Part shown: positions 1-5,685 of the stretch, in pieces
Numbering within the stretch: position 1 is the stretch's first letter
How the letters are laid out: each line of letters opens with the position of its first letter
From: Deltaproteobacteria bacterium
GTDB taxonomy: Bacteria > JAUYMQ01
Direction: 5' to 3'
NCBI GenBank assembly: GCA_030698575.1
Contig: JAUYMQ010000194.1
Coordinates: 1 to 5,685 of the forward strand
Length of the DNA: 5,685 nucleotides
Position numbers and translations under genes: made by a program
The notes under the pieces: model-generated
Seen by the model: only the letters and a program-made list of their open reading frames with translations
Told to the model about the DNA's origin: nothing
The model's database searches: none

Positions 1-1034
1 ACGTGACTCCGGTCGCCGATAAAATAACCCGGGGCAAGCTCGATGCGCTGCGGCGCGACGGGCTGGAGGAGATCGGAGGGGGGCTTGAGTCGCGCGATGC
101 TAAGCCGCCGCGGGTGTACGCCGATGGGCTCATTCACCCGCAGACCAACGTCAGCCGGGTCAAGACCTCGCGTACCAGCGCCGACGACGTGAACTATCAG
201 AACTACCCCAAGCGAGGTGCGGCCGACGCCATCGAGGTGCGGGGGTTGGTCCGCCCGCTGGCGGCGGATGAGGTCGTGGTCTCCTTCGACTACGGGCAGA
301 TCCAGGCCCGCAACGTCGGCATGGAGTCGCTCGACCGCGCCCTCCTCGCCGCGTTTTGGAACGACTACGACATCCACCACGACTTCATGGAGCACCTGGC
401 GCGCATCTACCCGCGCTGGATCAAGGAGGGGGTTCGGGCCCTCGCCAGCGATAAAAAACTCCAGAAGAAGTACCGCAACGACGTCAAGCACGGGTTTGTG
501 TTTGCCCGGTTCTTTGGGGCTGGGCCCAAGAAGACGGCGGGCGTGTTGGAAGTGCCCGTCCGGGCCACCGAGAAGCTGGATGATATATTCTCCGAGCGGT
601 TCCCCGGCATCCCCGAGTGGCACGAGTCCCTCCAGCGCGACTACTATAGGCTGGGGTACGTTGCCGGGCACGCGGGGTACCGCCGCCGCGCTCCGGTTTC
701 GTACAATGAGCTCATCAACAGCCCCATCCAGGCCGATGAGGCCAAGATCATGCTCGACGCCATGACGCGACTGTCCAAGATTGATCACGACTTATTCCAG
801 GCGAACATGGAGATCCACGACGACCTGACGTTCATCTGGCCCAAGCGTAAGGTGGATGAGTTGGCGCCTACGGTGATCCGCGAGATGCTGGAGGTGCCCT
901 TCGAGTGGGCCAAGGTGACGCCGATCGTGGTCGAGATGTCGGTGGGGAAGGACTGGGCGACCCAGAAGGAGGTCGGGGTCTTCGCATCGCACCGGTATGA
1001 TGGAATCGACATGCCGAGGAGGTGTCCTATATGA
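1..1034 (+). CDS. Family A DNA polymerase, C-terminal part (5' end outside window)
   Basis: Template-directed DNA synthesis, presumably the phage replicative polymerase. Residues are numbered from the first complete codon (position 3), which is not the true start because the exonuclease and most of the thumb are missing. The TSRTSADDVNYQNYP segment (55-69) matches the Pol I 'TGRLSSxxPNLQNIP' block. Motif A is VSFDYGQIQAR (93-103, catalytic D96). Motif B (O-helix) starts at R158 with K162 and runs to FFGAG (170-174), with one residue more between the Lys and the FG than in E. coli or T7 polymerase. Motif C is MEIHDDLTF (269-277, catalytic D273), with HDD instead of the usual HDE. The closing PIVVEMSVGKDW (307-318) is the typical end of the palm. 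Oddity: the Glu of DYSQIEL is Gln101 here. The gene's TGA overlaps the ATG of the clamp-loader gene. Family assignment is secure; the replicative role is inferred from context. Confidence 0.95.
   Translation, partial: VTPVADKITRGKLDALRRDGLEEIGGGLESRDAKPPRVYADGLIHPQTNVSRVKTSRTSADDVNYQNYPKRGAADAIEVRGLVRPLAADEVVVSFDYGQIQARNVGMESLDRALLAAFWNDYDIHHDFMEHLARIYPRWIKEGVRALASDKKLQKKYRNDVKHGFVFARFFGAGPKKTAGVLEVPVRATEKLDDIFSERFPGIPEWHESLQRDYYRLGYVAGHAGYRRRAPVSYNELINSPIQADEAKIMLDAMTRLSKIDHDLFQANMEIHDDLTFIWPKRKVDELAPTVIREMLEVPFEWAKVTPIVVEMSVGKDWATQKEVGVFASHRYDGIDMPRRCPI
1016..1022 (+). promoter_or_regulatory. Strong RBS that sets the clamp-loader start at ATG 1031
   Basis: GAGGAGG lies 8 bases before ATG 1031. 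An in-frame GTG at 1022 would extend the protein by three residues, but it overlaps the last base of this Shine-Dalgarno sequence and so cannot be the start it serves. The ATG overlaps the polymerase stop as ATGA, which favours coupled translation. Confidence 0.85.
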
Positions 1035-1963
1035 CTGTGCTGCATATCGAGTACCGGCCGCGTAAGTTCGGGGAGGTAGTCGGTCAAGAGGCCGTCTGTC
1101 GCGCCCTGGCCGGGCTCATCGAGCGCGGAGAGTCGCGCGCCTTCCTCTTGTCCGGCCCATCCGGCACCGGCAAGACCACGCTGGCGCGCATTGCAGCCCG
1201 CGCCCTGGGGTGCGCCGATAAGGACGTGCTCGAGATCGATGCGGCGACCCATACCGGCATCGACTCCATGCGGCAGGTCCAGGAGCTCATCCAGTACCGC
1301 CCGTTCGGCAGATCCAAGTGGCGCGTCATTATAGTTGACGAAACCCACATGCTGAGTAAGGCCGCGTGGAACTCCATGCTCAAGGTGATTGAGGCGCCCC
1401 CGGAGTTCGTCGCCTGGTTCCTATGCACGACGGAGCCGGGCAAGGTTCCCCAGACCATCAAGACCCGGTGCTCGGCTCTGACGCTCAGGCTGGTCGCCGA
1501 GACGGAGATGCGCAAGCTCTACGCGCGGGTCGCGGAGGCCGAGGCGATCAAGCTCCTGCCCGAGGTGCGAGACGCGGTGATCCGCGAGGCTGAAGGTTCG
1601 CCCCGGCAGATGCTGGTCAACATGGCCCTGTGCCGGGAGGCCAAGAGCCGTAAGGAGGCGTCCGCGCTGCTGCGTGATGCGCGCGAGTCGGATGGAGTTG
1701 CTGAACTCTGTAAATTCCTCATGCGGGGAGGCTCGTGGTCCAGAGCCGCCGCACTACTTGAGGCGCTGGCGGATGAGCCGCCGGAGTCGGTTCGCATAGG
1801 GGTATGTAATTACCTGGGAGGTGCGCTCCGACGCGCTGCCAGTGATAAGCAGGCGTGCACAATCTTGGCTTTGCTCGAACCGTTCGTTGAGCCGTTTGCA
1901 GCGGGCGCTGACCGGGCGATGCTGGCGGTAGCTGTGGGTCGCGCTTTATATGGAGGAGAGTAA
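1031..1963 (+). CDS. AAA+ clamp-loader ATPase subunit (DnaX gamma / T4 gp44-like)
   Basis: This ATPase would open a sliding clamp and load it on primed DNA. Numbered from ATG 1031 (310 aa), the protein opens with the clamp-loader signature EYRPRKFGEVVGQ (7-19). Walker A is GPSGTGKT (42-49) and DnaX-like EIDAATHTG is at 68-76. Walker B is VIIVDETHML (99-108). Sensor 1 is at CTTEP (132-136), the arginine-finger block is KTRC (144-147, R146; usually SRC), and sensor 2 is GSPRQML (189-195). The remaining ~100 residues are helical and fit a collar domain. The length is close to T4 gp44 (319 aa) and much shorter than bacterial DnaX. The DnaX zinc module is absent: only C61 remains before the EID block. 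Partners, a clamp and a gp62-like subunit, are not in the window. It follows the polymerase with an ATGA overlap and precedes the next gene by two bases. Whether it is closer to DnaX or to gp44/RFC needs a phylogeny. Confidence 0.93.
   Translation: MTVLHIEYRPRKFGEVVGQEAVCRALAGLIERGESRAFLLSGPSGTGKTTLARIAARALGCADKDVLEIDAATHTGIDSMRQVQELIQYRPFGRSKWRVIIVDETHMLSKAAWNSMLKVIEAPPEFVAWFLCTTEPGKVPQTIKTRCSALTLRLVAETEMRKLYARVAEAEAIKLLPEVRDAVIREAEGSPRQMLVNMALCREAKSRKEASALLRDARESDGVAELCKFLMRGGSWSRAAALLEALADEPPESVRIGVCNYLGGALRRAASDKQACTILALLEPFVEPFAAGADRAMLAVAVGRALYGGE
1952..1960 (+). promoter_or_regulatory. RBS for the UvsY-like gene, inside the clamp-loader 3' end
   Basis: GGAGGAGAG lies within the last codons of the clamp-loader gene and ends 5 bases before ATG 1966. 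The stop TAA (1961-1963) and the ATG are separated by two bases, so ribosomes finishing the upstream gene are well placed to reinitiate. Confidence 0.75.
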
Positions 1964-1965
1964 AA

Positions 1966-2517
1966 ATGGTTAAGAGAATAACAACTAAGAGAGCCGCGTC
2001 CGAGGCCGAGGCGCCCGAGGTGGAAGACTACGACGACTTTCGTGAGCTTGAGGACGCGCTGCGCATCGACGAGCACGCGCTTGAGAGGGCCCTGCGCGAC
2101 CAGCCGGTGATGTTCTACCGGGTGGCGAATGCCTACGCGCTGGAGATCTCGCGCCGGGATGCCGCCAAGCAGGCGCTGCAGGACGTGGAGGCGGAGGCTG
2201 ATCTGAGCGTCCGCGGCCGAGCCCAGAGGGATGATCAAAAGATCACGGAGGGGCAGATACGGGCGACTGTTCAGACTGACGGGCGGGTCGCCCAGGCCCA
2301 GGCGAGTCTAGCGCGGCGCAGTGAGGCGGTCGGCAAGTTGGCGGCGCTCAAGGAGGCGTTCCAGCAGCGTTCGTATGCGCTCAAGGATCTGGCCGGGCTC
2401 TACGTGGCTAACTACTACACGGCGTCCGAGCATAACGCAGCGTCGGGCGCAGTGCGAACCCGAGATGCCGCCGAGGCTCGCGCTCGCATGAGCGAGGCGC
2501 GGAACGCGCGTAAATAG
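1966..2517 (+). CDS. Candidate UvsY-like recombination mediator (helical charged protein)
   Basis: In T4, UvsY helps the UvsX recombinase displace gp32 and assemble on ssDNA. This 183-aa protein has no enzymatic motif, no cysteine and no membrane segment, and is largely predicted helix. A Lys/Arg N-terminus (1-10) is followed by an acidic stretch (13-31). A core follows: RIDEHALERAL (33-43), VMFYRVANAY (48-57), an Ala/Glu helix through DVEAEADL (73-80), a basic patch with R83, R85 and R88, KITEGQIRATV (92-102), and AFQQRSYALKDLAGLY (131-146). By eye this order follows T4 UvsY: an FID...L start, a vm.Y segment, an 'RIEA' helix followed by KAR, a K.tv block, and a final 'aIksRgfaIkhi' helix. 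The protein also has a disordered Ala/Arg tail (155-183). Context is supportive: gp32-like and UvsX/RecA-like genes lie just downstream. The similarity is weak and recalled, not computed, so the call is tentative. Otherwise it is a conserved phage protein of unknown function. Confidence 0.5.
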   Translation: MVKRITTKRAASEAEAPEVEDYDDFRELEDALRIDEHALERALRDQPVMFYRVANAYALEISRRDAAKQALQDVEAEADLSVRGRAQRDDQKITEGQIRATVQTDGRVAQAQASLARRSEAVGKLAALKEAFQQRSYALKDLAGLYVANYYTASEHNAASGAVRTRDAAEARARMSEARNARK

Positions 2518-2538
2518 TAGGAAGAAGCTGTCGGGATC

Positions 2539-2542
2539 GAGG
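2539..2542 (+). promoter_or_regulatory. RBS supporting the small GTG-initiated gene at 2549
   Basis: GAGG (followed by T) is 6 bases before GTG 2549, a normal spacing. It is the main translational evidence that the 53-codon frame is used. No other frame starts in this interval with comparable support. Confidence 0.5.
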
Positions 2543-2548
2543 TTTGAA

Positions 2549-2710
2549 GTGGATTGGATTTTTCTGATCTCTGTAGGGTTCGTGGGCCTTGTCGGGCTCT
2601 ACGTTGCGGTGTGGATCGCCACGCGCGCATTCTTCGACAACAAGGCGGATTACAACAGACGGCTGCTCGAGCAGCTAGAGGAGAAGGCAGATGCTGAAGA
2701 AGAAAGGTAA
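2549..2710 (+). CDS. Small single-pass membrane protein, 53 aa, function unknown
   Basis: This GTG-initiated frame fills the interval between the UvsY-like and SSB genes and ends in TAA at 2708-2710, overlapping the SSB start by 20 bases. The product begins MDW and then has one uninterrupted hydrophobic segment (about 4-24: IFLISVGFVG, then LVGLYVAVWI). Its charged, helix-prone C-terminus contains RR at 37-38 and a Glu/Lys-rich end (41-53). Positive charges after the membrane segment predict a short N-terminus outside and the C-terminus in the cytoplasm. GAGG stands 6 bases before the start. A transmembrane segment followed by an amphipathic charged tail in a good ribosomal context is unlikely to arise by chance, but I do not recognise a family. 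It could be a membrane anchor or a small phage toxin-like or host-takeover peptide. Its place inside the replication cluster is the only functional clue. Confidence 0.6.
   Translation: MDWIFLISVGFVGLVGLYVAVWIATRAFFDNKADYNRRLLEQLEEKADAEEER
2678..2687 (+). promoter_or_regulatory. RBS for the SSB gene, within the small membrane-protein gene
   Basis: GAGGAG (2678-2683) and the following AAGG (to 2687) precede ATG 2691 by 7 and 3 bases. They lie inside the last codons of the 53-aa frame, so translation of the small gene would pass through the SSB initiation site. Confidence 0.65.
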
Positions 2711-3623
2711 GGGCAAGCCCGGTTCCGGATTCAAGTATCATCCGCGGACCGGAGATGATGTGAAGAAGCGCGCCGAGCAGAAGGGCGGGCAGTTCGATTC
2801 GATCATTCGCTCCGGCATCGACCGGTGGCGTCCGAAGGACGGCGAAAACATCATTCGCATCCTGCCACCGACCTGGGAAGACCACGACCACTACGGCCTG
2901 GACATCTGGGTGCACGCCTTCGTCGGGCCGGACCGGTCGACCTACCTGTGCCCGCAGAAGATGAAGAACGAGCCGTGCCCGATCTGCAAGCTGGCGCGCG
3001 AGTCCAAGGCGTCCGGCGAAGACGACGAGGCCAAGCAGCTGCAGTCGCAGCGCCGGGTCGCGGTCTGGATCCTCGACCGGGACGACGAGAAGTCCACCCC
3101 GATGCTGTTCGATATGTCCTGGTCGATGGACCGGGATATCGCGGCCCTGTGCCACAACAAGCGCACCGGGAAGGTCCTGCTCATCGACCACCCGGACGAG
3201 GGGTACGACATCCTATTCACGCGTACCGGCAAGGGCCTGAACACGCGCTACATTGGCATGGCGGTCGATCGCGAGTCGTCCCCCATCATGGGGGACGAGG
3301 GCGAGCAGGAGAAGATGCTCACGTATATCCAGGAGAACCCGATCCCGGATGTGCTCAACTTCTACGACTCGGACTATCTCGATAAGATGATCAACGCGGA
3401 GGTGTCGGAGAAGGACGCGGAGCTCGATCCCGAGGAAGAAGAGGAAGTCGAGAGCCGTCACCCCAGGAAGAAGACGTCGTCGTCCAAGCGGGCCCGGGAC
3501 GATAAGGAGCCCGAGGAGGAAGCCGAAGAAGAAGAAGTCGAGGAGGAGGAAGTCGAGGAAGAAGCTCCCCCTTCGCGATCCGCCGGCCGGTCCCGGTCGG
3601 TCGGGAGCAGAAACCGACGTTAG
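2691..3623 (+). CDS. ssDNA-binding protein, T4 gp32-like with zinc motif
   Basis: It would coat single-stranded DNA in replication and recombination and interact with the recombinase and mediator. The N-terminus is Lys/Gly-rich (1-16), comparable to the basic cooperativity region of gp32. The core (about 40-240) holds GENIIRILPP (51-60), which resembles the first strand of the OB fold. A likely zinc site is H75-x11-C87-x8-C96-x2-C99, close to T4 gp32's H-x12-C-x9-C-x2-C; H65 and H67 are alternative ligands. Conserved-looking segments include VAVWILDRDD (123-132), MLFDMSWSM (138-146) and VLLIDHPDEGYDILFTRTGKG (from 162). The C-terminal quarter is low complexity: an acidic run (243-254), a Lys/Arg/Ser patch (256-272), acidic repeats (273-291), and a final Ser/Arg stretch (295-310). 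An acidic C-terminus is standard for SSBs, but the basic end is not. The gene overlaps the small membrane-protein gene and is followed by the recombinase after 37 bases. Length 310 aa is close to gp32 (301 aa). Confidence 0.87.
   Translation: MLKKKGKGKPGSGFKYHPRTGDDVKKRAEQKGGQFDSIIRSGIDRWRPKDGENIIRILPPTWEDHDHYGLDIWVHAFVGPDRSTYLCPQKMKNEPCPICKLARESKASGEDDEAKQLQSQRRVAVWILDRDDEKSTPMLFDMSWSMDRDIAALCHNKRTGKVLLIDHPDEGYDILFTRTGKGLNTRYIGMAVDRESSPIMGDEGEQEKMLTYIQENPIPDVLNFYDSDYLDKMINAEVSEKDAELDPEEEEEVESRHPRKKTSSSKRARDDKEPEEEAEEEEVEEEEVEEEAPPSRSAGRSRSVGSRNRR
3417..3563 (+). repeat. GAG/GAA-rich low-complexity tract coding the SSB acidic tail
   Basis: Codons 243-291 of the SSB gene are dominated by GAG and GAA, with GAAGTCGA recurring at 3444, 3534 and 3549 (EEEV units). 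The repeats are imperfect and in frame. They make length change by slippage possible without loss of frame. A Lys/Arg/Ser patch interrupts the tract at codons 256-272. Confidence 0.7.
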
Positions 3624-3645
3624 TCGTTTTAGGCGGCGCTAACCC

Positions 3646-3651
3646 GGGTGA
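3646..3651 (+). promoter_or_regulatory. Weak RBS of the recombinase gene
   Basis: GGGTGA lies 9 bases before GTG 3661 and 12 before ATG 3664. It is the best Shine-Dalgarno-like match in the gap and is weaker than the other sites in the window. The recombinase frame has a stop (TGA 3649-3651) overlapping it, so only GTG 3661 or ATG 3664 can start the protein among common start codons. Confidence 0.4.
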
Positions 3652-3660
3652 AAGTACGCG

Positions 3661-4707
3661 GTGATGGTTGAGCGAACGCGGAGCCGGCGCGGAGCCGGCG
3701 GTCGGGTCGACGGCGGTGGAAATTATTTCGCCGCGCCGAAAGATGATATCGACTTCGTTCCGACCGGTTGCGTTCTGCTCGACCTGGCCCTGGGTGGGGG
3801 CTGGGCCGAGCGGAAGGTCTGCAACATCATCGGCGACTCTTCATCGGGTAAGACGCTCCTCGCGACCGAGGCGATGGCGAACTTCCTCCAGAAGTACCCG
3901 AAGGGCAAGGCCCGCTTCCGGGACGTCGAGGAGGCGTTTATCCCCTCGTACGCGCGGACCCTGGGGGTCGACGTCGATAAGATCGACTTCGGCTCCGGGG
4001 ACGCGCCTATACTGACCGTTGAGGACCTCTACGAGGATCTGGAGGCGGTCACCGCGAAGGCCCGCCGGCCTGAGTTTTACGTGGTCGACTCGCTCGACTC
4101 ACTCTCCGATCGAGCCGAGCTGGCGCGCAAGTTCGACGAACCGACGTTTGGGGGCAATAAGGCCAAGCAGATGTCGCAGCTGTTTCGCCGGATCACTAGC
4201 CTGGTCGAGAAGTCCAACGTTACGCTCATGTTCATCTCGCAGGTGCGCGCGGACATTGGCCCCTTCGCGTCGGCGCGGGGGACCAAACAGTCGGGCGGGT
4301 GGGCGGTCCGCTTCTACCGCAGTCAGGCCCTATACCTATCGACCAAGGGGAAGATCTACAAGACCGTGCGGGGGCTCAAGAAGCCGCTGGGCATCAATGT
4401 TCGCGCCTACGTCGACAAGAACCGCGTCGGGCTGCCGTACCGAGAGGCCGAGTTTCCCATCCTGTTCGGGTACGGGATCGACGATGTGGCGGCCAGCCTC
4501 GACTGGCTCAAGAGCATCAAGCGCTTGGACGAGCTGGGCATCAGTAACACCGTCGAGAAGGGGGAGCTGCTCAAGATCAAGAGGCAGTATACGCTGGCAG
4601 AGGGCGGGCCTGAGGTCCCCGCCGAGGAAATCACCGCCTTAGTCAAAAAAAACTGGTACGAGATCGAAGAGCAGATCCTGCCTACGCGGAGGAAGTATGG
4701 TGGGTGA
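3661..4707 (+). CDS. RecA/UvsX-family DNA recombinase
   Basis: This ATP-dependent strand-exchange protein would act in recombination-dependent replication and repair. The Arg/Gly-rich N-terminus (5-20) precedes VPTGCVLLDLALGGG (33-47), equivalent to the RecA 'TGSLSLDIALG' block. Walker A is GDSSSGKT (58-65). FRDVEEAFIPSYARTLGVD (86-104) matches RecA's 'FIDAEHALDPxYAxxLGVD', placing the catalytic Glu at E90. Walker B is FYVVDSLDSL (139-148). FISQVR (191-196) aligns with RecA FINQIR and carries the allosteric Gln194. GGWAVRFYRSQALYL (212-226) matches the RecA signature around loop L2. The C-terminus ends in a basic TRRKYGG, without RecA's acidic tail. Length (348 aa) is between UvsX and RecA. 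GTG 3661 is chosen for its spacing; ATG 3664 would remove one residue. The gene overlaps the next by 11 bases. A short tandem duplication sits in codons 6-13. Family call is firm; whether it is closer to UvsX or RecA is open. Confidence 0.95.
   Translation: MMVERTRSRRGAGGRVDGGGNYFAAPKDDIDFVPTGCVLLDLALGGGWAERKVCNIIGDSSSGKTLLATEAMANFLQKYPKGKARFRDVEEAFIPSYARTLGVDVDKIDFGSGDAPILTVEDLYEDLEAVTAKARRPEFYVVDSLDSLSDRAELARKFDEPTFGGNKAKQMSQLFRRITSLVEKSNVTLMFISQVRADIGPFASARGTKQSGGWAVRFYRSQALYLSTKGKIYKTVRGLKKPLGINVRAYVDKNRVGLPYREAEFPILFGYGIDDVAASLDWLKSIKRLDELGISNTVEKGELLKIKRQYTLAEGGPEVPAEEITALVKKNWYEIEEQILPTRRKYGG
3677..3698 (+). repeat. 11-bp perfect tandem duplication near the recombinase start
   Basis: CGCGGAGCCGG occurs twice back to back (3677-3687 and 3688-3698). 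The unit is not a multiple of three, so gain or loss of a copy would switch the frame between the start codon and the rest of the gene. It encodes part of the Arg/Gly-rich N-terminus. Confidence 0.75.
4688..4692 (+). promoter_or_regulatory. RBS of the CSxxK-motif gene; close spacing
   Basis: GGAGG ends 4 bases before ATG 4697 and 7 before the adjacent in-frame GTG 4700. The second spacing is the more usual one, so the true start may be GTG 4700. Both give the same protein apart from one residue. The site lies in the recombinase coding end. Confidence 0.6.
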
Positions 4708-5149
4708 TGGGCGCCTACTAATTATGGCGTGCAGTAAACGTAAACGGAACCGCCCCATCCCCGCTGTGGATCTTTATGATGGTTCCGCGTATCGGGTGTT
4801 GAAGAAACGTAATGTCGGGTTCCACCGGGTTCCGGTGTTGGTCTTGTCGGCCAAACATGGTCTCATCAAGTCGACCCGGGTCATCGCGCCCTATGACCAG
4901 AAGATGGATGAAGACCGGGGGATGGAATTGTCCGCGAACTATGCGATCGAGCGAGCTCATGCACTAGTGCGGGGGTTGTCAGGATGGCCGTTCAAAAAGG
5001 CTTTTTGTCACGGTGGGGCGCACTACCGGATGGTCGTGAAAAAATACGAGTCTGCCGGGGTGTTCGGCGGCGCTTCGGTCAGTTATTCGCATGGTGGTAT
5101 GGGCGAGCAGTTGGCGCAGCTGCTTAGATTCTTGGAAGGTACCGGGTGA
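4697..5149 (+). CDS. CSxxK-motif protein, DUF6884-like, function unknown
   Basis: The 150-aa product begins with a hydrophobic strand followed by a conserved-looking motif, LLIMACSKRK (7-16), then PAVDLYDGSAYR (22-33), LVLSAKHGLI (48-57), IAPYDQKM (63-70), CHGGAHYR (104-111) and SHGGMGEQLAQLLRFL (131-146). The combination 'xACSxxK ... A.DLY.S..f ... LSAK.GL ... P.Y' is the pattern I associate with DUF6884, a small family frequent in phages and lacking an established function. The C-S-x-x-K motif also recalls archaeosine-synthase-type domains, but that link is speculation. Cys12, Lys14/16, His54, Cys104 and His105 are candidate active-site residues. ATG 4697 overlaps the recombinase end by 11 bases, and the stop overlaps the GTG of the NusG-like gene. 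Base composition is lower in GC (about 55 % in two 60-base samples at 4741-4860) than in both flanking genes, suggesting separate acquisition. The start could also be GTG 4700 or ATG 4724. Confidence 0.72.
   Translation: MVGDGRLLIMACSKRKRNRPIPAVDLYDGSAYRVLKKRNVGFHRVPVLVLSAKHGLIKSTRVIAPYDQKMDEDRGMELSANYAIERAHALVRGLSGWPFKKAFCHGGAHYRMVVKKYESAGVFGGASVSYSHGGMGEQLAQLLRFLEGTG
5134..5139 (+). promoter_or_regulatory. RBS supporting GTG 5146 as the NusG-like start
   Basis: GGAAGG ends 6 bases before GTG 5146. The GTG shares two bases with the stop of the preceding gene (GTGA), giving a coupled junction. The frame has no other plausible start before the NGN domain begins at about residue 7. Confidence 0.65.
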
Positions 5150-5643
5150 ATCAAAAACCCCCGTCTTGGATCGTCGTGCGTGCGCGACCGCAGCTGCTCG
5201 CTCGCGCGATCATTAATATGGAGCGCCAGGGGTTCGAGTGCTACGCGCCGCACGCCATGATGCGTGGCGGCCGCGCGCGGCGCCTGCGGCGGTGCCCGCT
5301 GTTCATGGGGTATGTATTCGCGCGCCACCCGGAAGCTCGCTGGGTGTCGCTGCGGGGGACGTTCGGGGTGCTGGGGGTCATCATGGGAACGGGCGAGCGG
5401 CCGGCGCCTCTACCGCACGCTGAGATCGAGCGCCTGAGGGCGCGCGAGGGGCGGGACGGGCTAATCAAGCTCCAGGAGTGCGAGTTCGAGCAGGGTGAGA
5501 GGGTGCACCTGGAGCGAGGTGTAGTAAGTTTGGACGCCATCGTGGATGGGATGTCGGGGCCCGACCGGGTATTCGTGCTGATGCAGGTGCTCGGGCGCTG
5601 GACCCGGGCCGAGGTCTCGGTGGGGAACCTGAGCCGTGGGTAG
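5146..5643 (+). CDS. NusG/RfaH-like transcription elongation factor (NGN + KOW)
   Basis: Proteins of this family bind the RNA polymerase clamp and control pausing, termination and coupling. The NGN domain covers about 7-100. WIVVRARPQLLARAIINMERQGFECYAP (from 8) matches the family's 'W.vv...p..e..a..nLe.qGfe.y.P'. RCPLFMGYVFAR (49-60) corresponds to the signature PLFPGYvFv, and WVSLRGTFGVLGVI (66-79) to 'w..l..t.GV..vv'. After a linker, FEQGERVHLERG (114-125) and DAIVDGM, with VFVLMQVLGRWTRAEV (142-157), fit a KOW domain. At 165 aa it is a little shorter than bacterial NusG (about 180) and close to RfaH (162). It is translationally coupled to the upstream CSxxK gene. A phage-encoded NusG homologue suggests control of the phage's own late or long transcripts, either as an antiterminator or by competing with host NusG. 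Whether it is a specialised RfaH type cannot be told here. Confidence 0.88.
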   Translation: MNQKPPSWIVVRARPQLLARAIINMERQGFECYAPHAMMRGGRARRLRRCPLFMGYVFARHPEARWVSLRGTFGVLGVIMGTGERPAPLPHAEIERLRAREGRDGLIKLQECEFEQGERVHLERGVVSLDAIVDGMSGPDRVFVLMQVLGRWTRAEVSVGNLSRG

Positions 5644-5685
5644 GGACCGCCCCAGGTCGCGGCGGGCCGGTGCCGGCGTCGACCC
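5636..5685 (+). CDS. Possible start of the next gene, truncated by the window edge
   Basis: A GTG at 5636 opens a frame that overlaps the NusG-like stop and stays open to the window end. It gives about 16 codons rich in Arg (MGRDRPRSRRAGAGVD). Overlapping junctions are the rule here, and a G-rich stretch lies about 8 bases upstream. The frame is too short to judge, and GC-rich DNA stays open easily by chance. A GTG at 5670 is an alternative start in a different frame. Confidence 0.22.
   Translation, partial: MGRDRPRSRRAGAGVD

Follow-up and report, generated by a model that had tools for sequence, protein, structure and literature searches.

A replication and recombination cassette on a draft-genome contig

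The window, which is the whole stretch of DNA analyzed here, is one complete contig (C516, 5,685 bases) from a draft genome. All of its main genes point rightward, in the order polA (C-terminal part), clamp loader, the open reading frame under study, a small transmembrane protein gene, a gp32-like SSB gene, a UvsX/RecA gene, a DUF6884 protein gene and a NusG-like gene. The family A DNA polymerase gene runs off the contig, and only its C-terminal part is present (positions 3 to 1034, + strand; PF00476, E=1.4e-28; phrog_17). It is followed by a gamma/tau-like AAA+ ATPase of the clamp-loader type (1022 to 1963, +; phrog_5846, E=1.4e-65; PF13177). The target open reading frame begins with an ATG at 1966, ends with a stop codon at 2517 (+) and encodes 183 amino acids (aa). 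Its start codon lies 2 nt past the clamp-loader stop, and a Shine-Dalgarno-like GGAGGAG (1952 to 1958, +), located within the end of the clamp-loader gene, precedes the ATG by 7 nt, an arrangement consistent with translational coupling.

Downstream are a 53-aa single-transmembrane protein (2549 to 2710, +), which is kept between the target gene and the SSB gene in relatives, a gp32-like SSB with an acidic tail (2691 to 3623, +; PF08804, E=5.1e-8, 33.6 bits against a cut-off of 26.8; phrog_1192, E=2.3e-23), and a UvsX/RecA-type recombinase with the Walker A motif GDSSSGKT (3661 to 4707, +; phrog_97 UvsX-like, E=2.7e-54; PF00154, E=4.8e-37). The original prediction, which proposed a divergent UvsY recombination mediator, had placed the target between replication genes and a gp32-like/UvsX-like pair; the profile matches of the polymerase, clamp loader, SSB and UvsX/RecA bear out this placement. 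The DUF6884 protein gene (4697 to 5149; phrog_5935, weak YaaA similarity) comes straight after the recombinase gene and was not found in the other related loci; several of these loci also carry a NusG-like transcription antiterminator gene like the one at 5146 to 5643.

Relatives of the target in phages

Scans of IMG/VR identified 23, and then 80, related loci, many of them divergent. In an alignment of 56 sequences, full-length relatives were 25 to 46% identical to the target, and many of them come from phage contigs. No relatives were found in a contig scan of the bacterial and archaeal genome collection, nor in 58 other bacterial and archaeal genomes. Because of this absence, the target gene is most likely viral rather than cellular, and the contig itself probably comes from a phage and was binned with its host or with a bystander.

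The relatives in named phages belong to Vibrio Mardecavirus phages and Escherichia phage Cyrano, and further ones in Herelleviridae were reached through intermediate sequences (Lysinibacillus, Brochothrix, Bacillus, Staphylococcus, Listeria, Enterococcus and Lactobacillus phages). Family members are found in well-known SPO1/K-like phages, including Staphylococcus G1 ORF089 (L128:5001-5483), Brochothrix A9 gp148 (L113:8866-9348) and Listeria P100 gp70; they adjoin ssb and recA where examined and are mostly annotated as hypothetical proteins.

The UvsY-like domain covers only the C-terminal 110 to 170 columns of phrog_1069 (425 columns), phrog_4969 (362 columns) and phrog_9245 (368 columns), so that in some phages the domain would seem, from these profiles, to be fused to an N-terminal part of 210 to 260 residues. 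A 419-aa match in BFVD would agree with such a fusion.

Sequence similarity to UvsY

The target matched the PHROG profile “UvsY-like recombination mediator” (phrog_231) with E=0.0013, over residues 27 to 141 of 183 and columns 10 to 131 of 142. The same profile was matched by 9 of 19 relatives (best E=1.1e-8), and T4 UvsY itself matches it with E=9.5e-51. Pfam UvsY (PF11056) was matched by one relative (E=8.8e-4) and not by the target protein itself. BLASTP of the target against T4 UvsY as single sequences gave nothing relevant, and the profile of the relatives showed no significant match to the single T4 UvsY sequence; the comparison required a multi-sequence UvsY profile.

Such a profile was built from 15 T4-type UvsYs of Straboviridae, Kyanoviridae and Menderavirus. 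When compared with it by hhalign, the 56-relative profile scored 36.9 (E=2.2e-5), and a profile of 64 relatives, to which eight relatives from named phages had been added, scored 42.7 (E=1.8e-6, probability 90%). The control maxima were 18.8 for 100 column shuffles, 13.0 for two reversals and 17.8 for 32 further protein families encoded in these phage loci. As the score of 36.9 exceeds the highest of these, the similarity of the target family to UvsY, as judged from sequence profiles, is well above chance. Profile-profile comparison thus favored UvsY, in agreement with the original prediction, and produced no confident competing family. When the profile was restricted to five Herelleviridae sequences, its match to T4 UvsY was only weak (E=0.0037). 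TAL-effector repeats, the sole matches of the relatives' profile in a sequence search of the PDB, were rejected as repeat artifacts in which many fragments of a few bits are summed.

Predicted fold and conserved motifs

The AlphaFold model of the target, computed with the 56-sequence alignment as input, has a mean pLDDT of 88.3 and contains helices at residues 22 to 30, 36 to 88, 95 to 103 and 106 to 182. The helices of T4 UvsY span residues 4 to 14, 21 to 65, 80 to 88 and 91 to 134 (PMC10899321). The predicted fold consists of UvsY's four helices with their order kept (short, long, short, long). In Foldseek searches of the PDB, ranks 1 to 22 were all T4 UvsY (4zwt_M, TMt 0.85, rmsd 2.3); the E value of the UvsY match was 1.5e-3, in a setting where long-helix folds yield many middling matches. 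VIA-align superposed 125 of 125 residues on 4zwt_F (Z=13.8, rmsd 2.1 Å), while the next unrelated entry had Z=9.9 and an rmsd of 5.9 and many unrelated chains reached a Z of ~9. UvsY crystal structures were hence at the top of both comparisons of the monomer model. When aligned by structure, the target and T4 UvsY are ~14% identical in sequence. Annotated UvsY and ssDNA-binding proteins were also among the matches of the model in a viral structure library. Matches to VIPP1/PspA and YscO structures had lower Z scores and rmsd values of ~4 to 11 Å, and were discarded as generic long-helix matches.

The motifs listed in the original prediction are all present in the target, and the ID..L start and the final R..a.k.l helix are kept in most or all of the 56 relatives: I34 in 52, D35 in 53, L39 in 54, and R135 of the R135..A.K.L motif in 56. 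The match of the proposed helix with EA followed by basic residues is uncertain. E75 and A76, followed by R83 and R85, do exist, but matching them to T4 E50, A51, K58 and R60 needs a 7-residue gap inside helix 2. The register of this helix is ambiguous, since hhalign uses the gap with 56 relatives and pairs T4 K58 with R83, whereas the deeper 64-sequence profile does without it and pairs K58 with A76. The near-complete structural superposition of the predicted model is better explained without the gap.

Retention of the T4 ssDNA contacts K58/R60 (KARL motif) and F73 in the target family is thus not clear, and the loop that holds F73 in T4 is shorter in the target. All 56 relatives have R, K or H at position 83 and K or R at position 92. 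These two always-basic positions lie on either side of the turn that joins helix 2 to helix 3, which is the region of the T4 contacts, and are therefore candidate replacements.

Conserved gene order and a small membrane protein

Synteny was counted in the window and 56 non-redundant loci, considering for each gene only those loci with enough flanking sequence. Downstream of uvsY, 44 of 45 loci have an SSB gene and all 38 a recA/uvsX gene; upstream of it, 47 of 52 have a clamp-loader gene. The order is constant across loci, with polA mostly further upstream, and the cassette polA, clamp loader, uvsY, gp32-like SSB and uvsX/recA is shared by dozens of divergent metagenomic phages and Vibrio Mardecavirus. 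In Herelleviridae it comprises polA, uvsY, ssb and recA, and the clamp-loader gene is not adjacent. Of 55 loci, 41 encode an SSB with a strongly acidic tail (charge of −8 or below over 30 residues) and 54 encode a UvsY homolog that ends in a basic tail; this pair of tails would fit a T4-type gp32-UvsY partnership.

A gene for a single-transmembrane protein of 44 to 65 aa is located between uvsY and the gp32-like ssb gene in ~46 of 55 loci (2549 to 2710 in the window, L026:9468-9608, L130:5517-5651), and the motif (A/S)(Y/F)F-x-x-K/R follows its membrane helix. Profiles built from half sets recovered the microprotein in held-out loci, including those of Vibrio phage VP06 (3e-8, 1.2e-7) and Edwardsiella phage ZHS (1.2e-5, 2.5e-7). 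Elsewhere among 11,438 reading-frame fragments, the few profile matches all overlap the uvsY-ssb interval and represent either open frames that extend further or a locus whose uvsY is truncated. The microprotein of the window matched nothing in Pfam, and PHROG gave nothing better than E=0.06; no such gene was recovered in the Herelleviridae loci examined. T4 uvsY.-1 and uvsY.-2, considered as counterparts, are without a comparable hydrophobic stretch. One could imagine that the microprotein anchors UvsY, SSB and UvsX, and through them the family A polymerase, at the host membrane, which we regard as unlikely; if true, it would imply a membrane-bound factory for recombination-dependent replication, distinct from that of T4.

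A probable recombination mediator

The profile relationship, the predicted four-helix fold and the conserved position in the cassette together make it very probable that the target belongs to the UvsY family as a divergent member, with a role, inferred by homology, like that of T4 UvsY. The profile comparison and the predicted fold support the family membership that the original prediction had proposed. T4 UvsY binds and wraps gp32-coated ssDNA, destabilizes gp32 and recruits ATP-bound UvsX, and the acidic C-terminal domain of gp32 is the contact site (PMC3016280, PMC8066028). By analogy, monomers of the target would form a ring (a heptamer in T4) that wraps SSB-coated ssDNA. The mediator would contact the gp32-like SSB at its acidic tail and loosen the hold of the SSB on DNA. 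It would also nucleate a filament of the phage UvsX, and thereby support recombination-dependent replication and repair with the phage family A polymerase. Instead of K58/R60 and F73, the DNA contacts may be positions 83 and 92, near the turn that joins helix 2 to helix 3, together with the basic C-terminal tail.

Two other readings have to be weighed. The protein could share the fold and ancestry of UvsY and yet have an altered role, for instance not as a recombinase loader but as a scaffold joining the clamp loader, SSB and polymerase. The clamp-loader gene, which is almost always directly upstream, the unclear retention of the T4 DNA-contact residues and a helix 4 much longer than that of T4 would be in line with such a change. 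However, recA/uvsX is downstream in all 38 loci with enough sequence and an SSB gene in 44 of 45, and Herelleviridae retain the uvsY-ssb-recA order without an adjacent clamp loader; we therefore consider an altered role quite improbable. It is still far less probable that the target is an unrelated helical coiled-coil protein whose likeness to UvsY reflects convergence of long helices. Long helices do match many folds, as the unrelated chains in VIA-align illustrate, and the target has no Pfam match, but UvsY leads by a clear margin in both Foldseek and VIA-align, the profile score is about twice that of any control, and the partner genes fit.

Comparison with known systems

T4 UvsY (PDB 4zwq, 4zwr, 4zws and 4zwt; PF11056; phrog_231) and the target are alike in the order and packing of four helices, as predicted for the target, and have in common the ID..L start and the R-S/G-Y/F-A-x-K end motif. 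T4 UvsY acts beside gp32 and UvsX, and the target is encoded with a gp32-like SSB and UvsX/RecA. Compared with T4 UvsY, helix 2 of the target is ~8 residues longer, the loop between helices 2 and 3 is shorter, and helix 4 extends ~30 residues further and carries a basic tail. While T4 uvsY adjoins tail genes, the target gene lies among replication genes.

The Herelleviridae proteins (Staphylococcus G1 ORF089, Brochothrix A9 gp148, Lactobacillus Lbab1 gp153; phrog_1069) belong to the same family as the target. Profile comparison of the target family with these proteins, Vibrio phage VP06 included, gave E=2.5e-26, with phrog_1069 in common. As in the window, their genes are in the order uvsY-ssb-recA downstream of polA, whereas they differ from the target in the C-terminal part, in the clamp loader not being adjacent and in being mostly annotated as hypothetical. 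Enterococcus iF6_140 is grouped with the Herelleviridae members by its published annotation. Vibrio Mardecavirus phages VP06 (~30% identity to the target) and SSP002 have members of the same family, and the VP06 cassette is as in the window: polA, (thyX), clamp loader, uvsY, small transmembrane gene, ssb and recA. Escherichia phage Cyrano also has a family member and shares the uvsY-ssb-recA order, with a gene for the DNA polymerase III alpha subunit upstream in place of polA.

The original prediction that the trio is clustered with a family A polymerase outside the T4 setting was right, although the arrangement is not new. DNA polymerase I, UvsY-like, gp32-like and RecA-like proteins are annotated consecutively in Enterococcus phage iF6 (iF6_139 to iF6_142; PMC10054541), uvsY, ssb and uvsX are labeled in a figure legend for another Enterococcus phage (PMC11210271; annotation), and Cyrano is annotated with UvsY, a gp32-like SSB and RecA. 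The target is a new member of a non-T4 UvsY branch, and its novelty is modest as the cassette is already known from the annotation of iF6. A review of jumbo phages confines UvsY, within these phages, to the T4-like ones and states that the rest may have replaced it by recruiting other proteins (PMC7824862). Our data indicate that mediators of the UvsY type are common beyond the T4-like phages. They are encoded by siphovirus-sized phages, by Herelleviridae and by uncultured phages, in which most copies carry a hypothetical annotation, and the family relationship suggests what PHROG families 1069 and 2058 may do. Divergent UvsX/UvsY/SSB sets such as these should be useful for comparing mechanisms and for recombinase polymerase amplification.
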